This document shows, piece by piece, positions 1 through 64,000 of a stretch of 64,000 nt of DNA. Source of the stretch: Desulfobulbus sp. (GTDB lineage: Bacteria > Desulfobacterota > Desulfobulbia > Desulfobulbales > Desulfobulbaceae); NCBI RefSeq assembly GCF_030824455.1, contig NZ_JAVBXR010000015.1, forward strand, positions 1 through 64,000, read 5' to 3'. Within the stretch, counting starts at the first letter, position 1. Each line of letters starts with the position of its first letter. Made by a program: the position numbers and the translations under genes. The notes beneath the pieces were generated by a model. It did no database searches and was not told the DNA's origin. It saw only the letters and a list, made by a program, of their open reading frames with translations.

Positions 1-880
1 TGGCGATGTCGGTGTGGCCAAGCATCATCTGCACGGCGCGGAGGTCGGCCCCGCCCGCCAATAGATGGGTGGCAAAGGAGTGGCGCAGCATGTGCGGGCT
101 GATCTCCCTGCTGATGCCGACGCGCTGGGCCGTCTCCCGGATGATCTGCCAGAAGCGGTTGCGGGTCATGGCCGCGCCGCGGTTGGAGCAAAAAAGCAGC
201 GGGCTGGATTTGCCCTTGAGGAGCAGCGGTCGCGCCCGTTCGAGATAGTCGGCAATCACCGCGCCGGCGGCGGCTGAGAAGGGGACGACCCGTTCCTTGT
301 CGCCTTTGCCGAGGATGCGCAGATGGCCGTTGCGCAGATTGCAGCCGTTGACCGGCAGACTGACCAGTTCGGAGACACGCAGTCCCGAGGCGTAGAGCAG
401 GTGGAGCATGGCGTGATTGCGCAGGGTGAGGGGCGTTGCGGCTGCGGGAATGGCCAGCAGGGCGTCAACCTCGGCCACGCTCAGGACCTTGGGCAGGGTG
501 CGGCCGATTTTGGGCGCGTCGATGTCTGCCAGCGGATTGACGACCAGCAGGGCGCGTTCTTGGAGGAAGAGGAAATAGGCGCGCAGAGCGGCCAATCGTC
601 GGGCGTTGGAGCGGGCGCTGATGCGGCGCTGGCGGCAGAACTGGAAAAATTGCTGGACCTGTTCCTTGTCGATCTCCGCCGCCTCGGTTTCTGATCGGGC
701 AATGAAGCGAAAAAACGAGTGCAGGTCAGCGCCGTAGGCGGCAACGGTGTTTGCGGCGAGCCGTCGTTGGATGGTCAGATATTGCAGGAAATGCTGCAGA
801 TGTTCAAGATGTTCGGCGAGTTGCAGGGGCGTGGGGCGCGTGGCGATAAAAAAAGCCCCGACGGTGGGCCGCCGGGGCAA
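1..880 (-). CDS. Tyrosine recombinase XerC/XerD (3' end outside window)
   Basis: Site-specific recombinase of the family that resolves chromosome dimers at dif. The minus-strand translation gives an N-terminal SAM-like core-binding domain (RRLAANTVAAYGADL), then the catalytic domain with the first Arg in ASGLRVSEL, the HMLRHSFATHLL box and the beginning of LGHTDIA. The nucleophilic Tyr lies beyond position 1. XerC and XerD cannot be told apart here. The start is uncertain: the frame holds no ATG or GTG, and the only usual start is TTG at 880, which falls inside the rpsU terminator stem. A rare start such as ATC just after the T-run would fit the usual protein length better. It lies directly downstream of rpsU on the same strand. 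Confidence 0.88.
   Translation of the reverse strand, partial: MPRRPTVGAFFIATRPTPLQLAEHLEHLQHFLQYLTIQRRLAANTVAAYGADLHSFFRFIARSETEAAEIDKEQVQQFFQFCRQRRISARSNARRLAALRAYFLFLQERALLVVNPLADIDAPKIGRTLPKVLSVAEVDALLAIPAAATPLTLRNHAMLHLLYASGLRVSELVSLPVNGCNLRNGHLRILGKGDKERVVPFSAAAGAVIADYLERARPLLLKGKSSPLLFCSNRGAAMTRNRFWQIIRETAQRVGISREISPHMLRHSFATHLLAGGADLRAVQMMLGHTDIA
848..878 (-). terminator. Rho-independent terminator of rpsU
   Basis: On the minus strand a GC-rich stem (GCCCCG pairing with CGGGGC, one mismatch, then three more pairs, loop of four) is followed by seven T residues. It sits 8 bases after the rpsU stop codon and overlaps the possible TTG start of the Xer gene. Confidence 0.8.
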
Positions 881-885
881 TCAGT

Positions 886-1080
886 TCAAACCCGACTTCT
901 CATCCGGTTGAACTTACGAAGTTTACGCAGGGCCTCAGCTGCTTTGCGGCGTTTTTTGACGCTGGGTTTTTCATAATACTCACGCCGCTTCAGCTCTCGT
1001 TTAATACCGTCAATCTGCAGTTTTTTCTTTAACTGCCTGATCGCGTATTCAAGGTCACCTCTGACATCTACTTCGATCAT
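886..1080 (-). CDS. rpsU: 30S ribosomal protein S21
   Basis: Small basic subunit protein of the 30S ribosome, 64 residues, the usual length for S21. It begins MIEVDVRGDLEYAIRQLKKK and continues with the family block KRELKRREYYEKPSVKKRRK. I chose the ATG at 1080 over the upstream ATG at 1116 because a GGAAG ribosome binding site lies about ten bases before it and the extra upstream residues do not look like S21. It has its own promoter (1144-1172) and terminator (848-878), so it is probably a single-gene unit. Confidence 0.95.
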   Translation of the reverse strand: MIEVDVRGDLEYAIRQLKKKLQIDGIKRELKRREYYEKPSVKKRRKAAEALRKLRKFNRMRSRV

Positions 1081-1143
1081 AATTGCATCACTTCCTTTGG
1101 TGTTGGCCGGAGCCATTAGTAAGAGTGTGTTTATAAACGGCGC

Positions 1144-1172
1144 AAATTATCCGTTTAGTCGATACATGTCAA
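1144..1172 (-). promoter_or_regulatory. Sigma70-type promoter for rpsU
   Basis: Read on the minus strand: TTGACA (perfect -35), 17-base spacer, TAATTT (-10, four of six). It lies 64 bases upstream of the rpsU ATG in an AT-rich gap. Confidence 0.7.
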
Positions 1173-1362
1173 ATCATATAATTGAATCTCAGGCATTTTT
1201 TCGTTCGCGGCAGGCAGGCTTGGTCGCCCCGGCCGTGATCGCGTCTGCGCTCCAACGGAGCACTGCCGCCCCTTTTGATTGTTTTTCTCTGTCGTGATGG
1301 TAACATGGTCGCCGGCTGTTTTGACGGGCGGAAAACCATGCGCATTGAACGGGAGGTCGATC

Positions 1363-2310
1363 ATGGCGAAGATTCGATTGGCATTGATTGCCGGCGGGAC
1401 ATCAGATGAACGAGAGGTGTCGCTGCGCGGCGCAGCCGGAGTGGAGCAGGCGCTCGACCCGAGCAAGTACGAGGTGGTTCGGTACGATCCGGCAACCGAT
1501 CTGGCTCGGATTGCCGCCGACGCCGCGCACATCGACGCCGCATTTTTGCTGCTGCACGGGGTCAACGGCGAAGACGGCACCATCCAGGGGTTCCTTGACC
1601 TGCTCGGCATCCCCTATCAGGGTGCCGGCGTGCTCGGCAGCGCCCTGGCCATGGACAAGAACCTGGCCAAAACCCTGTACAAACTCCATGGTCTGCCGGT
1701 GGCGTCCTGGGTGATGGCCGAGTCGGGCGATCTGGTCGACACCGGCCGCATCGTTGCCGAGGTTGGGCTGCCCTGCGTGGTCAAGCCGGTGCGGCAGGGA
1801 TCTTCGATCGGCATGTCGATTGTGCGCCGGGTCGAGCAGTTGCCGGCGGCGCTGCGGCTGGCCCTGCGTCACGACAGCGAGGTGATGGTCGAGGCCTACG
1901 TCAAGGGGCGGGAGTTGACCGTGGGGGTGATTGGCAATGACCAGGTGACGGCCCTGCCGTTGATCGAAATCATCCCGGACGCGCGTTACGAGTTCTTCGA
2001 CTACGAGGCTAAATACCAACCGGGGGCCAGCAAGGAGATCTGTCCGGCGCCGGTCGACGACCAGGTGCGGCAAAAGGCCCAGGCCTACGCGGTTGCGGCC
2101 CATCGCAGCCTGCAGTTGCGCGGCTACAGTCGCACCGACATGATCCTGAGCGGCGATGAGCTGTATCTGTTGGAAACCAACACCATCCCCGGCATGACGC
2201 CCACCAGCCTCCTGCCCCAGGCCGCCGCCGAAGCGGGGATTCCCTTTGCCGCCCTGCTGGATCGTTTGATTGAGCTGGCCCTGGAGCAACCGACCCGATT
2301 GCAGGGTTGA
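1363..2310 (+). CDS. ddl: D-alanine--D-alanine ligase
   Basis: ATP-grasp enzyme joining two D-Ala for peptidoglycan precursors in the cytoplasm, 315 residues. Seen: N-terminal LIAGGTSDEREVSLRG, the LLHGVNGEDGTIQGFLDLLGIPYQG block, VVKPVRQGSSIGMS, and the metal-binding end LLETNTIPGMTPTSLLPQ. The ATG at 1363 is chosen because GGGAGG lies about eight bases upstream and family similarity begins there; an in-frame codon at 1279 would add 28 unrelated residues. It stands alone rather than inside a mur cluster and converges on serS. Confidence 0.95.
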   Translation: MAKIRLALIAGGTSDEREVSLRGAAGVEQALDPSKYEVVRYDPATDLARIAADAAHIDAAFLLLHGVNGEDGTIQGFLDLLGIPYQGAGVLGSALAMDKNLAKTLYKLHGLPVASWVMAESGDLVDTGRIVAEVGLPCVVKPVRQGSSIGMSIVRRVEQLPAALRLALRHDSEVMVEAYVKGRELTVGVIGNDQVTALPLIEIIPDARYEFFDYEAKYQPGASKEICPAPVDDQVRQKAQAYAVAAHRSLQLRGYSRTDMILSGDELYLLETNTIPGMTPTSLLPQAAAEAGIPFAALLDRLIELALEQPTRLQG

Positions 2311-2380
2311 ACCAGGGAGGGCGACGAACGAACAAACCGCAGACAGCGCCAGTCCGGCGCGGCCTGCGGTGAGTCAGCGG

Positions 2381-3652
2381 TTAAAAGCGGGCTGCGAAAT
2401 AGGGTTCGAGCACCTTGGGCAACCGCACCGTGCCGTCGGCCTGCTGGTAATTTTCCAGGATGGCAAGCAAGGTGCGGCCCACGGCCAAGCCCGAACCGTT
2501 GAGGGTGTGGACCAGGCGGCTTTTTTTCTCGCCCTTGGGGCGATAGCGAATGCCGGCCCGCCGCGCCTGGAAATCGAGGAAATTGGAGCAGGAAGAGATC
2601 TCGCGGTAGGTGTTCTGCCCCGGCAGCCAGACCTCGATGTCGTAGGTCTTGGCCGAGGAAAAGCCCAGGTCGCCGGCGCAGAGGCTGATGACCCGGTAGG
2701 GCAGCTCCAGCAGTTGCAGCGCCGCTTCGGCGTCGCCAAGCAGCCCTTCTAGTTCATCCCAGGAGTTGTCCGGATGGGTGAATTTGACCAACTCCACCTT
2801 CTCGAACTGATGCTGGCGGATGAGACCCCGGGTGTCCTTGCCGTAGGATCCGGCTTCTGAGCGGAAGCAGGGGGTGTAGGCGGTGTATTTCACCGGCAGA
2901 TCGTCGCCGTCGAGGGTTTCGCCGGCGTGGATATTAGTGACCGGCACCTCGGCGGTCGGAATCAGCCACAGATCCCAGCCCTCAATTTTAAACAGGTCTT
3001 CCTTGAATTTCGGCAGCTGGCCGGTGCCGGTCATGGCTTTGGAGTTGACCATGAACGGCGGCAGCACCTCGGTGTAGCCGTGGCGCTGGGTGTGGAGATC
3101 GAGGAAAAAATTGACCAGGGCCCGCGACAGTTTGCAGCCGAACCCTTTCAGCAACGAAAAGCGGGCGCCGGCGAGCCGGGCGGCGGTGTCGAAGTCGAGA
3201 ATGCCGAGCTTTTCGCCGATCTCCCAATGGGGCAGGGGCTGGAAGGAAAAGGCCGGAACGTCGCCCCAGCGTTTGATCTCGACATTGTCCTGCTCGGTTC
3301 GACCCTCGGGCACGGAATCGTCGCAGAGGTTGGGGATGGACATGACCACGTCCTGCAACTCTTCTTCAATTGCCGCCAGCCCGGCGTCGAGGTCCTTGAT
3401 TCGGTCGGAAACCTCGCGCATCTCCAGGATCAGGGGCTCGGCAGCGTCGTTTTGGCCTGATTGCTTGAGTCCGGCAATGGTTTTGGAGACCGTGTTGCGG
3501 CGGTTTTTCAGCGATTCGACTTCGGCCAGGGCTGCAAGCCTGCGGTAGTCGGTCTCGGCAAAACGGTCGATGAGTTGCGGGTCAACGCCGCGAAGGAGAG
3601 ATTTTCTGCGAACCAGTTCCAGGTTTTCCCTGACAAAGCGTAATTCAAGCAT
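2381..3652 (-). CDS. serS: Seryl-tRNA synthetase
   Basis: Class II aminoacyl-tRNA synthetase charging tRNA-Ser, 423 residues, typical size. The N-terminal part ([19 protein letters not shown] onward) is the antiparallel coiled-coil tRNA arm. The catalytic domain follows, with motif 2 ([21 protein letters not shown]) and motif 3 ([18 protein letters not shown]). The ATG at 3652 is where similarity begins; the reading frame extends 34 residues further upstream without family character. It is convergent with ddl, 70 bases apart, and no clear terminator is seen between them. Confidence 0.96.
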
Positions 3653-3845
3653 GACGGTGCACGTGGGGGTTGAAAGAGCGTGGAAAATGCGGGCTAAGAC
3701 GCCGGACGTTCGCCGGTTCCACCCGCTTTTATCACGGCGTCCCGGGAAACGCAACGGGTATTCAATTGCTTTTATCCTTCTGTTTTGCTACTTTTTTCCC
3801 GTTTCCGTCCGATGTTAAACAACCGAGTCCGTTTCCCTTGAACGT

Positions 3846-4589
3846 ATGGCCGAGCCGCTGAAATTGTTTGCAATTTTTCTTCTTGAACTGGGCCGTTCCC
3901 TCAAATTGCTGGGGATGGCGATTGCAGCTCTGACCCTGTCCATCTTTTTCCTCTCCGGTCGGATGCTCTCGGTTTTTCAGGCCCATCTGGGGGAAAAACT
4001 CTACTTTTTTTCGGTGGCCGGGCCTTTTCTGGCCCACGTCAAGATGGCTTTTTTCGGTGCCTTGTACGTGCTTATGCCTCTGTGCATGCATGTGCTGTGG
4101 AAGGCGCTGGGCAAGCCCTTCGGCGTCATCGGCAAGAAGCTGTTCTGGTTTGTGGCCGCCACCTGCTTCCTTTTTTACAGCGGCACGATTTTTTGTTATA
4201 TGCTGACCCTGCCCTTGGGCATCAAGTTTTTGCTCGGTTTTCAATCGCAGGATCTGCAGGCGGTGATTTCCATCACTCGGTTCGTCAATTTTGTGACCCT
4301 GTTCATCCTTGGTTTTGGCCTGGTGTTTGAACTGCCGGTGTTCATGGTGTTCAGCGCCCAAGTGGGGGCGGTTTCACGCGCCGCCTTTGCCCGCAATCGG
4401 CGCTATGCGGTGCTGGTGATTGCCATTCTGGCGGCCTTGCTCACTCCAACCCCGGATCTGGTCAACATGGGGCTGATGGGCTTGCCCCTGTATCTGCTCT
4501 ATGAATCAGGCATTTTGCTGATCGGGATGCTCGGTTTGGACAAGGCAACGCATGCGGTAGCGCCCAGCAACGAGGGAGGCGCGTCTTGA
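3846..4589 (+). CDS. tatC: Sec-independent (twin-arginine) translocase TatC
   Basis: Integral membrane receptor of the Tat pathway, which exports folded cofactor-loaded proteins such as periplasmic redox enzymes. 247 residues with about six hydrophobic segments. Family marks seen are the conserved Glu in FELPVF and the last-helix region LLTPTPDLVNMGLMGLPLYLLYE. The N-terminus (LLELGRSLKLL) resembles the usual HLxELRxRL. No tatA or tatB lies nearby, so the partner subunits must be elsewhere. It is divergent from serS with a 193-base gap. Confidence 0.92.
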   Translation: MAEPLKLFAIFLLELGRSLKLLGMAIAALTLSIFFLSGRMLSVFQAHLGEKLYFFSVAGPFLAHVKMAFFGALYVLMPLCMHVLWKALGKPFGVIGKKLFWFVAATCFLFYSGTIFCYMLTLPLGIKFLLGFQSQDLQAVISITRFVNFVTLFILGFGLVFELPVFMVFSAQVGAVSRAAFARNRRYAVLVIAILAALLTPTPDLVNMGLMGLPLYLLYESGILLIGMLGLDKATHAVAPSNEGGAS

Positions 4590-4622
4590 TCCCGGCGCTG
4601 GGTGTTGCGCCGGCCCGCCGCA

Positions 4623-5042
4623 TCAGAAGGAAATCACCGCGATGTCGTGGGCGCGCAGCAGGGCTGCGGTGACCCCGGCCAGCGGTTCCAGGCCGCAGGA
4701 AGGGCTGCCGGATTTCAGCAGGCAGAGCGTGATGCGCTGCATCCGGGCAATGTCCAGCACCATCCGCGCCCCTTGGATGAACGCGGCGGACAGATCGTTG
4801 CCCAAAAGGTCAATCACCTGCGCCTTGCCGGCGAGCACGTCGTGGCCGTCGCCGCCGACCAAGCGGGCGGCGGGCCTTGGGGTGGGTAGGCCGCCGAGCT
4901 GTTCGGGGCAGACCGGAATCCAGTGGGGACAGTGCGCCAGCCGGCGCAGGCAGTCGGCATTGGCCTTGCTCTGGCCGTCGTATCGAGTGCATAGCCCTGT
5001 GAGACAGGCGCTGACCAGGCATTTTTGGGTGAGGAGGTCCAT
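4623..5042 (-). CDS. DUF523 family protein
   Basis: A 139-residue protein of the DUF523 family, whose biochemical role is not established. Family marks: the N-terminal KCLVSACLTGLCTRYDG, the VCPEQLGGLPTPRP segment, and the C-terminal LKSGSPSCG. These conserved cysteines suggest metal or Fe-S binding, but that is inference. It lies tail to tail with tatC and head to head with the FtsB-like gene, 38 bases apart, so the two may share a promoter region. Confidence 0.85.
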   Translation of the reverse strand: MDLLTQKCLVSACLTGLCTRYDGQSKANADCLRRLAHCPHWIPVCPEQLGGLPTPRPAARLVGGDGHDVLAGKAQVIDLLGNDLSAAFIQGARMVLDIARMQRITLCLLKSGSPSCGLEPLAGVTAALLRAHDIAVISF

Positions 5043-5080
5043 GGTTATCGAAGTTGAGTGTGAGAACGGGTTGGGAGTGT

Positions 5081-5407
5081 ATGGCGATACGTAAAGGACA
5101 GGAGGGCAACCGGCACGACGGCAAGGTGTTGTGGACGCTCGGCGTGGTCGTGGCGCTGCTGTTTCTGCTGTGGGTTTTCTTTGCCCCTGGTCGCGGTTTT
5201 TTTCACTACCGCAAATTGCAGCGGGAAATCGCCGCGCTGACCGAGGAGAACGCCCGGCTTGAGACCAAAAATGTCGAACTTTCCGGAGACATCAAGCGGT
5301 TGCAGTCCGACGACGCCTACCTTGAAGAGGTGGCGCGCAAAAAACACGGATTGTTGAAAAAGAATGAAACCGTGTTTGAGTTCGAGGGAGCCAAGAAAAA
5401 ACAATGA
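5081..5407 (+). CDS. FtsB/DivIC-like septum formation initiator
   Basis: Short bitopic membrane protein of 108 residues: a basic N-terminus, one hydrophobic helix (TLGVVVALLFLLWVFFAPG), then a coiled coil rich in Leu, Glu and Lys (REIAALTEENARLETKNVEL) and the family end ARKKHGLLKKNETVFEF. Proteins of this kind form the FtsB-FtsL-FtsQ divisome complex. The ATG at 5081 is preferred over the TTG at 5054 because a GGGAG lies just upstream, although the spacing is tight. The UDG-like gene follows 75 bases later on the same strand. Confidence 0.82.
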   Translation: MAIRKGQEGNRHDGKVLWTLGVVVALLFLLWVFFAPGRGFFHYRKLQREIAALTEENARLETKNVELSGDIKRLQSDDAYLEEVARKKHGLLKKNETVFEFEGAKKKQ

Positions 5408-5482
5408 CGCCCGTTTTTCCTGCAATCTGCCGGCCGCAATCCGCAGCCGGTGTGCCTGTGAGCATACCCACGGGAGCTGGCC

Positions 5483-6367
5483 TTGTCAGCTGAAAACATG
5501 GTGGACGCCGCCGGTCGCGAACCAGAATCGTCGGCCCTGCCGGACCGGGCCTCGGTTCTGGCTCTGGCCGCCGGTCTCCGCGCCAGTTTGCGCCTGCATC
5601 AGCAGCTGGGCATCCAGCAGTATCCGCTGACGCCTGGCCTGCGCGAATTTTTAAGCGCAAAGCGAGCCCCGCCGGTTGCGCGCCGTCGCCCGTCACCGGT
5701 TGTCGCTGCGCCGCAAGCGAGAAAACCGGCCACGGTGAAGGCTACGCAGCCAACTGTGCCCAGTTCGGACCAACTTTCGTTGCTGCAGCGCGATCTCGCC
5801 GAATGCAGTCTCTGTCCGCTAGCTTCGGCGCGTCGGGGCTTGGTGACGGGCCGCGGTGTCGCTGGCGCCCGCCTCTTGATTGTCGGCGATTTTTCTCGGC
5901 AGGAACCGGATTTCGCGGCGACCACCCTGTTCGGGGTGGCGGAAGACGCCATGCTGGGGAACATGGTGCGGGCGATGGGGCTGGCGCCTGAAGACGTCTA
6001 TGTGACCAACGCCGTCAAATGCTGCCCTTTAGGCGACCAAGCGCCGACCGCAGAGAGCGTGCAGGCCTGCCAGGGACATCTGCGCCGAGAGATCGCCTTG
6101 GTGCGGCCGCAGGTTATTCTGGCCATGGGCGATACGGCGGCCCGAGCCGTGCTTGGGGCCGTTGAACCGGCCTCACGCCTGCGCGGACGAATGCATCGCT
6201 CTGGCTGCAGCAACGCCGCAGGCGAGAGCGTCCCGGTCATGGTTACTTTCCATCCCCAACTTCTCCTGGCGCAACCGGGCATGAAACAGGCCGTCTGGGC
6301 CGATCTGCAGCAGCTCCAGCGCTGGTTGGCGGCGGCGGAAAGGGAGAACCCGGGGCAAACACGTTAA
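5483..6367 (+). CDS. Uracil-DNA glycosylase family 4-like protein
   Basis: 294 residues: about 100 variable, Pro- and Ala-rich residues, then a UDG-superfamily domain. The four expected Fe-S cysteines can be placed: CSLC, VTNAVKCCP and ESVQACQGHLRR. The end VTFHPQLLL resembles the family HPayLLR motif. The motif normally reading GExPGxxEDxxGxPFVG is strongly changed here (GDFSRQEPDFAATTLFGVAED), so catalysis on uracil is uncertain. The TTG at 5483 is chosen because GGGAG lies six bases upstream; the next in-frame start is ATG at 5498. Confidence 0.78.
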   Translation: MSAENMVDAAGREPESSALPDRASVLALAAGLRASLRLHQQLGIQQYPLTPGLREFLSAKRAPPVARRRPSPVVAAPQARKPATVKATQPTVPSSDQLSLLQRDLAECSLCPLASARRGLVTGRGVAGARLLIVGDFSRQEPDFAATTLFGVAEDAMLGNMVRAMGLAPEDVYVTNAVKCCPLGDQAPTAESVQACQGHLRREIALVRPQVILAMGDTAARAVLGAVEPASRLRGRMHRSGCSNAAGESVPVMVTFHPQLLLAQPGMKQAVWADLQQLQRWLAAAERENPGQTR

Positions 6368-6424
6368 CCGATCATTCGACCCGCCAACGCCCCACCATTT
6401 GTTACATTCTCAGGAGGACACCCC

Positions 6425-7051
6425 ATGGCTGTGCATGAAATTTCCCACCCGCTGGTTCGTCATAAACTGGGACTCCTTCGCGAGAAGGAGATCTCCACCA
6501 AGGACTTTCGGGAATTGGCCGCCGAAGTGGGCATGCTGCTGGCGTATGAGGCCACCCGCAACCTGCCCACCGAGAAGGTGACCATCGAAACCTGGTCCGG
6601 GCCGACGGCGGTCGACCGGATCAAGGGCAAAAAAATCACCATTGTGCCCATTCTCCGTGCCGGACTGGGGATGATGGACGGTGTGCTCAAAGCCCTGCCC
6701 AGCGCCAAAGTGTCGGTGGTGGGCCTGTATCGCGACGAGAAAACCCTGCAACCGGTGACCTATTTCGAGAAACTGGTGCAGGACATCCGCCAACGCAAGG
6801 CGATGATCCTTGACCCCATGCTGGCCACCGGCGGCACCTTGATTGCCACCATCGACATGCTGAAAAAAGCGGGATGCCAAGACATCATCGGCATTTTTCT
6901 GGTGGCCGCGCCTGAAGGCATTGAAAGATTGAGCCAGGCCCATCCGGACGTCGACATCTATGTGGCCGCGGTCGACGAACGCCTGAACGAGGACGGATAC
7001 ATCCTGCCGGGGCTGGGCGACGCCGGCGACAAGATCTTCGGCACCAAATAG
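6425..7051 (+). CDS. upp: Uracil phosphoribosyltransferase
   Basis: Pyrimidine salvage enzyme converting uracil and PRPP to UMP, 208 residues, the standard length. Seen: [34 protein letters not shown], the PRPP loop [12 protein letters not shown], and the uracil-binding end [17 protein letters not shown]. The ATG has a strong AGGAGG eight bases upstream. No uracil permease gene is adjacent. A short minus-strand gene lies immediately downstream. Confidence 0.96.
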
Positions 7052-7076
7052 GGCGGGGCGGGCTGCAGCCAGGGGC

Positions 7077-7271
7077 TCAGGACTTGGTCTTGCCGGTGAC
7101 GAACAGTTCAAACACCTTTTCAAAGACAAAGGGGATGGCCGATGCCTGGGCGTTCGCCGATCCGGCATAGGCCTTGGTCAGCTCAAAGGCGCGTTCAAAG
7201 GCTTCTTCGAAATCCGAGGGCTTGTTTTTTTTGATGATGTTGACCAGTTCTTCGGCCAGCAGGTCTTCCAT
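7077..7271 (-). CDS. Small conserved-looking hypothetical protein, 64 aa
   Basis: Sequence begins MEDLLAEELVNIIKKNKPSD and is predicted largely helical, with alternating acidic and hydrophobic residues and no membrane segment or cysteines. The ATG at 7271 has GGAG about six bases upstream. The open frame runs much further upstream (to 8090) but that part is antisense to the DAC-like gene and lacks protein character, so the short form is chosen. Function unknown. Confidence 0.6.
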   Translation of the reverse strand: MEDLLAEELVNIIKKNKPSDFEEAFERAFELTKAYAGSANAQASAIPFVFEKVFELFVTGKTKS

Positions 7272-7571
7272 GGGATCTCCGTTGCGCTGAGGTGGGCGTG
7301 GGGCGGCGGCCTTCGAACGGGTTTGCGGTGCAGGCGGCGAAGGCGTCCGGCGTGTTGCCGCCATGATAGGCGGGAATCGCCCATCGGCCAAGTTTTTTTT
7401 CCTGGGACAGGGATGCGTGCAAAGCGGTCGCGCACGCTGGGCCGAGCCTGCTGACCAGGGAATCGTCTTGACGGCCTGCGCCGCCGTCTGTACCCTGTCG
7501 CTCTTGACTCGTCCCGTTTGCAGCTCGGGAAAGACGTTTGCGGCCGACAACTCTCTGCCCCTTGTGTCCCT
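7272..7571. other. Intergenic gap between divergent genes
   Basis: About 300 GC-rich bases between the 64-residue gene and the DAC-like gene. I see no convincing promoter, hairpin or further gene. It presumably holds promoters for both directions. Confidence 0.5.
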
Positions 7572-9014
7572 ATGATCAATCAGACCCAGTATTCCTTTGT
7601 CCGTCGCTGTGTCAGCGACATCCTCAACGGTTTGAGCGACGGGCTCTCTCACTTTTCCGGCGCCAGTCGCGCCGCCGTCGTCTTTGCCCTGCAGCCCGAC
7701 AGCCCGATGCTGCTCTGTGATCCGCAGAATCTGCTCAAAGGGCACGAGCCGATTTTCAAGAGCCTCTACCTCGACAATCAGAAGTGGCGGGACAACGACA
7801 AGGTCCCCACGAACCGCAAGCAATTTGCCGACATCCTGCCGGTCAAGGACCCTGGCCTGGCCGGCCTGCTCGCCAACGGCGGCTATTCCGGCTCGGTATT
7901 TTTTCAGCAGTGGTTCACCGAGCATCACCCCGACCTCTGCTCCACCGGGCCGACCGAGCGCTGGCTGGAGCACGCGGTGTGGCGCTTCTCCCACGATTTG
8001 GCCAACGATCAGGAGCTCTACACCGGCATTTCCGGCCATTTCCTCAAGGAATACGCCACCCATGCGGTGCGGGACTACATCATCGATCAAATGAATCAGT
8101 TGCTTGGCTGGGACAGCCCGGTGCGGATCTATCCGGTGCTGGACGCGGTGTTGATGATCTCCGAAACCCAGGAAGAGGGCTCCTGGCCTGAGGGACGGCT
8201 ATTGGTGGTTGATCCGTCCATGTTGGATCAGCTCGATTTTCTGGTGAAATTTCAGGAAGGGGTCAGGCCCCAGCTGGTGAATTACAAGCATGTGCGCAAA
8301 TTGCTGTTGACCGTGGAGCGATCGGGCCGGCATCTGGTCAGCGACGGCCGCGCCATTCTGGGCGTTTGCGGCGACTGCCTGCCGCCTTTTTCCCTCTGCG
8401 CCGATTTTCGCGGCCGGCAGGGTTTTCTCAAGATCAACCGCAACAAGGTGTGCAGTTTTGCCGACGGCCGGTTCAGTTCAACTACCTATCAGGCCAAGCT
8501 GGTGCAGTTGGAGGAGTTGCTGCTTGAAACCGACCTGGACCGATCCGAGAGTTATTTTCTCTTTAAGATCGTGGTCAGTCTGGTCAATCATTCCCAGCAG
8601 CGCAAACACGGCTGCACGGTGGTGATCGATCTCAACCGCGAACCGGTGGACATCTCAGGGCAGGCCCTGTCGCCGCCGCTCAACCTGCGCAAGCCCCACA
8701 CCCTGAAGATGGCCAAATCCCTGGCCAAAGTCGACGGGGCGCTGCATATTGGGGCGGACATGCACTTGCACGGCTTTGCCTGTCTGCTCGACGGGCGCTC
8801 TTTTGCCGGCGAGGACCTGGCCAGGGGCGCGCGCTACAACTCGGCTCTGCGTTTCACCGCCGAACACGCCAACATCATCGTGGTGGTGGTTTCTTCGGAC
8901 CGGCCGGTGTCGGTGATCCATCAGGGCGTGGACGTTCATGGCGTTTGTGCCTGGGATCGCAATGCCGGGTGCGCGTACAATCTGGAGCGGCTGGATTACT
9001 GGGTGGGGCTCTAA
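7572..9014 (+). CDS. Diadenylate cyclase (DAC/DisA_N)-like domain protein
   Basis: 480 residues. The C-terminal part (about 345-455) resembles the DAC domain that makes c-di-AMP: the DGA motif is present in VDGALHIGADMHLHGFACLLDG (388-390), and the second motif, normally T-RHR-A, appears as GARYNSALRFTAEHANIIVVVVSSD (R421-Y422-N423). The first 340 residues match nothing I know and may be a sensor or partner-binding region, as described for DAC proteins with variable N-termini. The ATG at 7572 lacks a clear ribosome binding site, so the start is uncertain. Whether the changed RHR motif allows catalysis cannot be judged from sequence alone. Confidence 0.68.
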   Translation: MINQTQYSFVRRCVSDILNGLSDGLSHFSGASRAAVVFALQPDSPMLLCDPQNLLKGHEPIFKSLYLDNQKWRDNDKVPTNRKQFADILPVKDPGLAGLLANGGYSGSVFFQQWFTEHHPDLCSTGPTERWLEHAVWRFSHDLANDQELYTGISGHFLKEYATHAVRDYIIDQMNQLLGWDSPVRIYPVLDAVLMISETQEEGSWPEGRLLVVDPSMLDQLDFLVKFQEGVRPQLVNYKHVRKLLLTVERSGRHLVSDGRAILGVCGDCLPPFSLCADFRGRQGFLKINRNKVCSFADGRFSSTTYQAKLVQLEELLLETDLDRSESYFLFKIVVSLVNHSQQRKHGCTVVIDLNREPVDISGQALSPPLNLRKPHTLKMAKSLAKVDGALHIGADMHLHGFACLLDGRSFAGEDLARGARYNSALRFTAEHANIIVVVVSSDRPVSVIHQGVDVHGVCAWDRNAGCAYNLERLDYWVGL

Positions 9015-9106
9015 CGGTCAGTCTGCGCCGCGCCGGGCGCGGCCCTGGGCAATCGGCTCCATCCAAGCGCTCCATCGTTTTTGGCTGGCGCTGTTTTGCC
9101 GAAGAC

Positions 9107-9829
9107 TTACCGGGCGAACTCGCGGACCTCGGGTTGGCCCTGTGCCGCATAGGCGGCGTCAAGCAGATCCTCCAGGCCGCTTTTGCAGGATCTCAGTTCG
9201 GGCAGAACCGCAAAAATTGGCAACAGCGTCTCGGCCGCAGCGGGGGCGGTGATGAGCATTTTGTCCTCCAGATAATGGTCGCGCAGCGGCGCGACGGTCG
9301 CGTTCATCGGCCCTGATTCCAGGGCGCCGCCGTCCAATCGGCGCAGAAACCCCATCATCGAAGCCAGGTCGTTCTTGCGATAAAACACCTCGATCTCGTC
9401 GGCAATGGCCCTGCCTTCCTCGGTCAGGCGCTTGAGGGCCTGGGCGTAGTCTGCGGTTCCGGTGCGCAGCCGGTTGTAGACGTCGATGAACAGATTGTGG
9501 AATCGAGAACGGCGGGTGAATCCGTGGATGCGCTCGCCCCGGAACAGGCGTTGCCGGGTCGGCTGCGAGTCGAGCAGATAGGGCTCAAGAAAGATGGAAT
9601 CGCGCAGCCCGGTCAGACGAAAAAAATCATGGATCAGCGGTTCCCGCCGCAGCAGGATGTAGAGCCGGATCAGATCAAAGCCAACCTCGCATTCCAACTG
9701 CCGGTAGGCCTCCTGGATGTGTTGATGGTAGTCGCGGCTGTCGTCTTCAATCATTTTGCGGAAACCGAAATACCGGTCCGCAATTTCCTTTTTGATTTCC
9801 AGGGACAGCATTGCTTCCATGTCGTGCAT
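9107..9829 (-). CDS. Hypothetical protein, 240 aa
   Basis: Starts MHDMEAMLSLEIKKEIADRY and is mostly helical and charged, with no signal peptide, membrane segment or cysteine motif. A good AGGAGG six bases before the ATG at 9829 fixes the start and supports a real gene; the frame extends 18 codons further upstream without support. It converges with the DAC-like gene, 92 bases apart. I do not recognise the family. Confidence 0.7.
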   Translation of the reverse strand: MHDMEAMLSLEIKKEIADRYFGFRKMIEDDSRDYHQHIQEAYRQLECEVGFDLIRLYILLRREPLIHDFFRLTGLRDSIFLEPYLLDSQPTRQRLFRGERIHGFTRRSRFHNLFIDVYNRLRTGTADYAQALKRLTEEGRAIADEIEVFYRKNDLASMMGFLRRLDGGALESGPMNATVAPLRDHYLEDKMLITAPAAAETLLPIFAVLPELRSCKSGLEDLLDAAYAAQGQPEVREFAR

Positions 9830-10067
9830 GCCTGGCCTCCTGCGTGCCCGGAGGTTTTGGTCCGGGTGAAAATGTGGGGTCACGAAATCGTTTTGGCTGT
9901 CGGGTCGGGCCGTCTAGCCGCTTGGGCTCGACGCCGAGGGCACTGTTGCTCTCTGTGCAATCGCATCATAAATGACAATAGTAAAAAAAGCTGCAGCTGC
10001 GGCAGCGCGTCGCGCCGCTGTTTTCGCGCGTATTGCGGTGAATCTCCAGTAGGTGTTTTCGTTGGTT

Positions 10068-11864
10068 ATGTCCATTTCCACTTCCCGTGAACAGATAAAA
10101 AACCTCGTCAGGGACGCGGCCGACATCGTCCAGGTGGTTGGCGAGCACGTCGAGCTGAAACGGGCCGGCACGCGCTTTACCGGCCGGTGTCCGTTTCATA
10201 ATGAAAAAACCCCTTCGTTTTCGGTCAACCCCCAGGGGCAATTTTACCACTGTTTCGGCTGCGGCGAGCATGGCGACGTCTTTTCCTTTGTGATGAAATT
10301 TCATCACATGGAATTCCCCGAGGCCCTGAAGATGGTGGCGCAGAAGTTCGGGGTCGACCTGCCGGAGCGCCAGCTGAGCGAGTCAGAACAGGCGCAGCTG
10401 CGCCAGCGCGAGCAGCTTTACGCCGCCAACGAGGCGGCTGCGGTTGTGTATCAGGAGTGCCTGCGCCATCCCAAGTGGGGGGAAACCGCCCGCCTCTACC
10501 TGGAGCAACGGGGCGTGCCGGCGGAAATTGTCGACCGCTACCGGCTCGGCCTTGCTCCCGATCCCGAGCAGGCGAGCTGGAGCTGTCTCTTTGATCGGTT
10601 GGTCGCCAAGGGGCTGTCGCCGGAGGTGGTGGAGAAGGCAGGGCTTGCGGTGCGCAAGGAACGCGGCGGACATTATGATCGTTTTCGCTCGCGGGTGATG
10701 TTCCCTATCAGCGACATGACCGGGCGGGTGGTGGCCTTTGGCGGGCGCATCCTCGGCGAAGGGCAGCCCAAGTACATGAACTCGCCGGAGAGCCCGATTT
10801 TTGACAAGAGTCGCCTGCTCTTTGGCCTCCATCAACACAAAGACGCCATCCGCAAGTCGCGTCGCGCCCTGGTGGTCGAGGGCAACTTTGACCTGTTGTT
10901 GCTGGCGGTGCACGGTGTCGACAACGTGGTCGCGCCTCTGGGCACTGCGCTGACCCGCGCCCACGTCCATTCCCTGCGGAGTTACGCCGACGAGGTGGTG
11001 CTGTTGTTTGACGCCGACGCCGCCGGATTGAAGGCGGCTATGCGCAGTATCCCCTTTTTTCTCGCCGAGCGGGTGGAAGGACGGGTGGCTCTGCTGCCCG
11101 ACGGGCACGATCCCGACAGTTTTGTCCGCGAGCAGGGACCCGAGGCCCTTGCCTCCTTGGTGGAGGGCGCGCGGCCCTTGCCGGAATTTGCGTTTGACGC
11201 CCTGGTGCGCGAGCACGGTTTGACCCTGGCTGGAAAAAATCGGATCGTCGGCGAGTTGAAACTGCTGCTCGCCGAGGCGGCCGACCCGGAGCAGCGGGGG
11301 CTGATGATCGCCCATTTCAGCGAAAAACTGGGGGTCTCGTCCGGCTATTTTCAGGGTGGGGCAAAGGTTGCGCCGCCGCCGGCCGCTCCATCGTCGGCGG
11401 CGGCGCCGTCTTCATCCGGGCTGGCTGGGTTGTCGAACCAGGAAAAACAACTGATTGATTTCTTTATTCTTTATCCGGAATACCAGGCCGAGCTGCGGGA
11501 GGCGGGGCTTGCGGCCTTTTTTCGCGATTCCGCAGCGCATCGGTTGGTCGAGTTGCTGGGGCGGTTGTCTGAAGCCGAGCCCTGTCAGCCGGAACAACTG
11601 CTCGCCGCCGCCGAAAATGAGGCGGATCGAGCCTATGTCGTGCGCCTGCTGACCCAGGTGCAGCCTGTGATGGATGAAGAAGCGGGACATGGCCGGCAAC
11701 TGTGCGACGCTCTGATCCGTTGGTTGCGTCAGGAACGGCAACGGCGCGACAGCGCTGATTTGCAACAGCAGATCGAACAGGCTGAAGGCCTTGGGAATAC
11801 AGGATTGATGTTAGAACTGATGCGCCGCAAGCAGGAACTCAAAAGAAAAAGAACGAGTTCTTAA
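10068..11864 (+). CDS. dnaG: DNA primase
   Basis: Synthesises RNA primers at the replication fork, 598 residues. N-terminal CHC2 zinc finger with C41, H44, C62 and C65 (CPFHNEKTPSF ... CFGCG). The TOPRIM core holds VVEGNFDLLLLAVHGVDN and the acidic LLFDADAAG. The C-terminal part, after a Pro/Ala/Ser-rich linker near 430-450, should bind DnaB helicase. The ATG at 10068 (MSISTSREQIKNL) is where similarity begins; a TTG at 10053 is less likely. dnaG-rpoD is a common conserved pair, and rpoD follows after 213 bases. Confidence 0.96.
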   Translation: MSISTSREQIKNLVRDAADIVQVVGEHVELKRAGTRFTGRCPFHNEKTPSFSVNPQGQFYHCFGCGEHGDVFSFVMKFHHMEFPEALKMVAQKFGVDLPERQLSESEQAQLRQREQLYAANEAAAVVYQECLRHPKWGETARLYLEQRGVPAEIVDRYRLGLAPDPEQASWSCLFDRLVAKGLSPEVVEKAGLAVRKERGGHYDRFRSRVMFPISDMTGRVVAFGGRILGEGQPKYMNSPESPIFDKSRLLFGLHQHKDAIRKSRRALVVEGNFDLLLLAVHGVDNVVAPLGTALTRAHVHSLRSYADEVVLLFDADAAGLKAAMRSIPFFLAERVEGRVALLPDGHDPDSFVREQGPEALASLVEGARPLPEFAFDALVREHGLTLAGKNRIVGELKLLLAEAADPEQRGLMIAHFSEKLGVSSGYFQGGAKVAPPPAAPSSAAAPSSSGLAGLSNQEKQLIDFFILYPEYQAELREAGLAAFFRDSAAHRLVELLGRLSEAEPCQPEQLLAAAENEADRAYVVRLLTQVQPVMDEEAGHGRQLCDALIRWLRQERQRRDSADLQQQIEQAEGLGNTGLMLELMRRKQELKRKRTSS

Positions 11865-12077
11865 TTTAACATGTTGAAAAAAGATACAAATCGTATAAAT
11901 TCAAAAAATTGTATTTTGTATGCTTGTGCGCAGGGGCGTGTGCGGTTCCAGCAAGCCGTTGGGTGAGTGTCCTGATATCTATCGGATGTTTTATGAGTTT
12001 TACCTGTTGCTGCCGGAGACTTCACGGATGATGGCTGGCGTCGCTGGTTTAAATTTTTTGACGGTTTTTGTGGAGAG

Positions 12078-13682
12078 ATGATGGACCCAGAGAACAACAT
12101 CTTGGAAGAGGATCTCGAGCCCGAAGATTTTGTCGGCCCCTGCCAAACCACCTGGACCGGTGAACTTCCCGAAGTCGAGGACGATTGGGCGGTGCGCAAC
12201 GGCATCGAGCGGCGTGCTCCCCTGGATCGCCGGCTGGGCGACGACCGCCGCGGCGACGACCGACGAGGCATGGGCAGCAGCATCGACCCGATGAACATCT
12301 ATCTTCGCGAAATGGGCAACCAGCGCCTGCTGAGCCACGAGGAAGAGATGGAGCTGGCGCGCATGGTGGAAGACGGCGAGAGCCGCATCCAGTCGGCGGT
12401 ATTGCGTTTGACCCTCGGCATCACCGCCCTCAACGATCTGGCCGAAAGCCTGCTGCGCGGCAACCTGCGGATCAACTCCGTGATCCGCGGCCTTTCCGAC
12501 AACGATGAGAAAGAATTGAAGCGGGTGCGCGACAGCTTTCTGGATCAGGTGGAAAAAGCCAACGAGTTGGACGCAAAACGGCGGGAGTTGTTTGTCGAGT
12601 TGAAGAAAAACGCCGGCAACGGGGTTCGGGAGGGGCAACTGGTTGATGAAATTCTGGCCGTGGGCAGCTCGATTTCCCGCCTGTTTCTCGACTACCGGAT
12701 GTGCTCCAAGGGCATCCTTTCCGTGGCCGACGCCGTCAAAGAGTTGGCGCAAAAATTCAACAAGGTGCGCATCGTCGCCCGGCAGCAGGAGTTGCTCCTT
12801 GCCGCTCGTCGTCAGCAACTGGGCGGGGAGGCGGGCGCGTTCAGCCCCGCAGAGGTGGAGCAGCGGGTGACCTTGGAACTGGCCGAGACCATCGGCATCT
12901 CCTGGCCCGCCTTCATCGAAGTGCAGCAGGACATTGAAATGGGGCGGGAAACCGCGCGTCAGGCCAAGGAAACCCTGGTGCGGGCCAACCTGCGTCTGGT
13001 GATTTCGGTTTCCAAAAAATTTATGAATCGCGGCATGCAGCTTCCCGATCTGATCCAGGAAGGCAACATCGGGTTGATGAAGGCCGTGGAGAAATACGAC
13101 TACAAGCGCGGCTACAAATTTTCCACCTACGCCACCTGGTGGATTCGCCAGGCGGTGACGCGCGGCATTGCTGATCAGGGACGGACCATTCGCCTGCCGG
13201 TGCACATGATTGAAACCATCAATCGCATGCTGCGTTTCTCCAAGGATTTTCAGCGCCTGGAGAGCCGTGAGCCCACCCCGGAGGAAATGGCCAAACAACT
13301 GGGCACCGAGGTCGACAAGGTCCATGTGGCGTTGAAAACCGCCAAAGACGCCATCTCGCTCGACGCGCCGGTGAACGACGAGGAGGACACCCTGCTCAGT
13401 GATTTCATCGAAGATCACGCCCATCCCGATCCCCAGGAAAATTCGATCACCGAAAGCCTCAAGCGTTGCCTGTGCAAGGTGATGGGATCGTTGACGCCTC
13501 GGGAGGAAAAGGTGCTGCGCATGCGTTACGGCATTGAAATCGGCTGCGACCACACCTTGGAAGAGGTGGGGCAATGTTTTGCCGTCACCAGGGAGCGCAT
13601 CCGGCAGATCGAGGCCCAGGCGCTGAAAAAACTGCGCCACCCGGCCCGAAGCCAGGATTTGCACGCCTTTATGGTGGACTGA
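12078..13682 (+). CDS. rpoD: RNA polymerase primary sigma factor (sigma70)
   Basis: Housekeeping sigma factor, 534 residues. The N-terminus is acidic and shorter than region 1.1 of E. coli. Region 1.2 is [25 protein letters not shown], and a non-conserved insert follows. Regions 2.1-2.4 contain [36 protein letters not shown] and [15 protein letters not shown]. Region 3 is [16 protein letters not shown], and region 4.2 is [28 protein letters not shown]. The ATG at 12078 follows GGAGAG. The 213-base upstream gap is AT-rich and probably carries its promoter, but no clean pair of hexamers stands out. dprA begins within a few bases of its stop. Confidence 0.97.
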
Positions 13683-13687
13683 ACACC

Positions 13688-14809
13688 TTGCCCCCTTGCC
13701 CGGACGCCGAAGACTGGCTGACCCTGACCTCTCTGCCGGGGCTGGGGTGCACGCTAATCAAACGCCTGGCCGAGCAGGCGGGGGGGGCGGGCGAGTTGTT
13801 GCGGCACGGCGCTCGCACCGCGGCGGTTTCCGGAGTCGGGCCGCGCTTGGCCGAGACGCTTGCCGACCGCAGCCAAATAGCGGCTGCCCGCCAGCAGGCA
13901 AAACGTGAATTGGAACGGCTTCGCCAGTCCGCGGTTTCCCTGCTCTCCCTCAGTAGTTCTGAATATCCCGAGGCGCTGCGCGCCATCCCCGATCCGCCGC
14001 CGCTCCTTTACTGGCGCGGCGATCTTTCCCTGCTGAACAACCCGGCCGTTGCCATTATCGGAGCGCGAACCGCCACCGACTATGGACGTCGGGTGGCCTC
14101 CCGTCTGGCGGCAGAGCTCGCCGAGCTTGGCGTGACCATTGTGTCCGGAGCCGCTTACGGCATTGACGCCGCAGCCCACCACGGCGCCCTGCGCGCCGGC
14201 GGCGGCACTGCGGCGGTGCTCGGATGCGGCGTCGACGTTGTCTATCCCCGCACCCATGCGGATTTGTTCCGGCACATTGCCGAGCAGGGGCTGCTGCTCT
14301 CCGAATATCCTCTGGGCACACCGCCGGAGGGCTTCCGGTTTCCGGCGCGCAACCGCATCATCAGCGGCCTGGTCAAGGGCGTGGTGGTGGTCGAGGCCGC
14401 TGAAAAATCAGGATCGCTGATCACTGCGCGTCTGGCGCTCGACCAGGGACGCGAGGTCTTTGCGGTTCCCGGCCGGATTGACTCGCTCAAAAGTGCTGGC
14501 TCGCACCGCCTGATTCAGCAAGGGGCCCATCTGGTCCAGACCGCTGCCGACATCCTCGAAGGGTTGGCCTGGGGGAGCGGGGCAACGGCTGCCTCGTCCC
14601 GCCAGCATCCTGACGGCCCTGCAGATCTCTCTGCGCCGGCGCTCCGCCTGCTTGAACAACTGGACGTCTACCCCCGCGACATCGACGCCCTGTCCCGCCT
14701 GACCGAGTTGCCCATCGTCGAACTGCACGCCCTGCTGCTGCAGCTGGAATTGCAAGGGGTGGTGCGGCAGTTGCCGGGGCAGCTCTATGAACGGCGGTCC
14801 ATGGAGTGA
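13688..14809 (+). CDS. dprA: DNA-processing protein DprA
   Basis: Single-stranded-DNA-binding, RecA-loading protein of natural transformation, 373 residues. Seen: N-terminal helix-hairpin-like LTSLPGLGCTLIKRLAEQ, then the Rossmann-like core with IIGARTATDYGRRVA, IVSGAAYGIDAAAHHGAL, GTAAVLGCGVDVVYPR, FPARNRIISGL and SGSLITARLALDQGREVFAVPG, and a winged-helix-like C-terminus. The frame has no ATG near the rpoD stop. TTG at 13688 is the best start, five bases after rpoD ends, so translation may be coupled; CTG at 13679 is an alternative. Confidence 0.9.
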   Translation: MPPCPDAEDWLTLTSLPGLGCTLIKRLAEQAGGAGELLRHGARTAAVSGVGPRLAETLADRSQIAAARQQAKRELERLRQSAVSLLSLSSSEYPEALRAIPDPPPLLYWRGDLSLLNNPAVAIIGARTATDYGRRVASRLAAELAELGVTIVSGAAYGIDAAAHHGALRAGGGTAAVLGCGVDVVYPRTHADLFRHIAEQGLLLSEYPLGTPPEGFRFPARNRIISGLVKGVVVVEAAEKSGSLITARLALDQGREVFAVPGRIDSLKSAGSHRLIQQGAHLVQTAADILEGLAWGSGATAASSRQHPDGPADLSAPALRLLEQLDVYPRDIDALSRLTELPIVELHALLLQLELQGVVRQLPGQLYERRSME

Positions 14810-14889
14810 TTTTCCCCGAAGCCTTTGGGGAAAGCTCGCCTATTGCCTGGCGAATCTGGTATGCTGGCGCCGAACGCAACACCCTTTCC

Positions 14890-14908
14890 CGGGGAGTCTC
14901 CCCGTTTT
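14890..14908 (+). terminator. Short terminator-like hairpin before rpe
   Basis: A perfect palindrome of fifteen bases (CGGGGAGTCTCCCCG) followed by TTTT, 18 bases before the rpe ATG. It can fold as a six-pair stem with a GTC loop. It could end dprA transcripts or modulate entry into rpe. The short T-run keeps confidence low. Confidence 0.4.
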
Positions 14909-14926
14909 CGCCATGGAGCCTATGCT

Positions 14927-15589
14927 ATGAAATCCTTAATGATTGCGCCTTCCATCCTCTCCGCCGATTTTTCCAGGCTTGGCGAGGAGGTCCGGGCGGT
15001 TGAGGCCGCCGGCGCCGACGTGATTCACGTTGACGTCATGGACGGCCATTTTGTGCCCAACATCACCATCGGCCCCCTGGTCGTCAAGGCGGTGCGCGCA
15101 GTGACCAGCCTGCCGGTCGACGTTCATTTGATGATCACCAATCCGGACCGTTATCTCCAGGACTTCATCGACGCCGGGGCCGATTGGGTGACCGTACACG
15201 TCGAGGCCTGCGTCCATCTCCACCGCACCCTGACCTATATTCGGAGCCAGGGCAAAAAGGCCGGCGCGGTGCTCAATCCCGCCACCTCGCTGTCAACCTT
15301 GGACTATGTGCTGGAGGAGGTCGATCTGGTCATGCTGATGAGCGTCAATCCTGGATTTGGCGGCCAATCGTTTATTGAATCGACCCTGGCTAAGACCTCA
15401 AAGTTGCGGCAGATGCTGGACGCCGTCAACCCCTCGGCGGGCATCGAAATCGACGGCGGGGTCAGTCCGGCGACCATTGGCCGAATCGCATCCGCCGGGG
15501 CCAATATCTTTGTCGCCGGTTCGGCGATTTATGGGCAAAGCGATTACCCGTCGGTGATCCGCGCCATGAAGGAGCAGGCAGGGCAATAA
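14927..15589 (+). CDS. rpe: Ribulose-phosphate 3-epimerase
   Basis: TIM-barrel enzyme interconverting ribulose-5-phosphate and xylulose-5-phosphate in the pentose phosphate pathway, 220 residues. Family blocks seen: IAPSILSADFSRLGEEV, VIHVDVMDGHFVPNITIGP, VDVHLMITNPD, LVMLMSVNPGFGGQSFI, IEIDGGVSPATI and FVAGSAIYG. They include the catalytic Asp residues and metal-binding His residues. The ATG at 14927 has GGAG about nine bases upstream. pgi follows after 24 bases, so the two sugar-phosphate isomerases likely form an operon. Confidence 0.96.
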   Translation: MKSLMIAPSILSADFSRLGEEVRAVEAAGADVIHVDVMDGHFVPNITIGPLVVKAVRAVTSLPVDVHLMITNPDRYLQDFIDAGADWVTVHVEACVHLHRTLTYIRSQGKKAGAVLNPATSLSTLDYVLEEVDLVMLMSVNPGFGGQSFIESTLAKTSKLRQMLDAVNPSAGIEIDGGVSPATIGRIASAGANIFVAGSAIYGQSDYPSVIRAMKEQAGQ

Positions 15590-15613
15590 CAGAGAAAAAC
15601 TATGGAGGAGCGT

Positions 15614-17230
15614 ATGCAAATTCAGGATTTTTCCACCCACGCGGCTGTGGCAAAATTGACGTCCCTGGCGCGCAGGCCGCACGAGCTTGCCGCGCCGGGG
15701 GGCTTGACGGCGCAACGAGTCGGCGAGTATGTCGCCGAGTCCGGCGGATTTGCGCTCTTGTACGCTGCCCAGCGGGTCACCCCGGAGGTGCTGACAGCCC
15801 TGCAGGAGTTGGCTGACGAGGCCGGGCTGGTTGACGCCTTTTTGGCCATGAAGGCCGGGGCGACGCTCAATCGGATTGAGGGCTACGCCAGTGAAAACCG
15901 CCAGGTGCTGCACACCGCCTGTCGCGATGTGTTTGGCGAGGCGGCCAGGGCGCCGGAGGCGACCGCCAAGGCCAGGCAAGAGTTGGCCAAGCTGCGGAGC
16001 TTTCTCGCCGATCTCGACAGCGACGTGATCGTCAACGCCCATGGGCAATCATTCACCACCATGGTCCAGGTGGGCATCGGCGGATCGGACCTGGGGCCGC
16101 GAGCGCTCTGCCTGGCCCTGCAAAGCTACGCGCTGCCGGGTCGATCCGCCCGGTTCATCGCCAACGTCGATCCCGACGATGCGGCCGAGGTTCTGCGCGG
16201 GCTTGATTTGTCGCGCACCCTGTTCAACATCGTGTCCAAGAGCGGAACCACGCTGGAAACCCTCACCAATGAACAGCTCGTCCGTTCAGCCTTGCGCAAG
16301 GCCGGTTTGGAACCGTCCCGTCATCTGATGGCGGTGACCGGCAAGGGCAGCCCCATGGACGACTCCGCCAAGTATCTGGCCTCATTTTATATGGAGGACT
16401 ATATCGGCGGGCGCTATTCAGCCACTTCCATGGTTGGCTTGGCAACACTTGGCTTTGTCCTGGGGATCGACGCGGTCATGGAGATTCTCGCCGGGGCGCA
16501 TGCGATCGATCTGGCGGCCGAGCAACGGGAGATCCGCGCCAACATTCCCCTGCTCATGGCGCTGCTGGGCATCTGGAACCACAACTTTCTCGGTTGCGCC
16601 ACGGTCGCTGTCCTGCCCTACAGTCAGGCGCTGTCGCGCTTCCCGGCCCATTTGCAGCAATGCGATATGGAAAGCAACGGCAAGTCGGTCACCCGCCAGG
16701 GCAACCCGACGCGCTGGCAGACCGGGCCGGTGGTCTGGGGCGAACCGGGCACCAATGGGCAGCACGCCTTTTATCAATTGCTGCACCAGGGCGCCGAGAT
16801 TGTCCCGGTCGAATTCATCGGGTTCCGCCGCAACCAGTACGGCGTCGACATTGAGGTGGAAGGCTCGAGTTCGCAGCAGAAGTTGGTCGCCAACATGCTG
16901 GCCCAATCGCTGGCCCTGGCGCTGGGCAAGGAAGACGCCAATCCCGCCCGGAGGTTTGCCGGCAACCGGCCGAGTTTGATTCTGATGGCGGAACGGCTGA
17001 CCCCGCGCGCCATGGGCGAGTTGCTGGCCATTTACGAACATCGCATCGCGTTTCAGGGCTTCTGCTGGAACATCAACTCCTTTGATCAGGAAGGTGTGCA
17101 GCTGGGCAAGGTTCTGGCAACGCGACTTTTGCGCCTGTTGGTTGGGGGGGAACAAGGGGCCGCCGCAGAGAAGGATTCCGGGCAGGAAAGCCTGGAAAAA
17201 AGCCTGTTGCGTCAAGCGGGCATGCTCTGA
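15614..17230 (+). CDS. pgi: Glucose-6-phosphate isomerase
   Basis: Interconverts glucose-6-phosphate and fructose-6-phosphate, 538 residues. Seen: VQVGIGGSDLGPRALCLAL, NIVSKSGTTLETLTNE, VTGKGSPMDD, VLPYSQALSRFPAHLQQCDMESNGK, and the segment with catalytic Glu and His (GEPGTNGQHAFYQLLHQG). The ATG at 15614 is preferred because GGAGG lies five bases upstream; the earlier ATG at 15602 would contain that same ribosome binding site. It may work with glgA and gap in this window in storage-sugar turnover. Confidence 0.96.
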   Translation: MQIQDFSTHAAVAKLTSLARRPHELAAPGGLTAQRVGEYVAESGGFALLYAAQRVTPEVLTALQELADEAGLVDAFLAMKAGATLNRIEGYASENRQVLHTACRDVFGEAARAPEATAKARQELAKLRSFLADLDSDVIVNAHGQSFTTMVQVGIGGSDLGPRALCLALQSYALPGRSARFIANVDPDDAAEVLRGLDLSRTLFNIVSKSGTTLETLTNEQLVRSALRKAGLEPSRHLMAVTGKGSPMDDSAKYLASFYMEDYIGGRYSATSMVGLATLGFVLGIDAVMEILAGAHAIDLAAEQREIRANIPLLMALLGIWNHNFLGCATVAVLPYSQALSRFPAHLQQCDMESNGKSVTRQGNPTRWQTGPVVWGEPGTNGQHAFYQLLHQGAEIVPVEFIGFRRNQYGVDIEVEGSSSQQKLVANMLAQSLALALGKEDANPARRFAGNRPSLILMAERLTPRAMGELLAIYEHRIAFQGFCWNINSFDQEGVQLGKVLATRLLRLLVGGEQGAAAEKDSGQESLEKSLLRQAGML

Positions 17231-17287
17231 TGAAAAACGCCGCGCGTCGGGCGGTTTTCTTGGCGAGACAACAGCTTAGATTTTTTG

Positions 17288-17316
17288 TTGACAAAGAGTT
17301 TCCGGACGTTTATGCT
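17288..17316 (+). promoter_or_regulatory. Sigma70-type promoter P1 for dsrAB
   Basis: TTGACA (17288-17293, perfect -35), 17-base spacer, TATGCT (17311-17316). It lies about 125 bases upstream of the dsrA ATG, after pgi, and should be a strong promoter. Confidence 0.7.
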
Positions 17317-17323
17317 CGCCTTC

Positions 17324-17337
17324 TGAATGAGCATTCA
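17324..17337. promoter_or_regulatory. Palindrome at the predicted dsrA transcription start
   Basis: Perfect inverted repeat TGAATG-AG-CATTCA, beginning seven bases after the P1 -10 box, so it covers the expected start point. It is a candidate operator; no regulator is known to me for this sequence. Confidence 0.4.
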
Positions 17338-17364
17338 ATATAGTTTTGTGCGTTCTTGCCTGTA

Positions 17365-17394
17365 TTGACGTGCAATTCTCGTTCGGGTTACATA
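17365..17394 (+). promoter_or_regulatory. Second possible promoter P2 for dsrAB
   Basis: TTGACG (17365-17370), 18-base spacer, TACATA (17389-17394). It is weaker than P1 but sits closer to dsrA. Confidence 0.45.
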
Positions 17395-17441
17395 AATAGA
17401 CAGGTAATTTTTCAACCACATAATCTCTAGGAGGAACACTG

Positions 17442-18728
17442 ATGGCAAAGCATGAAACGCCTCTATTGGACGAACTGGAAAAAGGTCCATGGCCGAGTTT
17501 CGTCACCGACCTCAAACAGCAGGCTGCAACCAAGCCTGAGTGCTGGGACATTCTTGGCCAGCTTGAGCTTTCGTACAGAGACCGGATCACCCATTGGAAG
17601 CATGGCGGCATCGTCGGTGTTTTCGGATACGGCGGCGGCATCGTTGGTCGTTATTCTGACGTGCCGAAACAGTTTCCCGGCGTAGAGCACTTCCACACCG
17701 TTCGTATTGCCCAGCCCTCTGGTCTGTACTACTCCACCGAGAACCTTCGCGCCCTGATGAATCTGTGGGAGAAATACGGTTCCGGCGTTACCAACTTCCA
17801 TGGCTCCACCGGCGACATGATCTTCCTCGGCACCCGCACCGAGAATCTTGAGCCCCTGTTCTGGGATCTGACCCATGACCTGAAGCAGGATCTTGGCGGC
17901 TCCGGCTCCAACCTGCGTACTCCTGCCTGCTGTTTGGGCGAATCCCGTTGCGAGTGGGCCTGTTATGACGCTCAGGAAGTATGCAACAGCCTGACCCAGC
18001 GCTATCAGGACGAGATCCATCGTCCGGCCTTCCCGTACAAATTTAAGTTCAAATTCTCTGCATGTCCGAACGACTGCGTTGCCGCCATCGCCCGTTCCGA
18101 CTTTGCTGTTATCGGCACCTGGAAAGACAACATCCGCATCGATCAGGCCGCGGTGAAGAAATACATCGCCTGCGACGCTGAGTATCCGGCCAACGGCGGT
18201 GCGCACAAAGGCAAAGACTGGGGCAAATTCGACATCGAGAAAGAGGTTGTCGCCCTGTGCCCGACCCAGTGTATGTGGATGGAAGGCGGCGAGCTGAAAA
18301 TCGACGACACTGAGTGCACCCGTTGCATGCATTGCATCAACGTCATGCCTCGCGCTCTTCGTCCTGGCGCACAGAAAGGCGCATCCATCTGTATTGGCGC
18401 AAAAGCCCCGATTCTTGACGGCGCTCAGTTCGCCACCCTGGTTATCCCCTTCATCGAAGTCAACAAAGAGAACGACTTCGAAGACGTGGTTGACGTCATC
18501 GAGAAGGTGTGGGATTGGTGGATGGAAGTGGGCAAGAACCGTGAGCGTGTTGGTGAAACCATGCAGCGCATCGGCCTGCCGACCTTCCTCAAAGTTATGG
18601 AAGTAGAAGCCCTGCCGCAGCACGTTAAAGAGCCGCGTTCCAACCCCTATGTCTTCTGGGCTGAAGAGGAAGTACCTGGTGGCTGGGAGCGTGACGTCGT
18701 TGAATTCAGAAAACGTCACGCCGCCTGA
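17442..18728 (+). CDS. dsrA: Dissimilatory sulfite reductase, alpha subunit
   Basis: Catalytic partner in the DsrAB complex reducing sulfite in the cytoplasm, the last step of sulfate respiration. 428 residues. The sirohaem/[4Fe-4S] ligand set is complete: C164-x5-C170 (CCLGESRC) and C208-x3-C212 (ACPNDC). An inserted ferredoxin domain carries C273 and C277 (CPTQC) and C292, C295 and C298 (CTRCMHC). The ATG at 17442 has AGGAGG upstream. Codon choice is smoother and more AT at third positions than in the neighbours, as expected for a very highly expressed gene. dsrB follows after 52 bases. Confidence 0.98.
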   Translation: MAKHETPLLDELEKGPWPSFVTDLKQQAATKPECWDILGQLELSYRDRITHWKHGGIVGVFGYGGGIVGRYSDVPKQFPGVEHFHTVRIAQPSGLYYSTENLRALMNLWEKYGSGVTNFHGSTGDMIFLGTRTENLEPLFWDLTHDLKQDLGGSGSNLRTPACCLGESRCEWACYDAQEVCNSLTQRYQDEIHRPAFPYKFKFKFSACPNDCVAAIARSDFAVIGTWKDNIRIDQAAVKKYIACDAEYPANGGAHKGKDWGKFDIEKEVVALCPTQCMWMEGGELKIDDTECTRCMHCINVMPRALRPGAQKGASICIGAKAPILDGAQFATLVIPFIEVNKENDFEDVVDVIEKVWDWWMEVGKNRERVGETMQRIGLPTFLKVMEVEALPQHVKEPRSNPYVFWAEEEVPGGWERDVVEFRKRHAA

Positions 18729-18780
18729 TGGGCATCGCCGATATACTCTCAACGAATTTACTATATAAGGAGATATTATA

Positions 18781-19920
18781 ATGGGTTACGATCCGAAAAA
18801 TCCTATGGAAGGTCGGATTACCGACTTGGGACCGCGATACTACGGGGATTTTCTGCCGCCAGTCGTCAAAGAGAACAAAGGCAAATGGCTCTATCATGAG
18901 ATCCTAGAGCCCGGCGTTTTGGTTCACGTGGCCGAGACCGGCGCCAAGGTGTTCACCGTGCGTTGCGGTTCTCCCCGCTTGGTGACTATCAACTATATTC
19001 GCGACATCTGCGACATCGCCGACAAGCATTGCGGCGGTTACCTCCGCTTCACCACCCGGAACAACGTTGAGTTCATGGTGGACAGCCAAGAGAAAGTGGC
19101 AGAGTTGAAGGCCACCATCAAGGGCTACGGCAACAAGTTCCCGATCGGCGGCACCGGCGCCTGTGTGACCAACATCGTTCACACCCAGGGCTGGGTACAC
19201 TGTCATACACCTGCCACCGACGCTTCCGGCCCGGTTAAGGCGGTTATGGATGACCTGTTCGAGTACTTCGGGTCTATGACCTTGCCGGCGCAGGTTCGTA
19301 TTGCTCTGGCCTGCTGCTTGAACATGTGTGGAGCCGTACATGCTTCCGACATCGCCATCCTGGGCATCCATCGTAAACCGCCGATGATCGACGACGCTCG
19401 CGTTACCGGCGTTTGCGAGATTCCGCTGGCGATCGCTTCCTGTCCGTTGGGCGCTGTTAAGCCTGCCAAGGTCATGATCAACGGCGAGGAAGTTAAGTCC
19501 ATCAAAGTTAACGCCGAGCGTTGTATGTTCTGCGGCAACTGCTACACCATGTGCCCGGCCATGCCGTTGGCCGATCCGGAAGGCGACGGTATCGCCATTC
19601 TGGTTGGCGGCAAGGTTTCCAACCGCAGATCAGCGCCGAAGTTCTCCAAGCTGGTTGTGCCGTTCCTGCCGAACACCACCCCGCGTTGGCCTGAAACTGT
19701 CGCCTGTGTGCGTCAGATCCTTGAAGCCTATGCCAAAGATGCTAAGAAATACGAGCGCATTGGCGAGTGGGCAGAGAGAATCGGTTGGGAGAAGTTCTTT
19801 GAGAAGACCGGTCTTCCCTTCACCGAGAAGTCCATCGACGATTATCGTTTGGCATACGACACCTGGCGCACCACCACCCAGTTCAAGTACACCAGTCATA
19901 CTGCCGCATACACCAAGTAA
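18781..19920 (+). CDS. dsrB: Dissimilatory sulfite reductase, beta subunit
   Basis: 379 residues, forms the alpha2-beta2 sulfite reductase with DsrA. Cofactor ligands seen: C141 (GWVHCHTP) and C178, C179, C183 (ACCLNMCG), the usual pattern for the active sirohaem site. The ferredoxin-like insertion has [12 protein letters not shown] plus an upstream Cys in [11 protein letters not shown] strong AAGGAG lies before the ATG. It is cotranscribed with dsrA, and a strong hairpin terminator follows immediately, before dsrD. Confidence 0.98.
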
Positions 19921-19933
19921 CAGCAGGATATCG

Positions 19934-19968
19934 ATGATCGGCTCTGATTTAAGAGCCGATCATTTTTT
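19934..19968 (+). terminator. Rho-independent terminator between dsrB and dsrD
   Basis: A perfect 12-pair stem (ATGATCGGCTCT with AGAGCCGATCAT), loop of six, then a T-run. It begins 13 bases after the dsrB stop and ends 29 bases before the dsrD ATG. Confidence 0.85.
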
Positions 19969-19997
19969 GTGTTTTCACACATCTCGAGGAGCGCATT

Positions 19998-20228
19998 ATG
20001 GCACTGAGCAAAGATGAGTTGAAATTAGCCATCATTGAAAAGGCTAAGAAATCCCCTAAACCGCAGTTGTACATCAAAGACTTTTACGAGTGCGATCCTG
20101 ACTCCAAACCGCGTGAAGTTAAAAACGTGGCGAACGAATTGGTCAGAGACGGCGAGTTGATGTTCTGGTCCTCTGGATCCACCACCATGTATGCTCGACC
20201 GGATCGTATTCAGGACGAGGAAAAGTAA
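19998..20228 (+). CDS. dsrD: DsrD, activator of dissimilatory sulfite reductase
   Basis: 76-residue winged-helix protein found next to dsrAB in sulfate reducers. Biochemical work on the family describes it as an allosteric activator of DsrAB rather than a DNA-binding regulator. It begins MALSKDELKLAIIEKAKK and contains the family block VKNVANELVRDGELMFWSSGSTTMY. GAGGAG precedes the ATG. It lies between two terminators, so its transcript is either readthrough from dsrAB or from a promoter within the short gap. Confidence 0.96.
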   Translation: MALSKDELKLAIIEKAKKSPKPQLYIKDFYECDPDSKPREVKNVANELVRDGELMFWSSGSTTMYARPDRIQDEEK

Positions 20229-20259
20229 GATCGTTTTTCCGCTTCCGGTTGCGTTTCGC

Positions 20260-20293
20260 AAGCAGAGATCCTTCGTGGATCTCTGCTTTTTTT
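20260..20293 (+). terminator. Rho-independent terminator of dsrD
   Basis: Eleven-pair perfect stem (AGCAGAGATCC with GGATCTCTGCT), five-base loop, then seven T residues, about 30 bases after the dsrD stop. It ends the dsr unit. Confidence 0.9.
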
Positions 20294-20340
20294 ATTTGAT
20301 GAGGCTCATGCGGCGCGAATGCGCTGCATGACGTGAGCGG

Positions 20341-21081
20341 GTGAAGAACATGGTGCTGTATTTTGATCATATTGATTCGACTAACCGCATAGCGCGGCAA
20401 AAAGCCCTTGAGGATGCGCCGTCTGGTCTTATAGTCAGGGCAGGACGACAATCGGCGGGGCGAGGTCAGTATGATCGAAGCTTTGCCTCGCCAGACGGGG
20501 GGCTCTATTTTTCGCTGCTGTTGCGGCTTGCTGTGCCGATTGCCCAGTTGCCGTTGATTACGCTCGCCACCGGCGTGGCCTGCCGTGAGATCCTTTGTGC
20601 TGCCTATGGAGTCGAAGCCAAGATCAAATGGCCCAACGACCTGTATCTTGGCGAGCGAAAAGTCGCCGGCATCCTCTGCGAAAACGTGTCGAATCCGGCA
20701 GGAAACAATGATCAACCCGCAGTGGTGATTGGGGTCGGCCTCAACGTCAACACGGCGCTCGTCGATTTTCCGAGTGAGTTGCAACCGATTGTGACCACGC
20801 TCTTCGAGCAGACCGGGCAGCGAATGGACCTGGAAAAGTTGCTGGATCTGTTGGCTCAGGCCATAGCGAGCAAGGCGGAGATGGTGGCGACTGACTCGGA
20901 GTTCTTGCTCGCCGAGTGGCAGAAACATGATTATCTTCACGGGCGATCACTGGTGCACACCGCCGGCAACGTGACGCTGCAAGGCATCGGGATGGGCGTT
21001 TCCGCGCTCGGGCTCTATCGCTTTCGGGATGCGGCCGGCGTCGAGCACAGCGTCGTTGGCGGTCAGTTGCGGCTGGCCTGA
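20341..21081 (+). CDS. birA: Biotin--[acetyl-CoA-carboxylase] ligase
   Basis: Attaches biotin to carboxylase carrier proteins through biotinyl-AMP. 246 residues with only the catalytic and C-terminal domains and no N-terminal helix-turn-helix, so it is unlikely to repress bio genes. Seen: DSTNRIARQ, SAGRGQYDRSF (the GRGRxxRxW-type adenylate loop, with Gln and Phe variants), IKWPNDLYLGERKVAGIL and VVIGVGLNVN. GTG at 20341 is taken as the start; ATG at 20350 is equally possible, as neither has a clear ribosome binding site. Confidence 0.9.
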   Translation: MKNMVLYFDHIDSTNRIARQKALEDAPSGLIVRAGRQSAGRGQYDRSFASPDGGLYFSLLLRLAVPIAQLPLITLATGVACREILCAAYGVEAKIKWPNDLYLGERKVAGILCENVSNPAGNNDQPAVVIGVGLNVNTALVDFPSELQPIVTTLFEQTGQRMDLEKLLDLLAQAIASKAEMVATDSEFLLAEWQKHDYLHGRSLVHTAGNVTLQGIGMGVSALGLYRFRDAAGVEHSVVGGQLRLA

Positions 21082-21172
21082 CGGGCAGGGTCTGCTGCCC
21101 GGCGTTCTTGTGTGCAAACCAAAAATGCGTAGGAGGCCCACCTCCGTCACCTGCGGGGTAGGAGAGTCGAGG

Positions 21173-22180
21173 ATGAATGAGCTGCATTTTAACGCCTTGG
21201 TTGCGTTCGAAGATCAGAACGGGGTTTTTCATCGAGCAATCCGCCAGCAAACCCTAGCGGATTTGCCCGCCGGCGAGGTCTTGATCAAGGTCAAATATTC
21301 GTCGTTGAATTACAAAGACGCCCTTTCGGCAACCGGCAATCGCGGCGTCACGAAAGCGTATCCCCATACGCCGGGAATTGACGCCGCCGGCGTCGTTGTC
21401 GCCTCGTCGAATCCGCAGTGGCAGTGCGGAGACGAGGTGATCTGCACTGGATACGATCTGGGAATGAACACCTCCGGCGGTTTTGGCCAATACATCAGGA
21501 CCCCGGCGCATTGGCTGGTGAAAAAGCCGGTTGGTCTTTCGCTGCTTGAGGCCATGCAGTTGGGAACCGCAGGCTTTACCGCCGCCTTGAGTGTACTAGG
21601 GCTGCAGAACAATGGGGTTGCGCCTGAAAACGGGATGGTGCTGGTCACAGGAGCGACCGGAGGCGTTGGAACCATCGCGGTTATGCTCCTGCGCAAGCTC
21701 GGGTACGCGGTGACGGCCTTGACCGGCAAAATGAGCGAGCAACAATTTTTGCTGGATTTGGGGGCGCAAGCGGTACTTGATCGCAACCAATTCCTTGGCC
21801 ACAAGGATCGGCCGCTGTTGCCCACTCAGTGGGCTGGCGTGATCGACGCCGTGGGCGGCGAGGTGCTGGCCACGGCCGTCAAAGGAACCGGATTTAACGG
21901 GGTCGTCACCAGTTGCGGCAATGCCGCCTCCGGCGATTTGCCCTTGAACGTTTATCCGTTTATTTTGCGCGGGGTGCATCTGTTGGGCATCTATTCGGCC
22001 AACTGTCCCATGGAGAAGCGGCTTGCGGTCTGGGGCAAACTTGCGCAGGAGTGGAAATTGCCAGAGGTGTCCAGCCTGTGCCGCATGGTCACGCTGGATG
22101 AGTTGGAAACTGAAATTTTCGCCATGCTTGCCGGTAATAGCAAGGGGCGTTGCGTTGTTGATTTGGGAGACACAGAGTGA
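21173..22180 (+). CDS. YhdH/AcuI-family NADPH-dependent reductase (acrylyl-CoA reductase type)
   Basis: Zinc-free medium-chain dehydrogenase/reductase of the YhdH/YhfP group, 335 residues. Seen: SSLNYKDALSATG, TPGIDAAGVV, LGTAGFTAALSVLGL, and the NADPH fold VTGATGGVGTIAVMLLRKLGYAV. Members with known activity reduce acrylyl-CoA to propionyl-CoA, but the substrate here is not proven. The ATG at 21173 follows AGGAGAG. Its stop overlaps the kdsD GTG start by four bases, indicating translational coupling. Confidence 0.88.
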   Translation: MNELHFNALVAFEDQNGVFHRAIRQQTLADLPAGEVLIKVKYSSLNYKDALSATGNRGVTKAYPHTPGIDAAGVVVASSNPQWQCGDEVICTGYDLGMNTSGGFGQYIRTPAHWLVKKPVGLSLLEAMQLGTAGFTAALSVLGLQNNGVAPENGMVLVTGATGGVGTIAVMLLRKLGYAVTALTGKMSEQQFLLDLGAQAVLDRNQFLGHKDRPLLPTQWAGVIDAVGGEVLATAVKGTGFNGVVTSCGNAASGDLPLNVYPFILRGVHLLGIYSANCPMEKRLAVWGKLAQEWKLPEVSSLCRMVTLDELETEIFAMLAGNSKGRCVVDLGDTE

Positions 22181-23148
22181 GCATTGCACTGGCGAAAGAG
22201 GTGTTGTCGATTGAGGCGGAGGGAATCTTGGCGGTCCGCGACAATCTGGGCGAAGAGTTTGAGCGGGCGGTGGACGTTGTCATGGCCTGCCCGACGCGTC
22301 TGGTGGTGACCGGCATCGGCAAATCCGGGCTGGTCGGGCAAAAAATATCCGCCACCCTCAATTCCACCGGAACACCGTCGGTATTCCTGCATCCGGTGGA
22401 GGCCATGCACGGCGATCTGGGCATGGTTGCGCCCACTGACGTTGTCTTGGCCATTTCCTACTCAGGGGAGACGTCCGAGTTGAATCGGCTGCTGGGCAGC
22501 CTTGCCGAACGCAAAATCCCCATCATTGCCCTGTGCGGCAAACCCGGCTCCAACTTGGCCAACCATGCGGTGGCGACCTTGAACGTCGCCGTTCCGCGTG
22601 AGGCCTGCCCGCTTGGCCTGGCTCCAACGACCTCGACAACCGCCGCCCTGGCCATGGGAGACGCGCTTGCGGTGGCCTTGTTGAATCGGAAACAGTTCCG
22701 GGCCGAGGATTTTCGGCGCAATCACCCTGGCGGCAGTTTAGGCGCTCGCCTCAAAGTGGCGATTCGCGAGGTCATGCTCACCGGCGACAAAGTGCCGGTT
22801 GTTGCTGACGGCGCCAGCATGCAGGAGGCGGTGGCTGAGTTGAATCAAAAGAATCTCGGCGCCGTTTTTGTCGTCGATCAGGCGGGCCTGTTGCAGGGAA
22901 TCGTCACGGACGGCGACATCAGACGATTGCTGTCGTCGGGAAAGAATCTTGCCGCCATAACGCTCGCCGAAGGGATGACCCGCAATCCAGTGGCGATCGC
23001 GAGCGATCTGATGGCCGCCGACGCGCTGAGCATCATGCAGCAGCGCGAGATCACGGTGCTGGCGGTGGTCGGCGACCAAGGACGCCTCGCCGGCATCCTG
23101 CACTTGCACGACCTGCTTGGCAAGGGAGAGTTCCGGTTCCTTATCTGA
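22177..23148 (+). CDS. kdsD: D-arabinose-5-phosphate isomerase
   Basis: First step of KDO synthesis for lipopolysaccharide: ribulose-5-phosphate to arabinose-5-phosphate. 323 residues: an SIS sugar-isomerase domain (VVTGIGKSGLVGQKISATLNS, GDLGMVAPTDVVLAISYSGET, LGLAPTTSTTAALAMGDALA), then two CBS domains from about residue 205. GTG start at 22177 overlaps the preceding stop as GTGA. No other KDO genes are adjacent. Its presence supports an LPS-bearing outer membrane. Confidence 0.93.
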   Translation: MSIALAKEVLSIEAEGILAVRDNLGEEFERAVDVVMACPTRLVVTGIGKSGLVGQKISATLNSTGTPSVFLHPVEAMHGDLGMVAPTDVVLAISYSGETSELNRLLGSLAERKIPIIALCGKPGSNLANHAVATLNVAVPREACPLGLAPTTSTTAALAMGDALAVALLNRKQFRAEDFRRNHPGGSLGARLKVAIREVMLTGDKVPVVADGASMQEAVAELNQKNLGAVFVVDQAGLLQGIVTDGDIRRLLSSGKNLAAITLAEGMTRNPVAIASDLMAADALSIMQQREITVLAVVGDQGRLAGILHLHDLLGKGEFRFLI

Positions 23149-23194
23149 CGGGCGCGGGGAAAGGGGGGAAGGGCGGCGCGACGATCACCGAGAC

Positions 23195-25567
23195 TTACTG
23201 CTCGTTATACACCGACCATTTGCCTGTGGCGGAATCAAACATATAGCTGAGTTCCAACTTGGAGGAGCTTCCCTGGCTCCGTTCCACGCAGGTGAGGGTG
23301 TAGAGCGATTTGCCGTCGATTTTTTTGGCAAAAACCGCTTTGGGTTGGGACAGTTTGGAGCCTCTGAACGTGGGGTAATTGGCGCGGAAAATCTCCTCGA
23401 AGTGTTCTTCAAGCCAGGCGATTTTTTCGATTTGCGCCAGTTGTTCCTGCTGCTGATCAATTTTTGCGCCTACTTTTTGGAGCACGGTTTTTACCGCAGG
23501 GTCGGAAGCGTGGTTGCTGGCGCGGATCAGTTGCTGAATCTCCCGGCTGTGGGTCAACACCCCGGCCCGGTCGCCCTTGCCCTCGGCCACCATCACCATG
23601 TCCTGAATCTGGGCTATCTTCACCATCAACAGCGTCTTTTCGATCTTACTCAACGATTCTCCCAGCATGTTCTCGGTGCTTTCCGGCTCACTGGCTAGGA
23701 GATTGAGCGCGTTTTGGTATTCAACGCCGGCCTGTTCCCAATTTTTTTGCTGATAGGCCTCTCGGGCCGTTGACAGCGTCAGGTACAACCGGGCGTTGAC
23801 CAGGAGTTTGTGCAGGTCCTGGCGCTCTTTGTCGGTGACCAGGCTGGGGTTGGCGTTGATCGCCTGCTGGGCCTGCTCAAGATATTTGATCGTTTCCTGC
23901 CATTGCGATTGGGTAAAGGCTTTTTTGGATTGATCGAGTTCATGGCGGAAGGTGGCGACTGTCAATCGATGGGTGATGTCGCTGGCCGTGCCCAGGGTTT
24001 GAATGTTGGAGGAGAGCGCCAGCGCTTTGCGGTAGGCCGCCGCCGCTTCGTTCCAATTTTTGCCTTGCTCGGCGCGTTCGGCCTGGGCAAGCGTCTGCTG
24101 CAATTCAAGGGATTGAATCACCTCTTTGACGGCTGTTTGTTGCTTGGCCAGATCGTGCTCAGTCGCGTACTTGAGCGCCTGTCGATAGAGGGTCAGGGCG
24201 TCGGCGGTTTTGTTCTGTGCGGCCAGGGATTGCGCCTGTCCGGTAAGCACCGCAAGTTCTTCCTGGGCTGCGGCCATGGCGGTCGAGATGTACTCGCCCT
24301 GATGTAGCACCCGTCCGCGCAGCCCCTCCTGCAAATCGCTGGAGGAAAGAAGCGTCTGGATTTCCTTTTCCAGCGTGTCTTTCCGAAACCGGAGAATGGT
24401 CAGGTCGGCTAACACCGATTTCGCTGATTCCAGGGTTTCCAGGGCCGCGTCGAACTGTTTTTTGTCGATGAGCAACTGTCCCTTGAGCAGATTGGCCTGG
24501 GACTGGCTGAGTGTTTTTTGATCGTTGAAATAGAGGGATGTGGCGCCGATGGAAAGGCCAAGGCACACCGCAACAATCAAAATAGGTTTGAAGGGAATGG
24601 CATTGGCCCAGGCGGCGACGTTGAGACGAGGACGCGGGGGGGGCGGAGCCGGGGCGTTCTCAATCTTCGGGGCGGCGACTTCCTCTTTTTTGGTTGAAAA
24701 ACCGGCGGACTGCGTCAATTGAAAGGATTGTTCAATCCGGGTGCGCAAGGCCTCGGCCCCAGGAGCGTCGGCGGCGATGGCAAGCAGATTGTCCGCCACC
24801 TCCAGGGCCTCGTCAAATTTGGCCATGTCCTCAAGTTGCTCGGCCAACTTGAACAGTTGATCTGTTTTGCGCAGCACCTTGCCAATTTCCTGCTGGACCT
24901 CCTCCCGGTCGGGAAAATCGGCATTTTCCGGCAGGTCGGCGAGACGCTGATTGGCGGTGAAGATTTTATTTTGCGCCACGAGGTTGCGAATATCCGCAAT
25001 CTGTGCGGGATCAACCGGTTTTTCGGGAGCGAGAAAATCGTCGTTTTCAAGGCCCAGCGAGGCAAAGGTGTCGTCAACCAGCGAATCCAGCTCAATGCCT
25101 GTTTCTTCTATATCGGCAATGCTGAGCGAATCTGTGGGCAGTTGATCCTGGTGCCCCCTGTACCAGTCGGCGGCTTCCTGATTGAAGGGATCGTCGAGAT
25201 TGTAGGTGTTGCCGCTGATCATTTCGCCGATGTGCAGCACCAATTCAGGTAGCGAAGGATTTTGTTGCCAGCGGTCCGCGATGCGGATGGCGGCGGGGTC
25301 GAAATCCGGGTGGAAAATAGGGGTCAGCGGTTTGGCGATGGGGGCGAAATGGGGGTAGCCAAAAGGAAGACTGATACGGACGAGGTGGTTCTTGCCGATG
25401 CTGATGTTGTTGTCGGCGTCTTTGAGGAAACCGCGCAGATTGTACTCGATTTCGTAATTGTCCGGCGGCTGCCCCTCGGCCTTGAGAATCGATATATTGG
25501 GATATAATTCGAGAAGCTCTTTGAGTTGCGTGTAGTCTTCAGCAAGTTGCTGTGAACCCATAGCCAT
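23195..25567 (-). CDS. E2/UEV-like domain fused to a membrane-anchored TPR-like protein
   Basis: 790 residues, function unknown. Residues 10-137 read like a ubiquitin-conjugating (UBC) fold: GYPHFAPIAKP (70-80), then FHPDF in place of HPNI (85-89), W100, and a C-terminal helix block ELVLHIGEMISGN...DDPFNQEAADWY (108-136). The catalytic Cys position holds Ile or Arg, so it is UEV-like and inactive as an E2. An acidic linker and helical region follow, then a Pro-rich stretch near 308-314 and one membrane helix at about 328-348. A long helical region with TPR-like repeats comes next, and the last 60 residues may form a small beta domain. The ATG at 25567 has weak ribosome binding support; ATG at 25561 is possible. 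The function of the whole is unknown. Confidence 0.75.
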   Translation of the reverse strand: MAMGSQQLAEDYTQLKELLELYPNISILKAEGQPPDNYEIEYNLRGFLKDADNNISIGKNHLVRISLPFGYPHFAPIAKPLTPIFHPDFDPAAIRIADRWQQNPSLPELVLHIGEMISGNTYNLDDPFNQEAADWYRGHQDQLPTDSLSIADIEETGIELDSLVDDTFASLGLENDDFLAPEKPVDPAQIADIRNLVAQNKIFTANQRLADLPENADFPDREEVQQEIGKVLRKTDQLFKLAEQLEDMAKFDEALEVADNLLAIAADAPGAEALRTRIEQSFQLTQSAGFSTKKEEVAAPKIENAPAPPPPRPRLNVAAWANAIPFKPILIVAVCLGLSIGATSLYFNDQKTLSQSQANLLKGQLLIDKKQFDAALETLESAKSVLADLTILRFRKDTLEKEIQTLLSSSDLQEGLRGRVLHQGEYISTAMAAAQEELAVLTGQAQSLAAQNKTADALTLYRQALKYATEHDLAKQQTAVKEVIQSLELQQTLAQAERAEQGKNWNEAAAAYRKALALSSNIQTLGTASDITHRLTVATFRHELDQSKKAFTQSQWQETIKYLEQAQQAINANPSLVTDKERQDLHKLLVNARLYLTLSTAREAYQQKNWEQAGVEYQNALNLLASEPESTENMLGESLSKIEKTLLMVKIAQIQDMVMVAEGKGDRAGVLTHSREIQQLIRASNHASDPAVKTVLQKVGAKIDQQQEQLAQIEKIAWLEEHFEEIFRANYPTFRGSKLSQPKAVFAKKIDGKSLYTLTCVERSQGSSSKLELSYMFDSATGKWSVYNEQ

Positions 25568-25844
25568 AAAAATAACCTGTGATGTGTGCTATTGATCGAC
25601 GTGGCCGGCAGGGCGGAAGAATGCAATGCGTCTGACCGGGGCTCGGGTGCTGTCGGCAAAGGTTGCAGCAACCATATTATCGAGTACTGTATAGTATTTA
25701 TTCAGTGGAAACAAGCGGGCTTTAACCGGTGAAAGGAAAAAGATGGACGGCCGGGAAGCGGGGCAAGAATCGATTGAGTGAACCAGGATTCACGTGTACA
25801 CTGATGGCAACGCATCAATAGCAGAGTTTAATGTTTGGGGGTAG

Positions 25845-26477
25845 ATGGACAACTTTAAGGCCGCTTTTGAAATCACGCACGTCAGGAATTGCCCCCTGTA
25901 TATGCAAGAGGAATGCTTTCTGCTGACCGACAAGGCGGTGGAATTGCCGCTCGGGCGTTCTTCCTGTCTCATTCTGGTGCGGGAACTGACAGGATTGCTC
26001 TTTGCCCTGTTGCCCCACGCCGCCGGTAATTTCGCCGAACAGCGCAATACTGTCTACACCTGCGGCGGCTGCACGGGACTCATCAAGTTCAAGCTCACCG
26101 ACAAGCCGATCCCGGTCAACGGCGGCAAAAGCGCCGGGGCCTTCAAAGAAAACAGTGATTCTGTGATCAGTGGGCGGATCGAGGCGATCATTCCTGCCGA
26201 ATTGTTGCAGGTGTTTCACATGCATCAGAAGACCGGCAGGCTTATCCTGGAATTTGAAAGCGGTTCGGCGCGGGTGACCTTTCGAGAAGGGGGACTGCTC
26301 GCCGCCCGGTTTGAAGATTTGGACAATCAGGAGGCGATCTATGCAATGCTCTCGGAAAAGAAAGGCACCTTCCACTTCATTCCCGGCCTCCCGGACGCGT
26401 TGATGAAAACGCGCGAGATTGGCGATTTTATGATGATTCTCATGGAAGGGCTGCGTCGGCTCGATGAAGACGAATAG
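25845..26477 (+). CDS. DUF4388 domain protein
   Basis: 210 residues. The C-terminal half (about 105-180) matches the DUF4388 (PatA N-terminus-like) pattern: IPAELLQVFHMHQKTGRLIL, then ARVTFREGGLLAARFEDL and YAMLSEKKGTFHF. Such domains occur in signalling proteins of delta-type bacteria. The N-terminal half holds a CPLYM segment and a CGGC pair but is otherwise unfamiliar. It is divergent from the E2-like gene across 277 bases that show no clear promoter to me, so shared regulation is possible. Confidence 0.75.
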   Translation: MDNFKAAFEITHVRNCPLYMQEECFLLTDKAVELPLGRSSCLILVRELTGLLFALLPHAAGNFAEQRNTVYTCGGCTGLIKFKLTDKPIPVNGGKSAGAFKENSDSVISGRIEAIIPAELLQVFHMHQKTGRLILEFESGSARVTFREGGLLAARFEDLDNQEAIYAMLSEKKGTFHFIPGLPDALMKTREIGDFMMILMEGLRRLDEDE

Positions 26478-26489
26478 CCGGCGCTGATT

Positions 26490-27128
26490 CTACGGTCGCG
26501 TGGCCGTCGTCTGAAACGGCGGCAGGGCGGCGATGCTCATGAAATTGTCCACATGATAACGGGCCGCAAGCGCCCTGTTTCTGAAAGCGATCAGATCGAC
26601 GCCGACGCCGGCGCAGTGCTCCTGATCAATCACTGAATCCCCGATGTAAATCGTTTCCTCCGGTTGCACCTCAAATCGTTCCAAAATCATCCATAGACCG
26701 TCCGGGGCCGGCTTGGGCCGCGGCGCCGTGACGGCGGTGACCACCATGTCAAACCAAGGCCGCAGGGCAAAGACGTCGAGAATGGAATCCATGGTGTCGG
26801 CGCGGTTAGTGGAGATGGCGGTGTGGCAGCGGGGTTTGATCAAACGGAGAAAGTCCACCAGATCCGGTTCCATCACCATGGCGCGGAGATACGGGCTGTA
26901 ATCGAGACCGAGGCGATAGGTGGTGACCTTGTCCAGGTCCACCTGAGGGTGGTTGCGAAAGATGTGGAGCACCGAGTTGTTGACGTTGTGGATGTGCACG
27001 TATTCAAGCTCTTCGGCGTCCATTGGCGGGCAGGAAAAGGCGGCGAGGAGATGGTTGTAGTAGATCCGGTTGGATTCGCGGGAACTGAACATGACTCCGT
27101 CGCAGTCAAAGACAACAAGTTTCAGCAT
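26490..27128 (-). CDS. HAD-superfamily hydrolase (phosphoglycolate phosphatase-like)
   Basis: 212 residues with the HAD signature: motif I VVFDCDGVMF, motif II TAISTNR, a Lys in RPKPAPDGL and motif III YIGDSVIDQEHC. The cap after motif I is helical, as in phosphoglycolate phosphatases. The substrate cannot be assigned. ATG at 27128 is taken; an upstream start at 27188 would overlap the HD gene. It is the last gene of the minus-strand run that begins with secDF. Confidence 0.85.
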   Translation of the reverse strand: MLKLVVFDCDGVMFSSRESNRIYYNHLLAAFSCPPMDAEELEYVHIHNVNNSVLHIFRNHPQVDLDKVTTYRLGLDYSPYLRAMVMEPDLVDFLRLIKPRCHTAISTNRADTMDSILDVFALRPWFDMVVTAVTAPRPKPAPDGLWMILERFEVQPEETIYIGDSVIDQEHCAGVGVDLIAFRNRALAARYHVDNFMSIAALPPFQTTATRP

Positions 27129-27147
27129 AACAATCGAAGAGCCGGTT

Positions 27148-27822
27148 TCACGGAAAAAATCCGTGGGTTTCCCTGGTGAGTTGATCAAAAAAGGTTTCCA
27201 TGAAGGCGTGACGCTCTTCAGCCATGCGTTTGCCGGCCGGGGTGAGCATTTGCTCGCGCACCCGCGACATTTTAATCCGAAATTCCCGATAAGCGGTGTC
27301 TTCCTGCGAGTAGGAGGTGGTGGCGGCGGGATCTAATTCCGGATTGTGCAGGCGGGCGCCGATCTGGCCGGCAAAGAGAAAGGCCCGGCCGATGCCGACG
27401 GCGCCGATGGAATCAAGCTTGTCGGCGTCAAAGAGGATCTGCGCCTCCAGCGTTGCCGGCGCGGCGCCGCTGCGAAATCGGTGGCTGCGGATGCAGTGGC
27501 AGATTGCCTCGAGGTCGGCCTCGCTATACTGCAACTCCCGGAGCAGCGGTGCGGCCAGTTCCGCCCCGCGTCGTGCATGGCAGACCTGGCCGCGGCTGAG
27601 GCTTTCTTCCCGGCGACCGATGTCGTGGAGGAGCGCGGCCGGGACGAGAATGTCCAGGCGGGCCTGCAGCTGACGGCCGAGGGATAGGGCGGCGCTCAAG
27701 ACCCTCTCGCTGTGATCGGGGCCGTGCGAGCCGCCTTCGGCGACGCAGAACGCGTGGCTGATCTCCCGCAGGCGTTGCAGGAGTTCGGCTGCAATCGGGG
27801 CAACCCCGTTCATTTGCTCCAT
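27148..27822 (-). CDS. HD-domain phosphohydrolase
   Basis: About 224 residues. The HD metal site is visible: H in GSHGPDHSERV, AALLHDIGRREE, and D in ILFDADKLDSIGAVGIGRAFLFA. This arrangement matches small HD hydrolases of the YedJ/RpfG-like type, probably acting on nucleotides or phosphate esters; the substrate is unknown. Start: ATG at 27822, or 27813, which has GGAG three bases upstream. It lies between the YkgJ-like and HAD genes with short gaps, so it is probably cotranscribed. Confidence 0.85.
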   Translation of the reverse strand: MEQMNGVAPIAAELLQRLREISHAFCVAEGGSHGPDHSERVLSAALSLGRQLQARLDILVPAALLHDIGRREESLSRGQVCHARRGAELAAPLLRELQYSEADLEAICHCIRSHRFRSGAAPATLEAQILFDADKLDSIGAVGIGRAFLFAGQIGARLHNPELDPAATTSYSQEDTAYREFRIKMSRVREQMLTPAGKRMAEERHAFMETFFDQLTRETHGFFP

Positions 27823-27838
27823 GGGGCCGCAGTTCAGG

Positions 27839-28579
27839 CTAATCGCCAAAGAATTCCTGCAGCAGCCAGCGGACGCCCAGCAGCAGCAGTTGCTCGTCGT
27901 CGCCGGCCAGCCCCTGGAGTTGCGCCGGCGTCAACGGCCGGTTGAGGGCGATGCGGCCGTCGCTCATCTCGCGGCGGAACTGATCCAGATCATAGAGGGC
28001 CAGCATGTATTGGTCGAGGTGCAGTCGCGTGGGGCGGAAGGCGCCGTTCTGAATCTGCGGATGCTGGAGCAGCGGCAGCAGGGCGTCGTTGTGCTGGTTG
28101 TACAACTCCAGCCCCTGATCGCGGAGATACGCTGCCACGGTGGGGTGATTCTCCCCTGAAAAACCCAGACAATGGGGTTCCCGCACCAACACCAGCGATT
28201 CCGCCGCCGTTCCGTCCTGCCCTCGCGCCGCGCCTCTGCCTACGGGATAGGCCCGGCAACTGCCGGGACGGTCCGCATACACCGAGCATCCCTTGGCGTC
28301 GACAAACACGCAGGAGGCCCGGCCGTCGTCGACCATGGTCAGATAGCAGGTGGGGAAGAGCTGCTGTTCGTCCCATTCGGGGATCACATACTGTTGCAGG
28401 AAAGCGCCCGACGTGAGCTTGAGCGCCCGTTTCAGGCGCAGGACGTCATAGGGCGTGAGCGCCAAGTCCAATTCCCGACAGCATTCGGTGAAACAGGGCA
28501 CGCCGGGGTGGCAGGCAAAGGTGAACGGCTGCTCGGCGGCAATGGGCTGGAAATGTTCGGGAAGCTGTGCGGCGGTCAT
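27839..28579 (-). CDS. YkgJ-family cysteine-cluster protein
   Basis: 246 residues. The CxCxC-type zinc/iron cluster motif is visible: FACHPGVPCFTECCRELDL near the N-terminus and ASCVFVDAKGCSVYADRPGSCRAYP around residues 90-115. These eight cysteines define the YkgJ/UPF0153 family, whose function is not established. Its ATG shares a base with the secDF stop (TAATG), so translation is coupled to secDF. Confidence 0.85.
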   Translation of the reverse strand: MTAAQLPEHFQPIAAEQPFTFACHPGVPCFTECCRELDLALTPYDVLRLKRALKLTSGAFLQQYVIPEWDEQQLFPTCYLTMVDDGRASCVFVDAKGCSVYADRPGSCRAYPVGRGAARGQDGTAAESLVLVREPHCLGFSGENHPTVAAYLRDQGLELYNQHNDALLPLLQHPQIQNGAFRPTRLHLDQYMLALYDLDQFRREMSDGRIALNRPLTPAQLQGLAGDDEQLLLLGVRWLLQEFFGD

Positions 28580-31143
28580 TATTTGTTCCTCCCCCCGACG
28601 GACAAGAGCGGGCTGGCGACAAAGATGGACGAATACGTGCCCACCAGCAGGCCGATCAGCAGGGCAAAGGAAAAGTCGTGGATGGTGGCGCCGCCAAAGA
28701 AAAAGAGGCAGGTGACGGTCAGGAGCACGGTGAGCACGGTGATGATGGACCGGGCCAGCACCTGGTTGATGGAGATGTTGATGATGTCGTGGAGGCCAAG
28801 ATCGTCGTGCTTCTCCATGTTTTCCCGGATGCGGTCAAAGATGACGACGGTGTCGTTGAGGGAGTAGCCGGCCAGGGTGAGCAGGGCGGTGATAATCAGC
28901 AGGGTCATTTCCATGTCCATCAGCCAACAGACGCCAAGGACAATGAGCACGTCGTGAAAGGTGGCCACGGTGGCGGCGAGGCCGAATTGAAAATCGAAGC
29001 GCAGGCCAAGGTAGAGGATGATGGCCAGCATCGACAGGCCGACGGAAAGTAAAGCCTTGCTGCGCAGGTCGGCGGAAACCGAAGAACCGATCTCCGATTT
29101 GCTCTCCAGGGAAAAGCCCTTGTCCGCCTGTTCCTTGGCCAGCACTGCAGTGATGCGGTCGCTCAGGTTGCCGACCTTTTCCTCGGAGGCTTTGATTTTG
29201 ACGATCAAACGATTTTCGTTGGTCACCTGTTGCAGGTCAACCCCGGCAAAACCGTTGGCGGCAAGGGCGCTGCGGACGTCCTGGAGGGCAAAGGCCTTGT
29301 CGGTCTTGTATTGCAGCATCGATCCGCCGGAAAAATCGATGCCCATGTTGGCGTGTCCCCGCGCAATCTGGATAAAGGCGATCACGCCGAGCAAAGAAAG
29401 GGCAATGGAAATGGAAAAGGCAATTTTTCGCACGCCCATAAAGTTGAAGTGCGACTTGTGGACCAATTCGAAAAATTTGATTTCCTTGATTTTTTTGAAG
29501 CTGAAGAGGATGTCGTACATCAACCGGCAACCGAACAGCACCGCAAAAAGGTTGAAGATGATGCCCAGGGACAGGGTGATGGCAAAGCCCTTGATGGGCC
29601 CGGTGCCAAAGAGAAACAGCACCAGGGCGGTGATCAGGGTGGTGACCTGGGCGTCGACAACGCTCCAGAAGGCCTTGTTGAACCCGGCGTCAACCCCGGC
29701 GCGAACCGATTTGCCAAGGGCGAATTCATCGCGCATGCGTTCGTAAATGAGCACGTTGGCGTCTACCGCCATGCCGATAGACAAAATAATGCCGGCAATG
29801 CCGGGGAGCGTCAGGGTCGAGCCGAGCATGGCCAACCCGACAAACAGCAGCAGGATGTTGAGCACCAACGCCAGGTTGGCGATAAGACCGGAGAGCCGGT
29901 AATAAATCAGCATAAAGACAACGACCAGCAGCGTGCCCAGCAGGCCGGAAAAGAGTCCTTTGTTGATCGAATCCTGGCCCAGGCTGGCGCCAACTGTGAG
30001 GTTTTGAATAATGTCGACCGGGGCCGGCAGGGCGCCGACGCGAAGGACAATGGCCAGGTCGGTGGCCTCGTTGTGGGTGAAACTGCCGGAGATCTGGGCG
30101 CTGCCGCCAAGGATTTTCTCCCTGATCACCGGGGCCGAGCGGACGGTTTCGTCCAGGACAATGGCCAGTCGTTTGCCCACGCTTTTTTCGGTCAAGGCGG
30201 CAAAGACCTGACCGCCGCGCGAGGTCAGGTCAAGGCTGACATAGGGTTCGTTGAAATTGCCCCCGATTCGGACCTGGGCGTTTTTGACCATTTCGCCGGT
30301 CATCAGCACCGGCGTCTCAAGGAGAATAGGAACTTTGCTTTCCTTCTTGGTCTTGTTGTCGACCACTTTTTCAAAGTAGATTTCGCTCCCCTGGGGCAAC
30401 CGGTTCTGCAGAGCCAGATTTAATTGCTTTCTGCTGTCGCCCGTCCTCCATTGGCCGGTTTTGACGACCTCCTCGACCATCTGGGCCGGGTTGAGCCCAG
30501 GCGCTTCCGCCACCATTTTAAACTCGAGCTGCGCGGTCTGGCCAATGAGGCTCATGGCCCGTTCCGGGTCCTTGACGCCGGGCAGCTGCACCACGATTTG
30601 ATTCTCGCCCTGGCGCAGCACGATCGGCTCGGCCACGCCAAACTGATCGATGCGGTTGCGGATGATTTCAAGCGACTGGTTCACCGCATTTTTCTTGATG
30701 AAATCGATTTCGTCTTTTTTCAGCCGCAGGGTGATGCGGGGAAAAGCGCCGGCCTCGGCTTCCACCTGGCTGTCAAGATTGGGGAAACTGTCTGTGAGGA
30801 TCTGCTTGACGGCGTCGATGGCCCCGGTGTTGGGCAGGGTGAACAGGATGGCGCCCGGCGTGCCTGCGTCCATCCGCACCGCGTTGATGTTCTTGGCGGC
30901 CAAGGCCGATTTGAAATCCGAGGCGGAGAGATCCAGCGAATTCTCGGCCGCTTTCTCCAAGTCAACCTGCAGCACGATGTGCATGCCGCCCTGGAGGTCC
31001 AGGCCCAGCTTGAGGCCTGCTGGCGCGAGATATTTTTTCCACCAGTCCGGGATGTCGTGATACAGGGAAGGGGTGAGGGCGAGCCCCGAAAAAAGGAGCA
31101 GAAAGAGCACAAGCCCGATTTTAAGCTTTAAGCTGGAATTCAT
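28579..31143 (-). CDS. secDF: Protein translocase subunit SecDF (fused SecD and SecF)
   Basis: 854 residues, one polypeptide replacing separate SecD and SecF, which use the proton gradient to pull proteins across the membrane behind SecYEG. The SecD half starts with one helix, then GLKLGLDLQGGMHIVLQVD and the large periplasmic P1 domain, then five helices with GIAGIILSIGMAVDANVLIYERMRDE. The SecF half starts near residue 560 and has GIDFSGGSMLQY and LNDTVVIFDRIREN. The ATG at 31143 is where similarity begins. yajC, often upstream, is absent. Confidence 0.95.
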   Translation of the reverse strand: MNSSLKLKIGLVLFLLLFSGLALTPSLYHDIPDWWKKYLAPAGLKLGLDLQGGMHIVLQVDLEKAAENSLDLSASDFKSALAAKNINAVRMDAGTPGAILFTLPNTGAIDAVKQILTDSFPNLDSQVEAEAGAFPRITLRLKKDEIDFIKKNAVNQSLEIIRNRIDQFGVAEPIVLRQGENQIVVQLPGVKDPERAMSLIGQTAQLEFKMVAEAPGLNPAQMVEEVVKTGQWRTGDSRKQLNLALQNRLPQGSEIYFEKVVDNKTKKESKVPILLETPVLMTGEMVKNAQVRIGGNFNEPYVSLDLTSRGGQVFAALTEKSVGKRLAIVLDETVRSAPVIREKILGGSAQISGSFTHNEATDLAIVLRVGALPAPVDIIQNLTVGASLGQDSINKGLFSGLLGTLLVVVFMLIYYRLSGLIANLALVLNILLLFVGLAMLGSTLTLPGIAGIILSIGMAVDANVLIYERMRDEFALGKSVRAGVDAGFNKAFWSVVDAQVTTLITALVLFLFGTGPIKGFAITLSLGIIFNLFAVLFGCRLMYDILFSFKKIKEIKFFELVHKSHFNFMGVRKIAFSISIALSLLGVIAFIQIARGHANMGIDFSGGSMLQYKTDKAFALQDVRSALAANGFAGVDLQQVTNENRLIVKIKASEEKVGNLSDRITAVLAKEQADKGFSLESKSEIGSSVSADLRSKALLSVGLSMLAIILYLGLRFDFQFGLAATVATFHDVLIVLGVCWLMDMEMTLLIITALLTLAGYSLNDTVVIFDRIRENMEKHDDLGLHDIINISINQVLARSIITVLTVLLTVTCLFFFGGATIHDFSFALLIGLLVGTYSSIFVASPLLSVGGRNK

Positions 31144-31326
31144 GGACGGCGTACCTGTGGCTGAGGAAAACGGTGGTCTCGGGAACAATGTTGACACAAA
31201 ATAGACTGAATATACGTCGACATATCGCTTGACGCAACGGTGCGATCAATTTTTTGCCGGAAAAAGATGCGGTGCAAAGGAGGCGCGGAGCGGGAAAGAG
31301 GCAACGGGCGGGCGTTTGAAGGCGTC

Positions 31327-32082
31327 TCAGGTTTTGCGATTGATGGCGGCAGCCATGCAGGCGGCCCCGAAACCGTTGTCGATGTTGACCACGGCCAATC
31401 CTGGGGAGCAACTGTTGAGCATGCCGAGCAGGGCGGAAAAACCGCCTGCGCCGGTCCCGTAGCCGACGCTGGTCGGCACGCCGATCACCGGGGCTCCGGT
31501 CATGCCCGCGACCACCGAGGGCAGGGCGCCTTCCATGCCGGCCGCGACGATGATCACCTTGGCCTGCTGCAACAGCGCCGAATGGGCGAGAATGCGGTGA
31601 ATGCCGGCTACGCCGGCGTCATGGATGGTTGCGGTTGGGTGCCCAAAGGTATGCAGGGTAATTCGCGCCTCTTCCGCAACCGGCAGGTCCGAGGTGCCGG
31701 CGGTGACGATGACCACTGTGCCGCAGCCGCTTTCGGCGGGGATGTGCTGCTCGTTGCCGGTCAGCAACCGGGCCGTGGGGTGATAGGTCAGGCCGCTGAG
31801 TTGCGAACAGACGGCCTCGGCCTTTTGCGGCGACACCCGGGTGGCAAGCGCGACGGTGGGGGTTCGCAAAAGGGCCGCGAGGATCTCGATCAACTGCTCG
31901 GCGGTTTTGTTTTCGCCAAAAACCGCCTCGGGCAGGCCGGTGCGCAGGCTGCGGTGGTGGTCCAGTCGGGCGGACTCCAGGATCTCCACCGGGAGGAGGC
32001 GCAACTGTTCAAGGGCCAGGGGGATGTCCACCTCGCCGGCGCGCACCTGGCGGAGCAGCGCTGTAAGACTTTGTTCATTCAT
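31327..32082 (-). CDS. larB: LarB: nickel-pincer cofactor biosynthesis carboxylase/hydrolase
   Basis: 251 residues. Family blocks: TRVSPQKAE, TAGTSDLPVAEEA, GVAGIHRI, VAAGMEGALPSVVAG and GVPTSVGYGTGAGGFSALL, similar to the PurE-like fold. LarB carboxylates and hydrolyses nicotinic acid adenine dinucleotide in making the nickel-pincer nucleotide used by lactate racemase and related enzymes. larC and larE are not in this window. ATG at 32082 is chosen by similarity. It is divergent from the kinase-like gene. Confidence 0.9.
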   Translation of the reverse strand: MNEQSLTALLRQVRAGEVDIPLALEQLRLLPVEILESARLDHHRSLRTGLPEAVFGENKTAEQLIEILAALLRTPTVALATRVSPQKAEAVCSQLSGLTYHPTARLLTGNEQHIPAESGCGTVVIVTAGTSDLPVAEEARITLHTFGHPTATIHDAGVAGIHRILAHSALLQQAKVIIVAAGMEGALPSVVAGMTGAPVIGVPTSVGYGTGAGGFSALLGMLNSCSPGLAVVNIDNGFGAACMAAAINRKT

Positions 32083-32227
32083 GGAAACCTGTGGGCTGAG
32101 AGTGTTGTGCGCCGACTCTACCATGCGCAAAATGGTGCGTAAACGGTTTACGCTGCCGGCTGGTTCTGTTAGATTGCCGCCAACTTTTCAATTCCAGGGG
32201 CCGCCTCGCGGCGGCCGGAGATCTTCC

Positions 32228-33244
32228 ATGACCAACGACACGCTCCCCCCTTTTTTACAGGCGCTGCTGCGACCGGATTGTTACCCCCACCCCGCCGCAG
32301 AGTTGCGTTTGGTGCAGACGCACATCTCCTCAGTGATTCTCGCCGGCGATTTTGTTTATAAGTTCAAGAAACCGGTAAATTTCGGATTCCTTGATTTTTC
32401 TGATCTGGAGAAGCGGCGCGTCTGTTGCCAACAGGAACTGCTCCTCAATCGCCGGCTGTGCCCCGACATTTATCTGGGCCTGGTTGAGGTGACCGCCGAA
32501 CCAAACGGCGGGTTTGCCCTTAACGGCGCGGGCCCGGTTGTTGAGTACGGCGTGCGCATGAAGCGGATGCCGGAAGAGCGGATGATGACCCAGCTAATCC
32601 TTGCAGGCAAACTCAACCGCGAACACCTCGACGCCTTGGTTGCGGTGCTGGCTGATTTTTACAGTCGAGCGGAAGGCGGCGGCGAGATCGCCGCGTTTGG
32701 CGCGGCGTCGGCGGTAAGTGTTAATGTGCTTGAAAATTTCGAGCAGACCCAAGGATTTATCGGCCAAGGCGCCCTCAGTCAGGAGCAGTTTGACCGGATA
32801 TCGGCGTATGCCAGGAATTTTCTTGCCCAAGAGGCATTGTTCCAGCAACGGATCGACGAAGGCCGCATCCGTGATTGTCACGGCGATCTCTATTCCGCCA
32901 ACATTTGCCTGGCGGACAAGGTCTACATTTACGACTGCATCGAATTCAATCAGCGCTTCCGCTATTGCGACGTGGCCAGCGATGTGGCCTTTTTGGCCAT
33001 GGATCTCGATTTTTATGGGCTCGAGGAGCTGGGACGCCGGTTCATCGACAGTTTCTCGCAACACACCAAGGATGCGGGGCTGGCGGCGATGCTCAATTTT
33101 TACAAATGCTACCGGGCCTATGTTCGCGGCAAGATAGGCTTGTTCACCGCCGGCGACCCGGCGGTTGAGCCGGCGGTCAAGGCCGCCAATCTTGCAAACG
33201 CCGCCAAGTATTTTCGTCTGGCCGAACACTATGCCGCTGCGTGA
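32228..33244 (+). CDS. Aminoglycoside-phosphotransferase-fold kinase-like protein
   Basis: 338 residues. Kinase-like features: VYKFKKPVNFGFLDFS (Lys region), the Brenner-type loop DCHGDLYSANICL and the metal-binding IYDCIEFNQRFRYCDVASDVAFLAMDL. It matches COG2187-type proteins, which are usually the N-terminal half of a longer protein with a P-loop ATPase at the C-terminus. Here a stop codon separates the two halves, and the second gene starts 14 bases before this one ends. GGAG precedes the ATG. Substrate unknown; antibiotic resistance should not be assumed. Confidence 0.85.
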   Translation: MTNDTLPPFLQALLRPDCYPHPAAELRLVQTHISSVILAGDFVYKFKKPVNFGFLDFSDLEKRRVCCQQELLLNRRLCPDIYLGLVEVTAEPNGGFALNGAGPVVEYGVRMKRMPEERMMTQLILAGKLNREHLDALVAVLADFYSRAEGGGEIAAFGAASAVSVNVLENFEQTQGFIGQGALSQEQFDRISAYARNFLAQEALFQQRIDEGRIRDCHGDLYSANICLADKVYIYDCIEFNQRFRYCDVASDVAFLAMDLDFYGLEELGRRFIDSFSQHTKDAGLAAMLNFYKCYRAYVRGKIGLFTAGDPAVEPAVKAANLANAAKYFRLAEHYAAA

Positions 33245-33818
33245 GCCTGCCGCCGCCGTGAAAACCCTGGCCGTCTTTATGGGGATGACGGCCTCGGGAA
33301 AATCAACTCTGGCCATGGCGTGGGCCAAGCGTTGTCAGGCGGCCTACTACAACACGGATCGGGTGCGCAAAGAACTGGCCGGGCTCCAGGCCAGCGACCG
33401 GCGTCCGGACGGGGTCGGCCAGGGCATCTATTCCTCGGCGCTGACAGCGCAGACCTATCAAGCCATGCTTGACCGCGCGGCAGAGGATTTCGCCCACGGA
33501 GCGAGCTTGGTGGTGCTTGACGGCTCGTATGGCCAGCGTGCTGATCGGGACCGGGTGAGGGAGGCGGCAGCCAGGCATGGGGCGCAGAGTCTGTTTGTAT
33601 TCTGCGTCTGCTCGGCGGAGGAGGTGAAACGGCGGCTTGCTGTACGGGCTGCGGATACGGACGCCGTGTCCGACGGCCGCTGGGAGATCTACCTGCATCA
33701 GTTGCAGAGCTTTGAGGCCCCCGGAGCGTTCGAGACGGATTGCATCCGTCTGGACACCGAGCAAAGCGTTGCGGCAATGTTGGAGTGGCTGGCGACTCAA
33801 CCCTCTATGCAGGGCTGA
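33231..33818 (+). CDS. P-loop ATPase/kinase, split partner of the upstream kinase-like gene
   Basis: 195 residues with Walker A GMTASGKSTLA, a Walker B-like LVVLDGSYG and an Arg-rich lid region, as in COG0645-type predicted kinases. The ATG at 33231 lies inside the end of the upstream gene in another frame, so the two are translationally coupled. In many bacteria both halves form one protein of about 500 residues. Whether this is a natural fission or an ancestral split cannot be told here. Confidence 0.85.
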   Translation: MPLREPAAAVKTLAVFMGMTASGKSTLAMAWAKRCQAAYYNTDRVRKELAGLQASDRRPDGVGQGIYSSALTAQTYQAMLDRAAEDFAHGASLVVLDGSYGQRADRDRVREAAARHGAQSLFVFCVCSAEEVKRRLAVRAADTDAVSDGRWEIYLHQLQSFEAPGAFETDCIRLDTEQSVAAMLEWLATQPSMQG

Positions 33819-33848
33819 GTCGCCGAGATTCCATCGCCGGTTTAGTGG

Positions 33849-34703
33849 TTATTTGGCTTCAATTTCGCTCTGGCTGCTTTCCGTTTTCGGCTTTTCTGCC
33901 GGTTGTTCTTCGGGTTGCGCCTCTTCTTCCCGGTCGGCCGGGGTCTTGGTCATGAAGTCCGGCAACCACCGGCTCATGCCCCAGGACGGAGCGTTGCCCG
34001 CCTCCAGATGATCCAGCAAGGCCTTAGCCTGCGGCGCCAGATTGGAATCCGGATACATGGCCAGCAGGTATTTCAGCCGATGCTTGGCCTCTTCGTGCCG
34101 GTCGGTTCGGACGTAGAAAACCGCGACCAGATACTCGTGATTGACAAGGAATTCCTTGGAATCAATGATTTTTGCTTTGGCTTCCTTGGCGTAGGGCGAC
34201 TGCGGATAGGCGTTGATCAGGCGGGTGAATGATTTGATCGCCTCCTGGGGCCCGGAGATGTCCCGATCAATCCGGTCGGAGCGGCTGTAGTCGCACATCC
34301 CGATCTGAAACATCACGTAAGGAATCGCCTCGTTGGTGGGGTGACGCTCTTCAAACGCCTTGTACAGGATTTTAGCCTCGGCGTATTGCTTGTTGTAATA
34401 ATGGGCGTCCGCAGCCTTCAGCTCCGCCAGCATCGCTTGGGCGCTGAACGGATGCTCGTCGAGGATGATTTTGAAATTTTTGACGGCTTCGTTGTAGTTG
34501 CCGACGTTGTAGGCGTCCATGCCTTGAACGATGAGGGTTTCCGGCGGCAAGGATTTTGGGTCGTCGTCCTCGCCGAAGGAGAGTTTGTTGAACATGCCGT
34601 CAAAGGTCGAGCAGCCGGAGAGCGTGGTGGCCGCTAGCGTCAGCAGAATCAGGATGAGACGTTTATAGCCGTGAAACGACCGGGTGTTGTGCGATATGGG
34701 CAT
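33849..34703 (-). CDS. bamD: Outer membrane assembly lipoprotein BamD
   Basis: 284 residues. Lipoprotein signal with lipobox ATTLSGC, then TPR-type repeats typical of BamD/YfiO: VQGMDAYNVGNYNEAVKNFK, SAQAMLAELKAADAHYYNKQYAEA, then ARRHPTN-like and YPQSPYAKEAKAKI. It acts in the BAM complex folding outer-membrane proteins. The C-terminus ends with a Glu/Pro-rich tail. ATG at 34703 follows GAGGAC; the frame upstream is antisense to trxB and was left out. It follows trxB after only seven bases. Confidence 0.92.
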   Translation of the reverse strand: MPISHNTRSFHGYKRLILILLTLAATTLSGCSTFDGMFNKLSFGEDDDPKSLPPETLIVQGMDAYNVGNYNEAVKNFKIILDEHPFSAQAMLAELKAADAHYYNKQYAEAKILYKAFEERHPTNEAIPYVMFQIGMCDYSRSDRIDRDISGPQEAIKSFTRLINAYPQSPYAKEAKAKIIDSKEFLVNHEYLVAVFYVRTDRHEEAKHRLKYLLAMYPDSNLAPQAKALLDHLEAGNAPSWGMSRWLPDFMTKTPADREEEAQPEEQPAEKPKTESSQSEIEAK

Positions 34704-34710
34704 GAGTCCT

Positions 34711-35679
34711 CTATTCGCTGCAGTTAAGGGGTTGATCAGGGGCCTGGTTGCCAAGGTAATGCTCAACCGACAACTCGGCGACAGCGCCCTCTCCGGCGGC
34801 GTTAACGATTTGCCGGGAGCGTTTGCTGCGGATGTCGCCGGCGGCGTACACGCCGGGAATTGAGGTGGCCATTTCCTCGTCGGTGACGATGAAGCCGGTC
34901 GAATCGGTGTGGAGTTGATCCAGGGGAAGGAGGTCGTTGTTGGGGGCAATGCCAATGAGAACAAAGATGCCGGTCACTTTCAGGGTCGACTGGTCGCCGT
35001 TGTAGTGCTGGAGCAGCAGTTCTTCCACGCCAGCGGTCTTGGTCCCCCGGATTTCGAGGATGCGGGTGTTCCAGAGAAAATCAATCTTCTGATTGCAGAA
35101 CGCCTTTTCTTGAAGGATTTTGGTGGCCCGCAATTCGCTCCGGCGGTGAATGACCGTGACTTTGGCGGCGAATTTGGTCAGGTGCAGAGCTTCCTGAATG
35201 GCGGTGTTGCCGCCGCCGACAACGGCAATTTCCTGGTTGCGGTAAAAGGGGCCGTCGCAGGTGGCGCAGTACGAGACGCCGCGTCCGCTGTATTCATACT
35301 CGCCGGGGATGTCGAGCCGGCGGGGTTTGGCCCCGGTGCAGAGGATGATGGTTTTGGCGGTGAGGATTTCGCCGCTTTCCAAGGTGACCGACTTGACGTC
35401 CCCGGCCAGGTCGAGCGCGGTGATGACGGCGAATTTCTTCTCGAGGCCGAAACGGTCGGCGTGGGCAGTCATCTTGTCCATCAGGTCAAAGCCGGAGACG
35501 CCTTCGGCAAAGCCGGGGTAATTGTCCACCCAATCGGTCACCAGCACCTGCCCGCCTGTGGCGCCTTTTTCGACGAGCAGGACCTTGAGACGTCCGCGGG
35601 CGGCATACAACCCTGCCGTCAGGCCAGCGGGGCCGCCGCCGACGATGATCAGCTGATACTGTGCCTGTTGCATGGTCAT
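34711..35679 (-). CDS. trxB: Thioredoxin reductase
   Basis: FAD enzyme passing electrons from NADPH to thioredoxin, 322 residues. Seen: FAD fold IIVGGGPAGLTAGLYAARG, redox-active CATC in GVSYCATCDGPFYRNQ, NADPH fold VVGGGNTAIQEALHLTKFA and GVYAAGDIRSK. The start is ambiguous between ATG at 35679 and 35673; both follow a weak GGCGG. The order trxA-trxB-bamD on the minus strand places the thioredoxin pair together, 57 to 70 bases apart. Confidence 0.94.
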   Translation of the reverse strand: MTMQQAQYQLIIVGGGPAGLTAGLYAARGRLKVLLVEKGATGGQVLVTDWVDNYPGFAEGVSGFDLMDKMTAHADRFGLEKKFAVITALDLAGDVKSVTLESGEILTAKTIILCTGAKPRRLDIPGEYEYSGRGVSYCATCDGPFYRNQEIAVVGGGNTAIQEALHLTKFAAKVTVIHRRSELRATKILQEKAFCNQKIDFLWNTRILEIRGTKTAGVEELLLQHYNGDQSTLKVTGIFVLIGIAPNNDLLPLDQLHTDSTGFIVTDEEMATSIPGVYAAGDIRSKRSRQIVNAAGEGAVAELSVEHYLGNQAPDQPLNCSE

Positions 35680-35745
35680 TACCGCCAAAAAGAAGGCACG
35701 GTCCCTTATTCAAGCAAACAAGAAACCGTGCCGCGTCAGAAAGAG

Positions 35746-36075
35746 TTAAATGGCTTTTTTGATCAGATCCTGCAATTGGGACTTGCCCACGGCGCCGGTA
35801 ATCTGGTCGACCACTTCGCCGCCTTTAAAGAGAATAAGCGTAGGGATGGCGCGGATGCCAAATTTTCCAGGAGTGGCCGGATTTTCGTCAACATTCATCT
35901 TGGCGATGACGACCTTGCCGTCAAATTCTGCCGCCAACTCGTCGATAACCGGACCAATGGCCTTGCAGGGGCCGCACCACGGAGCCCAAAAATCAACCAG
36001 ACAGGGCAGTGCATTACCAATGACATTGCTCTCAAACTCGCTGTCGGATATGTGAATTACCTTGTCACTTGCCAT
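35746..36075 (-). CDS. trxA: Thioredoxin
   Basis: 109-residue disulfide reductase with the active site WCGPC in FWAPWCGPCKAIGPVIDEL, plus the cis-Pro region GIRAIPTLILFKGGEVV. Begins MASDKVIHISDSEFE. AAGGAG lies about nine bases before the ATG. It is transcribed from the promoter at 36171-36199 and probably continues into trxB. Confidence 0.97.
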   Translation of the reverse strand: MASDKVIHISDSEFESNVIGNALPCLVDFWAPWCGPCKAIGPVIDELAAEFDGKVVIAKMNVDENPATPGKFGIRAIPTLILFKGGEVVDQITGAVGKSQLQDLIKKAI

Positions 36076-36170
36076 CTCGCGTTCTCCTTGTAGGCGTGGA
36101 CCGATGAAAAATTGCTTAAAAAAATATTGAATTCTCGATGGTTATGTAATGGTGAGCTGCATCGGCGGTC

Positions 36171-36199
36171 ATTCTACCTTGCACGCCCAATGGTGACAA
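36171..36199 (-). promoter_or_regulatory. Sigma70-type promoter for trxA
   Basis: On the minus strand: TTGTCA, 17-base spacer, TAGAAT. It starts about 100 bases upstream of the trxA ATG. Confidence 0.6.
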
Positions 36200-36259
36200 G
36201 AAAAAATTGACATCATTGGGGGGCTGTCAAGGCGGATGTGTTTGGAATTTTTTTTGCTT

Positions 36260-36289
36260 TTGACATCTGAAAAACCCCCGTGCTATAAA
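36260..36289 (+). promoter_or_regulatory. Sigma70-type promoter for hemL
   Basis: TTGACA (36260-36265), 18-base spacer, TATAAA (36284-36289), 58 bases upstream of the hemL ATG. Confidence 0.65.
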
Positions 36290-36347
36290 GGGGCCTTCGT
36301 ATCGGATCAGCATTGAACAGACCATTGCAGTCACAACGAGGAAACTG

Positions 36348-37637
36348 ATGAAAACGGATCGATCAGCGCAATTGTTTCTCGAGGCGAAAACCCTTATGCC
36401 GGGAGGCGTCAACTCGCCGGTCAGGGCCTGCCGTTCGGTTGGCTGCGAGCCGTTGTTTGTGCGCAAGGCCTCGGGCTGCATGCTCACCGACGTCGACGGC
36501 AATGAATTTATCGACTTTGTCGGGTCCTGGGGGCCTATGATCCTGGGCCATTCTCATCCCGAGGTGGTGGAGGCGATTTGCCGGACCGCCGCCGACGGCA
36601 CCAGTTTTGGCGCGCCCTCGCCCTTGGAGGTGGAACTCGCGGCCATGGTCTGCGACGCGGTGCCTTCGATTGAGAAGGTGCGATTCGTCAACTCCGGAAC
36701 CGAGGCCACCATGAGCGCCGTGCGTCTGGCGCGTGGCTACACGGGCCGCAAGGCGGTGGTGAAATTCGACGGCTGCTATCACGGTCACGCCGATTCCTTT
36801 CTGGTCAAGGCAGGCTCGGGGGTGATTACCCTTGGCATCCCCGGCAGCCCCGGCGTGCCCGAGGACATCGTCAAAAACACCCTATCCATTCCCTATAATA
36901 ACGAGGCGGTGTTAGAGGAGACCTTGCGGAATGCAAGCCTGGACATCGCCTGCGTCATTGTCGAGCCGGTGGCCGGCAACATGGGAGTGGTTGCGCCTGC
37001 GCAAAATTTTCTGCGCAGATTGCGCGAATTGACCCGTGAACTGGGGATTGTGCTGATTTTTGACGAGGTCATTACCGGGTTTCGTCTGGCTCTGGGCGGG
37101 GCGCAGGAACGGTTTGGGGTTATCCCGGATCTGACCTGCCTGGGCAAGATTATCGGCGGCGGTTTGCCGGTGGGGGCCTACGGCGGCAAGCGCGAGTTAA
37201 TGGAAATGATCGCCCCCGACGGGCCAGTGTACCAGGCCGGCACCCTTTCCGGCAACCCCCTGGCGATGGCGGCGGGGCTGGCCATGTTGAACATTGTCAA
37301 ACGACCGGGATTTTATGCCGAGCTGGAAGAAAAAAGCGCCTGGTTCGGCGACGAAATGGAGAAATTGGCGGCAGCCGCTCCGGTCCCGATTGTCCTCAAC
37401 CGCATCGGGTCGCTGATGACCTGCTTCTTTACCGACAAGCCGATCACGGATTTCGAGTCGGCCCTGCAGGCGAACACTGCGTTGTACGGTCAATACTATC
37501 GGCATATGCTGGCCGGCGGGGTGTGGCTGGCGCCCTCGCAGTTTGAGGCGGCCTTTATATCCGCCGCGCATGACCGCGCGCACCTGGAACAGGCGCTGCG
37601 CGTGACTGAATCGTCATTCAAAAAATTGATGGTTTAA
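36348..37637 (+). CDS. hemL: Glutamate-1-semialdehyde 2,1-aminomutase
   Basis: PLP enzyme making 5-aminolevulinate for haem, sirohaem and cobalamin by the C5 pathway, 429 residues. Seen: LMPGGVNSPVRACRSVG, FVNSGTEATMSAVRLARG, KFDGCYHGHADSFLVKAGSG, FDEVITGFRLALGGAQ and the PLP-Lys region CLGKIIGGGLPVGAYGG. The ATG follows a GAGGAAAC sequence. Sirohaem made from this pathway serves DsrAB; this link is metabolic, not operonic. The ATP synthase F0 genes follow after about 80 bases. Confidence 0.96.
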   Translation: MKTDRSAQLFLEAKTLMPGGVNSPVRACRSVGCEPLFVRKASGCMLTDVDGNEFIDFVGSWGPMILGHSHPEVVEAICRTAADGTSFGAPSPLEVELAAMVCDAVPSIEKVRFVNSGTEATMSAVRLARGYTGRKAVVKFDGCYHGHADSFLVKAGSGVITLGIPGSPGVPEDIVKNTLSIPYNNEAVLEETLRNASLDIACVIVEPVAGNMGVVAPAQNFLRRLRELTRELGIVLIFDEVITGFRLALGGAQERFGVIPDLTCLGKIIGGGLPVGAYGGKRELMEMIAPDGPVYQAGTLSGNPLAMAAGLAMLNIVKRPGFYAELEEKSAWFGDEMEKLAAAAPVPIVLNRIGSLMTCFFTDKPITDFESALQANTALYGQYYRHMLAGGVWLAPSQFEAAFISAAHDRAHLEQALRVTESSFKKLMV

Positions 37638-37716
37638 TTAAAAAATTATTGCGTTTGCCGATTGCTCGTGCTACCTGTAGCAGCAATTGTCGCGTCCCGG
37701 CAAAGAGAGGAAAACG

Positions 37717-37944
37717 ATGTCCGAAGAAAGCAGGGAAATGTTCAGACAATTGGCGGTCTACAGTCATGTGGGCATGACGTTTGTCTTTTCCATCCTGATC
37801 GGATTCGGCATGGGCTGGGCGCTTGACAATAAGGTGTTTGATGGAAAAACCAGCCCTTATCTAACGTTTATTTTTTTGGGCTTCGGCATTGTGGCCGGAT
37901 TTAAAAATCTCTGGGACTTAACCCAGAAAATCAAGGATGAATGA
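37717..37944 (+). CDS. atpZ: AtpZ/AtpI-family membrane protein
   Basis: 75 residues with two hydrophobic helices: VGMTFVFSILIGFGMGWALDN and YLTFIFLGFGIVAGFKNLWDL. This is the small AtpZ-type protein found at the start of F0 operons and thought to help assembly or Mg uptake. ATG at 37717 has GAGAGG about six bases upstream. Its stop overlaps the start of the next gene by eight bases. Confidence 0.82.
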   Translation: MSEESREMFRQLAVYSHVGMTFVFSILIGFGMGWALDNKVFDGKTSPYLTFIFLGFGIVAGFKNLWDLTQKIKDE

Positions 37945-38386
37945 GCGCGATCAAGAGGCCGGTGTGCGAGTCGCCGACAATGAGGCAATTGTGGTCGGAC
38001 GTGTGACGCTGTTCAGCTGTGTCTTGCTTGTGCTGCTGGCGGCCGGAGGTTGGTGGACGTTCGGTTGGTCTTTTGCCCAATCTGTCTTGATTGGCGGGGT
38101 GTTGGTCAACGGCAGTTTTTGGCTGCTGAAAAAAGACGCCCATCGCTTGATTGCACGGGTCAGTGAGGCCGACGGCCCTGCTGGCGCTGCTGTGGATATG
38201 GAGAAAACGCGGTTTTTTCTCAGATCGTTTGCGCGTCTGGTTGTACTTGGTTTGCTGTTGTTTGTGCTGGCCTCACAGGTGACGATCCATGTGATCGGCC
38301 TGACCTTGGGGTTTGCCACAATTATGGTTAGTGTTGTCATCATCGGCGTAAGCACCGGGAAGTGCTGGGCGCCGAGCAAAGCTTGA
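37937..38386 (+). CDS. atpI: ATP synthase subunit I-like protein
   Basis: 149 residues with four hydrophobic segments (LFSCVLLVLLAAGGWW, SFAQSVLIGGVLVNGSFWLL, LVVLGLLLFVLASQVTI, IGLTLGFATIMVSVVIIGVS), as in AtpI proteins, which help build the c-ring. Its start overlaps the end of atpZ by eight bases and it leads directly into atpB, 14 bases on. AtpI is poorly conserved in sequence, so the call rests on topology and position. Confidence 0.75.
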   Translation: MNERDQEAGVRVADNEAIVVGRVTLFSCVLLVLLAAGGWWTFGWSFAQSVLIGGVLVNGSFWLLKKDAHRLIARVSEADGPAGAAVDMEKTRFFLRSFARLVVLGLLLFVLASQVTIHVIGLTLGFATIMVSVVIIGVSTGKCWAPSKA

Positions 38387-38400
38387 GGAGAGTGTAGGTC

Positions 38401-39123
38401 ATGGAACATCCGATATTGTTTATTTCTCTGGTTCTTGAAGCATTGGGTTTGCCGGTGCCCCACACCCCGGTTGGTCACACCCTCCTGGAAAAGATCTGCG
38501 AGCCTTACATGACCTACACCTGGATGGTCATGGCTTTTCTGATCATTGTACCCCGCTTGACCATGGGTAAACTGGAGATGGCGCCGGGCAGCGGCCAGAA
38601 CTTCTGGGAAGTGATGGTCGGCGGGTTAATGGATTTTTGTGCCGAGAATCTGGGCGAGAAAGGCGCGAAAATGCTCTTCCCGATGATGGCCACCTTCTTT
38701 TTCTACATCCTCATCGCCAACATGATCGGGCTGATTCCCGGATTCATGTCGCCCACCTCGAGCCTGAACATCACCATGGCCATGACCCTGATCGTCTGGG
38801 TGACGCATCACGCGCTGGGATTCAAATACCACGGGCTGCATTACTACAAACACTTCATGGGACCGAGCAAGGTGCTGGCGCCGTTCATGTTCCTGCTGGA
38901 AATCATCAGTAACTTTGCCCGTCTGATTTCACTCTCCATGCGTCTTTTCGGCAACATCCTTGCCAAAGAGGTTCTGCTGGGCGTCCTCTTCATGCTGGCC
39001 GGAGCGTTCTTTGCCCCGCTGCCTATTCTGTGCCTCGGCGTGCTGGTGTCCGTGATCCAGGCCGTGGTGTTCGTGCTGCTTTCCCTGCTGTACTGCGCGG
39101 GTTCCATGGAACACGCCCATTAA
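38401..39123 (+). CDS. atpB: ATP synthase F0 subunit a
   Basis: 240-residue membrane subunit forming the proton half-channels. The essential Arg lies in LISLSMRLFGNILAKEVLLG. Earlier blocks include FFFYILIANMIGLIPGFMSPTSSLNITMAM (split by the membrane border). ATG at 38401 follows GAGGAG. No b, delta, alpha, gamma, beta or epsilon subunit genes follow; these must be elsewhere, as in some Desulfobacterota with a split ATP synthase. Confidence 0.95.
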   Translation: MEHPILFISLVLEALGLPVPHTPVGHTLLEKICEPYMTYTWMVMAFLIIVPRLTMGKLEMAPGSGQNFWEVMVGGLMDFCAENLGEKGAKMLFPMMATFFFYILIANMIGLIPGFMSPTSSLNITMAMTLIVWVTHHALGFKYHGLHYYKHFMGPSKVLAPFMFLLEIISNFARLISLSMRLFGNILAKEVLLGVLFMLAGAFFAPLPILCLGVLVSVIQAVVFVLLSLLYCAGSMEHAH

Positions 39124-39197
39124 TTGATTTGTACAAGTTCCGTTCAACGGAGAAGAAGGCCAACTTTTATATAACTTTAGTACGGAGGAACACAACA

Positions 39198-39458
39198 ATG
39201 GATAAACTTAGTCTTGCTTTGATTTGTATTGGCGCTGCTCTCAGCATCGGCCTTGCCGGCTTTGGCGCTGGCATTGGTATGGGTAACGGTCTGCGCGGCG
39301 CTTGCGACGGCGTTGCTCGCAATCCGGAAGCAAAGGGCGCCATCACCACCACCATGATTCTTGGTATGGCTCTGTGCGAGTCCATCGCAATTTATGGTCT
39401 GGTTATCGCCTTTATTCTGCTGTACGCAAACCCCTTCAAGGCTGCGCTCGGACTGTAA
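39198..39458 (+). CDS. atpE: ATP synthase F0 subunit c
   Basis: 86-residue rotor subunit with two helices joined by the loop GVARNPEAKG. The ion-binding carboxylate is the Glu in GMALCESIAIYGL. Compared with Na+-type rings such as Ilyobacter, the first-helix Gln is Met here, the Val is Leu and the Thr after ES is Ile, so a proton ring is more likely; the ES...Y pair alone is shared. TACGGAGGAA lies before the ATG. A strong terminator follows. Confidence 0.95.
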   Translation: MDKLSLALICIGAALSIGLAGFGAGIGMGNGLRGACDGVARNPEAKGAITTTMILGMALCESIAIYGLVIAFILLYANPFKAALGL

Positions 39459-39490
39459 TCCACGCCGATACAGGGATTCTTCCCGATAAA

Positions 39491-39519
39491 GGGCTGCGGT
39501 GTTGCCGCAGCCCTTTTTT
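39491..39519 (+). terminator. Rho-independent terminator after atpE
   Basis: Nine-pair perfect GC-rich stem (GGGCTGCGG with CCGCAGCCC), five-base loop, six T residues, 33 bases after the atpE stop. It ends the F0 operon and shows that F1 genes do not follow. Confidence 0.92.
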
Positions 39520-39537
39520 ATTGGTATTCTGCTCCCC

Positions 39538-40257
39538 ATGTCCACCTGCCTGATCAATCCCCAACGGGGCAAGGGCGAGCCGCAACTGCCGCCCACCGGC
39601 GTTTTGGCCGTCAACCCCTCCGACGCTTCGTGCTTCGCGGCATTGGCCAAAGAGCGTCTCCTGAAAAAATTCTTTCTTTTCAACGCCCAGCTGTACAGTA
39701 ATCAGAATCTCTTTCTGGCCGGTCCTGCGGTTGGCGCCCCGATGGCCGTCCTTTGCTTGGAAAAGCTGATCGCCTTGGGCGCTCGCCGCATTGTTGTCTA
39801 CGGCTGGTGCGGTTCCTTGAGCGCGGACCTGCGCGTCGGCGATCTGTTTTTGCCGACCGCCGGGCTGAGCGAGGAAGGCGTGAGCCGCCATTATCCGGCG
39901 GTCGATGGTCGGCAAGAGGACTCCGCTCTGCGGCTGTCCTTGGGCCAGGCGCTCAAGCGGCACGACTATAGGGCGCAGTCCGGCCCGATCTGGACCACTG
40001 ACGCGGTGTATAGGGAAACCAGAGAGAAGGTGGCCCGGTACGGCGGACAGGGGATCATGGCGGTTGATATGGAATATACCGCCCTTCTTGCCGTGGCCGC
40101 CTTTCGGCAGGTCAACCTTGCGGCCGTGATGATGGTTTCCGATGAACTGTTCCATCCGGAGTGGGCGCCGCAATTTCAACACAAAAAATTTCGCGCGGAC
40201 TCGCAGCGCTTGCTTGCGACCATCTGCGCCATCCTCTCAACCGGTGAGACGTCATGA
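39538..40257 (+). CDS. Nucleoside phosphorylase-family protein
   Basis: 239 residues of the PNP/UDP phosphorylase-1 family: FLAGPAVGAPMAVLCLEKLIALGARRIVVYGWCGSL (split at the loop) and the substrate-binding IMAVDMEYTALLAVAAF, where MEY is the family MExA/MEY site. The substrate is unknown. ATG at 39538 has no clear ribosome binding site, perhaps because transcription starts just beyond the terminator. Its end overlaps rimO by four bases (ATGA). Confidence 0.82.
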   Translation: MSTCLINPQRGKGEPQLPPTGVLAVNPSDASCFAALAKERLLKKFFLFNAQLYSNQNLFLAGPAVGAPMAVLCLEKLIALGARRIVVYGWCGSLSADLRVGDLFLPTAGLSEEGVSRHYPAVDGRQEDSALRLSLGQALKRHDYRAQSGPIWTTDAVYRETREKVARYGGQGIMAVDMEYTALLAVAAFRQVNLAAVMMVSDELFHPEWAPQFQHKKFRADSQRLLATICAILSTGETS

Positions 40258-41600
40258 AAACCCTGTATATGGTCAGTTTGGGCTGCCCCAAAAACCTTGT
40301 CGATTCCGAGGTCATGCTCGCCGCCCTAGAGCAGGCCGGCTATGCGGTGGTCGAAGATCCGAACCAGGCGTCGCTGCTGCTGGTCAACACCTGTGGGTTC
40401 ATCCGCCCGGCGGTGGAAGAGGCGATCGATGCGATTCTCGAGTTGGCCGCATACAAAGACGAGCATCCCGAACAGTTGCTGGTGGTCGCCGGCTGCATGG
40501 TGCAGCGCTACGGGGATAATTTGCTGGCCGAGCTTCCCGAAGTCGACCTTTTTGTCGGACTTGATGATTTTTCCGACATAGCTCGCCTGCTTGAGCGCTT
40601 GACGCCGGAGCCCCAGATCGTCGCGCGGCCGGGCTCAGCGGCCTATCTCATGGACAGTTCGGTTGCCAGACGGATCTCTGCGCCCTCGTTTCGCTCCTAT
40701 CTGAAAATCACCGAGGGCTGCGACAATCAATGCGCCTATTGCATGATCCCCTCGATTCGCGGCCGGTTGCGCAGCCGGACAATCGATGATCTGGTGACGG
40801 AGGCCGTTCGTCTGCAAGAAACCGGGGTGCGCGAACTCACCTTGATTGCGCAGGACCTGACCGCCTATGGGCGAGATTTGCATGACGAGGCCAACCTGGT
40901 TGCTCTCCTGGGAGCCTTGCTGCAGCATACCGATATCCCCTGGTTCCGCCTGCTCTACGCGTATCCCGCCAGCGTCACCGATGGGTTGTTGCAGTTGATG
41001 GCGGGACAACCGCGCATTCTGCCCTACCTCGACATACCCTTTCAGCATGTGAGCGATCAGGTGCTGCGGGCGATGAACCGCCACTACCGGCGCGACACGC
41101 TCGATGATCTGGTGCGGCGCATCAGGCGCTTTGTTCCCGACTGCGCGGTGCGAACCACCATGATGGTTGGGTATCCCGGAGAAACCGAAGCGGATGTGAC
41201 TGAAATGGTCGAAGCCCTGCAAGCTTGGCAACTCGACCATGTCGGCGTTTTTCAATATCAGGATGAAGACGGCAGCAGGGCGGCGCAGTTGCCGGACAAG
41301 GTGGATGACGACGAGAAAGAAGCACGGTACCAGCAGGTCATGACGACGCAGGCCGCCATCAGCGAACAACGTCAGCAGCGGTTTGTCGGCAGAATTGAAC
41401 CGGTGCTGATTGAAGGCGTCAGCGAAGAAAGCGAGTTGTTGCTGGAGGGGAGAAGTCGGTTTCAGGCCCCTGAGATTGACGGCTGCGTGTATATAACCTC
41501 AGGGCAGGTTCACCCCGGCGATATCGTACCTGTGCGGATCACCGAGGCGCATACCTATGATCTGGTGGGGGAGGTGGTCAACGATCAGGAAAACAGTTGA
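40254..41600 (+). CDS. rimO: Ribosomal protein S12 methylthiotransferase
   Basis: Radical-SAM enzyme adding a methylthio group to an Asp of ribosomal protein S12, 448 residues. N-terminal cluster-binding domain with VSLGCPKNLVDSE, VNTCGFI and VAGCMVQRYG; radical-SAM CxxxCxxC in EGCDNQCAYCMIPSIRG; C-terminal TRAM domain from about residue 375. Together these separate it from MiaB. Start overlaps the preceding stop, so it is coupled. It converges on the HU/IHF gene with only nine bases between. Confidence 0.95.
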   Translation: MKTLYMVSLGCPKNLVDSEVMLAALEQAGYAVVEDPNQASLLLVNTCGFIRPAVEEAIDAILELAAYKDEHPEQLLVVAGCMVQRYGDNLLAELPEVDLFVGLDDFSDIARLLERLTPEPQIVARPGSAAYLMDSSVARRISAPSFRSYLKITEGCDNQCAYCMIPSIRGRLRSRTIDDLVTEAVRLQETGVRELTLIAQDLTAYGRDLHDEANLVALLGALLQHTDIPWFRLLYAYPASVTDGLLQLMAGQPRILPYLDIPFQHVSDQVLRAMNRHYRRDTLDDLVRRIRRFVPDCAVRTTMMVGYPGETEADVTEMVEALQAWQLDHVGVFQYQDEDGSRAAQLPDKVDDDEKEARYQQVMTTQAAISEQRQQRFVGRIEPVLIEGVSEESELLLEGRSRFQAPEIDGCVYITSGQVHPGDIVPVRITEAHTYDLVGEVVNDQENS

Positions 41601-41609
41601 CCGCAACGG

Positions 41610-41897
41610 TCATTTGTCGCTGTTTTTGTTGACCTGTTCGCGCAAATCCTTACCGACCTTGAAAAAAGGCAATTTTTTTGGCTTTACCTTGATTTTTTCG
41701 CCGGTTTTCGGATTGCGGCCGGTGTACGATTCGTACTCTTTGACGACAAAACTGCCAAATCCTCGAATTTCAATCGATTCTCCCCTGGCAAGAGCATCGC
41801 TCATGGTTTCGATGATTGTGTTGGTTATCGAGGCGGCTTCACGCATGGGAATGTTCATCGCTTCGGCCAAGGCTTCAATCAATTCGGATTTGTTCAT
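41610..41897 (-). CDS. HU/IHF-family DNA-bending protein
   Basis: 95 residues. Starts MNKSELIEALAEAMNIP and contains IEIRGFGSFVVKEYESYTGRNPKTGEKIKVKPKKLPFFKVGK, split here by the arm loop. The family fold is complete. The sequence is closer to IHF-beta or HU-like proteins of delta-type bacteria than to HU-alpha, but I cannot fix the subtype. GGGAG is nine bases before the ATG at 41897. A protein with this bend could act at promoters in this region. Confidence 0.92.
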   Translation of the reverse strand: MNKSELIEALAEAMNIPMREAASITNTIIETMSDALARGESIEIRGFGSFVVKEYESYTGRNPKTGEKIKVKPKKLPFFKVGKDLREQVNKNSDK

Positions 41898-42017
41898 TCT
41901 TGTCTCTCCCTGCAAGCTCCTCTACGGATTCTCTGAAAAACGCCCGATTCTTCACCTGAAAGACAGCGCATATGGCGCTGTCGTGCAACACGAACTGATT
42001 TCAGGAGACTGTTAAAT

Positions 42018-42761
42018 TTAAGCAAGTATGTTTTTGATTGTAAAGGGAATTTTTTTTGAAAAAATCTTTTTTAGATCATTTGGCCCCAGAACCCTGCATT
42101 TTCCGAGAGGCAAAGCGCCGAGACGCAGATTGCCGTACGCCGTTCTCTTCAGGTGCAGAACCCGGTGGTTGACGGCCTGAAACATTTTCCGCACCTGCCT
42201 TTTTTTGCCCTCGTGGATGACGACTTCCACCAACGTTTGGTCCCGGCGCCGCTGCAGCACCCGGATCGCCGCTGGTCTGGTCCGGACGCCGTCGATCTCA
42301 ATTCCCTGCGCTAACAGCGTTAATTGATCTGCCGTGGGAACCCCCTGCACCAGGGCTTCGTAGGTTTTGTTCACCTCAAAGCTGGGGTGGAGGATGGCGT
42401 TGCCCAGTTCGCCGTCGTTGGTCATGAGCAAGGCCCCTTCGGTGTCCAGATCCAGCCGGCCGACCGGGAAGAGTCGCAACGAAAATTCCTTGATGAGGTC
42501 GGAAACAACCGGCCGTCCCTGGGGATCGGAAAGGGTAGTGACATAACCTGCCGGTTTGTTGAGTAGAATGTAGATTTTTTGCTCAAAGGTGATCGGTTTG
42601 CCGTCAAAAGTGACGGCATCCAGGGCGGGGTCAATTTTGCACCCCATCTCTTTGACGACCTGCCCGTTGACTTGAATGCGTCCGTCGCGAATCAGTTCTT
42701 CGGCGCGACGTCGGGAGGCGATCCCTGCCTTGGCGAGAATTTTTTGCAGCCGTTCTTCCAT
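42018..42761 (-). CDS. RluB/RsuA-family pseudouridine synthase
   Basis: 247 residues: N-terminal S4 RNA-binding domain (ERLQKILAKAGIASRRRAEELI), then the catalytic domain with LLNKPAGYVTT, the Asp in LFPVGRLDLDTEGALLMTNDG and HEGKKRQVRKMF. Length and motif fit RluB, which modifies 23S rRNA, but RsuA-like members share these marks. ATG at 42761 is chosen by similarity; the ribosome binding site is weak. UbiD lies upstream with 48 bases between. Confidence 0.9.
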   Translation of the reverse strand: MEERLQKILAKAGIASRRRAEELIRDGRIQVNGQVVKEMGCKIDPALDAVTFDGKPITFEQKIYILLNKPAGYVTTLSDPQGRPVVSDLIKEFSLRLFPVGRLDLDTEGALLMTNDGELGNAILHPSFEVNKTYEALVQGVPTADQLTLLAQGIEIDGVRTRPAAIRVLQRRRDQTLVEVVIHEGKKRQVRKMFQAVNHRVLHLKRTAYGNLRLGALPLGKCRVLGPNDLKKIFSKKIPFTIKNILA

Positions 42762-42809
42762 GACTTCAGGGCAGGTGGGCGAGGGGCGGCATCGAGTTGC
42801 TGGCCCCAA

Positions 42810-44591
42810 TCATCGATACTGCGCGGGCAGCATCTGTTCGATTTTTTCGTCCACCTGCTGTTTGGTCGCAGGATCGACTTCGAGTACATCCGTGTACCAG
42901 GGCTTCATCCGGCAGTCGAACACAATGGGCGGCTGCAGGCCCACATGGAAGCGATGCACGGTCTGCTCCCGGCCGTGGATGTCGGCTGCGGGTTCGAAGC
43001 GGGTGAAAAAGGTCCAGAGAAATTCCTGCAGCGAACAGGTCGCGGCCTCGGTGGAGTCGACCAGAAGAACAACTGGCCAGGAGGCCACGCCAGGGAATTT
43101 GGCCAGTTCGGCGGCAAGGGCGGGCGCAGCGTCGTAAGGCGTACCCTGCACAACCAGGGTGCCGGGCAGGTAGACGCGCGGCCGCGTGCAGTGTGCCGGC
43201 AGCGATCCGGAAAACTCTTCGGGCAGGTCGCGGTATTTGGCTTGGCCAAGGCCCAGCATCATCGCCTTGGAGCCCTTGTTGACCGAGGGGCCGGTGTAGT
43301 CCAGGGTGTCCTGGGAGACGTTGGCAAAGACGAACAGGTCCCGATTCCATTGAATCCGCTCCAGGATGTGCTGCCAGAGGCGCGGGAAGTCGGCCACGTC
43401 GAGGCTGCCGTCGGTGACCAGAAGGAACTTGGTGAGCGAGAGTTGCCCTTCGCCGAGAATGCGCAGGCCGGCGGCAAAGGCCTCCCGCGGGTAGCGGTCG
43501 GCGACCCTGGCGGCGGCCAGGCAATGAAACCCGGTTTCGCCAAAAGTTTTCAATTGGACCACCCCCTTCATCACCAGCGGAAAGAGAGGGCTGAGCAAAT
43601 CCTGGAGGAAATCGCCGATGAAATAATCTTCCTGCTTGGGCCGCCCGACCACGGTGGCGGGGTAGATGGCGTCCTTGCGGTGGTAGAGATGGGTGGTCTG
43701 GAAAACCGGATAATCGTGTTGCAGCGAGTTGTAGCCGTAATGGTCGCCAAAGGGCCCCTCGGGCCGCCTGAGGTGGGGCGGAACCATGCCTTTGATCGCG
43801 AATTCGGCTTCGGCAACCAGTTGATGGCCGCCCAGAGGATCGGCCACCATGCGCAGCTTCTTGCCCTGCAGCAGCGAGGCCAGGATCAGTTCCGGTATAT
43901 TTTCGGGCAACGGGGCAATGGCGGCCAGCATCAGGGCCGGCGGGCCGCCAATGTACAGCGTCAAGGGCAGGGGGATGTTGCGCTGCTCGGCTTCGAAGTA
44001 ATGGTAGCCGCCGCCCTTGTGGATTTGCCAGTGAATGCCGGTGGTGGCGTCGTCAAAGCGCTGGATGCGGTACATGCCCAGATTGTGGCCCGAACCGTCG
44101 GGGTGTTCGGTGTAGACCAGGGGCAGGGTGACGAAGGCGCCCGCGTCGGAGTGCCAGGAGGTGAGCATCGGCAATTCGGTCAGGCGGGCCGGCTGTTGGC
44201 GGCAATCAAGGATTGGGCCGGATTTGCCCTGTTTGAGGCCGACGCGAAGTCCTTGCGCCAGCAAGGAGCGGGCGTTCCACAGGGAGGCAAGCGACGGCGG
44301 GGTTGCGTTTTCCACCAGATTGACCAACTCGCGCACAAAGGTGAGCGGTCGTTTGCCAAAGGCCAGTTCAAGGCGCAGGTTGGAGCCAAACAGATTGGTA
44401 ACCACCGGGAACGTCGAATTTTTCACCTTGGTGAACAGCAGGGCCGGGCCGCCCTTGGCGATGACCCGGCGATGAATTTCGGCGATTTCAAGGTGCGGGT
44501 CAACCGGAGTGTCGATGGTGAGCAATTGGTTGTTGGCGCGCAACACCTCGAGGAACTCGCGCAGATTGACAAGTGAGTGCATGCTGGTCAT
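42810..44591 (-). CDS. UbiD-family decarboxylase
   Basis: 593 residues of the prenylated-FMN decarboxylase family: residues such as the E-x-R motif near EGPFGDHYGYNS and VADPLGGHQLVAEAEFAIKG. UbiD proteins decarboxylate aromatic acids in ubiquinone or menaquinone synthesis, or in anaerobic aromatic metabolism; the substrate is not clear. A sulfate reducer would more likely use it in the futalosine menaquinone route. No ubiX gene is in the window, and it would have to supply the flavin. Start 44591 follows GAGG; 44582 is possible. Confidence 0.9.
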   Translation of the reverse strand: MTSMHSLVNLREFLEVLRANNQLLTIDTPVDPHLEIAEIHRRVIAKGGPALLFTKVKNSTFPVVTNLFGSNLRLELAFGKRPLTFVRELVNLVENATPPSLASLWNARSLLAQGLRVGLKQGKSGPILDCRQQPARLTELPMLTSWHSDAGAFVTLPLVYTEHPDGSGHNLGMYRIQRFDDATTGIHWQIHKGGGYHYFEAEQRNIPLPLTLYIGGPPALMLAAIAPLPENIPELILASLLQGKKLRMVADPLGGHQLVAEAEFAIKGMVPPHLRRPEGPFGDHYGYNSLQHDYPVFQTTHLYHRKDAIYPATVVGRPKQEDYFIGDFLQDLLSPLFPLVMKGVVQLKTFGETGFHCLAAARVADRYPREAFAAGLRILGEGQLSLTKFLLVTDGSLDVADFPRLWQHILERIQWNRDLFVFANVSQDTLDYTGPSVNKGSKAMMLGLGQAKYRDLPEEFSGSLPAHCTRPRVYLPGTLVVQGTPYDAAPALAAELAKFPGVASWPVVLLVDSTEAATCSLQEFLWTFFTRFEPAADIHGREQTVHRFHVGLQPPIVFDCRMKPWYTDVLEVDPATKQQVDEKIEQMLPAQYR

Positions 44592-44621
44592 GGCCTCAAT
44601 AAGGCGAGTCGCCGTTAGGGT

Positions 44622-44837
44622 TCAGTCGTGGTGGTGCTCTTCGCCCAGAAAAAGGCGGTGATATTCGTCGCCGCTCAGATGTTTTTTCATAACGTCGGTC
44701 AACAGGTCGACGACCTGATGAATTTCTTCTTCGCTCATCCGGGGAACAAGGACGCCGGAGAGTCGTTCGTTGCTGAAATGGTGGAGAAAGGCAATCAGCG
44801 ATTGCTCGTCGGTAGCGCGATTCATGCCAAAAAACAT
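44622..44837 (-). CDS. Small hypothetical protein, 71 aa
   Basis: Begins MFFGMNRATDEQSLIAFLHHF and ends with a His-rich tail (EEHHHD). No membrane segment or cysteines. The MSEEEIHQVVDLLTDVMKKHLSGDEYHR region is helical, split here at a likely loop. It lies between yjbQ and ubiD with gaps of 24 to 30 bases, suggesting one operon. The His tail could bind metal, but that is speculative. Function unknown. Confidence 0.65.
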   Translation of the reverse strand: MFFGMNRATDEQSLIAFLHHFSNERLSGVLVPRMSEEEIHQVVDLLTDVMKKHLSGDEYHRLFLGEEHHHD

Positions 44838-44861
44838 AGGGATACCGTTGTCGAATAAAAG

Positions 44862-45278
44862 TCAGCCGGCGATAATTTTCCACCACACCTGGCGGTCGCG
44901 AGGGCCATCGAATTCACAGAAAAAAATACGCTGCCAGGTTCCGAGCCGCAACCGTCCCTGGTGGATGAACACCGTGGTCGTTGCGCCGGTGAGCGCGCTC
45001 ATCAAATGGGCCGGGGAGTTGCCCTCGGCGTGACGATAGGGGTAGCGGGACGGCGTCATCTGATCCAAGGCGCCGAGAAGGTCTCGTTGCACATCCGGAT
45101 CGGCCCCTTCGTTGATCAACAGACCCGCAGTGGTGTGGGGATTGTAGAGATGCACAATCCCCTCTGGGATGCCGCAGGTCGCGACGATTTGGTGCAGCCG
45201 TCCGGTCAGATCGATCATCTCCAGGCGTTGCACGCTGGCAACCGCCAGTTCACCGGCTTGGCTGGTTGTCGGGTGCAC
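44862..45278 (-). CDS. yjbQ: YjbQ/UPF0047-family protein
   Basis: 138 residues. Family marks: LHQIVATCGIPEGIVHLYNPHTTAGLLINEGADP with the conserved His in HTTAG, HAEGNSPAHLMSALTG and the GTWQRIFFCEFDGPRDR end. Members show weak thiamine-phosphate synthase activity and are annotated as a secondary enzyme of thiamine synthesis; the true role is open. It lies five bases from the lipoprotein gene on the same strand. Confidence 0.9.
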   Translation of the reverse strand: MHPTTSQAGELAVASVQRLEMIDLTGRLHQIVATCGIPEGIVHLYNPHTTAGLLINEGADPDVQRDLLGALDQMTPSRYPYRHAEGNSPAHLMSALTGATTTVFIHQGRLRLGTWQRIFFCEFDGPRDRQVWWKIIAG

Positions 45279-45283
45279 GTTGA

Positions 45284-45727
45284 TTACTGCTGCAACTGCC
45301 AGGAGCCGTATTCGTCGCGACAGGCGGTGCTGTAGGTCCGCTGCGGTTTGCCGTCGATCACGGCTTCAATTTCCGCCCGTCGGCAGACCCGATGGGTGCT
45401 CTGGTTCTGGTAGGCCGGTTGCGGCGTGACCGTGTACTGGTTGCCGTTGTCGGGATTGACCCAGGACGAGCGCTGATTGGAAACGCCTCGTTCGTAGGTG
45501 TGGTTGAGTTGTTCCCGGTCGTATTTGTCCATCTCGTTGCCGACAATGTATCCCAGCATGCCGCCCACTGCCGCGCCGATCAAGGTGGCGCCGGTGTTGT
45601 GGCCGATGGCCTGGCCGATCAGGGCGCCGGCCGCTGCGCCGCCAACCGCGCCGGTTTGCCCCTTGGTGGCGCAGGAGGAGAGAACGAAAAGGGAAAGCAG
45701 GGCGACAACAAGGCTTAAGTGTTTCAT
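45284..45727 (-). CDS. Glycine-zipper outer-membrane lipoprotein
   Basis: 147 residues. Lipoprotein signal with lipobox LSSC, then a glycine zipper (GAVGGAAAGALIGQAIG...GAAVGGMLGYIVGNEMDKY) that could insert into the membrane, as in 17-kDa antigen/SlyB proteins. Its C-terminal part has two Cys (HRVCRRAEIEAV and TACRDEYGSW) that could form a disulfide. The ATG overlaps the rmuC stop by ATGA. It is likely an envelope structural protein. Confidence 0.85.
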   Translation of the reverse strand: MKHLSLVVALLSLFVLSSCATKGQTGAVGGAAAGALIGQAIGHNTGATLIGAAVGGMLGYIVGNEMDKYDREQLNHTYERGVSNQRSSWVNPDNGNQYTVTPQPAYQNQSTHRVCRRAEIEAVIDGKPQRTYSTACRDEYGSWQLQQ

Positions 45728-47079
45728 GGCGTTTCTCCTGGTGCGGAAGAGAGGTGCTTGAGGGAGTCCGGCAGTTCCTTGCTTGACTGCACTCCCAGGT
45801 GTTTCAGCGCTTCGGCCTTGGCGATCAAATTGCCCTGGCCGGAGGTCAGTCGGTTGCGCGCCGTGTGCCAGGCCTGCTGCGACTGATCGAGACGAAGGCC
45901 AATATCTTCAAAGGCTTCGGCGAAACCAACGAACTTATCATAAAGACTCCCCGCTTGTTTGGCAATCACTAAACTGTTGCGGTTTTGCTCGTCCAACCGC
46001 CAGAGATGATGGATGGTTCTCAGAATCGCCAACAGGGTTGAGGGGCTGGCCAGAATCACTTTTTTCTGCATGGCGGCGACCAGAATTTCCGGTTCCTGGG
46101 CAACGGCCAGCTGGAACGCCCCTTCAATGGGGATGAACAGCAGCACGAAATCAAGGGAGCCGGAGCCGGTGAGCTGGTGATACTGCTTGCTGGAGAGCAG
46201 GTTGACGTGTTTTTTAATCGAATCCAGGTGTTGCTTGATCTGCTGCTGTTTGGCGCCGCCGTCCCGGGCGTTGTGCGCGTCGGTGAAGGCCTTGAGCGAC
46301 ACCTTGGCGTCGATGACCACGGTCCGGTTTTCAGGAAGATAGACCAACACGTCGGGTTGATACATCGCGCCGCCGTCCACCTTGCAGGCAACCTGGACGG
46401 CAAACTCCGTGCCGTTGCGCAGGCCGGAGGCCTCCAGCAGCCGGCTCAGCACCATTTCGCCCCACAGTCCCTGTATTTTGTTGCTGCCGCGCAGGGCCTC
46501 GGTCAGGTTGGCGGCGTCGGAACTGACCTGCTGGTTGAGCTGCTTGAGGTGCTCGATCTCCTTGATCATGGAGACTCGGTCCCGCGCGTCGCGGTCATAG
46601 ACCTCTTCAACCTTTTGCTTGAACTCCAGCAACTGATCGTGAAAGGGGCGGAGCAGGAGGTTGAGCGACGATTCATGTTGCTTGTTGAGTTGTTCGCCTT
46701 TTTCGCTGATGATTTTACCGGCCAGGAACTGGAAATCGTGCTCAATCTGCTTGCGGGCCTCGGCCAGCAGCAGTTCCCGTTCCGCCACCTGTTGCTGCAT
46801 GGCCTTGCAGGCCGTTTGCAAGGAGGCGTTGTCGGCGTCGATTTCTCGGCATTCCCTGGCCAGTTGGTTGCGCTCGGTGCGCAGCCGCTGCAGTTCCGCG
46901 TCAAAGGCGCGGGATTCATCCTGCAGTCGTTCCAGACGGAGCGAAAGGATCAGCTGCCGGCGTTGGGATTTGTTGTGGGCCAGGAGCAGGCACAGGAGGG
47001 CAAAGACCGCGCATGTTGCCGTCCCCAGGAGAAAGGAGAACAGCTCAAGGTGGTCAAAGGGCGGCGGCAGCGGCGGCAC
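45724..47079 (-). CDS. rmuC: RmuC-family DNA recombination protein
   Basis: 451 residues: one N-terminal membrane helix (FLLGTATCAVFALLCLLLAH), a long coiled coil to about residue 180, then the RmuC domain with LWGEMVLSRLLEASGLRNG, PDVLVYLPENRTVVIDAKVSLKAF and FVLLFIPIEGAFQLAV. RmuC resembles restriction-type nucleases and is linked to limiting inversions between short repeats. GTG start at 47079; no clear ribosome binding site. The lipoprotein gene is coupled downstream. Confidence 0.9.
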   Translation of the reverse strand: MPPLPPPFDHLELFSFLLGTATCAVFALLCLLLAHNKSQRRQLILSLRLERLQDESRAFDAELQRLRTERNQLARECREIDADNASLQTACKAMQQQVAERELLLAEARKQIEHDFQFLAGKIISEKGEQLNKQHESSLNLLLRPFHDQLLEFKQKVEEVYDRDARDRVSMIKEIEHLKQLNQQVSSDAANLTEALRGSNKIQGLWGEMVLSRLLEASGLRNGTEFAVQVACKVDGGAMYQPDVLVYLPENRTVVIDAKVSLKAFTDAHNARDGGAKQQQIKQHLDSIKKHVNLLSSKQYHQLTGSGSLDFVLLFIPIEGAFQLAVAQEPEILVAAMQKKVILASPSTLLAILRTIHHLWRLDEQNRNSLVIAKQAGSLYDKFVGFAEAFEDIGLRLDQSQQAWHTARNRLTSGQGNLIAKAEALKHLGVQSSKELPDSLKHLSSAPGETP

Positions 47080-47111
47080 GGCAAGGAGTGCGTGAAGGGA
47101 GCAAACGCCAA

Positions 47112-47417
47112 TCAGCCGCGACGGGAGAATCGGCGCAATTCCTCGATCTCGTCGAGCAGATCAAGCACCAGCGCGCAGCCCGGCAGGTTGACGCGCAGAT
47201 CGTTGTGCAGTCGCACGGCGGTTTGCACCCGTTTGACGGCGACAAAGGTAAAGCGCCATTCACGCGGCGAATAGCCCTCGGGGGTGATAAGCCCTTCGTC
47301 GACCATGTTGTGAATGACTTCCGCGTGGACGCCGCAGAATCTGCAGAGGTCGGCAAGCGTGCAGTGGGTTTCTTCATTGAGGACCATGCCCTGGATGTAA
47401 TTTTGTGATTCGGTCAT
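47112..47417 (-). CDS. cbpM: Chaperone modulator CbpM
   Basis: 101 residues of the CbpM/MerR-like group: FCGVHAEVIHNMVDEGLITPEGYSPREWRF matches the winged MerR-like fold, followed by a helical LHNDLRVNLPGCALVLDLLDEIEEL. CbpM binds and inhibits the J-domain of CbpA. It lies one base after cbpA, which supports the pairing. Confidence 0.88.
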   Translation of the reverse strand: MTESQNYIQGMVLNEETHCTLADLCRFCGVHAEVIHNMVDEGLITPEGYSPREWRFTFVAVKRVQTAVRLHNDLRVNLPGCALVLDLLDEIEELRRFSRRG

Positions 47418-47418
47418 A

Positions 47419-48363
47419 TCATATCCCCATTGCCATTCGAGGGTTCAACGGCATCAGCTCCGCCATGGCCGCGTAGAGCTTGCGTTGCTCGTCGGTCGTT
47501 GCTTCAGGAACAACAATCCGCAGGGTGACGATCTGGTCGCCGTGATGACTGCCGGCCGACAACCCCTTGCCTTTGAGACGCAGTTTTTTGCCGCCCTGCG
47601 ATCCTGGCGGTATCTTCACCTGCACGTTGCCGCCCAGCGTCGGCACGGTGAGGCTCGCGCCGAGCGCCGCCTCCCAGGGCGTGATCGGCAAGGTGAGGTG
47701 AATGTCGCGTTTTTCGGCGTGAAAGAGGCGGTCTTGCTCAAAGGCGATCTCCAGATACAGGTCGCCGGCGGGACTGCCGCCGTGGCCCGGCAGGCCCTGC
47801 CCCTCCAGGCGGATGCGCTGCCCCTCGACAATGCCCTTGGGGATGGCGACGTTCAACCGGTGGGGGCTGGCGCTGACGCGGCCGTTGTCGTCAACCACCG
47901 GGCGGTTGAGGGTGATGGTTTTTTGCGCTCCCTGGTAAGCGTCGGTCAGCGAGATCAGGATTTTGGCGTGCTGATCCTCGCCTCGCATCCGAAAGGTGCG
48001 CCGACCTTGGCCGCCCGCATGATCGCCGCCAAACAACGATTCAAAAAAATCGCTGAATTCGCTCGCGTCTGCGCCGGTGTAGCCGGCCCCGCGAAACTCG
48101 AACCCGGCGTCCCAGTTGGGAGGCGGCTCGAAATTCTGGCCGTCGCGCCAGTTGGCGCCGAATTGGTCGTAGGCGGCTCTCTTTTCCGGATCCTTGAGCA
48201 CTTCGTAGGCCTCGCCGGCGGCTTTGAATTTGGCTTCGGCGTTCGCTTCCTTGCTGACGTCGGGGTGATACTTGCGCGCAACCTTGCGATAGGCCTGTTT
48301 GATCTGGTCCTGCGAGGCGTCGCGGGCCACCCCCAATGTTTGGTAATAGTCTTTGTATTCCAT
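47419..48363 (-). CDS. cbpA: Curved-DNA-binding J-domain co-chaperone CbpA
   Basis: 314 residues, DnaJ-type co-chaperone without zinc fingers. J-domain with YYQTLGVARDASQDQIKQAYRK and the HPD in KYHPDVSKE; a Gly/Phe-rich linker with FESLFGG; then two beta domains (YQGAQKTITL, PTLGGNVQVKIPPGSQGGKKLRLKGKGL). It recruits DnaK. The ATG is taken at 48363. It is divergent from aroK, 135 bases apart. Confidence 0.93.
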   Translation of the reverse strand: MEYKDYYQTLGVARDASQDQIKQAYRKVARKYHPDVSKEANAEAKFKAAGEAYEVLKDPEKRAAYDQFGANWRDGQNFEPPPNWDAGFEFRGAGYTGADASEFSDFFESLFGGDHAGGQGRRTFRMRGEDQHAKILISLTDAYQGAQKTITLNRPVVDDNGRVSASPHRLNVAIPKGIVEGQRIRLEGQGLPGHGGSPAGDLYLEIAFEQDRLFHAEKRDIHLTLPITPWEAALGASLTVPTLGGNVQVKIPPGSQGGKKLRLKGKGLSAGSHHGDQIVTLRIVVPEATTDEQRKLYAAMAELMPLNPRMAMGI

Positions 48364-48498
48364 GGCGCTCCCCGGTCACGGTGAACATGCATTATTTCAC
48401 TAAAAATAAGAATAGCTCATTAAAAAGAAAAGAAAAAAATCTCGGCGACCGCTTTCCCCTTGAAGTGCGGCCTGCCTTTCTTTTATGCTGGAACAAGA

Positions 48499-49053
48499 AT
48501 GATTTTCTGTGACCCCATAAAGAACATCGTCTTGACCGGCTTCCGGGCCACGGGCAAGACCTCGGTGGGCAAGGCGCTTGCAGCGCAACTCGGCTGGAGC
48601 TTTTTAGACGCCGACAGTCTGCTCTGCACCCGATTGGACGCCGACGTCGCCGAGGTGGTGGCACGTCGCGGCTGGCCGTTTTTTCGTCAGGCCGAACGCC
48701 AGCTGCTGCAAGAACTCTCCGCAATGACCAACACGGTTCTGGCGACCGGCGGCGGCGCCATAGAACACCAGGACGAATGGCTGCGGCTGCGCGCCTGTTG
48801 TTTTGTCGTTTGGCTCGACGCCGATATCGACACCATCAGCGGGCGGATTGCCGCTGATCCCGCGTCTGCAACCCAGCGCCCCTCTCTGATTGGCGGCGTT
48901 TCTGCTCGTGATGAAATAGAAACATTGCTCAAACAACGCCGGCCGCTTTATGCCGCAGGTTCTGATCTGCGTCTTGACGCCGTTGGCGCCTCGCCTCCGG
49001 ACTTGGCGGCGCGCATTGTCGAAGCAATGGGGCGGCGCGCAACAAGTTGTTAG
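48499..49053 (+). CDS. aroK: Shikimate kinase
   Basis: 184 residues, phosphorylates shikimate in aromatic amino-acid synthesis. Walker A LTGFRATGKTSVGKALA, DADSLL with the shikimate-binding Asp, FRQAERQLL with Arg, and VLATGGGAIEHQDEW. ATG at 48499 follows GGAACAAG. The stop codon is made by an integron cassette: without it the gene would end TGA one residue earlier, so the insertion swaps the stop for TGT-TAG and adds a Cys. Kinase function should be intact. Confidence 0.93.
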   Translation: MIFCDPIKNIVLTGFRATGKTSVGKALAAQLGWSFLDADSLLCTRLDADVAEVVARRGWPFFRQAERQLLQELSAMTNTVLATGGGAIEHQDEWLRLRACCFVVWLDADIDTISGRIAADPASATQRPSLIGGVSARDEIETLLKQRRPLYAAGSDLRLDAVGASPPDLAARIVEAMGRRATSC

Positions 49054-49907
49054 GCCTTTATTAATTTTTTTTTCGCCCCAAGGAAATGTACGCAATGGAC
49101 ATCCCACGGATATTCAACATCACGGAGAGTGCGCACCGCATCCATAACCCGTTCACACCTGAAAAGTTTGCTACTCTCGGTACGGCTTTGCGCCTGGAGC
49201 CAGAGGACCGTGTTCTGGATCTCGGCAGCGGCTCGGGTGAGATGCTGTGCACCTGGGCACGCGACTATGGCATTGTCGGCACAGGCGTCGACATGAGCCA
49301 GTTGTTCAGCGAGCAAGCGAAGCGCCGCGCTGAAGCACTGGGGGTCGCTGATCGCGTCGAGTTCATTCATGGCGATGCTGCTGGTTACGTCTCCAGCGAG
49401 AAGGTCAGCGTGGCCGCTTGCGTTGGGGCCACCTGGATTGCCGGAGGAGTCGCTGGCACGATCGAACTTCTTGCGCAAAGCCTGCGCACCGGAGGCATCA
49501 TCCTCATCGGCGAACCTTACTGGCGGCAATTGCCGCCAACGGAAGACATCGCCAAGGGGTGTCTGGCCAACACAATCTCTGACTTCCTTGTGCTGCCGGA
49601 ACTGGTCGCGTCTTTCGGCCGCCTAGGCTACGACGTTGTGGAAATGGTGCTGGCCAACCAGGACGGCTGGGACAGATACGAGGCGGCCAAATGGCTCACC
49701 ATGCGCCGATGGCTTGAAGCCAATCCCGACGATGAGTTGGCGGAAGAGGTGCAAGCAAAATTGACCTCGGAGCCTGCGCGCCATGCAGCGTACACCCGTG
49801 AGTACCTTGGCTGGGGAGTGTTCGCGCTGATGCCGCGGCGTTGCCTCAACCAGGCCTAACAATTCATCAAAGCCGACGCCGTTTCGCGGCGCGGCTTAAT
49901 TCAGACG
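49050..49907 (+). mobile_element. Complete integron-type gene cassette inserted at the aroK stop codon
   Basis: 858-base unit. The left end is the core site GTTAGGC (49049-49055), whose G belongs to aroK. The right end is G49907, followed by ATAGGC of the chromosome. The cassette has one gene in the same direction as aroK, a short 5' leader of 45 bases and an attC. If it is rejoined as a circle, its attC ends in GTTAGGC, the exact complement of the other core GCCTAAC at 49854-49860. No integrase gene is in the window. The pre-insertion sequence reads TG|AT, a G|AT that fits the GWT rule for secondary sites. Confidence 0.85.
49095..49859 (+). CDS. SAM-dependent methyltransferase carried on the integron cassette
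   Basis: 254 residues. Class I methyltransferase fold with motif I VLDLGSGSGEMLC, the acidic residue in GVDMSQLFSEQA and FIHGDAAGYV; later blocks GGIILIGEPYWRQLP and DGWDRYEAAKWLTMRRWLE are unfamiliar. The substrate is unknown. ATG at 49095 has AAGGAA about nine bases upstream; the ATG at 49086 is too close to it. It fills most of the cassette, 36 bases after the left end plus leader. It reads in the same direction as aroK and glgA, so it can be transcribed from the host operon. Confidence 0.88.
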   Translation: MDIPRIFNITESAHRIHNPFTPEKFATLGTALRLEPEDRVLDLGSGSGEMLCTWARDYGIVGTGVDMSQLFSEQAKRRAEALGVADRVEFIHGDAAGYVSSEKVSVAACVGATWIAGGVAGTIELLAQSLRTGGIILIGEPYWRQLPPTEDIAKGCLANTISDFLVLPELVASFGRLGYDVVEMVLANQDGWDRYEAAKWLTMRRWLEANPDDELAEEVQAKLTSEPARHAAYTREYLGWGVFALMPRRCLNQA

Positions 49908-49913
49908 ATAGGC
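49854..49913 (+). repeat. attC recombination site (59-base-element type)
   Basis: 60 bases. Outer core GCCTAAC (49854-49860) and inner core position GATAGGC (49907-49913), where the last six bases belong to the target. The interior folds as AAGCCG paired with CGGCTT and CGCCG paired with CGGCG, with one extrahelical A between the two stems, around a TTTCG loop. It closely resembles the attC of aadA-type resistance cassettes in layout and sequence. It overlaps the stop of the methyltransferase gene. Confidence 0.9.
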
Positions 49914-49959
49914 GTCGCGCGTTCAAGCTGCTGTGCCGCGGACGCGGCCAAAGGATGTT

Positions 49960-51621
49960 ATGCAAATCGACGGTAACACAGAGGGCGGGCGGAACGCTGT
50001 CCGCTCGATATGGATGGTCAGCCGCGAATACCACGGCCTGGCCGGCGCCGGCGGCGTGAAGGACGTCTGCCGGCAACTGGCGGAAGCCCTGGCGAGGCAC
50101 GGGCGCGCTTCGGTCAGTGTGGTGATGCCGCGCTATGGTTTCATGGATGCTGATCGCCTTGGGTTTTCGCTTGAGCAGATCGGTGACAAGAGCGGGGTGA
50201 TCGGCGGCCGGCGGTACGAACATGTGTTTGAAGTGGACATGGATTACACCGCTGAGGAACGACGGGAGATTGTGGCGGTCTGGCGCAAGGAAATCAACGG
50301 CGTCGCGGTCGTGTTGATCGAGGCGGAGCGGTTCGCGGCCAAACGCGGGGTCTACACCTACACCGAAGAGGAGGCGAAGGAGGCGGCGTGGCAGCGTCGC
50401 GGCGAAGGGCATTATGATTATTTTGCCATGAACATCCTGCTGCAGAAGGCGGCCCTTGACCTGATGATCCTTTTGGAGGCGCGGCCCGACGTGATCCACT
50501 GTCAGGACGGGCACGCCGCGGTTCTGCCGGCGATGATGCGTGAAAACAGCGGCTATCGGCACTATTTTCACCGAACGGGCGCAGTGGTCACCATTCATAA
50601 CGCCGGGTTGGGGTACCATCAGGAAGTGGGCGACCTGGCCTTTGCCCATGCCGTGACCGATCTGCCGTTGAGAGTCGTTATGAAGGCCCGGCTTGGCGGC
50701 AGTTTTGACCCCTTCATCGTTGCCTCGGACTATGCGGTGCTCAACACGGTCAGCGAAAATTACGGCCGGGAATTGCAGCAGACGCCGGACGATGCGCGAA
50801 CCGGCTGGCTCGGGCACGCCTTACTGAAGCGGGGCGTAACGCTGGCCGGCGTCACCAACGGCATTGATCCCGCCTCATTTGATCCGACCCAGCCCAGGCG
50901 CCTGGGCTTGACCGCCGGCTACGACGTGCTGGCCGGCGATCTTGTCGGCAAGCAACAGTGCAAGGCGGCCTTGTTGGATAGGATTGCCGCGCGCGGTCCA
51001 TGGGACGAGGTGCGGCAGTTCGGCGGCTTGAGCGCCGCCACTGACGCGCCGCTGCTCACCTTTATCGGCCGGTTGACCACGCAGAAAGGGGTGGACGTGC
51101 TCATTGAGGCGGCTGGCGAGCTGTTGCTGGCCGACGGCTCCTGGCAATTGCTCGTCTTTGGCTCCGGCGCGCCGGAATTTGAGCTGCAGCTGGAGCAATT
51201 GGCAACGCTTGGCCCAGGCCAAGGCCGGGTCTGTTTTCTTCAGGGGTATGATCCCGTCTTGGCCAACAGCGTTTATGCGGCCGGTGATTTTTTCCTCATT
51301 CCGTCGCGTTACGAACCGTGCGGGCTGACCGACTACATTGCGCAATTGCTTGGCAATCTGCCGATTGTCCATCGGGTCGGCGGTCTGGTCAAGGTGCTTG
51401 ACGGCGAAACCGGATTTTCCTACGGCGACAACACTCCGGCCGCGCTGACGGCGGCCATTCTCCAGGCCCTGGAAACGCATAGGCGGGAACCGGAAACCAT
51501 CCGCTCCATGCAACGGGGCGCTGTGAAACACATCCTGCAACGGCACACTTGGGAAAAAGTGATGGAGGCCTATGTGGGGCTGTATCAGCAGGCAATGCGG
51601 ATGTGTTGCCGGGAGCGCTAG
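49960..51621 (+). CDS. glgA: Glycogen/starch synthase-like glycosyltransferase
   Basis: 553 residues of the GT5 family: two Rossmann-like domains, PDVIHCQDGHAAVLPAMM, LLTFIGRLTTQKGVDVLIEAA and the C-terminal SRYEPCGLTDYIAQLLGNLPIVHRVGGL. The usual N-terminal KxGGL glucosyl-binding motif reads GAGGVKDV, with Lys absent at the first position. Substrate is therefore uncertain. ATG at 49960 has AAAGGA upstream. Before the cassette arrived, it would have followed aroK by about 50 bases, so both likely formed one operon. Confidence 0.88.
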   Translation: MQIDGNTEGGRNAVRSIWMVSREYHGLAGAGGVKDVCRQLAEALARHGRASVSVVMPRYGFMDADRLGFSLEQIGDKSGVIGGRRYEHVFEVDMDYTAEERREIVAVWRKEINGVAVVLIEAERFAAKRGVYTYTEEEAKEAAWQRRGEGHYDYFAMNILLQKAALDLMILLEARPDVIHCQDGHAAVLPAMMRENSGYRHYFHRTGAVVTIHNAGLGYHQEVGDLAFAHAVTDLPLRVVMKARLGGSFDPFIVASDYAVLNTVSENYGRELQQTPDDARTGWLGHALLKRGVTLAGVTNGIDPASFDPTQPRRLGLTAGYDVLAGDLVGKQQCKAALLDRIAARGPWDEVRQFGGLSAATDAPLLTFIGRLTTQKGVDVLIEAAGELLLADGSWQLLVFGSGAPEFELQLEQLATLGPGQGRVCFLQGYDPVLANSVYAAGDFFLIPSRYEPCGLTDYIAQLLGNLPIVHRVGGLVKVLDGETGFSYGDNTPAALTAAILQALETHRREPETIRSMQRGAVKHILQRHTWEKVMEAYVGLYQQAMRMCCRER

Positions 51622-52493
51622 TGGCGAACGGCTGCGGCTTCGCGCCGCCGGCAGACCGGCGCGGCGGCGATTGGTTCGAGGGGCGCAGGAATCATTTTGT
51701 CCGTCAGTTGCTTGACGACGCCCTGGAACTGATTCGCTGGTTCCAACAGGTGCAGAATTTGCACTCGGCCTCGCGTCCTCGGGACCACGCCGACGGCTCC
51801 GGCAGCGGCTCGCAGGAAACGCGGGCGGAGTTGTTGCGGCAATGCACCGCCATGGTCGGGACGGAAACCCGCAAGGGCGGGTTGTGGCAGCTGAAGGACC
51901 TCTGCCATCAGATCTGGCCGCGAGAAGAACCGGGGCAACCCGCCTACGGCGTTCTCCTTGATTGGTTGGTCGGCTCGCTTTTTCACGAGGCCGTGAAGCT
52001 CAAGGAAAACCTCTACCTGCTCAATAATTACGGCGCCGCAGTGGTGGAGGGCAACACGGCCTTGTTGGGCGACTGCTGCCTTCGGACGTTTCCCCCAGGG
52101 CTGCTTGCGTCGGACCTCAGCGTGCTGGTCGGCGGCATCGCCCAGCAGATGGAACGCGTCGGGCTTCTTTTCGGACAGGTGAGCCGTGCCATCCGCGCCA
52201 TGCTGCCGGAACTAATCGGCAACGCCTTGATTGTTCGCTTGCTGGCGGAACGGGAAGCGGTGGTGACCGAGCTCTGGGGGGAATCGCTCGAGGCGATTTT
52301 CAGCGATGTTTTGTCCGGCGGAGCTGCGGCCGGGTTCTGCTTGGCCGGCGAAAGTTACCTGCGCGGGCAGTGGTTTCGTCAGGCGTTGACGATGTATGAG
52401 AGAGCGTTGGGCTGCGACCGGCAGTGCAACGAAGCAAGAGTTCGTGCAGCACATCTCAAAGCCGTTTTGCGGGAAGATGGCGCGGCGGTTTGA
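51621..52493 (+). CDS. Hypothetical protein coupled to glgA, 290 aa
   Basis: GTG start at 51621 shares its first base with the glgA stop (TAGTG), with GGGAG five bases upstream, so translation is coupled. The protein is helical: N-terminal ELIRWFQQVQNLHSASR, central block with WGESLEAIFSDV and a C-terminal TPR-like SYLRGQWFRQALTMYERALG. No signal peptide, membrane segment or known domain. The tight coupling suggests it works with the glucan synthase, perhaps as scaffold or regulator, but this is inference. Confidence 0.75.
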   Translation: MANGCGFAPPADRRGGDWFEGRRNHFVRQLLDDALELIRWFQQVQNLHSASRPRDHADGSGSGSQETRAELLRQCTAMVGTETRKGGLWQLKDLCHQIWPREEPGQPAYGVLLDWLVGSLFHEAVKLKENLYLLNNYGAAVVEGNTALLGDCCLRTFPPGLLASDLSVLVGGIAQQMERVGLLFGQVSRAIRAMLPELIGNALIVRLLAEREAVVTELWGESLEAIFSDVLSGGAAAGFCLAGESYLRGQWFRQALTMYERALGCDRQCNEARVRAAHLKAVLREDGAAV

Positions 52494-52541
52494 GCGTATG
52501 CAGACAAGTCATCCCTAATTTTACATGAGGAGTAAAGTGCC

Positions 52542-53546
52542 ATGGCGATAAAAGTGGGTATTAACGGATTTGGTCGAATTGGAAGGAACATCTTTAGAGC
52601 GCTGAGCAAGGACCCGGCCTTTGCCGACATTGAGATTGTCGGCATCAACGACCTGACCGATGTGAAAACCATCGCGCATTTGATGAAGTACGACTCGATT
52701 ATGGGGCGGTCCGAGCAGCAGATTACAGTGGGAGAAAACGGCATTGTCGTCGATGGGCGGACCATTCCGATTACCAGTTGTCGCAAGCCGGGCGAGATCC
52801 CCTGGGCAAGCGTCGGCGCGGAATATGTTTTGGAGTGCACCGGGCTGTTTTGCGACATGGAGTCGGCCAAGGCCCATATTGACGGCGGGGCGGCCAAGGT
52901 GATCATCTCGGCCCCGGCCAAGGGCGAGGTGAAAACCATCGTCATGGGCGTGAACGAGGACGAATACGACCCAACCGTGCATCACGTGGTGTCCAACGCC
53001 TCGTGCACCACCAACTGCCTTGCCCCGGTGGCCCAGGTTATCCTGGACAATTTCGGCATCAAACGGGGATTGATGACCACGGTGCACGCCTACACCGGCG
53101 ATCAGCGGTTGCTCGACTTCCCGCACTCCGACCTCCGCCGGGCTCGCGCCGCCGCCATGTCGATGGTGCCGACCAAGACCGGCGCCGCTGCCGCAGTGGC
53201 CCTGGTTATCCCCGAATTGAAGAATAAATTTGATGGATTGGCGGTGCGCGTGCCGACCCCGGACGTGTCTTTGGTGGATGTGGTGATCGAGGTCGAACGG
53301 GAGACCACGGTGGCGGAGGTGAACAAAGCCCTTGCCGCCGCCGCCAACCGGTACCTGGGATACTCCGAGGAACCGCTGGTTTCAATCGATTTTCAGGGCG
53401 ATCCTCACTCCTCGATTGTCGATGGGCTGTGCACCAAGGTGATGGGTACTTCGGTCAAGGTCATGAGCTGGTACGACAACGAGTGGGGCTATTCCAATCG
53501 CATGCTCGATTTGGTGTTGCACATGGAGGCCAACAAGGCGCTGTAA
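52542..53546 (+). CDS. gap: Glyceraldehyde-3-phosphate dehydrogenase, type I
   Basis: 334 residues, NAD-dependent enzyme of glycolysis and gluconeogenesis. NAD fold starts IKVGINGFGRIGRNIFRAL; catalytic Cys in NASCTTNCLAP; HAYTGDQRLLDFPHSDLRRAR; C-terminal SWYDNEWGYSNRMLDL. GAGGAG is about nine bases before the ATG. Its neighbours pgi, rpe and glgA suggest central sugar metabolism. A strong bidirectional terminator follows. Confidence 0.96.
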   Translation: MAIKVGINGFGRIGRNIFRALSKDPAFADIEIVGINDLTDVKTIAHLMKYDSIMGRSEQQITVGENGIVVDGRTIPITSCRKPGEIPWASVGAEYVLECTGLFCDMESAKAHIDGGAAKVIISAPAKGEVKTIVMGVNEDEYDPTVHHVVSNASCTTNCLAPVAQVILDNFGIKRGLMTTVHAYTGDQRLLDFPHSDLRRARAAAMSMVPTKTGAAAAVALVIPELKNKFDGLAVRVPTPDVSLVDVVIEVERETTVAEVNKALAAAANRYLGYSEEPLVSIDFQGDPHSSIVDGLCTKVMGTSVKVMSWYDNEWGYSNRMLDLVLHMEANKAL

Positions 53547-53600
53547 GCTCTCCGACCAACAAAGGCTCATGCTCCCCCCGTTTGGAAAGGGGGCGCAAAA

Positions 53601-53646
53601 AAAACCGGGTTGCCGGCTCAGAGAAATGAGCCGGCAACCCGGTTTT
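53601..53646. terminator. Bidirectional terminator between gap and the 56-aa gene
   Basis: Perfect 20-pair stem beginning AAAACCGGGTTGCC, with a six-base loop (GAGAAA). A and T runs at the two ends let it stop transcripts from gap on the plus strand and from the small gene on the minus strand. Confidence 0.93.
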
Positions 53647-53694
53647 GCTTTGTAAGACGTTGCTGCGTCTTGCAGGCGTCAAACGTACAAGGTT

Positions 53695-53865
53695 TTAGTC
53701 GGCTACATGCCCTGTGCCGTTGCAGGTCGGGCATTTTTGGTCAGGCGTGCACACCTGACCATCCGAGTTTTTGCCTTTCCATTCACTGCTGGTTTCACAG
53801 ACGCCCTCGATTACTTTTTTTCCCATACAGGTCGGGCAGGTGGTGGTCTTTTTTTCTTGGGTCAT
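53695..53865 (-). CDS. 56-residue zinc-finger-like protein with DnaJ-type CxxCxG motifs
   Basis: Translated directly because it is short. It begins MTQEKKTTTCPTCMGKKVIE and ends with CPTCNGTGHVAD. The two CxxCxG-type clusters, plus two middle Cys (VCE and QVC), look like one DnaJ-type zinc finger or a small rubredoxin-like knuckle. GGAGAG precedes the ATG by about five bases and the bidirectional terminator follows its stop, so I consider it real. Function unknown; it may help protein folding or bind metal. Confidence 0.75.
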   Translation of the reverse strand: MTQEKKTTTCPTCMGKKVIEGVCETSSEWKGKNSDGQVCTPDQKCPTCNGTGHVAD

Positions 53866-54025
53866 AGCGCTCTCCTTGTTGAAGGTTTTACGTGATAATG
53901 TTTCTTGTAATCAACTGTAGTTTCCTGCAGCGAAAAAGCAAGAGCCTAAAAAAGGAAATCGTAAAAACCTTGTAGGATTCCGCTTAATTGACGAAATTTT
54001 AAAAAAATACAGCGGGCCGCAGGCC

Positions 54026-54069
54026 AAAAAGCGCCCCGCAACACGTCCCTTGCGGCAGCGTTGCGGGGC
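54026..54069 (-). terminator. Terminator after the DUF4407 gene
   Basis: Ten-pair perfect stem (GCCCCGCAAC with GTTGCGGGGC) with a 17-base loop. On the minus strand it is followed by GC and five T residues, about 50 bases after the DUF4407 stop. Confidence 0.5.
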
Positions 54070-54119
54070 AAAAGCGGAACAGGAGACAGAGGGCAGAGAG
54101 CAGGCCCGGGAGCACTGCG

Positions 54120-55703
54120 CTAGGCGTCGCGCCGTTGCGGCCCAGCCGCGCCGGCATCCCCTTGCGAGCCGTTTCCCCCGGGCAGGTGGGCGCGCAGCAG
54201 CAACTCGGCGATCTCTTCGGAGTTGCGCAGATCAACCCCGTCCTGCACGGCGGGGGCAGGGCCTTGGCGGGGTGTTGCTTTAGCCCAAGAGGCGGCGTAA
54301 CGGGGATACTCTTCTTTCAGGGCCGCCAGATTCTGACCGGCGACCAGTTCTGGAAATTCAACCAGGACGTCATAAGGTCCGGGCCGCGACATCACCTTGG
54401 AAAGAATGGCGATCAGATCAAGCAGAAACAGCACGCCAAAGACGATGCTGAATTGAAACAGGGCCGCCATCCACTTGTAGCGCTGCACAATCGGCTCCAC
54501 GCCTTCGCCGTCGGCCTCGGGCACGAAGATGACCTTGAACAGGCCGATGGTTTCCTCCATGGGATCGAAACTGCCCTCCGCCTTGGCATAATAACTCTTG
54601 AGCACCGGATCGAAACGCAGCTTGTGACTGGCCATGCGCTCGGCCTGCTCGCTTTCGGCCTTGGCGATCGCCTGGTTCATTTTGTCGATGCGGGCCTTCC
54701 GCTCCTCGGCCGCGGTCACAAAGGAGGCCCGCTTGTCCGCGTCAAGCGCCGACAACAGATCCTTGGGCGGTTCCGCCGGAAGGGCCGCAGCCGCACGCCC
54801 CAGCAACTGCTCGTAGCGCTGGCGCGCGACCTGTTCGGCCTTGGTCAGCAACTGCAGATCCCGCTCCAACTCTTTGAATTTGGCGCCCTGTCCCGGCTTG
54901 CCCGTGCCGCCCCGATCCGAGCCCAGCCGCCCGCGCGCCTCGTTTTTGAGATCCTGTTCAACCTCGCGGATGCGCGCCGAGGCCTGTTTCCATTCCGCCA
55001 AGGCGGCGGCCGCCTCCTGGTCCAACCCCTGTTTTCGACTGCGGGCGTTGTCGTCCTGCTGGCGCACGGTCTGCTTGGCCAGTTCCTCGGCATAGAGATT
55101 CGCGTCCACGGGGCCTGCGGCCTGCTCCTGCTTGAGTTGCGCCTGCAAATTGGTCAGCAGCCCGGCGTCGCGGCTCTCGATCAACTCCCGCTCTTCCCGC
55201 TCCTTGCTCTGCAGATCGTTCAGCCGGGTGCGGTACTCGCCCTGCAGGCGCTCCTTAATCGCGCCCTGATATTGCTCCAGGCAGAAGGGGAAGGCGATGG
55301 CCACGCTGATCACCGCCGCCAGGCCGACGCGAAAGCAGACCTGGATCAGCTTGCGCCGCCACGGCTGGAACGGCCGATAGGTAGCCATGAGGATGCGGTC
55401 AACATTCATGACGATAAAGGCCCAGACGAGCGCGACCAGCAGGGAAACTATCGGTCGGGACGATTGGAAACGGCTGGCGGCGTATAGGTACATGCCGAAA
55501 AAAGCCAGCAGGGTGGGGACCAGCACCGAAGAGCCGAGCACTGCGATGCGCTCCCGCTCGCTTTCCGGCAGTTGGTCCAGGGTGGCCTTGCGCGCTCCGG
55601 CCAGCCAGTAGAACAGGGCCAGCGGCCAGGGCCAGCGTCCGGACGCGGGGACCGGACGGGCGGTTAATCGTTTCAACATCTCGATATTGGTTTTCAAATT
55701 CAT
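54120..55703 (-). CDS. DUF4407-domain membrane protein
   Basis: 527 residues. Four predicted membrane helices: two near 55-105 (SSVLVPTLLAFFGMYLYAA, PIVSLLVALVWAFIVMNVDR), one near 125-145 (VGLAAVISVAIAFPFCLEQY), and one near 435-460 (FQFSIVFGVLFLLDLIAILS). Between the third and fourth lies a long charged coiled coil. This layout and the MNVDRILMATYRPF segment match DUF4407. Role unknown; it could sense or transmit mechanical or envelope stress. ATG at 55703 has GGGAG nine bases upstream. Confidence 0.82.
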   Translation of the reverse strand: MNLKTNIEMLKRLTARPVPASGRWPWPLALFYWLAGARKATLDQLPESERERIAVLGSSVLVPTLLAFFGMYLYAASRFQSSRPIVSLLVALVWAFIVMNVDRILMATYRPFQPWRRKLIQVCFRVGLAAVISVAIAFPFCLEQYQGAIKERLQGEYRTRLNDLQSKEREERELIESRDAGLLTNLQAQLKQEQAAGPVDANLYAEELAKQTVRQQDDNARSRKQGLDQEAAAALAEWKQASARIREVEQDLKNEARGRLGSDRGGTGKPGQGAKFKELERDLQLLTKAEQVARQRYEQLLGRAAAALPAEPPKDLLSALDADKRASFVTAAEERKARIDKMNQAIAKAESEQAERMASHKLRFDPVLKSYYAKAEGSFDPMEETIGLFKVIFVPEADGEGVEPIVQRYKWMAALFQFSIVFGVLFLLDLIAILSKVMSRPGPYDVLVEFPELVAGQNLAALKEEYPRYAASWAKATPRQGPAPAVQDGVDLRNSEEIAELLLRAHLPGGNGSQGDAGAAGPQRRDA

Positions 55704-56054
55704 AGCGCTACACTCCCAAGGCCGCCGTGCAGGCGACCGGGACACGGATTGAGGTTGATTGTCGTCATCTGGTTTGGATGTTCGGATAGGAACTTCGGGA
55801 GGCCGAAGCGGAGGAACCGCTCGGGGATGCGGCGACCTGGCCCGCCTCGAACAACAGCGGCGGGTGGGAAAAATAATACCCGAAAAACAGTCTGCTGGCG
55901 AGAGGAATAACAAAAATGAAATTCACGCCGCGTCTACTTGCCCAAAATTCCCTGGAAAAATAATCTACGGGTTCGTACAATGCAGTCGCTTGCATCACCT
56001 CGTGGCCGCTTCGACCTCGCGCGCCAACCAGATCCGTCAGCAAAGGACATTCTC

Positions 56055-56627
56055 TTGAAAATCATCAACATCATGGGCAGCCCGAGAAAAAACGGGGCCA
56101 GTTCCCGCATCGCCCGAGCCTTCACCGAAACCGCAGCCGCCTACGACGCCGAGATCACCGACTATCCGCTCAACAGCATGCAGTACCGAGGATGCCAGGG
56201 ATGCGAAGGCTGCCACACCCGCGCGGACCGCTGTGTGCTTCGAGACGACCTCACCCCGGTGCTCGACGATCTCTTTGCCGCCGACGTGGTCGTCCTGTCT
56301 TCGCCGATCTATTTCGGCGACGCCTGCGGCCAGTTCAAATCGTTTTTTGATCGGACGTGGTCCCTGATCCAGACCGACTCGGCCCATGAGGAGGAGAACG
56401 GCAGCCGCTTGCCGCCGGGCAAGATCGCCGTGCTTATTCTCTCCCACGTCGATGCGGCGGACGCGCACAACGATGTGCCCCAACGCTATGCCATGTATCT
56501 GGAACTCTATGGCTTTGAGGTCAGGATCATCACCGCCTCGGGCCTGCGCCTGCAATCAAACGCCGACGTCGACGCCCAGATAACCGCGGCGGCGTCCTTG
56601 GCGCGCGAACTGCTGCGGGCGGAATAA
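56055..56627 (+). CDS. NADPH-dependent FMN reductase/flavodoxin-fold oxidoreductase
   Basis: 190 residues. Flavodoxin-like FMN site IINIMGSPRKNGASSRIARA, then CQGCEGCHTRADRCVL (four Cys, typical of the iron-sulfur flavoprotein-like group) and SSPIYFGDACGQFKSFFDR. The TTG at 56055 is chosen because AAAGGA is seven bases upstream; the ATG at 55980 has no ribosome binding site. It lies beside a nitroreductase-type gene, so a small redox group is likely. Confidence 0.85.
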   Translation: MKIINIMGSPRKNGASSRIARAFTETAAAYDAEITDYPLNSMQYRGCQGCEGCHTRADRCVLRDDLTPVLDDLFAADVVVLSSPIYFGDACGQFKSFFDRTWSLIQTDSAHEEENGSRLPPGKIAVLILSHVDAADAHNDVPQRYAMYLELYGFEVRIITASGLRLQSNADVDAQITAAASLARELLRAE

Positions 56628-56632
56628 GCCGC

Positions 56633-57124
56633 CTACCGTCCGATTGCCCCGTCGCCGGCAATGGCTGCAAACACCGCGTCGCCCACGGCCACGATTTCCG
56701 GCCGATAGCGGGCAAAGGTCAGTAACCGGGCACGGAGCGCAGGATAGGCGTCCACGGGCAGGTTTCCCTGGATGCAGAGGGCCAGGATGAGCATCATGGC
56801 GTTGTAATGGCCGAGATTCTGCCGCCGCGCGGCCCGCAAAAGGCCCCCGTCCTCGGACAGCACCGGCAGCCCGAGCGTCTGCGCCGCCTGGCAGACGACC
56901 TGGTCTGTGGGCCCGGTCGGGGCGGCGTCCCAATACACCAGATCCTCCGGGCTGGAGCCGTATTCCCTGGCAACTTGGGGAATGACCACCAGGCGAAAGC
57001 AGGAGGCCGCGCGCGGCAGGAACGCCAATCGCTGCAGGTAGATCAGGGTTGAGGTGTCTGTGACCCCGCCCCGCAGCTGCCGCAGTTCCTGGATGAGCGT
57101 TTTTCTCTGTGTCGACGCGCTCAC
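56633..57124 (-). CDS. PIN-like domain protein
   Basis: 163 residues. Acidic residues in PIN-type places: D23 (VTDTSTLIYL), E54 (PQVAREY) and D92 (VLSEDGG). GTG start at 57124 with GGGGGG five bases upstream; the longer frame upstream is antisense to the nitroreductase. Lone PIN proteins can be RNases or toxins, but no antitoxin gene adjoins it, so a toxin role is not supported. It converges with the FMN reductase gene. Confidence 0.65.
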   Translation of the reverse strand: MSASTQRKTLIQELRQLRGGVTDTSTLIYLQRLAFLPRAASCFRLVVIPQVAREYGSSPEDLVYWDAAPTGPTDQVVCQAAQTLGLPVLSEDGGLLRAARRQNLGHYNAMMLILALCIQGNLPVDAYPALRARLLTFARYRPEIVAVGDAVFAAIAGDGAIGR

Positions 57125-57220
57125 GCGAGCCCCCCATGCTTCGTCAATATGGGCAGATTGATCCAACCAAGGCCACAACCGTACGACGATTCCCGCCTTG
57201 CCGCAACCCAGGAGATTTTT

Positions 57221-58051
57221 ATGGACCTGCACTTCACCATCAACCGCGACCTCTGCATCCAGTGCGGGGCCTGCGTTGCCGATTGCCCCTTTCACATCAT
57301 CGAAATGGCCGACGACCTCCCAGCGCTCAATCCTGCCCGAGTGCATCACTGCATCCGTTGCCAGCACTGCCTGGCGGTCTGCCCCACCGGGGCCCTGTCC
57401 ATCTGCGGCAGCAACCCCGAACATTCCATGCCCCTGCCGGAGTCCCTACCCAGCGGCCGGCAAATGACCGCGCTGATCCGTGGGCGGCGCTCGGTGCGCC
57501 ATTATCTGCCGGAACCGCTGGATCCAGGCGTCATCGACGACATGCTCCGCACCGTGGCCAATGCGCCCACCGGCAAAAACAAACAACAATGCCTGTTCAC
57601 CGTGATCGACGACCGCGAAACCATGGTCCGCTTCCGCCGCGAAACCATGGAAGGCCTGCGGCAGGCGGTGGCGGGAAAACGGCTTTCCGAGGGGCTGAGC
57701 TATTTTCGCCACGTGGTCACGGCCTGGGACCAGGGCCGCGACATCATCTTCCGCGACGCGCCGCATCTGCTGCTGGTTTCCGCCCCGCAGAGCGTCGCCA
57801 CTCCAGACGCCGATCTGTTGATCGCCATGAGCTCTTTTGATCTCCTGGCCGCGTCCATGGGCATCGGCACGCTGTGGAACGCCATGATCCGCTGGGCCTT
57901 TTCGGTGATTGAAACCGACATGTACCGGCGACTGGGCATTCCCGACGATCACGTCAAAGGCTACGCGCTGCTCTTCGGTCGCCCGGCGGTGCAGTACCAT
58001 CGCACGGTGCAGCGCGACCAAGCCCAGATCAATCGGGTGCAGTTGGCCTGA
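57221..58051 (+). CDS. Ferredoxin-nitroreductase fusion protein
   Basis: 276 residues: N-terminal two-[4Fe-4S] ferredoxin (CIQCGACVADCP and CIRCQHCLAVCP) joined to a nitroreductase FMN domain (RRSVRHYLPEPL, NAPTGKNKQQCLF, GTLWNAMIRWAF). Such fusions are common in anaerobes and may pass ferredoxin electrons to FMN. ATG at 57221 follows GGAG six bases upstream. It is divergent from the PIN-like gene. Confidence 0.9.
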   Translation: MDLHFTINRDLCIQCGACVADCPFHIIEMADDLPALNPARVHHCIRCQHCLAVCPTGALSICGSNPEHSMPLPESLPSGRQMTALIRGRRSVRHYLPEPLDPGVIDDMLRTVANAPTGKNKQQCLFTVIDDRETMVRFRRETMEGLRQAVAGKRLSEGLSYFRHVVTAWDQGRDIIFRDAPHLLLVSAPQSVATPDADLLIAMSSFDLLAASMGIGTLWNAMIRWAFSVIETDMYRRLGIPDDHVKGYALLFGRPAVQYHRTVQRDQAQINRVQLA

Positions 58052-58826
58052 ACACGCACAAGACGCCCAACCCGACGTCGCCGCCGCGGCCGCCTGTCGG
58101 CGGCGACGTCTCCACCCATGCATGCGCCGATCTTCCGCGCCCTTGCGCGCCGGCCTGCCCCCAACCGAACCTCCTCGACTCTACCCGTCGGCGCCCTCCA
58201 CGTCCATTCCTGCTGACCAGGCCCTGACGGCCAGGATCGCTTCGCACCGTTGTCGTTCCCCTCAGGCTGCGTTTTTACCGTGCTCTGTTGCCCGGAGCCG
58301 CCGAGCGCGATCAAGGCGCCGACGCTCGGTCGCGAAAAATAACGCAGCAGTAGTCTTTCATGTTGTTTTTACGATATAAATTAAACGGTTCGGCTTTGAA
58401 GATTTTTTTCTTCGTCTCTTCTGCGCTGAAACTATGGAGTGAGAAGGGCTTAAAGAATCCCATCGCCGGCTAAGATGAAAATGGAGCATTATCGAGCTTT
58501 GGAGAGTTAACAAGAGGAAAAGAGAGATAAAAATTTGTTGGCAACCTGTTGAAAACTTTTTAACCATCCATCTATTTATTTGGTATTTTTACATTTTTTG
58601 CAATTTTTCCCAAAATCAACGCTTTCGCTAAGGGTTGCGGGTTTGCCCCCTTGTAAACCCTGTTGCCTGCAGGGACTTCCCCATTGTGCACAAACTTCTT
58701 GTTTGCAGCATGAAATCGACGCAAACGGCTTTTGACCGGCGCGGGGTTTTTCAGTAGACAGACCTCATTCAATCGGCCGACAACCGGTCCGCTAAGATTG
58801 TTCATTATTACAGGAAGAAAAAACCT
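58052..58826. other. Long intergenic region upstream of dnaA, possible oriC
   Basis: 775 bases. The first 280 are GC-rich with nothing recognised. From 58341 to 58620 the sequence is AT-rich, with T-runs near 58560-58610. One DnaA-box-like TTGTGCACA is at 58684-58692 (one mismatch to TTATNCACA), and a weaker TTTTCAACA-like site lies on the minus strand near 58547-58556. I do not see a cluster of good boxes, so an origin is only suggested by AT content and position next to dnaA. Confidence 0.3.
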
Positions 58827-60146
58827 ATGTTGTGGAATGCGATTAAAACCTCTTTGCACGGAGCCTTACCGGAAAGCGAATTCGGCCTGTGGATCAAACC
58901 GCTGGAATGTCGGCGGCACGACGATCAGGTGCTGGAGCTTGTCGGGCCGGACCGGTTCTTCTGTGCCTGGGTGGAAGATCGCTACCTCGCGCTGATTCGC
59001 AGCAAGGCCTCTGAAGTGGGCGAGATCGCCGATGTGCGCATCAACGTGGCCGACGCCCCGCCGCTGCGGGTTGAAACCGGCAAGGGCGGTCAATTGCGGC
59101 TCCCTGGGGTGGTCAGCGGCGGCCCTCGTCTACGCTCGCTCCATCCGGCCTTCACCTTTGACCAGTTCATGGTCGGCGAATCGAACATCCTGGCCCGTTC
59201 CGCCTGTCAGGCCCTGGCCACCGGCGATTCCACCTTTGGCCACTGCCTGTTTATGAACAGCACCACGGGCCTGGGCAAAAGTCATCTGACCCAAGCGGTG
59301 GTCCATCAGGTGCTGCGCTCCGCGCCTTCCACCCGGCTGCACTACCTGACCGCCCAGCAATTTTCGGCCGAGATGGTCAAGGGCATCCGCTCCAACTCCA
59401 TGGAGCAGTTTTCCAAAAAATACATCAACGACTGCGACATGTTGCTGGTGGAAGACGTCCACACCCTGACCGGCAAGAACAAGACCCAGGAAGAACTCAA
59501 CACCATCCTCGATTATCTGATCAAATCCGGTCGGCGAGTGATTCTCACCTCGGCCCTGGCCCCGACCAAGTTGGCGGGCATTGACGACGATTTTCGCAGC
59601 CGCATGACCTCGGGCCTGGTGACCGGAATTGAATCGCCGGATTACGCCACCCGGGCGCGGATCATCCGCCACAAACTCCAGTTGCACGGCTTGGGCGGCG
59701 ACGACGATCTGGTGGGTTTCATGGCCGAGACCCTGCAAGGCGACGTGCGCCGGATGGAGAGCGCCATCATCGGCATCAAGGCCAAATCCTGCCTGCTGGG
59801 CGCGCCGCCGGACATGAGCATGGTTCGGGACGTTATCTACGGTTTGATCGGCAACGCGGTGGAAATTACCGGCGAAACCATCCGCGATCTTATTGGCCGT
59901 CAGTTTCGGGTGAGCGTCGAGGACCTGCGCTCGCGCTCGCGCAAACGCTCCATCACCTTTCCCCGCCAGATGGCCATGTACCTCACCCGTAAGTACACCG
60001 ACAAATCGCTGGCCGACATCGGCAACATGTACAACCGCGACCACTCGACCGTGCTCTACGCCATCAAGACCATCACCAAGGACATGTCGCAGCAGACCAC
60101 GGTCCGCGAGCAGGTGGAGTTGCTCTGCGCCAAGCTCAAGAAATAA
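58827..60146 (+). CDS. dnaA: Chromosomal replication initiator DnaA
   Basis: 439 residues. Domain I, a linker, then the AAA+ domain with FTFDQFMVGESN, Walker A STTGLGKSHL (where GGVGLGKT is usual), Walker B MLLVEDVHTL, and domain IV with the DnaA-box-binding LADIGNMYNRDHSTVLYAI. The first Walker Gly is Ser here, which I believe also occurs in related bacteria. AGGAAG precedes the ATG. dnaN and gyrB do not follow; the haem oxidase gene converges instead. Confidence 0.93.
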   Translation: MLWNAIKTSLHGALPESEFGLWIKPLECRRHDDQVLELVGPDRFFCAWVEDRYLALIRSKASEVGEIADVRINVADAPPLRVETGKGGQLRLPGVVSGGPRLRSLHPAFTFDQFMVGESNILARSACQALATGDSTFGHCLFMNSTTGLGKSHLTQAVVHQVLRSAPSTRLHYLTAQQFSAEMVKGIRSNSMEQFSKKYINDCDMLLVEDVHTLTGKNKTQEELNTILDYLIKSGRRVILTSALAPTKLAGIDDDFRSRMTSGLVTGIESPDYATRARIIRHKLQLHGLGGDDDLVGFMAETLQGDVRRMESAIIGIKAKSCLLGAPPDMSMVRDVIYGLIGNAVEITGETIRDLIGRQFRVSVEDLRSRSRKRSITFPRQMAMYLTRKYTDKSLADIGNMYNRDHSTVLYAIKTITKDMSQQTTVREQVELLCAKLKK

Positions 60147-60179
60147 GACCGATTTCCCGACCGGCCCCGGCCGCAGCCG

Positions 60180-61583
60180 TTAAAAGTAGACCCCTTTCAC
60201 CTCCGCGCCTTCAGGTCCCCTGTCCTGGGCGCCGATCCGCAGCGCCATCCGTCGCGCCTCTTTGACCATATCGTTGATGCCGATCCCTTTCCAGCCAAAG
60301 CCGCAGAGGTGGAGGCCAGGATGGGCGGCGTGGACCGCGTCGCGCCAGGCCAGCAGGCCGGTATAGCCGGCCTCCAGCTGGGGAATGCCGGCTCGGGGCC
60401 GAAGCACGGCGCTGAAGCTGGGCGGCGGCAGTTCCATCAATTGGCCGAGATCCTGGAGCACGCCTTGGATGAGCTCGTCGTCGCTTAACTCCAACCGCTC
60501 GGGATGCCGCCGGCCACCGACCAGGGCTTCCAGCAGATGGCAGCCTTGCGGCGCCCGGCCGGGAAACATGTGCGAGGAAAAGAGCGCCCCCAGAGCAAAG
60601 CGCTGTTCCGATTCCGGCGCCAGATAGCCAAAGCCAAAGGGAATCCGGGCCCGGTGGTCAAATCCTAGCAGCACCGAGAGAATCCGGGCCTCGGGGATGC
60701 TGCTCAAGGGCGGCGGCGGCAGGACCCCGTCCAGCAGGGACAGCGCCTGATTCACCGGCAGGGCCAGCACCAGATGGCGGCAGGTCAACTCCCCCTGGTT
60801 GGTCGCGAGCCGCCAGCCCTCGCCCTCCGGCTTCACCTCCAGCACGCCCCGGTCGTATGCCAGACGTCCCTGCGCCGCCAACCCATCGGCCAGCCGCCCG
60901 GGCAGCATGGCCATGCCGCCGCTGAAGCTGGTCATGGCCGGCAACCCCTTCCTGCCGGTTTTACCTCCCTTGTTCCCCCTGGCGGCGCGCATTTTTTTGA
61001 ACACGCCGCGAATCACCGAGCCGTGGGCACGCTCCAGATCCCGCACTCCCGGCATAACCGCGTCGATCGAAAGCCGCTCGATGTCGCCGGCATAGGTGCC
61101 GGTGTACACCGCATCGGCAAAGGGCAGCAGGGCCTTGCCGAACCGATGCGACACCCATTCGGCCACCGACGGCTCGCCTGCCAGCGGCGCGGTCCACAGA
61201 TCGGCCAGCACCCGCAGCTTGGCGCTCCAGGGGATCAGCGGCTGACGGAGAATCTTGAGCGGCTGCTGCGGAATGCATTGCAGACGGCCGCCCAGGCAGA
61301 CATAGCGGACAAATCGGTCCAGCGGCGCGGTGGTTGCCTCCGCCTCCAGCCCGGCCAGTTGGATTAACTCCCTGCTCTCCTCGCAGTTGTCGAGAAACCC
61401 ATGCGGCCCCCATTCGGCCTGGTAGCCACGGTCGTGATAGGTGGCGACGGCGCCGCCCGGTTCGGTTGCCTGCTCCAGGACCAGCAGGTTCAGCGCCGGC
61501 TGCTGCCGGAGAACAAAGGCGGCGGCGCTCAGACCGGAGAGGCCGGCGCCGACTACACAGACGTCATAATTCGATAAATGCAT
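60180..61583 (-). CDS. Protoporphyrinogen oxidase, HemG/HemY type
   Basis: 467-residue FAD enzyme of haem synthesis: N-terminal fold VCVVGAGLSGLSAAAFVLR, PGGAVATYHDRGYQAEWGPHGFLDN, FADAVYTGTYAGDIERLSID and a C-terminal FAD segment LHLCGFGWKGIGINDMVKEARRM. This is the oxygen-linked HemY family, but some anaerobes use it with other acceptors. ATG at 61583. With hemL it shows haem synthesis in this organism. It converges on dnaA and diverges from htpG. Confidence 0.92.
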   Translation of the reverse strand: MHLSNYDVCVVGAGLSGLSAAAFVLRQQPALNLLVLEQATEPGGAVATYHDRGYQAEWGPHGFLDNCEESRELIQLAGLEAEATTAPLDRFVRYVCLGGRLQCIPQQPLKILRQPLIPWSAKLRVLADLWTAPLAGEPSVAEWVSHRFGKALLPFADAVYTGTYAGDIERLSIDAVMPGVRDLERAHGSVIRGVFKKMRAARGNKGGKTGRKGLPAMTSFSGGMAMLPGRLADGLAAQGRLAYDRGVLEVKPEGEGWRLATNQGELTCRHLVLALPVNQALSLLDGVLPPPPLSSIPEARILSVLLGFDHRARIPFGFGYLAPESEQRFALGALFSSHMFPGRAPQGCHLLEALVGGRRHPERLELSDDELIQGVLQDLGQLMELPPPSFSAVLRPRAGIPQLEAGYTGLLAWRDAVHAAHPGLHLCGFGWKGIGINDMVKEARRMALRIGAQDRGPEGAEVKGVYF

Positions 61584-61764
61584 GGTGTTTTGTGACTGTA
61601 TTAGCCGTTTTCAGGCGGTTTTTGGTTATCTTGACAGTGGTGCATTCGTGCTTACCATTTTGCCCGGATAAAGGGAAGACCCTTTATCCCCTGGTATTGC
61701 CTGGAAATCTTCTCGTTTCCCGGCCCTAAAACTCCATCACACCCCATTATAGAGGAACAGCCCC

Positions 61765-63657
61765 ATGTCAGAAACACAGGTTGAAACCAAGCAGTTTCAG
61801 GCGGAGACCAGAAAGGTCCTGGATATTGTCATCAACTCGCTTTACACCGAGCGCGACATTTTTGTCCGCGAGTTGGTGTCCAACGCCGCCGACGCCCTGG
61901 AAAAATTCCGGCACCAGAGCCTGATCGAAAAAGTCGAGTTCGACGCCCATGTGCCCCTGGAAATCACCATTGACTGCGACGACAAAAAACACACCCTGAC
62001 CATTGCCGACACCGGCATCGGCATGACCAAGGACGAGTTGGAGACCAACCTCGGCACCATCGCCCATTCGGGATCGTCCCATTTTTTCGAGCAATTGGCT
62101 GAAGCCGCCAAGAAGGACGTCAACCTCATCGGCCAGTTCGGGGTTGGCTTTTATTCGGTGTTCATGGCCGCCAAAACCGTGAAGGTGCAGACTCGCTCCT
62201 GGAACGGCGGCGACGGCTGGGAATGGGCCTCGGACGGCGGCGGAACCTACACCGTCAGCCCCTGCGCCGGTTTGCACCGAGGCACCAAGATCATCATCGA
62301 ACTCAAGGACGACGCCCAGACCTACGGCTCCAAGTTCACCATCGAGCGGATCATTCAGCAGTATTCGACCTTTGTTCCGTTCCCGGTCAAGGTGGAGGGA
62401 AAAACGGTCAACACCGTCCAGGCCATCTGGACTCGCTCCAAGAACGAGATCAGCGAAGAGGAATACAACGAATTCTACAAGTTCATCGGCACGGCGGCCG
62501 ACGAGCCCTTGTATCGGCTCCACTTTTCCGCCGACGCGCCCCTGGCTATCAACGCCCTGGTCTATGTGCCCAAGGAAAATTTCGAAGTCCTGGGCATGGG
62601 CCGGATGCAGCCCGGAGTCAACCTCTACTGCCAGAAGGTGCTGATCGATCAGCACAGCGAAAACATCCTGCCCGAGTGGCTCCGTTTCCTCAAGGGCGTG
62701 GTCGATTCCGAGGACCTGCCGCTCAACATTTCCCGGCAGTCGCTGCAGGACAACGCCCTGGTGGGCAAACTGCGCCGAGTGCTGACCAAGCGAGTGATTA
62801 AATTCCTGGGCGAAGAGGCCGGGCGCGACAGCGCCAAATATCTTGAATTCTGGAAGACCTTCGGCATCTTCATCAAAGAGGGGGTGACCTCGGATTTCGA
62901 GCATCGCACCGATCTTGCCAAGCTGCTCCGTTTTGAGTCCTCGGCCAGCGAGCCCGGCGCGATGATTTCGCTGGATGAATATGTCGGCCGGATGCGGGAA
63001 GGCCAGGACAAGATCTACTACATCAACGGCCCCAGCCGGGTGGCGGTCGAATACGGCCCTTACGTCGAGATGTTCAAGAAGCGGGGCGTTGAAATCTTCT
63101 ACACCCTGGAGCCCATCGACGACTTTGTGCTCAACCATCTGGGCGAATACGACGGCAAGAAACTGGTGTCCGCCGACCGCGCCGATCTGAGCCTGCCCGA
63201 GTCGACCGAAACCACGCCCGAAACGGAAACCAAAGAGAGCGGCGCGCCCCTGGACGCCGGCCAGATCAAAACCCTCTGCCAGTGGATGAAAGAGGCCCTG
63301 GGCGAACGCGTCCAGGAGGTCAAGGTCTCCAGTCGCCTGGTGGACAGCCCGGCCATGATCGTCAACGTCGACGGCTACATGACCAGCTCCATGGAGCGGG
63401 TGCTCAAGGCCTCCGGTCAGGCCGAAACCTTTGGCATGGGCTCCAAGAAAGACATGGAGATCAACGCCGCCAGTCCGCTGATCAAACAGTTGGCAAGCCT
63501 GCACGAAAACGACGCGGCGTTTGCCCAGGACGTGGTCGAGCAACTTTACGATAACGCCATGATTCAGGCCGGCCTGATGGTGGACCCGATGGCGATGGTG
63601 CGGCGCAACTACCGCATTCTTGAGCGGGTGACCGGCGGCAGCGGACCTGCTGTTTAA
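61765..63657 (+). CDS. htpG: Molecular chaperone HtpG (Hsp90)
   Basis: 630 residues. N-terminal ATP-binding GHKL fold with LYTERDIFVRELVSNAADALEK, DTGIGMTKDEL, GSSHFFEQL and GQFGVGFYSVFMAA; middle domain with LPLNISRQSLQDN; C-terminal dimer domain from about residue 520. Residue order and length are usual for HtpG. TTGACA at 61631 is a possible -35, but its -10 is weak. The ATG follows GAGGAAC. A strong terminator follows. Confidence 0.95.
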   Translation: MSETQVETKQFQAETRKVLDIVINSLYTERDIFVRELVSNAADALEKFRHQSLIEKVEFDAHVPLEITIDCDDKKHTLTIADTGIGMTKDELETNLGTIAHSGSSHFFEQLAEAAKKDVNLIGQFGVGFYSVFMAAKTVKVQTRSWNGGDGWEWASDGGGTYTVSPCAGLHRGTKIIIELKDDAQTYGSKFTIERIIQQYSTFVPFPVKVEGKTVNTVQAIWTRSKNEISEEEYNEFYKFIGTAADEPLYRLHFSADAPLAINALVYVPKENFEVLGMGRMQPGVNLYCQKVLIDQHSENILPEWLRFLKGVVDSEDLPLNISRQSLQDNALVGKLRRVLTKRVIKFLGEEAGRDSAKYLEFWKTFGIFIKEGVTSDFEHRTDLAKLLRFESSASEPGAMISLDEYVGRMREGQDKIYYINGPSRVAVEYGPYVEMFKKRGVEIFYTLEPIDDFVLNHLGEYDGKKLVSADRADLSLPESTETTPETETKESGAPLDAGQIKTLCQWMKEALGERVQEVKVSSRLVDSPAMIVNVDGYMTSSMERVLKASGQAETFGMGSKKDMEINAASPLIKQLASLHENDAAFAQDVVEQLYDNAMIQAGLMVDPMAMVRRNYRILERVTGGSGPAV

Positions 63658-63770
63658 GCGCCGTTTTCGCAGCGCTTGCCCCTCTTGCAGAAGGTCCAGC
63701 CGGCGCTAAGCCAACGTGTAAGGCGTCGGTTTTTGGTTTGATTTCTGCATGGGGCGAGAGTCTGACCTTG

Positions 63771-63811
63771 AAAAAAGGTTGTGTTCACGATATAGGAACA
63801 CAACCTTTTTT
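63771..63811. terminator. Terminator after htpG
   Basis: Perfect 16-pair stem (AAAAAAGGTTGTGTTC with its complement), nine-base loop, with T-runs on both strands; 114 bases after the htpG stop and 32 before the next ATG. Confidence 0.9.
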
Positions 63812-63843
63812 AATTTGCACGGATTGTTCCTGGAGGGAATTCG

Positions 63844-64000
63844 ATGCGTTCAACCCTGTTTATGTTCTTCCTTGCCCTTCTTTTGCTCTCCGGTTGTTAC
63901 TCCAAACAGGTGCGGCATCTGGCCTCCGACGCCGCCTTGATCAAGCCGGGACAATCATCGGTCAAGGATGTGCAGAAATACCTGGGCGAGCCCAATGGCC
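63844..64000 (+). CDS. BamE/SmpA-like outer-membrane lipoprotein (5' part only)
   Basis: 52 residues visible before the window ends. Signal peptide MRSTLFMFFLALLLLSGC with lipobox LLSGC, then IKPGQSSVKDVQKYLGEPNG, the start of a BamE-type fold, where G-x-S-x-x-D-V-x-x-x-L-G-x-P is typical. GGAGGG precedes the ATG. The rest, and thus the exact family, lies beyond 64000. Confidence 0.7.
   Translation, partial: MRSTLFMFFLALLLLSGCYSKQVRHLASDAALIKPGQSSVKDVQKYLGEPNG

Follow-up and report, generated by a model that had tools for sequence, protein, structure and literature searches.

A membrane-anchored E2-like protein family of one bacterial order in which the catalytic cysteine is recurrently absent

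Most of what is known of bacterial E2-like proteins comes from operons, frequently mobile ones, that also hold genes for E1, Ubl or JAB. Both E2 operons and inactive E2/RWD-like domains of bacteria have already been described (PMC1779556). A description of a membrane-TPR E2-like family was not found in the literature that we searched, though an earlier mention is possible. Here, we characterize such a gene in a 64,000-nucleotide stretch of Desulfobulbus sp. DNA, referred to as the window. A sequence-only reading, which gave no strand, had proposed an E2-like domain fused to a membrane helical-repeat protein. The open reading frame is real and comprises 790 codons on the minus strand (25567-23195). 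The encoded protein is laid out as E2-like domain, linker/TPR, membrane helix, predicted periplasmic helical repeats and C-terminal beta domain. The locus has the following features:

23195..25567, minus strand: whole gene, 790 aa (open reading frame; homologues in about 115 of 194 genomes of the order)
25118..25567, minus strand: UBC/E2-like domain, residues 1-150, predicted cytoplasmic (Pfam, PDB-sequence and profile matches; best-conserved segment of the protein)
25304..25312, minus strand: HPD, residues 86-88, counterpart of the E2 HPN motif (alignments)
25283..25285, minus strand: Arg95 at the position of the E2 catalytic cysteine (Cys in 51 of 107 homologous domains)
24755..24856, minus strand: TPR-like segment, residues 238-271, predicted cytoplasmic (TPR_14 match)
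24527..24601, minus strand: single membrane helix, residues 323-347, predicted N-in/C-out (hydropathy 2.19 and family charge bias)
23468..24520, minus strand: helical/TPR-like repeats, residues 350-700, predicted periplasmic (TPR_2/TPR_11 matches, helical model, Foldseek)
23198..23467, minus strand: C-terminal domain, residues 701-790, helices then four strands (model; conservation higher than that of the repeats)
25568..25844, no strand: intergenic region between the divergent genes (spacing across 90 genomes)
25845..26477, plus strand: divergent partner gene, 210 aa (N-terminal domain with four conserved Cys, then DUF4388)

Elsewhere in the window, a dsrA/dsrB-like gene pair (dissimilatory sulfite reductase subunits; 17442-19920, plus strand) was recognized by eye and fits a sulfate-reducing host.

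The motif residues on which a UBC-type domain had been proposed are all at the claimed places (YP at 71-72, HPD at 86-88, W100 and DDPFNQEAADWY at 125-136), and matches to E2s cover residues about 10-145, spanning at the sequence level the beta-meander, the active-site loop and the following helix. A phmmer search with residues 1-150 against PDB sequences gave UBE2C as best match (3.9e-6) and E2s only among the matches listed, while a profile of 26 relatives reached 1.1e-8 against PDB E2s. In this 26-sequence profile alignment, the catalytic Cys of UBE2C aligns with column 95. Pfam UQ_con matched the window protein with E=1.9e-4 and 21.5 bits, below the curated cut-off of 27, which was passed by two distant homologues (29.2 and 30.4 bits), one of them from an E1-JAB operon. 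Judged by its sequence, the segment of residues about 10-145 is a genuine UBC/E2-fold domain. The subthreshold single-protein score would also fit a different alpha/beta fold with coincidental motifs, as would the structure model: AlphaFold (two sequences only) modelled the N-terminal domain with pLDDT 43 as a helix, three strands and then helices, for which the top PDB match in Foldseek was the E2 UbcH5b at a non-significant E=0.6, followed lower down by a Tsg101 UEV and GCN2 RWD structures. Given the PDB E2 matches (4e-6 and 1e-8) with the Cys in register, and homologues above the Pfam cut-off including one in an E1-JAB operon, we regard such a chance resemblance as extremely improbable.

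To follow the family, 194 genomes of the host's order were sampled. A match was obtained in 122, of which 115 were kept after leaving out six genomes without a UBC domain on profile re-search and one with a weak match only (G155). The fusion to a membrane scaffold had been called unusual; the gene is in fact conserved across the order and not an isolated oddity. Scanning genome_contigs yielded one relative only, a Desulfobulbus MAG, and viral contigs scanned with the domain profile gave no match. Outside the order, within the rest of 395 genomes sampled from the phylum, two genomes had a match. The first (G522, locus L079) encodes a 361-aa Cys-bearing E2 in a same-strand run with ThiF/E1, JAB, a Prok-RING_1 membrane protein and an FHA protein, and the second (G218, locus L080) a 1054-aa Cys-less E2-like/TPR/TM fusion. 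The run at L079 (2904-13217) comprises subtilisin-like, AAA, DnaJ-like, E2, Prok-RING_1, FHA, JAB and E1 genes on the same strand and is apparently a near-complete bacterial ubiquitin-like locus, in which no Ubl gene was identified. A gene tree computed with column 95 left out follows the host families, and the E2-like gene is vertically inherited.

As stated by the sequence-only reading, the window protein has no catalytic Cys. Position 95 is Arg, and the only cysteines among its 790 residues are 335, inside the membrane helix, and 760, leaving none in the N-terminal domain. Among 107 distinct domains, 51 have C at position 95, 42 have R and 7 have K, the remaining 7 having A, A, S, H, Y, D and P. 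In Cys-bearing relatives the Cys (HPDFDPAAICIGDFW) coincides exactly with the catalytic position of E2s, which in the window protein is occupied by Arg95. On the gene tree (column 95 left out), Cys and non-Cys states must have interchanged at least 7 times, a count that by itself gives no direction. In the window's family (f1) every sampled member is Cys-less, and separate Cys-less lineages occur in family f3 (a Lys clade, and Arg in genus g36) and in family f12 (Arg in L112, His in L054 and Tyr in L116), where 42 of 45 main-copy rows keep Cys95. Cys is likely the ancestral state, since it is the E2 catalytic residue and is present in the operon E2 of L079; the direction from Cys to Arg/Lys thus depends on homology and one Cys-bearing outgroup, the second outgroup being Cys-less and both joined by long branches. 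If Cys is ancestral, this is a degenerate bacterial E2-like domain that lost its Cys repeatedly. Two further variants were observed. A same-genus clade without divergent partner (G011, G040 and G184; L035, L032 and L134) stands on a long branch and differs in its active-site loop, with Ala or Ser at 95, and a paralogous E2-like copy of 532 aa with Pro at 95 (L047, 2394-6920) lies directly downstream of clpS-/clpA-like genes.

The UBC core is the best-conserved segment in both the Cys-bearing and the Cys-less group, with 67% within f1, 52% within the Cys-bearing group and 45% between groups, compared with 44%, 27% and 19% for the predicted periplasmic repeats. Within residues 60-149, 25 positions hold one and the same, nearly invariant residue in both groups, many of them near the former active site; among positions nearly fixed in each group only 95 (R/C) and 97 (A/G) differ. 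Conservation of the core in the Cys-less family together with these shared positions indicates that the surface is under selection even without the Cys.

The window protein had further been likened to UEV proteins. It shares with them a UBC domain without Cys, but the more specific likeness was not supported. Its nearest relatives are bacterial E2-like domains that carry the Cys and share its architecture, along with the E2 of an E1-JAB-RING operon, and the PDB matches listed are all E2s, so that no closer sequence relation to UEVs than to E2s was found. The domain has also retained two features that UEVs generally lack, namely the HP(D) motif and a DDPFN..A..WY helix of the E2 type. Of the hallmarks of an active E2, both the catalytic Cys after the HPN motif (Arg95 here) and the HPN asparagine (HPD here) are absent. 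Like the window protein, nearly all members in the order carry HPD, and HPN occurs in L079 and in L080. From the Cys-bearing relatives, the kept motif and helix and the E2 matches, the domain is E2-like and most likely underwent secondary loss of the Cys. This loss in the host and in several relatives makes a binding module, rather than an enzyme, the probable role, as the sequence-only reading had supposed.

A single membrane helix was predicted at about residues 323-347, in agreement with the earlier claim. Across the family, the 15 residues flanking it hold on average 3.71 K/R on the N-terminal side vs 2.07 on the other, with an excess on the N-terminal side in 47 of 59 members and equal numbers in 7. 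Based on this positive-inside bias, the UBC domain would be cytoplasmic and the C-terminal repeats periplasmic. The long helical repeat that had been placed after the membrane helix was borne out as to its helical repeats, with the refinement that weak TPR matches occur on both sides of the helix (238-271, 441-468 and 503-521), each below its curated cut-off and the best being TPR_2 at 8.5e-6 (Pfam). A model of the part after the helix shows helical repeats followed by a four-strand domain, with a mean pLDDT of 75.5 and values mostly of 75-92 past about the first 90 residues. TPR proteins dominate the Foldseek matches of this model with low TM-scores, which therefore support the fold class only. 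The C-terminal domain (701-790) is better conserved than the repeats.

It had also been noted that no ubiquitin genes are nearby, and E1, Ubl and JAB genes are indeed absent from the window. In the window's genome, JAB-like matches coincide with RadC genes only, and ThiS-type Ubls and ThiF, of the cofactor-pathway type, are found on contigs C32 and C56; a long frame holds one additional sub-threshold ThiS match. In the order's other genomes, JAB scores are for the most part at RadC level only. In the neighbourhoods compared across the order, no E1, Ubl or JAB adjoining the E2-like gene was recognized; linked E1/JAB genes were found only at the distant homologue L079. Two clusters unlinked to the E2-like gene were seen: three JAB-family matches within 3 kb, unusual for the genomes examined (G130 contig C1, about 3177484-3180494), and adjacent JAB and ThiF genes (L089; G026 C79, about 35259-36453), possibly a separate Ubl system; the E2-like protein of the latter genome carries Lys95.

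Proteolysis genes adjoin some copies. At L045 (856-3321, family f3), the neighbour combines a Clp-like AAA domain, an FtsH-like AAA domain and peptidase M41 and resembles FtsH, yet scores far below the FtsH cut-off; genes of the same similarity cluster adjoin the E2-like gene in L049, L050, L053 and L055. We did not take these genes as a partner because one cluster lumped differing gene sets (FtsH/M41-like, ClpB-like and ClpS-ClpA-like). A defence role is likewise not favoured, given that no PADLOC model matches the E2-like protein, inheritance is vertical and synteny is of the housekeeping kind.

These neighbourhoods bear on the main rival explanation, according to which the Cys-bearing relatives are active E2s that take a Ubl from a housekeeping E1 of the MoeB/ThiF type and modify membrane-proximal targets, the window protein being a degenerate or regulatory remnant. 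The Cys exactly in E2 register with the HP(D/N) motif would fit, as would its retention in 42 of the 45 f12 rows, the distant homologue in an E1-JAB-RING operon, an E2 in an E1-JAB cluster on a Crinalium plasmid and the proteolysis genes beside some copies. However, nearly all Cys-bearing genomes examined have only weak, RadC-level JAB matches, no E1 or Ubl was recognized adjoining the gene, HPD replaces HPN, and the Cys is repeatedly absent from otherwise intact proteins. We consider this explanation unlikely.

The divergent partner (25845-26477) carries its four conserved Cys in CPLY, CLIL and CxxC, plus DUF4388. Long orthologues have a cNMP-binding domain between the N-terminal domain and DUF4388, which the window's partner lacks; this domain was identified by Pfam in one long orthologue (P0007) and judged by length in the others. 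Membership of the partner's N-terminus in TIGR04076 was unsupported by NCBIfam. In 90 of 115 genomes the partner lies less than 0.8 kb from the E2-like gene (spacing of matched parts 161-790 nt), while 25 genomes have the E2-like gene without adjacent partner. Strong partner orthologues were found in none of the genomes of the order sample that lack the E2-like gene. Housekeeping synteny alone could keep the two divergent genes together.

The long, cNMP form of the partner accompanies 44 of 50 Cys95 rows vs 2 of 55 non-Cys rows. Just 3-4 independent pairs are informative, almost all in the same direction (sign-test p 0.25), so the association is suggestive and not significant after correction for phylogeny. 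Among f12 main copies, all three Cys-less ones are without partner vs 5 of 42 Cys-bearing ones (Fisher p=0.004, relatedness ignored). One conceivable reading of this pattern is a thiol/redox sensor site formed by Cys95 and Cys78, not catalytic and read out by the cNMP-binding partner. Cys78 is present in 18 of 18 Cys95 alignment rows, the hosts are presumably anaerobes, and the coincidence of Cys95 with the cNMP form points the same way. Since the Lys and His variants keep Cys78 while having no Cys95, and the association comes down to those few pairs, this sensor is quite improbable.

Taken together, we think it probable, if by no means certain, that the window protein is a bitopic inner-membrane scaffold or receptor with a catalytically dead E2-like cytoplasmic end. 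With repeated loss of the Cys, thioester chemistry would have been lost, and the conserved former active-site face may bind a cytosolic protein non-covalently, with the divergent partner, or a signalling protein working with it, as the favoured ligand. The periplasmic repeats and C-terminal domain may in turn bind an envelope protein, and the molecule would then couple a cytoplasmic signalling complex to the envelope. A wider reading, which we hold only tentatively and rate as doubtful, is that of an E2-derived inner-membrane signalling module of an order, with switchable chemistry and no dedicated E1, Ubl or JAB, Cys-bearing where the partner is a cyclic-nucleotide sensor and Cys-less where that sensor was lost. 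For the scaffold or receptor, the divergent gene is a concrete candidate partner.

Compared with known systems, this gene is inherited vertically in a bacterial order and its product is anchored in the membrane, and inside one family the catalytic Cys is recurrently missing. The E2s of E1/E2/JAB(/RING) operons (Iyer et al. 2006, PMC1779556) share the UBC fold, the HP motif and, in the Cys-bearing relatives, the Cys, and over 144 aa the L079 E2 shares 37% identity with one Cys-bearing family member. Operon E2s are clustered with E1, JAB or Ubl genes whereas none are adjacent here, and here the domain is fused to TM and TPR segments, has HPD in place of HPN and often has no Cys. The inactive E2/RWD-like domains found near polyUbl operons (PMC1779556, row 6e) are likewise Cys-less E2 folds and probable Ubl or protein binders, but they lie beside or are fused to Ubl genes, whereas the window protein is a membrane protein encoded on the chromosome and has Cys-bearing proteins among its close relatives. 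BilB, the E2 of the Bil operon (PMC11354881), shares the bacterial E2 fold and differs in its active-site motif CEHH and its operon context. The natural series of Cys, Arg, Lys, His and Tyr in the same scaffold may illustrate how an E2 becomes a binding module, the step behind eukaryotic UEV and RWD domains. Eukaryotic UEVs (UBE2V/Mms2, Tsg101) are also Cys-less binding modules of the UBC fold; unlike them, the window domain has retained both its HP(D) motif and its C-terminal E2 helix, and absence of the Cys recurs within one bacterial family that has Cys-bearing members too.

Follow-up and report, generated by a model that had tools for sequence, protein, structure and literature searches.

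The window analysed here is a stretch of 64,000 nucleotides from a Desulfobulbus sp. genome. In it, an aroK-type shikimate kinase gene is followed by a gene for a YjhP-family class I SAM-dependent methyltransferase and by a glgA-type glycogen/starch synthase gene, the original downstream partner of aroK (Table 1). The methyltransferase gene is contained in a complete integron gene cassette with its own attC. GlgA matched TIGR02095 (E 4.5e-75) with a score that does not reach the cut-off of that model. The window also carries dsrA at 17466-18704, which scored over its curated cut-off. This is consistent with a dissimilatory sulfate/sulfite reducer and agrees with the preliminary description, where the organism was called a sulfate reducer.

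Table 1. Features of the aroK-glgA locus (window positions) and attC clusters elsewhere in the same genome (G000; contig, with positions in the excerpted locus)
Feature	Position	Strand	Basis or remark
aroK-type shikimate kinase; stop now TAG (49051-49053) from the cassette core	48499..49053	+	Pfam SKI, E 6.5e-37
Left core GTTAGGC (its G belongs to the target, TTAGGC to the cassette); insertion between 49049 and 49050	49049..49055	+	matches GTTRRRY
Integron gene cassette, 858 bp	49050..49907	+	sequence; flank-joining
YjhP-family class I SAM-dependent methyltransferase, 254 aa	49095..49859	+	phmmer to PDB; Pfam methyltransferase domains
attC as lying in the chromosome; of this, the cassette contributes the bases up to 49907	49854..49913	+	covariance model; blastn; fold
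Right junction between 49907 and 49908; reconstructed target G^AT (49049 + 49908-49909)	49907..49910	+	sequence; joined flanks
glgA-type glycogen/starch synthase	49960..51621	+	Pfam Glyco_transf_5
attC cluster	C7 (L182: 8993-10792)		five hits, towards the contig end on the attI/intI side
attC cluster	C88 (L180: 6436-8236)		three hits
attC cluster	C62 (L181: 2350-4942)		two hits

The cassette is a single one and is inserted at base precision in the aroK stop codon. The left junction reads ...CAACAAGTTG(49049)^TTAGGC(49050-49055), with the caret marking the recombination point, and the right junction ...TTAATTCAGACG(49907)^ATAGGC(49908-49913), with ...CAGACG before the crossover. The span and the joining of the left core at G49049, as first described, hold exactly in the sequence. 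A single base leaves the crossover ambiguous, the G common to the flanks and the cassette, as is expected for G^TT cleavage, where integron integrases cut. The layout is that of a cassette: TTRRRY follows the G at the recombination point (G^TTAGGC), one open reading frame lies near the left end in the same direction, and the attC occupies the 3' end. The methyltransferase gene is preceded by AAGGA at 49080-49084, has an alternative start at 49086 and ends with a TAA contained in the R'' box of the attC.

When the flanks were joined without the cassette, aroK was translated into 183 residues and ended with TGA, composed of 49048-49049 and 49908, followed by a second in-frame stop, TAG. The cassette is therefore placed between the second and the third base of the original stop codon. 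With the cassette, the frame reads TGT-TAG, and the protein has 184 residues (...ATSC), with one cysteine gained and the stop inside the cassette core. Thus, aroK survived since the cassette begins with TTAGGC and provides an in-frame TAG that closes the gene one codon later. The rejoined flanks read TGA-TAGGC, and the restored gap to glgA is 51 bases (49909-49959). Both the restored TGA with this reading and a gap of about 50 bases had been predicted in the preliminary description.

The attC has 60 bases, a type found in class 1 integrons. It consists of R'' GCCTAAC (49854-49860), an imperfect inverted repeat and the target sequence GATAGGC, which replaces the R' box GTTAGGC. In the circularised cassette R'' and R' are complementary at 7 of 7 positions, in line with the perfect match of the cores noted earlier. 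An inner L''/L' stem, an unpaired spacer and one clear extrahelical base (A23) are found in the predicted fold. Folding of the single strand, which had been proposed as a check, gave -18.8 kcal/mol for the circular 60-mer as ssDNA, compared to -7.7 +/- 2.0 kcal/mol for shuffled sequences (z -5.5); none of 200 shuffles was as stable. For detection, a pattern-based attC scanner was dropped in favour of a covariance model, since it performed near background on integrase loci. The covariance model, which was built from 25 attCs including that of the window and whose structure was defined manually on the basis of the R and L boxes, scored 57.7 bits at this site and 12.7 bits at the next unrelated place in the window. 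RNAalifold gave no consensus for the mixed attC alignment. As the window attC belongs to the training set, the independent test is a blastn search, in which the last 68 bases of the query matched the attC DNA of plasmid aadB cassettes with 90% identity (E 6e-15). The identity of the attC is well beyond chance.

The methyltransferase was matched over its full length by phmmer to the PDB entries 5bp7 (E 1e-145), 5epe (E 1e-138) and 1nkv (YjhP, E 1e-123), and a search of NCBIfam returned no specific name. The likeness to E. coli yjhP (1nkv, 5bp7, 5epe) is in this full-length match. E. coli yjhP lies in a topAI-yjhQ-yjhP operon and not in a cassette (PMC12121999), whereas the window gene does lie in a cassette. 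Knocking out yjhP in E. coli caused no growth defect and pointed to no sole m6A role (PMC12096079).

Among species genomes, the 80 best-matching relatives span many phyla and show 83-89% identity along most of their length. Relatives share the start MDIPRIF with the window protein. An intact GTTRRRY core is present shortly before the start codon in 30 of these 80, most often at about 41 bases and followed by a conserved leader. In four loci (L038, L040, L048 and L067) the gene belongs to an array of attCs and IntI is encoded no more than about 5 kb away, which shows that the methyltransferase gene is a true cassette gene. In L048, IntI is encoded at 1968-2957 and attCs are found at 3949, 4905 and 5794; the methyltransferase gene lies between the last two, and the attC after it is 88% identical to that of the window. 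Among 86 loci, an IntI-like match was detected in the fetched flanks of only 6. The same gene was observed with two attC types, one of about 67 bases (L038, L040, L055 and L067) and one of about 60 bases (L048, L086, L088 and the window), so the gene has changed its attC or has been captured more than once. In the methyltransferase copy of Smithella sp. SCADC (L088, about 4950-5853), the left core is GATAGGC and the right end GTTAGGC, the mirror of the cores in the window.

In the protein tree, the window copy groups with sequences from Accumulibacter, Zoogloeaceae, Marinobacter and one Desulfobulbaceae genome, whereas those of the two congeners carrying the gene fall outside this group. This mixing of phyla and the separation from the congeners indicate a lateral spread. 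In that Desulfobulbaceae genome (L036), the gene with an attC lies between smpB-like and tatA-like genes, named from their sequence; this different place marks it as an independent event.

The locus was then compared with that of the relatives. In all 17 same-genus genomes where it was found, aroK directly adjoins glgA or is fused with it, and no cassette is present. Mostly 9 to 85 bases lie between the stop of aroK and the first glgA codon in the alignment, with one overlapping pair, and AroK of the congeners is about 50-65% identical, so that the 51-base gap is not alignable base by base. In three of the congeners (G021, G008 and G018), a single reading frame, about 775-783 codons long or longer, runs through aroK and glgA with no intervening stop, which looks like a fusion of shikimate kinase and glycogen synthase. 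Five loci of the same family (L018, L021, L022, L025 and L028) have about 1.1-1.3 kb of other sequence, not the methyltransferase gene, between aroK and the part of glgA where the alignment starts. A search of 55 other genomes returned homologues of the methyltransferase gene in 5, all elsewhere in the genome, and in its own genome the gene is single copy. The expectation that relatives would lack the cassette at this place was therefore borne out, and those that have the gene carry it at other sites. With GlgA, no close relative was found among viral contigs.

Neither an integron-integrase match near the locus nor, with the covariance model, another attC in the window was found, which makes it a lone cassette. 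We searched its own assembly (92% complete, 127 contigs) piecewise and found no intact IntI and no TIGR02249 match over the cut-off. The tyrosine recombinase at the contig start (C54:5-769) scored only 57-58 bits against a cut-off of 265. At least three other attC clusters without a recognised integron integrase are present in the genome. A 48-residue stretch (C61:53851-54009, L204), a piece of the N-terminal half, matches only integron-integrase models with 51 bits and has no XerC/XerD match. A C-terminal fragment (C45:11984-12085, L209) scores best, narrowly, with the integron-integrase family. Both pieces are taken to be decayed fragments of an integron integrase. The attC clusters and the intI fragment rule out a genome without any integron history.

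Several congeners have an intact IntI, and in one of them (G013) an attC 91.5% identical to that of the window lies beside it. In another congener (G022), a cassette at about 6886-7331 of L185 (contig C95) combines a class 1-type attC with a glyoxalase-like protein, named from its sequence, and the detected IntI is on a different contig. The attC clusters, the intI fragment and the IntI of the congeners show that the lineage had integrons. The past integrase activity in this lineage, proposed in the preliminary description, is thereby supported more strongly than by the lone cassette alone. The simplest source of the integrase is probably the lineage's own IntI, now decayed, lost or unassembled; alternatively, an IntI may have acted in trans from an incoming element.

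We consider it highly probable that the cassette was integrated in the past by an IntI-mediated recombination of its attC with a secondary, attG-like site, G^AT. A circular cassette with the YjhP-type methyltransferase would have been taken in by an integron integrase, with the folded single bottom strand of the attC as the substrate, as established integron biology suggests. The attC would have recombined once with the double-stranded site 5'-G^AT-3', composed of the last two bases of the aroK TGA and the next T, and replication would then have resolved the product. The TAG brought in by the cassette would have closed aroK one codon later, allowing the gene to survive. The methyltransferase gene, at the usual short distance after the core, is probably transcribed with aroK and glgA by read-through from aroK, and the attC hairpin might have a polar effect on glgA.

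The target as reconstructed from the joined flanks reads TTG^ATAGG, which fits the G^WT rule as had been stated. The cassette-free aroK-glgA junction is predicted to be ...AAGTTGATAGGCGTC... (or GTTAGGC). The second form corresponds to the possibility that the cassette went into G^TTAGGC, a complete core-like site that an earlier cassette may have left behind, and that 49908 mutated from T to A after the insertion. The empty site would read AAGTTGATAGGC with a GAT target and AAGTTGTTAGGC with a later mutation. The right side GATAGGC is identical to the left core GTTAGGC at 6 of 7 positions, for which the chance is 0.0013 at a fixed offset, and G^TTAGGC would also have given aroK a working stop (TAG). 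However, one extra mutation is needed, while the joined flanks restore the in-frame TGA without any, and GAT is a documented secondary-site triplet (PMC10127599). We therefore regard a later mutation as unlikely.

That the cassette is the last one of a decayed array (CALIN) formerly between aroK and glgA is very unlikely. Multi-cassette attC clusters do exist elsewhere in the genome, but around this cassette the window has no other attC and no integrase match, rejoining the flanks yields a perfect stop and a gap like that of the congeners, and the 17 congeners have nothing between the two genes. Scarcely credible is an ordinary homologous or illegitimate recombination with an incidental attC-like repeat, or a chimeric contig: only the fragmented assembly speaks for it, whereas each end of the insert falls on a cassette end to one base, the attC shows complementarity between two ends separated by 858 bp, the GC content of the cassette (0.589) matches that of the host (0.593), and the single-copy gene offers no repeat to invite a mis-join.

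The position in a stop codon need not reflect targeting, and nothing shows that stop codons are preferred. A TGA followed by T makes GAT, and as cassette ends begin with TTAG, an insertion at such a point brings its own in-frame stop. Insertions inside an important gene would be lost, and the position is sufficiently explained by selection that keeps the harmless ones.

The G^AT target of the preferred IntI-mediated integration was compared with the sites of other lone methyltransferase copies. Both ends were readable in L071 (CTG^TTA), L093 (ATG^TTC), L096 (ACG^TTG) and L098 (CCG^TTA), and in their fetched flanks, some on short contigs, no other attC or IntI was detected. Together with TTG^ATA of the window, 5 of 5 fit G^WT; caution is due, as R' cores within an array likewise carry GTT. 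Secondary sites were described to follow GNT or GWTMW (PMC4618277), and cleavage between the G and the A of GAT has been reported (PMC10127599, citing Francia 1993). The core kept in 30 of the 80 relatives, the few loci with an IntI-like match and the lone copies in several phyla suggest, within a basis limited by short contigs, that the methyltransferase cassette is a recurrent wanderer, spreading across phyla largely outside integrons by single G^WT insertions that became fixed as chromosomal genes. We propose this only tentatively and hold it to be somewhat doubtful. If true, a widely shared class of chromosomal genes would owe its distribution to off-target integrase activity.

The window cassette belongs to a known kind, the SALIN (single attC lacking an integrase) or single cassette at a secondary site, and is not a new system. 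Like aadB in RSF1010 (Recchia and Hall 1995) and dfrA14 in strA (Ojo 2002), with such cases discussed in PMC11213556, it is one complete cassette with its own attC, precisely inserted at a short site of the G-T type that lies outside an integron. In contrast to these, it is chromosomal, in an environmental sulfate reducer, encodes a methyltransferase that is not a resistance gene, and spares the host gene through its position in a stop codon. It shares with SALINs (defined in PMC12690207) the single attC and cassette and the lack of a neighbouring IntI, and differs from them generally in that both ends and the target are resolved. SALINs are missed with default settings, where the threshold is two attC (PMC12444791). 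Two papers (PMC12901181, PMC12444791) describe attG integration, in which a cassette enters the genome at a site that is neither attI nor attC, and in this the window insertion is alike. As an environmental example, the cassette is clean and resolved unusually well, and other parts of its genome lend it support. Loot et al. (2024, Nat Microbiol 9:228) reportedly read attG as G^WT; their work is experimental in E. coli, and the window holds a natural footprint.

In conclusion, this footprint documents a known yet rarely documented route by which integron genes escape into chromosomes: a cassette entered a core-gene operon outside an integron, both crossovers are resolved and the host gene is intact. 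It shows how genes carried by cassettes can turn into ordinary genes of the chromosome. Together with the remaining lone methyltransferase copies, it provides a natural data set on which to test the G^WT rule and the importance that off-target integrase activity has in environmental bacteria.
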